Source of the DNA: Acidithiobacillus sp. | Lineage (GTDB): Bacteria > Pseudomonadota > Gammaproteobacteria > Acidithiobacillales > Acidithiobacillaceae | Assembly: GCA_028065135.1 (NCBI GenBank) | Contig: JAPTWR010000198.1 | Location: 1-11,088, forward strand | DNA length: 11,088 bases | Direction: 5' to 3' | Shown here: one piece after another, positions 1 through 11,088 of the stretch | Layout of the letters: each line of letters starts with the position of its first letter | Numbering within the stretch: the first letter of the stretch is position 1 | Notes under the pieces: model-generated | The model's input: only the letters and a program-made list of their open reading frames with translations | What the model was told of the DNA's origin: nothing | The model's database searches: none | Translations under genes and position numbers: made by a program

Positions 1-45
1 CTGAAAATCCTCGTGTCGGCGGTTCGATTCCGTCCCTGGGCACCA
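1..45 (+). tRNA. tRNA-Phe (GAA), 3' part
   Basis: The first 45 bases read as the 3' half of a tRNA. The anticodon loop is CTGAAAA with anticodon GAA, followed by the 3' anticodon stem TCCTC and a 5-nt variable loop. The T arm is GGCGG/TTCGATT/CCGTC (one G-U pair), followed by the acceptor strand CCTGGGC, discriminator A and an encoded CCA at 43-45. The 5' half lies outside the window. The integrase gene ends 6 bases downstream on the opposite strand, so this tRNA 3' end is the likely attachment site of the element. Confidence 0.93.
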
Positions 46-51
46 TATAAA

Positions 52-1107
52 TCAGGTAGTTACCATCTTTTTAGACAAGGCAAAAAAGTGCGGTTGTGAC
101 GTATTTGTACCATGAGGACAGACCTTTTCTAGGATGCTCTCAATTTTTGCCGAATCCTCTGCGAGATGTTCCGGGGCCATGTGCGCATAGCGTCGTACCA
201 TCTCGACTGACTCCCACCCGCCCATCTCCTGTAACCGCTCCAGGCTTGTACCGGACTGGATATGCCAGGATGCCCAGGTATGTCGCAGGTCATGCCATCG
301 GAAATCGGTAATCCCTGCCTTTTCCAACGCCTTTCGCCAAGCTTTGGTATTCGTCTGTTTCACCGGCTTCCCGCGATAAGTGAATACCTGGGTGAGATGT
401 CTGCCTATCTGACGTTGCAGAATGGCAATGGCCGAATTGGTCAGGTTAACCCCCAGAGGCTTTTTGTTCTTGCTTTGGTCGTGATGAATCCACGCGACGC
501 GGCGAGCCATATCCACCTGATCCCAACGAAGCCCGGCCACATTTGCTTGCCGTAACCCGGTAGCAAGCGAAAATCCCGCCATGTCGCGCAAATGTTCCGG
601 CAATAATTCCAGAAGCTTTGCCACTTCTTCGGGATAGAGCCAGCGGATGCGACGTTTCGGCTCGTGATATTGCCGCAATTTCGGGGCGTGATGTAACCAA
701 CCCCATTCGATACAGCTATTCAGGATAGCCCGAATCAGTGCCAGATAACGATTGGCATTGGCCGGACTGGTTTCTTTCCGCTTGATTTCCAACACTTCCT
801 GAATGAAATTACGATCCATCTTGTCCAGAAATATGCCCCGGAAATAGGTTTGCAACCAGGCCAGTTCGATCATGTCCTTTTTCAGGCTGGCTTTGTGACT
901 CCGCTCGTCCAGCCATCGCAGCCCCGCATCATCCCAGGTCATGCGCGGCAGAGACCCTAACTCGACTTGCCTCCACGCTTCGGTTTTGAGTCGGTCGTGA
1001 AGTTCCTGCGCTTGCGACTTGTTACTGGTGCCAGCCGAGCGTCTAATCCGCTGCCCGTTGGCCGCTGTAAAGTCAAGCCACCAAGTGTTACCACGTTTGT
1101 AGAGCAT
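52..1107 (-). CDS. int: Tyrosine-recombinase integrase
   Basis: This 351-residue site-specific recombinase should integrate and excise the element at the tRNA-Phe end. The catalytic set is visible: Arg186 in the ATGLRQ motif, a Lys in the KNKK beta-hairpin near 213-216, HDLRH with His272 and Arg275, Trp298 in the GGWES motif replacing the second His, and nucleophile Tyr307 in RRYAHM. Residues 1-60 look like an arm-binding N-terminal domain and roughly 60-140 like the SAM-like core-binding domain. The frame is open further upstream, but ATG at 1107 is preceded by AAGGAGT seven bases away, so I chose it. It is the last gene of the leftward operon and overlaps the excisionase-like gene by 151 bases. 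Its expression should therefore follow the repressor-controlled operon promoter near 2903-2930. It is full length with no sign of decay. Confidence 0.95.
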   Translation of the reverse strand: MLYKRGNTWWLDFTAANGQRIRRSAGTSNKSQAQELHDRLKTEAWRQVELGSLPRMTWDDAGLRWLDERSHKASLKKDMIELAWLQTYFRGIFLDKMDRNFIQEVLEIKRKETSPANANRYLALIRAILNSCIEWGWLHHAPKLRQYHEPKRRIRWLYPEEVAKLLELLPEHLRDMAGFSLATGLRQANVAGLRWDQVDMARRVAWIHHDQSKNKKPLGVNLTNSAIAILQRQIGRHLTQVFTYRGKPVKQTNTKAWRKALEKAGITDFRWHDLRHTWASWHIQSGTSLERLQEMGGWESVEMVRRYAHMAPEHLAEDSAKIESILEKVCPHGTNTSQPHFFALSKKMVTT

Positions 1108-1304
1108 TTTATTGACTCCTTTTTGGCTGCCTGCCGAGGTTGAGTTTCCAGCCGCAAGAGATACTCGGCAAGGGCTTCTTCGCGGAATACCCATTCTTTG
1201 CCCGGTTTCGCGCCCGGTATCTCGCCCGCTTTGGCCCGACGCTGCACCGTGTCCGGGTGCAGGTGCAGGATCTGGGCGGCTTCGCGCAGATCGTAGGTTT
1301 TCAT
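957..1304 (-). CDS. Excisionase-like helix-turn-helix protein
   Basis: This 115-residue protein has an N-terminal MerR/excisionase-type helix-turn-helix: the LREAAQILHLHPDTVQRRAK region, then a wing containing GKEWVFREEALAEYL (residues about 5-50). Such proteins bind DNA as recombination directionality factors or small regulators. The position just before int in the same operon supports an excisionase role by inference. The start has AGAGGA about six bases upstream, and the gap to the previous gene is 9 bases. The last 50 or so residues are read from DNA that also encodes the start of the integrase in another frame. They are polar and low in recognisable structure, so the functional part is probably the first 60 residues. 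A shorter natural product cannot be excluded. Confidence 0.82.
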   Translation of the reverse strand: MKTYDLREAAQILHLHPDTVQRRAKAGEIPGAKPGKEWVFREEALAEYLLRLETQPRQAAKKESIKCSTNVVTLGGLTLQRPTGSGLDARLAPVTSRKRRNFTTDSKPKRGGKSS

Positions 1305-1313
1305 GCTGGTCCT

Positions 1314-1940
1314 CTACCCCCCTACAATGCAGCGGGTTGCCGGATGAACTCTCCCCGTCCGCTTCAGCAACTGCTCCACCAACACCGGGAAATCCATGAC
1401 GTCATCAATGACCGTCACCCCATGCTCCGGCGTCTCCAGACCTTCATAGCCGCAGTCCAACAGTGCAGATACCAGGACCATCCCCAGAGCGGCATTGACG
1501 TTGGCGGGATGATCGTCCAGGAAGGCAACAGCGCCCAAATGATGCAGGACATCCGCCTTTTCGTCGGGATGGGTCGCATGGCCAACACACACAATACGGG
1601 CGGCAGGAATCAAACCCGCGAGGTTTTCCGCCCGAGCAGCATGGCGTCGTTCATCGATGCTGGTCACCGCCCATACCGTGCAGCCAAGGTCCTCCAGCGC
1701 GTACACCAGATCGGCAGCAGGCAGGTACAGCGGCAGGCGGTGCCACTCGTCGGCATGGTAGGCCCGCCACACTGCATCACATTCCGCCGCGCTCAGGTTA
1801 TAACGGTCGCGCAAGTGGAAGTGGCCGCCCACCCGGGGAATCTCCCGGCCCAGGACCTGCTCGGCGCATTGACGCCAGTGACCGTCGAAATCGGTCAACA
1901 CCTGATCCACATCGAGAACGATGTTGGTTTCAATATGCAT
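1314..1940 (-). CDS. HAD-superfamily hydrolase (phosphatase/nucleotidase-like)
   Basis: A 208-residue HAD hydrolase. All four family motifs are present. Motif I is LDVDQVLTDFD, with nucleophile Asp10 and acid/base Asp12. Motif II is the Ser/Thr of AVTSIDERR. Motif III is the Lys of HPDEKADVL, and motif IV is the acidic pair in FLDDHPAN. The closest type by look is the deoxyribonucleotidase/small phosphatase group, acting on a phosphorylated small molecule in the cytoplasm; the substrate cannot be told. The start ATG at 1940 has AAGGA seven bases upstream and overlaps the previous gene's end by 11 bases, so translation is likely coupled. The reading frame is open to 2096, but those extra residues look non-coding. 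A nucleotide-processing enzyme inside an integration operon could serve nucleotide salvage or act as an accessory cargo gene; this is inference. Confidence 0.85.
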   Translation of the reverse strand: MHIETNIVLDVDQVLTDFDGHWRQCAEQVLGREIPRVGGHFHLRDRYNLSAAECDAVWRAYHADEWHRLPLYLPAADLVYALEDLGCTVWAVTSIDERRHAARAENLAGLIPAARIVCVGHATHPDEKADVLHHLGAVAFLDDHPANVNAALGMVLVSALLDCGYEGLETPEHGVTVIDDVMDFPVLVEQLLKRTGRVHPATRCIVGG

Positions 1941-2163
1941 GACATATTCCTTGCTGCTGGTTGAGCCGTTCTCGTGCCATCTCCCATGCCTTCCGCAGTT
2001 CCAGGGGGGTGTCTTCCAGCCGGTAGCCCCTTCTGAGAGCCGCTCCGATGCTGGTCTCGAAGGTGACATGGGCGCCCTGGACCTCGATGGTGCCATCCGT
2101 CCTCATCTGCAGGATGGGAAGGCGGTTGCCGGTGGGGCGGATCAACATACCGAGCGGTTGCAT
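1930..2163 (-). CDS. Small unknown protein, 77 aa
   Basis: I do not recognise this 77-residue protein. It starts at ATG 2163 behind a near-perfect ribosome site (AAGGAGGT, six bases before the ATG), which decides the start although the frame is open farther upstream. The first 40 residues look like beta-strands (LIRPTGNRLPILQMRTDGTI) and the last 35 like one or two charged helices (LELRKAWEMARERLNQQQ). There is no signal peptide or membrane segment. It overlaps the HAD gene by 11 bases and sits 28 bases after the preceding small gene, so it belongs to the same leftward operon. Function unknown. Confidence 0.78.
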   Translation of the reverse strand: MQPLGMLIRPTGNRLPILQMRTDGTIEVQGAHVTFETSIGAALRRGYRLEDTPLELRKAWEMARERLNQQQGICHAY

Positions 2164-2191
2164 GGTGCTACCTCCTTTGCAAAATGACGGG

Positions 2192-2425
2192 TTATGCCTT
2201 ATACCCATGGCAGCGCAGGACATCCGCCATGTTGGAGCCTTCCCAGGACCCCGGACGGTTAATGACCATCCCGGCGTCTTCCAGGAGCATAGCGGCGAGC
2301 TTCCGCACCGTGAGTGGGCCGTGGCTGTTGAAGGGATCTGGCCCGGCATCGGCGTTGATCTGTTTGACCAGATCCACAAGGTCTGCGGCGGTCTGATCGT
2401 CGATTTCGACCTGGATGCGTTTCAC
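2192..2425 (-). CDS. Small unknown protein, 77 aa (GTG start)
   Basis: An unrecognised 77-residue protein. The frame could also begin at a TTG at 2440. The GTG at 2425 is preferred because GGGGAGGA lies five bases before it and because it overlaps the stop of the previous gene as GTGA. The sequence begins with a basic strand (VKRIQVEID), followed by a helix rich in Asp/Ala/Leu, then a second helix around TVRKLAAMLLEDAG. This strand-helix-helix order recalls ribbon-helix-helix DNA-binding proteins, but the likeness is weak and I do not claim it. No Cys or membrane segment suggests another role. It is one of four consecutive small genes of almost equal length in the leftward operon. Confidence 0.75.
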   Translation of the reverse strand: MKRIQVEIDDQTAADLVDLVKQINADAGPDPFNSHGPLTVRKLAAMLLEDAGMVINRPGSWEGSNMADVLRCHGYKA

Positions 2426-2619
2426 GGGTTTCCTCCCCAAAGCAGCCGGCGGCGTGCGGAAGAAGTGGATCCGTGCAGCACTATCCCGATGCGATCAAAC
2501 CCCCGGAACAGAAAGAATCCTCTGGGCGCGCACGGGAGTATCCGGCAAAGCAGCAACTCGGAACGGCTCCGTTGCTCCGGGTCCTCCCTCGTGGTTATGA
2601 ACAGGCGGGTGCGCTGCAT
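2422..2619 (-). CDS. Small arginine-rich protein, 65 aa
   Basis: A 65-residue ORF with no recognisable family. It is rich in Arg, with a hydrophobic patch in the middle (LLLCRILPC, GFFLFRGF). Composition alone would not prove it real. The support is positional: its ATG overlaps the stop of the upstream gene as TGATG, and its TGA overlaps the GTG of the downstream gene as GTGA. Translation can therefore pass through all three by stop-start coupling. No own ribosome site is obvious. It may act mainly to couple translation across this stretch, or be a small cationic or membrane-associated peptide. Confidence is lower than for its neighbours. Confidence 0.55.
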   Translation of the reverse strand: MQRTRLFITTREDPEQRSRSELLLCRILPCAPRGFFLFRGFDRIGIVLHGSTSSARRRLLWGGNP

Positions 2620-2852
2620 CAGAGCGCTACCTTCTGCACCGTGCCGGCGCGTGAGACCATGGCCATGAGGTCGACAATGGGTGTGGAGCGATCGAAGAGG
2701 AAACTCAGTACTGCGCCGTCGCGGTAGGCGACGGAAACCGGTGCGTGTTTTTGAGAGAATTTGAGAGGGATTAGGTGCAGTGGGACAACCCCGTCCGCAT
2801 TGGGGTGAAACCCTTGCCTGATTGGTTCACCATTGAGCGTGGTTCTTTGCAT
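2619..2852 (-). CDS. Small unknown protein, 77 aa; first gene of leftward operon
   Basis: An unrecognised 77-residue protein, the first to be translated from the leftward operon promoter. The ATG at 2852 has TGGAGA about ten bases upstream, a slightly long but acceptable spacing. The sequence alternates short hydrophobic strands and loops (PLHLIPLKF, PVSVAYRDGAVLSFLF) and ends in a short helix (IVDLMAMVSRAGTVQKV), suggesting a small beta-rich fold. Its stop overlaps the next ATG by one base. Being first in a repressor-controlled early operon is where phages and satellites often place small host-takeover or anti-defence proteins, but nothing in the sequence itself shows that role. Confidence 0.72.
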   Translation of the reverse strand: MQRTTLNGEPIRQGFHPNADGVVPLHLIPLKFSQKHAPVSVAYRDGAVLSFLFDRSTPIVDLMAMVSRAGTVQKVAL

Positions 2853-2902
2853 GGCTATTGGTCTCCATGATGCCGCGCGGGATGGGCGGCTTCGATGAAG
2901 AA

Positions 2903-2930
2903 ATTATAACCGCAAAGGTTATTATGTCAA
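2903..2930 (-). promoter_or_regulatory. Leftward operon promoter (PL-like)
   Basis: On the minus strand, TTGACA (2925-2930) and TATAAT (2903-2908) are separated by 16 bases. Both hexamers match the sigma-70 consensus exactly. Transcription would start near 2896 and enter the small-gene/HAD/xis/int operon after a leader of about 45 nt. Inverted repeats overlap both hexamers, so a strong promoter held down by a repressor is the natural reading. Confidence 0.85.
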
Positions 2931-2945
2931 CATAATGGTTATAAC
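2906..2945. promoter_or_regulatory. Operator cluster at leftward promoter
   Basis: Three dyads lie side by side. ATAACC-GCAAA-GGTTAT (2906-2922) covers the -10 edge and spacer. ATTATG-TCAA-CATAAT (2921-2936) covers the -35. GTTATAAC (2938-2945) lies just upstream. The stretch 2931-2943 (CATAATGGTTATA) matches 12 of 13 bases of the Cro-side promoter at 3790-3802. The likely binders are the CI-type repressor and/or the Cro-like protein encoded next door; that assignment is inference. Confidence 0.75.
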
Positions 2946-2965
2946 AACGACAAGTACCTAATCCA

Positions 2966-3730
2966 TCACCTCATTGGTCTGCCGCCACTACGCTCCAAGT
3001 AGCCTCCCCAGATCTCCACGGAATCTAAGCGGTTCTCAGGGACTGAAAAAGGAGCGTATACCGGGTCCTGGTTGATGGAGCTAACCCGCAATGATCCGTC
3101 CGGGAGCCGGTGAACCATTTTAACCATTACTTCAGCGTCTACGCGCAGGACAAAAGTACACAATCGTGGATCTGTCACGCCCGGTCCGGGTGGAACGCGC
3201 CGACGGGTGTCTACAACAATCCAGTCATTGTCAAAAATGAAGGGGCTCATGCTTTCCCCTCGCACCCGGTACGCCTTGCACGCGTTCGGCACACAACGTC
3301 TAGTCACAAAGAAATCAGCGTCGTATAGTCTCAACTTCTTTTCTGGTGCATCAGTGACAACTAGCCGATTACCCGCTCCAACTTCCAGTAATACTGCCTC
3401 TATGGCGGCATAACCATCCGGCACCGGTTCCTCGCCTGGATACCACGCACTGACATCCACACTTTCAGTCACACCAGACTTTTCCAACTGGCTGCGAATG
3501 CCCTGTCCTCCAAGTGCATCAAGGGTCTCAGCAGGAACTCCCAGTATATTGGATAACCTGACCAGCTCCTTTCTGGGAACCCCGCGCTCCTCCCAGTGTT
3601 GATAGTTCTGTGCATCTTTGAGCTGGAGAACATCTAGCGCATAGCGGCGCTTGGATAAGCCGCGTTTCTGCCTGTCCGATTCCAGCATGGCAATAGCAAT
3701 TGTAGATCCTGTAGGTTTTCGGTTTTTCAT
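2966..3730 (-). CDS. CI-type repressor: XRE HTH plus S24 (LexA-like) peptidase
   Basis: This 254-residue protein has a phage-repressor layout. Residues 10-75 form a helix-turn-helix of XRE type. The linker spans about 80-110. The C-terminal S24 domain has the catalytic Ser160 in GESMSP and Lys204 in EVMVKMV, 44 residues apart as in LexA/CI proteins. An Ala-Gly pair at 119-120 sits at a plausible self-cleavage distance before Ser160. Family knowledge says such proteins repress lytic or excision promoters and self-cleave when RecA is activated by DNA damage. ATG at 3730 is chosen over an upstream GTG at 3769 because AAGGGGA precedes it. It diverges from the Cro-like gene and separates the two arms of the element, so it probably controls both promoters and may control its own. 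Confidence 0.92.
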   Translation of the reverse strand: MKNRKPTGSTIAIAMLESDRQKRGLSKRRYALDVLQLKDAQNYQHWEERGVPRKELVRLSNILGVPAETLDALGGQGIRSQLEKSGVTESVDVSAWYPGEEPVPDGYAAIEAVLLEVGAGNRLVVTDAPEKKLRLYDADFFVTRRCVPNACKAYRVRGESMSPFIFDNDWIVVDTRRRVPPGPGVTDPRLCTFVLRVDAEVMVKMVHRLPDGSLRVSSINQDPVYAPFSVPENRLDSVEIWGGYLERSGGRPMR

Positions 3731-3751
3731 GCGTTGATTGTTCCCCTTAGC

Positions 3752-3780
3752 GTATAAGCAGGGAAGCACCGCTGTGTTGA
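3752..3780 (-). promoter_or_regulatory. Possible repressor promoter (PRM-like)
   Basis: On the minus strand, TCAACA (3775-3780, 4/6 to consensus) and TTATAC (3752-3757) are 17 bases apart. A start near 3745 would give a leader of about 15-18 nt beginning at the repressor's AAGGGGA ribosome site. Its -35 overlaps that of the rightward promoter at 3777-3782, so the two promoters would compete. It is weaker than the other two promoters, and this call is tentative. Confidence 0.4.
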
Positions 3781-3804
3781 CAGTGTCACCATTATGGTTA
3801 TACT
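3777..3804 (+). promoter_or_regulatory. Rightward promoter (PR-like) with embedded operator
   Basis: TTGACA (3777-3782), a 16-base spacer and TATACT (3799-3804) make a near-consensus sigma-70 promoter. The spacer contains the palindrome ACCATTATGGT (3788-3798), and 3790-3802 matches the leftward-promoter operator. The expected start site is about 3811-3812, which coincides with the ATG of the Cro-like gene. It would drive the replication module. Confidence 0.82.
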
Positions 3805-3811
3805 TTGCCTC

Positions 3812-4036
3812 ATGAATGGACTTGACCGTGCAGTGTCACATTTTGGCTCCCAGTCATCGCTCGCGCGCACGCTAGGAGTTTGCCCAATGGCAGTTAGCCA
3901 CTGGCGGCGTCGAGGAGTTCCCCTCGCCCGCGCCATCGCCATCGAGCGCGCCACCGCCGGCGTTGTCACCCGTGCCGAACTCCGACCCGACATTTTCGGC
4001 CCCTTGGATGAGATCAGAGACCGGGGAGCCACATGA
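3812..4036 (+). CDS. Cro/YdaS-like transcriptional regulator
   Basis: This 74-residue DNA-binding protein fits the YdaS/Cro group. The helix-turn-helix is around SQSSLARTLGVCPMAVSHW, followed by RRGVPLARAIAIERAT and the family-typical tail VVTRAELRPDIF. In phages this protein opposes CI and favours the early/lytic programme. The frame also has an ATG at 3794, but that lies inside the promoter spacer, so ATG 3812 is used. No ribosome site lies before either ATG. With the promoter at 3777-3804 the transcript should begin at or next to the ATG, implying a leaderless mRNA. It faces away from the CI-type repressor, and its stop overlaps the next small ORF as ATGA. Confidence 0.88.
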   Translation: MNGLDRAVSHFGSQSSLARTLGVCPMAVSHWRRRGVPLARAIAIERATAGVVTRAELRPDIFGPLDEIRDRGAT

Positions 4037-4167
4037 GACACCAATCGACTACTACTACGACTTCTCTGCCAGGAAACGGGGGCACCCGGATTGCGTTTCC
4101 AGTCGCGCGATCATGCCTGGCGCCTATTCGCACGGCTGGGAAGGCTGGAAAAGACCATGCCGAGTGA
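4033..4167 (+). CDS. Small ORF, 44 aa, between cro-like and initiator genes
   Basis: A 44-codon ORF whose ATG overlaps the stop of the Cro-like gene (ATGA) and which has GGGGAG five bases upstream. That ribosome site is better than the one for the larger gene after it. It ends 11 bases inside the start of the DUF1376-type gene, so translation could be coupled through it. The peptide begins MRHQSTTTTTSLPGNGG and ends with a short basic stretch; no family is recognised. It may be a real small protein or a translational relay to the initiator gene. Confidence 0.5.
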   Translation: MRHQSTTTTTSLPGNGGTRIAFPVARSCLAPIRTAGKAGKDHAE

Positions 4168-5152
4168 TGCACAAAAACTGGATTGTTCGGCGCTTCCGCC
4201 CCCACCTGTATCAGCCGACATTGATCTGCGTTCCTATTGCTGGATGAAGCTGGACCTGAGCCGACTCCATTCCAGCGACTTCATCCACCTGGCCAGCAAT
4301 GAGGAGTTCGGCGCAGCGGTAAAGCTGTGGACCGAATCCATGCGGCAGGTGCCTGCTGGCAGTCTTCCCAACGATGACAGGATCCTGGAGTGCCTCGCTG
4401 GATATCGGGGTTCTCTCCGACGGTGGATGAAAGTCAAAACGATTGCATTGCATGGCTTCTCCCTTTGCTCCGATGGCCGCCTGTACCATCCCGTGCTTGC
4501 GGAAATGGTACTGGATGCCTGGGGCAACAAGACCCAGCAACCGACATCAAGCCCCTCGGACCCGCGCGCCAAGGATCGCGAGCGGCTTCGTCGCTGGCGG
4601 GCGGCACAAAGGGCCAAACAGGAAAGCGCTCAGTCTATCAGAACTGAGGAAGCACACTCTACCCAAGCCGATGAAACGATTGAAACGTCTCAAGGCCGTT
4701 TCACTGAAACGTTTCCAGAAACGGCTGAAACGTTTCATAGAAAAGAAGGAGAGGGAGAAAAGAGAGAGAGAAGAAACGTTAGTGACGTTTCCGAAACGGT
4801 GGGTGAAACGTTTCAGGAGACGCCACCCACAGAGCCCTCTCCACTGCCGACCGCAACCCGCGAAGGCACGTTATGCAAGAAACTACGGGCACTTGGTGTC
4901 CGTGCGGCCCCTCACATGGTCGTTGTGCAGGAGATGTGTGCACGCCATTCCGATGAGCACATCCTGGCTGCGGCGGAGATCGCCCTGGAGAAAAAAGGCG
5001 GCGGAATCCACGTCGGCTACATCTCTGCAATGCTGAAAGATCCTGGGAAATCTTCAGGGAAAGGAGGAAAGAGCCAGCCGGCAGCGGGGCCGCCCAACCG
5101 CTCTCTGCTGCCGCCCGTCGCCGTTGCCAAATCTCATTATGTCAGACTGTAG
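4157..5152 (+). CDS. DUF1376-type replication initiator with internal iterons
   Basis: A 331-residue protein in the position of a phage replication initiator. Residues 27-122 match the DUF1376-like pattern (WMKLDLSRLHSSDFIHL, then GAAVKLWTES and LPNDDRILECLAG). Residues 135-155 are very basic. Residues 173-222 are a low-complexity linker with repeated Glu-Thr and Glu-Thr-Phe. Residues 236-298 form a second folded domain (KKLRALGVRAAPH through HVGYISAMLKD), the part often found with primosome/DnaT-like proteins. ATG 4157 is chosen because upstream residues in the frame start only at a TTG and look non-coding; its ribosome site is weak, which fits coupling to the 44-aa ORF. The linker DNA contains the repeat cluster described separately. 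The next gene is a helicase loader, as in lambda O-P. Confidence 0.8.
   Translation: MPSDAQKLDCSALPPPPVSADIDLRSYCWMKLDLSRLHSSDFIHLASNEEFGAAVKLWTESMRQVPAGSLPNDDRILECLAGYRGSLRRWMKVKTIALHGFSLCSDGRLYHPVLAEMVLDAWGNKTQQPTSSPSDPRAKDRERLRRWRAAQRAKQESAQSIRTEEAHSTQADETIETSQGRFTETFPETAETFHRKEGEGEKRERRNVSDVSETVGETFQETPPTEPSPLPTATREGTLCKKLRALGVRAAPHMVVVQEMCARHSDEHILAAAEIALEKKGGGIHVGYISAMLKDPGKSSGKGGKSQPAAGPPNRSLLPPVAVAKSHYVRL
4673..4814. repeat. GAAACG iteron cluster with purine tract: putative replication origin
   Basis: Thirteen GAAACG hexamers, counting both strands, lie in 142 bp. Forward copies begin at 4673, 4682, 4706, 4718, 4727, 4773, 4793 and 4805. Reverse copies begin at 4697, 4710, 4731, 4786 and 4809. 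Three pairs form the perfect palindrome GAAACGTTTC (4706-4715, 4727-4736, 4805-4814), and one forms CGTTTC-C-GAAACG (4786-4798). Between the groups, 4739-4776 is 38 purines in a row. Copies occur in more than one codon phase, so a repeated protein motif alone does not explain them. Iterons plus a strand-asymmetric tract inside an initiator gene mirror the lambda origin. Confidence 0.72.
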
Positions 5153-5162
5153 GAGAGCCGCC

Positions 5163-6017
5163 ATGGAAAAGAAGTCCAATATCCACCATCAGCCATCCGT
5201 CCCTGCGGGCGATGCTGCCAGGGATCTCCTTGCCAAATGGGGATTCGACTCTACCAATGAGGCGATCCTGCCCGACCGTCATCCCCAGTACCGCGAGTGC
5301 GCGCGCCATGGCCACTATCCGATCTCCATGGTGGATGAGCGGGACGTCATCCGCTACCTGTCACCGGTCTGTCCGGTGTGCGCGGCGGAGCATGCCTCCC
5401 GCCGGCTCATGGAGAGCGCGGCCATCCCAAAGCGCTACCTTGACTGCGGCTTCGACAACTACGTGGTTGAGGTCCCGGGTCAGCAGACGGCCCTCGACGT
5501 CTGCCGGGATTACGCAGATCATTTCGAAGAGCGCGCCCAAAAGGGATCCTGCCTCATCCTCTGCGGGAATCCTGGCACGGGCAAGAACCACCTGGCGTCT
5601 GCCATCGCCCACGTGGTGCTGGCCAAAGGGTACAGCGTGCTCCAGGTCACGGCCTACGACATCATTGCCCGGATCCGCCAGACCTGGCAGCGGGGAATCG
5701 GCAACAGTACGGAGCTGGAGGTTATCCGTGGGTTTGCGGAAGTGGGCCTGCTCATCATCGACGAGGTCGGGAAAACCTTCGGCAGCGATGGTGAGCGGGT
5801 GCATCTCTTCGAGGTGATCGATCACCGATATCGCGACCTGAAGCCGACCCTCATCCTGTCCAACGAGAATATGGAGGGCGTGGAGAAATACCTGGGTCCG
5901 GCTGCCTTCGACCGGCTGTGTCAAAATGGCGGGCTGCTGCTCTTTGACTGGCAGAGCCATCGCCGGGGGAAGGGGTGCAAATCCGATACGGTTATCTGTC
6001 TGCGGGGTGAATCATGA
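5163..6017 (+). CDS. dnaC: DnaC-like helicase loader (AAA+ ATPase)
   Basis: This 284-residue ATPase should load the replicative helicase onto the element's origin. Visible motifs are Walker A GNPGTGKN (135-142), Walker B LLIIDEVG (196-203), the HRYRDLKPTLILSN stretch with sensor Asn (221-234), and AAFDRL with an Arg suited to sensor 2 (247-252). Before the ATPase domain, Cys46/His49 and Cys70/Cys73 form a probable zinc site typical of phage DnaC relatives. ATG 5163 has AGGAG seven bases upstream, and an earlier in-frame ATG at 5124 lies inside the previous gene. The gap to the initiator gene is 10 bases, and the stop overlaps the next gene as ATGA. Length and motifs are those of an intact protein. 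Confidence 0.93.
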   Translation: MEKKSNIHHQPSVPAGDAARDLLAKWGFDSTNEAILPDRHPQYRECARHGHYPISMVDERDVIRYLSPVCPVCAAEHASRRLMESAAIPKRYLDCGFDNYVVEVPGQQTALDVCRDYADHFEERAQKGSCLILCGNPGTGKNHLASAIAHVVLAKGYSVLQVTAYDIIARIRQTWQRGIGNSTELEVIRGFAEVGLLIIDEVGKTFGSDGERVHLFEVIDHRYRDLKPTLILSNENMEGVEKYLGPAAFDRLCQNGGLLLFDWQSHRRGKGCKSDTVICLRGES

Positions 6018-7210
6018 ACAGAAATCATGGGCAGCACCTGCTGATGGATGATTTTTCAGAAGGTTCCCCCAAGCTGAACCCTCATCCCGCCCGCTCCGCC
6101 TACGTCCGAAGCGCGACCAGGAACATGGCATCCTACCTGATCGACCTTGGCCCATTCTTTTCAGAGCCAAAGCGATTTCTGGAAGACCTGCGCGGGAGTG
6201 ACTTTGCGCCGAAGGGATACGACTGCAGCGCACAGGTGGCCATCCGCCTTATGCGCTGGTCGCAAAGCATCCAGTTGACCCCCCGACAAAATCACACGAT
6301 GAACCAGATCATCTCTGAGGCCATTCGGCGTGGAGCCGCGATCATCGAATCCAAAATCAGGACGGCTGAATGGTCTATACCAGATCATCGCGACGATCAT
6401 CACGATCTTGCCGTCACGGCGGCCACCAAGGCATTGCAGCACTTTACGGAGAAGCACGACCTGACAACGATGCCGCACCCCAATATGGCGATATTCGTTG
6501 ACGTGCACACCCGGTTTGCTTCCCGTGATGCCATGGAAGATTTCATTTATCGAAAACGGCTCAATGCGGAATTCGTGTTGCCCCACGAACCGACGTTCTC
6601 AAAAGCATCGCTGGAAAGAGCCATCCGGCAGAGGCGATCGGAGCTCAAGCATCTCTCCGGAGAAAAACGCCAGAAGAAAGTGCGGGAGCTGGAAAGATTG
6701 GAAGCCACACTGCATGGAGCGCGAACAGAGGTTCGCCTGGAATATGCGCTGGAAGAAAGGGGAGACCATGAGGCACGAGGCAGTAGCGAGCGACTTTCGC
6801 TGGAGGAGCAGGAGTCCATCGCGGTTGGAGGTATCGACCTGGAAGAGGAAGACGACAGTTATGAGATGCCCGCCAACCAGCGGGAGTTCCTGGATCTCCT
6901 GATTCAGGTGGGCAGGCAGCAAATCGCTGCAAGGCAGCTCATCCCTTACCTGGTCGAGGCCAGGGAGTACCGCGCCATTCTCGGTCTTCTTCGGGTGCTG
7001 AAGAAAACCGATGAAATCAGCCTTGAAGCAGGTTCGCTGCGTGAACTGCTGGGTAATCGAAACCTGGCCGATATTCGAAAGAAGGTCCTGCGCGTTGGCC
7101 GGGCCGACAGCCGTGAAGTGGTCTCCCTTTTCGAGTCATGCAAGACATACCTTCGTGGGGAGAATGATGAATGTAAGGTGCTGGCTGCACTACAGGTGGC
7201 TTCCGTATGA
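6014..7210 (+). CDS. Unknown 398-aa protein, faintly sigma-factor-like
   Basis: I do not recognise this protein with confidence. It is linked by ATGA overlaps to the helicase-loader gene before it and the methylase gene after it, so it is part of the replication operon. Residues 95-145 are helical and contain DHHDLAVTAATKALQHF, which recalls sigma region 2.1-2.2. Residues 175-245 are a highly charged, probably coiled-coil stretch (KRQKKVRELERLEATL). Residues 260-285 are acidic. Residues 305-362 end in a Leu/Arg-rich helical region (LRVLKKTDEISLEAGSLREL) that could be a helix-turn-helix like sigma region 4. There is no Walker motif, zinc site or membrane segment. A divergent sigma-like or primosome-accessory protein is possible; neither is shown. 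Confidence 0.8.
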   Translation: MNRNHGQHLLMDDFSEGSPKLNPHPARSAYVRSATRNMASYLIDLGPFFSEPKRFLEDLRGSDFAPKGYDCSAQVAIRLMRWSQSIQLTPRQNHTMNQIISEAIRRGAAIIESKIRTAEWSIPDHRDDHHDLAVTAATKALQHFTEKHDLTTMPHPNMAIFVDVHTRFASRDAMEDFIYRKRLNAEFVLPHEPTFSKASLERAIRQRRSELKHLSGEKRQKKVRELERLEATLHGARTEVRLEYALEERGDHEARGSSERLSLEEQESIAVGGIDLEEEDDSYEMPANQREFLDLLIQVGRQQIAARQLIPYLVEAREYRAILGLLRVLKKTDEISLEAGSLRELLGNRNLADIRKKVLRVGRADSREVVSLFESCKTYLRGENDECKVLAALQVASV

Positions 7211-8097
7211 GCGTGCATCCGCCATTCCCCTGGCTGGGTGGCAAGGGGAAACTGGCTGACCAGATTCTTGCCCGGCTTCCCGAGCCGTCGCGGGAGCTGA
7301 CCTATGTTGAACCCTTCTTTGGCGGCGGGGCGGTATTCTTTGCCCGTCGCCCCTCGGGCATCGAGGTCATCAACGATGCCAATGGCGAGATCGTGACCTT
7401 CTTCCGTGTGCTTCGTGACCACACGGATGAACTGATCCGGTATTTGCAGAACACCCCCTACTCGCGCCAGCTGTTTTATGAGTGGCGGGCCATTCCGGAC
7501 CCTGCAAGCCTGCCAGACCTCGAACGCGCCGCCCGGTTTTTCTATATCGCCCGGTCCGCGTTTGCCGCCGAATCCACCCGCAAAAATCCGGCGTGGGCCT
7601 TTGCCAAGGTTTTTGACAATAAGGCCCGGTCCATGGCCACCGTCATTGATTCGGAATTGCGATTGGTTCGGGATCGGCTGCGGTATGCGCTGATCGAGAA
7701 CGATGATGCCATTGCGGTGGTCCGGAGATTTGATAGCCCATCCGCCGTCATCTACTGTGATCCACCTTATCTCCAGTCTACCCGCAGAGACGGGCAGTAT
7801 GCCGATGAGATGACTGACCAGGATCACGAAAACCTGCTTCGGGTGCTCTGCGCATGTGATGCCTATGTCGCGATCTCCGGCTATCCCAGTGATTTATATG
7901 CGGGTCATTTGGAATCCGGGCAAGGATGGTCTTTTGTGGATATTGCCCACTCCTGTCATGCGAACCGGTCAGGGCAAGCCGGTGAAGATATTGATCGGGA
8001 GCGGACAGAAAGGATCTGGATGAATCCGCGCCTTACGCAGTGGTATGAGCGGCATGCTCCGCGCCAGTGCTCCCTGTTGGATCTGTGTGCAGTGTGA
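7207..8097 (+). CDS. dam: Dam-type DNA adenine methylase (D12 class)
   Basis: A 296-residue adenine-N6 methyltransferase of the D12/Dam class. Conserved motifs appear in family order: [10 protein letters not shown] (7-16), SAM-binding EPFFGGGAV (35-43), catalytic DPPY (185-188), and TERIWMNP (267-274) near the C-terminus. Residues 60-180 hold the target-recognition region. Phage relatives usually methylate GATC or a nearby motif; the exact site here cannot be read from the sequence. The ATG overlaps the previous stop as ATGA. In a replication operon such an enzyme can protect the element from host restriction or mark newly made DNA. No restriction partner gene is adjacent, which favours an orphan methylase. 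Confidence 0.92.
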
Positions 8098-8115
8098 CCC
8101 ACTCCCGATCTATAC

Positions 8116-8138
8116 CGAACCGAAAAAAGAACGGTTCG
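8116..8138 (+). promoter_or_regulatory. Hairpin upstream of ssb
   Basis: CGAACCG (8116-8122) and CGGTTCG (8132-8138) form a 7-bp stem around a 9-nt A-rich loop. It lies 10 bases before the ssb ribosome site AAGGAG. There is no U-run after it, so it is not a usual terminator. It may shape translation of ssb or be a binding site. Confidence 0.35.
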
Positions 8139-8159
8139 TCATCTCTCAAGGAGAAAGTC

Positions 8160-8654
8160 ATGGCTGGAGTGAATAAAGTGATCTTGTTGGGCCATCTGGG
8201 GCGAGACCCGGAGATGCGGTACATGCCAGATGGGACGGCGGTCGCCAATATGACCATCGCCACGTCGGAGTCCTACAAGGATCGGGACGGCAACCGCCAG
8301 GAGCGTACCGAGTGGCACCGCGTTGCACTCTTCGCGAGGACGGCGGAAGTCGCCGGGGAGTATCTTCGCAAGGGGAGCCAGGCGTACGTCGAAGGGCGTA
8401 TCCGCACCAGAAAATGGACCGATAAGGACGGTCAGGAGCAGTATTCCACGGAGATCGTGGGCGATCGGCTCCAGTTGATCGGTGGGCGCCGCGCCGGGGC
8501 CGACGGCGGCAATCCAGCGCCACAGCATGGTGGTGGGGGTGGCGGGGACATGGGTGCTGCACCGATGGAGGAATTTGACGACGATATTCCGTTCATCACC
8601 AAGGCGGAAACCCTCTGCCAGCCGCGTCGACTGCTTCGTCGAGTGCAGTTCTGA
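8160..8654 (+). CDS. ssb: Single-stranded DNA-binding protein with extended C-terminus
   Basis: A 164-residue SSB that should coat single strands at replication forks. The OB-fold covers residues 1-112, with family signatures [23 protein letters not shown] and [12 protein letters not shown] Gly-rich linker follows (about 112-134), then the acidic tip EEFDDDIPF ending at residue 145. In ordinary SSBs this tip is the very end of the protein and docks partner enzymes. Here 19 further residues follow (ITKAETL to RRVQF), basic rather than acidic. ATG 8160 has AAGGAG six bases upstream. A 62-base gap separates it from the methylase gene. The extension could come from a lost stop codon or a small insertion; the OB-fold itself looks intact. 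Confidence 0.95.
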
Positions 8655-8676
8655 GAATGCATAGGAGGTATCATAT

Positions 8677-8778
8677 ATGATTGAGTATGATAGGGCAGGC
8701 ATTGCGGCAGAGCATAGTCATCTCCTGACAATTTTCATTGATTCCTTAAAAATTTTGCATTGCCATATCATAGTTTGA
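8677..8778 (+). CDS. 33-aa ORF with strong ribosome site, possibly a truncated gene start
   Basis: ATG 8677 is preceded by AGGAGGT with seven bases of spacing, one of the best ribosome sites in the window. The peptide starts MIEYDRAGIAAEHSHLL and ends after 33 residues in AT-rich DNA with poor coding character from about 8730. The likeliest reading is the 5' stub of a gene that followed ssb in the replication operon and was cut off by a rearrangement. A genuine small peptide is also possible. Confidence 0.45.
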   Translation: MIEYDRAGIAAEHSHLLTIFIDSLKILHCHIIV

Positions 8779-8796
8779 CATATATTCGTCATTGTT

Positions 8797-8931
8797 ATGA
8801 CAACAAGCATCACCGAGGCCAAAGTTCTCACCATCAAGCAGGCCGCCGACTACTTAAAGGTCACTGAGCGGATGATCTACAGACTAGCCGCAGGCAAGAA
8901 AATCCCTGTCTACAGGGCCGTGCCCGTGTAG
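8797..8931 (+). pseudogene. N-terminal half of an excisionase-family HTH protein
   Basis: The 44-residue product contains a clear helix-turn-helix of the MerR/excisionase type (LTIKQAADYLKVTERMIYRL, then AAGKKIP). The wing expected after it (a Gly-Gly-Thr-Trp-type strand and a final helix) is missing, and TAG at 8929 closes the frame. Family members of this type are usually around 60-70 residues. The ATG lies about 16 bases after a TTGACA (8775-8780) in AT-rich DNA, with no ribosome site. The same reading frame continues after the TAG into the methylase fragment, so the stop or junction lies between two formerly separate pieces. Confidence 0.7.
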
Positions 8932-8979
8932 ACTGCTCCGCACATCCAAAATCGATCCAAAACACAAGGCACCAAGAAC

Positions 8980-9183
8980 GTGGCCCTCGCTTACGCCAAA
9001 GAAAATGCGCTTAACGCAATTTGTCCTTACTTCACGATGGTTCCGCTCGAGTACCCGAATCGGGTACTTGCCAAGCATCGAAAGGAAAAAGCCGTTGTGC
9101 TCGATCCATTTTGTGGCCGGGGCACCACCTTGTTCTCTGCGCGTAAATTTGGATTTTCTGCTTGGGGGATCGACTCATCGCCC
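8980..9183 (+). pseudogene. 5' fragment of a site-specific DNA methylase (N4/N6 class)
   Basis: About 68 residues of a DNA methyltransferase of the N-4/N-6 class. It includes a conserved N-terminal block (YAKENALNAICPYFTMVPLE) and the SAM-binding motif LDPFCGRGTT, then GFSAWGIDSSP. Homologues are several hundred residues long and carry a catalytic DPPY or SPPY motif, which is absent here. Coding similarity stops at about 9183, where the opposite strand begins to read as helicase. The coding character may begin slightly before the GTG at 8980, from about 8941. The product cannot be an active methylase. Confidence 0.75.
9050..9068. repeat. 19-bp near-perfect palindrome
   Basis: AGTACCCGA (9050-9058), a single A, then TCGGGTACT (9060-9068) form a 9-1-9 inverted repeat inside the methylase fragment. 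No role is evident. A dyad of this size in 11 kb can occur by chance. Confidence 0.5.
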
Positions 9184-9479
9184 GAGTGAAAGGTGCCGAG
9201 GTACATCTCGTTCAGATTGAACTTGATGTCCAGATCGGTAAGGCGGTTCGAGATGCGCGTGGTCAGCTCGCGCGCGGCCTTGTCGGTGAAGGTGACGACA
9301 AACAACGACTCCGGCGCGACGCCTTTCTGCGTGATGAGATAGACGATGCGCTCGACCAGCGTGAAGGTCTTGCCGGAGCCGGGGCCCGCGATGATGAGCA
9401 CCGGGCCTTCGGTGGTGAGGATGGCTTCGAGCTGCTGTGGGTTGGACTTGGATTGGAGGGCGGGCGCGCTAGCCGTCAT
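9183..9479 (-). pseudogene. 5' fragment of a UvrD/Rep-type helicase
   Basis: About 99 residues matching the N-terminus of superfamily 1A helicases: the Q-motif region SNPQQLEAIL, Walker A AGPGSGKT (31-38), motif Ia VVTFTDKAARELTTRI (61-76), and the YLGTFHS signature where the fragment stops. The remaining several hundred residues, including the Walker B and later helicase motifs, are absent. ATG 9479 follows GAGGGGGG about five bases upstream. At 9183 the sequence switches to the oppositely oriented methylase fragment. Family members occur in DNA repair and in many defence systems; the parent gene's role is unknown. Confidence 0.82.
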
Positions 9480-9509
9480 TCTACCCCCCTCGCTGTCATC
9501 TACCGTCAC

Positions 9510-9597
9510 CTTGCCAATGCGACTAGCAATCCACTGATCCAGTTCGCCCTATCTGAAGCACCATGTGCCACCAAGCAGTGCAGCATAATTAATTTCT
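9510..9597 (-). pseudogene. C-terminal half of an excisionase-type HTH protein, decayed
   Basis: Just upstream of the helicase fragment and in the same frame, the minus strand reads LLGGTWCFR, a TAG (9549-9551), then GELDQWIASRI. This is the usual wing and last helix of excisionase-type HTH proteins (a GGTWRF-like strand, then an acidic residue, Asp and Trp-Ile). The in-frame stop and missing N-terminal part mark it as broken. It complements the half-protein at 8797-8931 but lies on the other strand. Confidence 0.5.
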
Positions 9598-9960
9598 GCA
9601 ATTTTATTTCGAGTCAACGCCGTTTAGCTTACCGCAGAAGTTTATGGTATACCACACGCAGCCTTGCTCATTGGCGGTTGGCGCTGATCTGTAAGCCTGG
9701 CACCGGGACTCCCATCATTTATTTGCGCAGAGATAGTTTCTCATGCCTTCACTCTATGCTGAGTCGGTTGGGTAGAACGCAAGATAAAGAAGGGGTAACG
9801 TGCAGGCATCCTGCGCAATATCAACGCGTTGGCAACGGCTCGCGCCTTCCGCTTCGCTCTGGCACGCCCGTTGCGACCCACCCCGGCGGCTAGCCCACGC
9901 TCCGATACCCGCCCTGAGCATGATCTATACCCTCCCATCAGCACGCACGGGAGTATCGCC
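9598..9960. other. Non-coding stretch without recognised gene
   Basis: No convincing ORF, RNA gene or complete IS is seen here. It includes AT-rich DNA near 9598-9610 and a 10-bp palindrome TGGTATACCA (9645-9654). The first part probably belongs to the decayed HTH/helicase remnant. The last 60 bases are the leader of the acyltransferase gene. Confidence 0.5.
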
Positions 9961-10350
9961 ATGCCGGGTCACCTGATCCTTGTCCGTCCTCATGCGTCTT
10001 TACTGGACGGCCCTGTCATTGCCCGTTACCTGCATCAGATGGGTGGACATTGCGGCTACCTGTTCGCCGTCGATCCAGATTATGCCCGCCATCCTTTCTG
10101 GCGAAGGGCGCTGACCTGGTATGGCAGGGTCCACGGCCACCAGCGCATGGTCGCCCTTGACCAACGATCACCCATGGCGCTTCGGGTGATTCTGCGCACC
10201 CTGGAGGCGGGCCACGGGGTGGTGCTGTTCCCGCAGGGAACGGGCATTTCCAACCCAGAACGCTCAGACTTGCCCGGAGCATTTTGGCTAGGTCAAAAAT
10301 CCCGATGCCAGATCACCGAGATTCGTCTGGATCATTCCCGCTGGACTCCT
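9961..10350 (+). pseudogene. PlsC-like acyltransferase, 3' end lost
   Basis: The sequence from ATG 9961 reads as a lysophospholipid acyltransferase domain. It has the H-x4-D catalytic motif PHASLLDGP (His11, Asp16), the block RVHGHQRMVAL, and FPQGTGISNPER (90-101), a variant of the FPEGTR motif. These enzymes acylate lysophosphatidate at the inner membrane. The frame stays open to 10413, giving 150 residues. After about residue 130 (the HSRWTP motif) it stops resembling the family and the opposite strand reads as transposase. The C-terminal third is therefore missing. No strong ribosome site is seen before ATG 9961. It is probably a non-functional remnant. Confidence 0.62.
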
Positions 10351-10351
10351 C

Positions 10352-10470
10352 AAGTGGCGTATCAGGGACGTGACCGCGCGCCACTCGGGGGCAGCCTGAA
10401 ATTCCCTCAATAAGTCCCCGGAGGTGAACTGGGCGCCCTGATCGGTACAGAAGATCTCAGGTGGGTCCGT
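10352..10470 (-). mobile_element. IS3-family transposase (OrfB) fragment
   Basis: On the minus strand this reads DPPEIFCTDQGAQFTSGDLL, the well-known block around the second catalytic Asp of IS3-family DDE transposases (TDQGSQFTS in typical members). The frame continues upstream for about ten codons that resemble the family poorly, and downstream the match is lost within about 15 residues. No terminal inverted repeats or target duplication were found. It is a short relic abutting the broken acyltransferase gene. Confidence 0.68.
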
Positions 10471-10573
10471 TACGCTGTAACGACTCCTCCGGGCATCGAG
10501 GCAAAATCCGTAAAACCCCAGTTTGGGACGTCATGGAAAAATGGTGCTGGATGCGGCGGATTAACCGAGTCCG

Positions 10574-11088
10574 TCAGATCGCTACCTTCCACTCCCGCAA
10601 CTGGCCGACGGTCTGTGTCAGTCCCTGCTTGAGCAGCGTGTCCAGATACTCGTCAACCGTCTTGGGCGGGTTCTTCAGCGATCGTCGATGGTTGGCCGCC
10701 GCTTCGCACACTCGGGCTGCGTGCAGATCCAGCAGATCGAAGATGAAGTCGTCTGGATGCTGGGCGGTCAGGTTGTAGGGTTTGAGCCGTTCCGGCGGGA
10801 AATCCTTCAGGTTGAACGTCACGATCAGGCTGGCGCCGCCGTGAATGGCGGCGGCAACTACATGCCGGTCATCGGCGTCCGGCAACTCGACGGACGGGAT
10901 CAGATGCTCGAAGCCGGTGACCAGACTGTCGCGGACGTGGGCGTTCATCAGCAACCGCGTCCGCTCCAGGTCTTCGGCCTTCAGATCTGGCCGCTGCTTC
11001 AGAACGTTACGCGTCCACTCGTCGTGGATCATGTCCGTCCAACGCGCCCGGTACAGATCGGTCAGCGCCAGGCGCATCAGCAGGTCGC
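10574..11088 (-). CDS. PIN-domain toxin (VapC-like), 5' end outside window
   Basis: At least 171 residues of a PIN-domain ribonuclease. The frame is open to the window edge, with Leu-Leu-Met codons before the first internal ATG at 11077. The N-terminal strand carrying the first catalytic Asp therefore lies outside. Visible family features are WTDMIHDEWTRNVL, an acidic patch PDADDRHVVAAAI with active-site Asp residues, and ASLIVTFNLKDFP, followed by a C-terminal helical extension. Such toxins cleave RNA and are held off by a small DNA-binding antitoxin, usually encoded just upstream, here beyond 11088. It reads intact in the part seen and is separated from the IS relic by about 100 bases. It may be a stabilising module of the island or part of the host flank. 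Confidence 0.85.
   Translation of the reverse strand, partial: DLLMRLALTDLYRARWTDMIHDEWTRNVLKQRPDLKAEDLERTRLLMNAHVRDSLVTGFEHLIPSVELPDADDRHVVAAAIHGGASLIVTFNLKDFPPERLKPYNLTAQHPDDFIFDLLDLHAARVCEAAANHRRSLKNPPKTVDEYLDTLLKQGLTQTVGQLREWKVAI

Follow-up and report, generated by a model that had tools for sequence, protein, structure and literature searches.

Replication origins that lie inside the gene of their own initiator are already known from lambdoid phages, from oriL of the Bacillus phage SPP1 and from the staphylococcal pSK41. In lambdoid phages, according to the accessible part of one report (PMC7466680), the origin occupies a central position in the initiator gene and consists of iterons and an AT-rich tract. 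For SPP1, the available excerpts of another (PMC6316719) describe oriL as a set of direct repeats that lies within gene 38 and is accompanied by an AT-rich unwinding element; the helicase loader is gp39. For pSK41, the excerpted account (PMC5703833) has the N-terminal domain of Rep bind four boxes in the centre of rep, the linker being encoded by the origin, and it presents pPR9 as a naturally occurring chimera, with about 500 bp comprising the N-domain and the origin replaced and a C-domain that is more than 97% identical. An active origin, oriJ, is reported for E. coli Rac (PMC3945230, in its accessible part), whose gene order is ydaS-ydaT-ydaU-ydaV; YdaU is a DUF1376 protein by RefSeq annotation. 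Pfam files DUF1376 as a family of unknown function. The literature searched, partly in excerpt and with few subscription papers, places no origin in a DUF1376/YdaU gene and nowhere states that oriJ lies in ydaU.

The locus compared with these systems lies on an 11,088-base stretch of Acidithiobacillus DNA, called the window here. We propose, with a probability of roughly 80%, that positions 4673-4814 are the element's own replication origin, located inside the gene of its initiator and read by that gene's product. The features concerned are as follows.

2966..3769, minus strand: CI-like repressor with an S24 peptidase domain (PF00717, phrog_4)
3794..4036, plus strand: Cro/YdaS-like regulator (PF15943, PF14549)
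4157..5152, plus strand: initiator gene of the DUF1376/YdaU family, 331 aa from ATG 4157 (PF07120, phrog_22470)
4193..4531, plus strand: N-terminal domain, candidate DNA-binding (residues 11-120, pLDDT 84-97 per block of ten)
4652..4843, plus strand: linker DNA, predicted disordered (residues 166-229, pLDDT under 50), holding all 13 repeats
4673..4736, no strand assigned: left repeat array, eight GAAACG/CGTTTC copies with two full palindromes
4739..4776, plus strand: purine tract of 38 nt, candidate melting site
4773..4814, no strand assigned: right repeat array, five copies with one full palindrome
4853..5149, plus strand: C-terminal domain, putative helicase/loader contact, common to both repeat classes
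5163..6017, plus strand: DnaC-like helicase loader (phrog_50, E 4.4e-64; IstB-like ATPase domain, E 1.8e-15)
8160..8654, plus strand: single-strand binding protein, SSB (PF00436, E 8e-39 for the frame 8067-8654; ATG 8160 chosen by eye)

A recount agreed with what a sequence-only reading of the window had reported, namely 13 copies of GAAACG/CGTTTC on both strands of 4673-4814, three of them as GAAACGTTTC palindromes (starting at 4706, 4727 and 4805), and the uninterrupted purine run between them was borne out as well; it is the longest in the window, the runner-up measuring 18 nt. This tract has eight copies on its left and five on its right, and the leftmost of the five overlaps the tract end. 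The same reading had put most forward copies in the Glu-Thr codon phase and those at 4773 and 4786 in other phases; this stands for the forward copies (seven of eight in the Glu-Thr frame, the one at 4773 outside it), but the copy at 4786 is a reverse one. The five reverse copies are spread over frame 1 (three), frame 0 (one, at 4697) and frame 2 (one, at 4786). The whole window holds 18 copies, compared with an expected mean of 5.73, and at least 18 were reached in none of 200 dinucleotide shuffles. Two of the further copies, which the earlier reading did not list, lie just 5′ of the likely ATG (4073 and 4094), and this upstream pair is complete in 2/9 loci, the window included (for L004, the stretch compared may be non-matching). 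Within the gene, the computed stability is lowest for the 40 bp that start at 4737 (-1.234 versus a gene mean of -1.504 kcal/mol per step), and six sites elsewhere in the window are computed to be less stable. The initiator gene contains both the repeats and a tract that by calculation melts easily. A GC-skew shift, which had been suggested as a check, was looked for at the purine tract and none was seen.

The open frame of the initiator starts at TTG 4091, but ATG 4157 was preferred because several close homologues start at or within a few residues of it (P0002, P0004, P0008 and P0012 among the matches listed). By its sequence, the protein is assigned to the DUF1376/YdaU family: it matches PF07120 with E 8.4e-6 and 26.5 bits, under the cut-off of 30.1, and the phrog_22470 profile 'replication protein' with E 4.3e-33. 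There are 1047 homologues at E 0.001, the best 44 of which all carry PF07120, as does P0001, which is 97% identical to the initiator. PF07120 was the only Pfam match up to E 0.1, with no O-type and no RepA_N domain. The N-domain gave weak matches to initiator and winged-helix domains, and the repeat-bearing linker is situated between it and the C-domain.

We then asked whether the hexamers are conserved as DNA. In 1000 synonymous shuffles of the gene, the best hexamer per 200 nt averaged 4.38 copies and reached 9 at most, compared to the 13 observed, which is more than protein sequence and codon usage explain. GAAACG is present in 13-15 copies in 9/9 close genes (the window, L001-L004, L067-L069 and L072, of which L003 is partial and L001 a viral contig), and 74 of the 77 ET dipeptides in these genes are encoded by GAAACG, contrary to the possibility, raised as a refutation, that relatives would keep the peptide with other codons. 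With the window as reference and linker codons for the same residue compared in its eight relatives, synonymous third-base changes amounted to 0/167 inside the window hexamers and 100/504 in the rest of the linker, in pooled comparisons that are not independent, the relatives sharing ancestry. In L004, the most divergent relative, the values were 0/20 inside and 20/37 outside. For the pooled relatives, with codons that just touch a hexamer counted as inside, the values became 14/198 versus 86/473 elsewhere in the linker. Outside the linker, changes were found at 179/840 positions in the N-part and 122/623 in the C-part. The hexamers are conserved at the DNA level independently of codon choice, and the sequence-only reading is supported in arguing for selection on DNA as well as on protein.

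The check it had proposed, whether hexamers persist while the linker protein changes, also came out in its favour, most completely in L001, where both hexamers of the 4773/4786 pair are kept in another reading frame. Near 4773-4798, the window encodes RRNVSDVS and L001 EETLITFP; in the latter, the tract is shorter by one base and a spacer further on is longer by one, with the spacing of the two hexamers unchanged at 13. The support from frame changes is partial in the other relatives, since L003 and L072 show it for the first hexamer of the pair only (distance 14) and L004 is without both. In the spacers of the nine close genes, pooled, arginine codons are AGR in 30/30 cases, compared to 31/203 elsewhere. 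The longest purine run measures 35-38 nt in 8/9 close genes and only 12 nt in L004, the spacer of which is A-rich and 71% purine.

The cluster of GAAACG is nearly unique to these DUF1376 genes in the genus. The pattern GAAACGTTTC-N0-30-GAAACG had 46 matches in 17 genus genomes, 45 of them within seven DUF1376 genes, mostly among the nine close genes, with a lone match in genome G014; a backward-read control pattern had three matches. The looser array of L007 is missed by this pattern, which had no match in the genome concerned (G004). The corresponding GTAACG cluster pattern is less specific, with 9/26 matches in DUF1376 genes, as judged by coordinates. A 12-bp coding tandem repeat of GTAACGCCTGAT, containing GTAACG, was seen at L144 (G017 C1:1721272-1721448), in a frame that by eye is phosphoesterase-like and is unrelated to DUF1376.

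A second group of Acidithiobacillus genes (L005, L006 and L008) carries GTAACG around an A/G-rich tract. Classed by their linker peptide, 45 aligned proteins fall into ET (22) and V/IT (23). The mean identity of the N-domain is 78% and 76% within the classes and 52% between them, whereas that of the C-domain is 82% and 83% within and 81% between. On trees of 44 rows, from which the partial P0012 was left out, the repeat class changes once on the N-domain tree (support 100/100) and 12 times on the C-domain tree (shuffled mean 15), and a C-domain tree with one label as a single clade was rejected (AU p 1.4e-26). The N-domain and the repeat class are thus inherited jointly, and the C-domain is freely exchanged, among the Acidithiobacillus-type proteins. 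The DNA presents the same picture: L005 is 95.8% identical to the window over 1-1351 and 90.2% identical over 4854-8594, with two short matches between those blocks and none in 2899-4854, and in L006, L007 and L008 similarity resumes at 4854-4856, just 3′ of the last hexamer (4814). The relatives seem, by these alignments, to swap the recognising half of the initiator and the origin site as one block. Joint inheritance fits a recognition of the repeats by the N-domain, although physical linkage alone could also yield it. Two adjacent DUF1376 matches were seen in each of L007 and L008. In P0053, a different N-domain (PF13730) is fused to a similar C-domain, which is another sign of domain exchange.

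Comparison with the known systems places the locus nearest to pSK41 RepA and pPR9, which agree with it in domain plan and in the joint swap of domain and origin, and which are closer to it than lambda O. As in the RepA_N type, the N-domain and the repeats are exchanged, the C-domain is kept and the repeats are central in the gene; there is, however, no RepA_N Pfam match, and the similarity of the N-domain to the winged-helix fold of 5kbj/4pql is weak. Unlike in pSK41/pPR9, there are 13 six-base units around a purine tract, the loader gene is adjacent and the exchange is recurrent. SPP1 shares direct repeats in the initiator gene together with a loader, but has a second origin, oriR. The lambda record has four annotated 18-bp iterons, compared with the 13 six-base units (6-bp/10-bp palindromic) on both sides of the tract here. 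The term 'lambda-like' used in the sequence-only reading is apt for the way of working, but an hhalign comparison of low power detected no similarity to lambda O (probability 0.1%; Rac YdaU likewise only 4.4%). To our knowledge, lambda P does not belong to the DnaC AAA type; the loader found here is DnaC-like. The order of initiator and helicase loader given by that reading is confirmed. Rac ydaU-ydaV has a similar gene order and the same DUF1376 family, and ydaU fails the strict repeat test (p 0.08). As far as the literature searched shows, the repeat unit, the assignment to a DUF1376 gene and the recurrent exchange are new.

The best explanation is an origin, with an initiator of a different family, that would work like that of lambda O and would resemble that of pSK41 RepA still more closely. 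The DUF1376 N-domain would bind the GAAACG half-sites and the GAAACGTTTC palindromes flanking the purine tract, and the complex would melt the tract near 4737-4776, where instability is computed. The C-domain, held on the predicted disordered linker, would bring in the DnaC-like loader encoded by the next gene, which, to judge from the gene order and the known systems, would put on the host helicase. An own replication origin is, in substance, supported, with binding, opening and initiation as steps that we infer.

Other roles for the repeats have to be weighed. They could be sites of the initiator, or of Cro/CI, for autoregulation or copy control and not a start site, since handcuffing and autoregulation are known for plasmid iterons and the two extra hexamers at 4073 and 4094 lie just 5′ of the ATG. 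We consider this unlikely: the upstream pair is complete in 2/9 loci only, compared to the internal 13-15-copy array in 9/9 genes, and an operator would not be expected to have a melting tract between two arrays. It is less probable still that a different protein binds the repeats for partition, for packaging or as a transfer origin. Clustered palindromes can serve in this way, and in one relative type IV secretion genes follow downstream at a distance of a few kilobases, but the repeat class tracks the initiator's own N-domain with no exception in 44 proteins, and tailed phage DUF1376 genes also have embedded arrays, that of Magia for example.

The least probable account, which we regard as very improbable, is a low-complexity coding repeat, that is, a Glu-Thr-Phe linker with biased codons in DNA without a role of its own. 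The 12-bp GTAACG tandem in an unrelated frame of the genus indicates that such repeats can arise in coding DNA. Nevertheless, the observed count was reached in 0/1000 synonymous shuffles, and the lack of third-base changes inside hexamers, the survival of hexamers through the frame change in L001 and the presence of copies on both strands all stand against it. An origin within the initiator gene remains our preferred reading.

Embedded repeats are common, although not universal, across DUF1376. Two sets of genes were used: set A, picked by similarity, comprises 86 DUF1376 frames in 92 records, reduced to 46 by removing short frames and near copies, and still has four close GAAACG genes (the window, L004, L069 and L072); set B, sampled via Pfam searches of up to 398 genomes, comprises 32 loci, from which eight (L100, misplaced, and seven short tails) and L080 (a copy of L079) were removed to leave 23. 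Six loci are common to both (L079, L086-L089 and L091), and 150 of the 197 available control frames were analysed. The repeat test was run in three versions, of which the first was exploratory (commonest hexamers, uncorrected for choosing them) and the 200-nt best-hexamer version was devised after seeing the other two. This last version was passed at p 0.01 by 20/46 genes of set A, 6/23 of set B and 4/150 controls, one of the four passing controls (L042, minus strand) being, by coordinates, antisense over a DUF1376 gene; L088 and L091 passed in both sets, and 4/17 of the loci found only in set B passed. With the whole tail tested and both strands required, the values at p 0.01 were 14/46, 3/24 and 4/150, respectively. 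Among named genes, the 200-nt test gave p 0.001 for lambda O and 0.002 for the embedded array in the DUF1376 gene of phage Magia (L065), compared to 0.35 for Hali and 0.41 for Alize. Windows of 36 nt with 31 or more purines are present in 15/46 genes of set A, 2/23 of set B and 3/150 controls, and a purine excess relative to synonymous shuffles (p 0.01) in 7/46, 2/23 and 2/150.

Repeat units in the family include GAAACG, GTAACG, GGGACA and GGAA types. Family-wide, the class changes 11 times on the N-domain, compared to a shuffled mean of 16.5 (minimum 12), or to 15.1 (minimum 11) when three near copies were left out, the count staying at 11. This clustering is weak because distant N-domains can share a unit and close ones can have different units, as do the sisters L030 (GAAACG) and L035 (GTAACG), with support 100/99. 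A strict coupling of class and N-domain was, hence, dropped for the family as a whole and is confined to the 44 Acidithiobacillus-type proteins. The gene next to the initiator does not encode a loader in every case; it specifies a DnaB-like helicase in phi297 and RusA in Magia. In the Pseudomonas phages phi297, Hali and Alize (loci L066, L108, L109 and L064, Rac included), repeats followed by GGGACA/GGGAGA purine runs were seen by eye, with TATTTAAAAGAT after the purine runs in Hali and Alize. Despite failing the 200-nt test, these two have short repeats that by eye precede the purine tract. Hali also has a C-run/G-run stretch, and a similar C/G stretch was seen by eye in Rac ydaU.

A broader interpretation, to which we give even odds, is that DUF1376 proteins are widespread proteobacterial initiators with an intragenic origin, in which the N-domain and the repeats form one exchangeable specificity cassette and the C-domain and the loader another, the units all belonging to a small group of similar six-base words (GAAACG, GTAACG, GTGACG, GGGACA and GGAA types). 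With units so similar, a recognition code could be read from pairs differing in few residues. The locus itself gives DUF1376 a definite probable function at a known position, and it shows how an origin can persist in coding DNA under a double constraint, from protein and from DNA. Its relatives supply matched initiator/origin pairs from nature, among which the repeat unit has switched more than once. With these, one can test directly by which residues each repeat is read, and whether the adjacency of domain and site lets mobile elements change their replication specificity in one exchange.

The surrounding genes are those of a mobile element, which may be a prophage, a satellite, or a mobilisable or conjugative element. 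Upstream of the initiator lie the Cro/YdaS-like regulator, the CI-like S24 repressor, an excisionase and a tyrosine integrase, which adjoins the 3′ end of a tRNA-Phe(GAA) at window 1-45, identified via its match in L005 (4740-4815). This 3′ end is likely the attachment site of the element; an attR copy of it was found neither in the window nor in 12 related loci, and L005 has it only at its own tRNA. Protein matches were found in 36 records of the phage collection and eight of the plasmid collection, none covering 80% of the initiator query, and the plasmid collection gave one partial DNA match. Downstream, the order is the loader, a gene without a family match, an adenine methyltransferase and SSB. 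The second of these encodes a 398-residue protein (6014-7210) for which neither Pfam nor PHROG gave a match up to E 0.1. Apparent remnants lie 3′ of SSB (8797-9509): by eye, they are a short frame of helix-turn-helix type, a frame resembling a truncated DNA methyltransferase and, on the opposite strand, a UvrD-like fragment. Behind the same replication module, L002 carries type IV secretion genes (14864-19948; VirB8, CagX, TrbI and SLT matches). In L023, the replication module is followed (8393-12644) by a DUF4007 gene and a gene for a 1146-residue protein without a Pfam match, which, at a guess, are perhaps a defence system.
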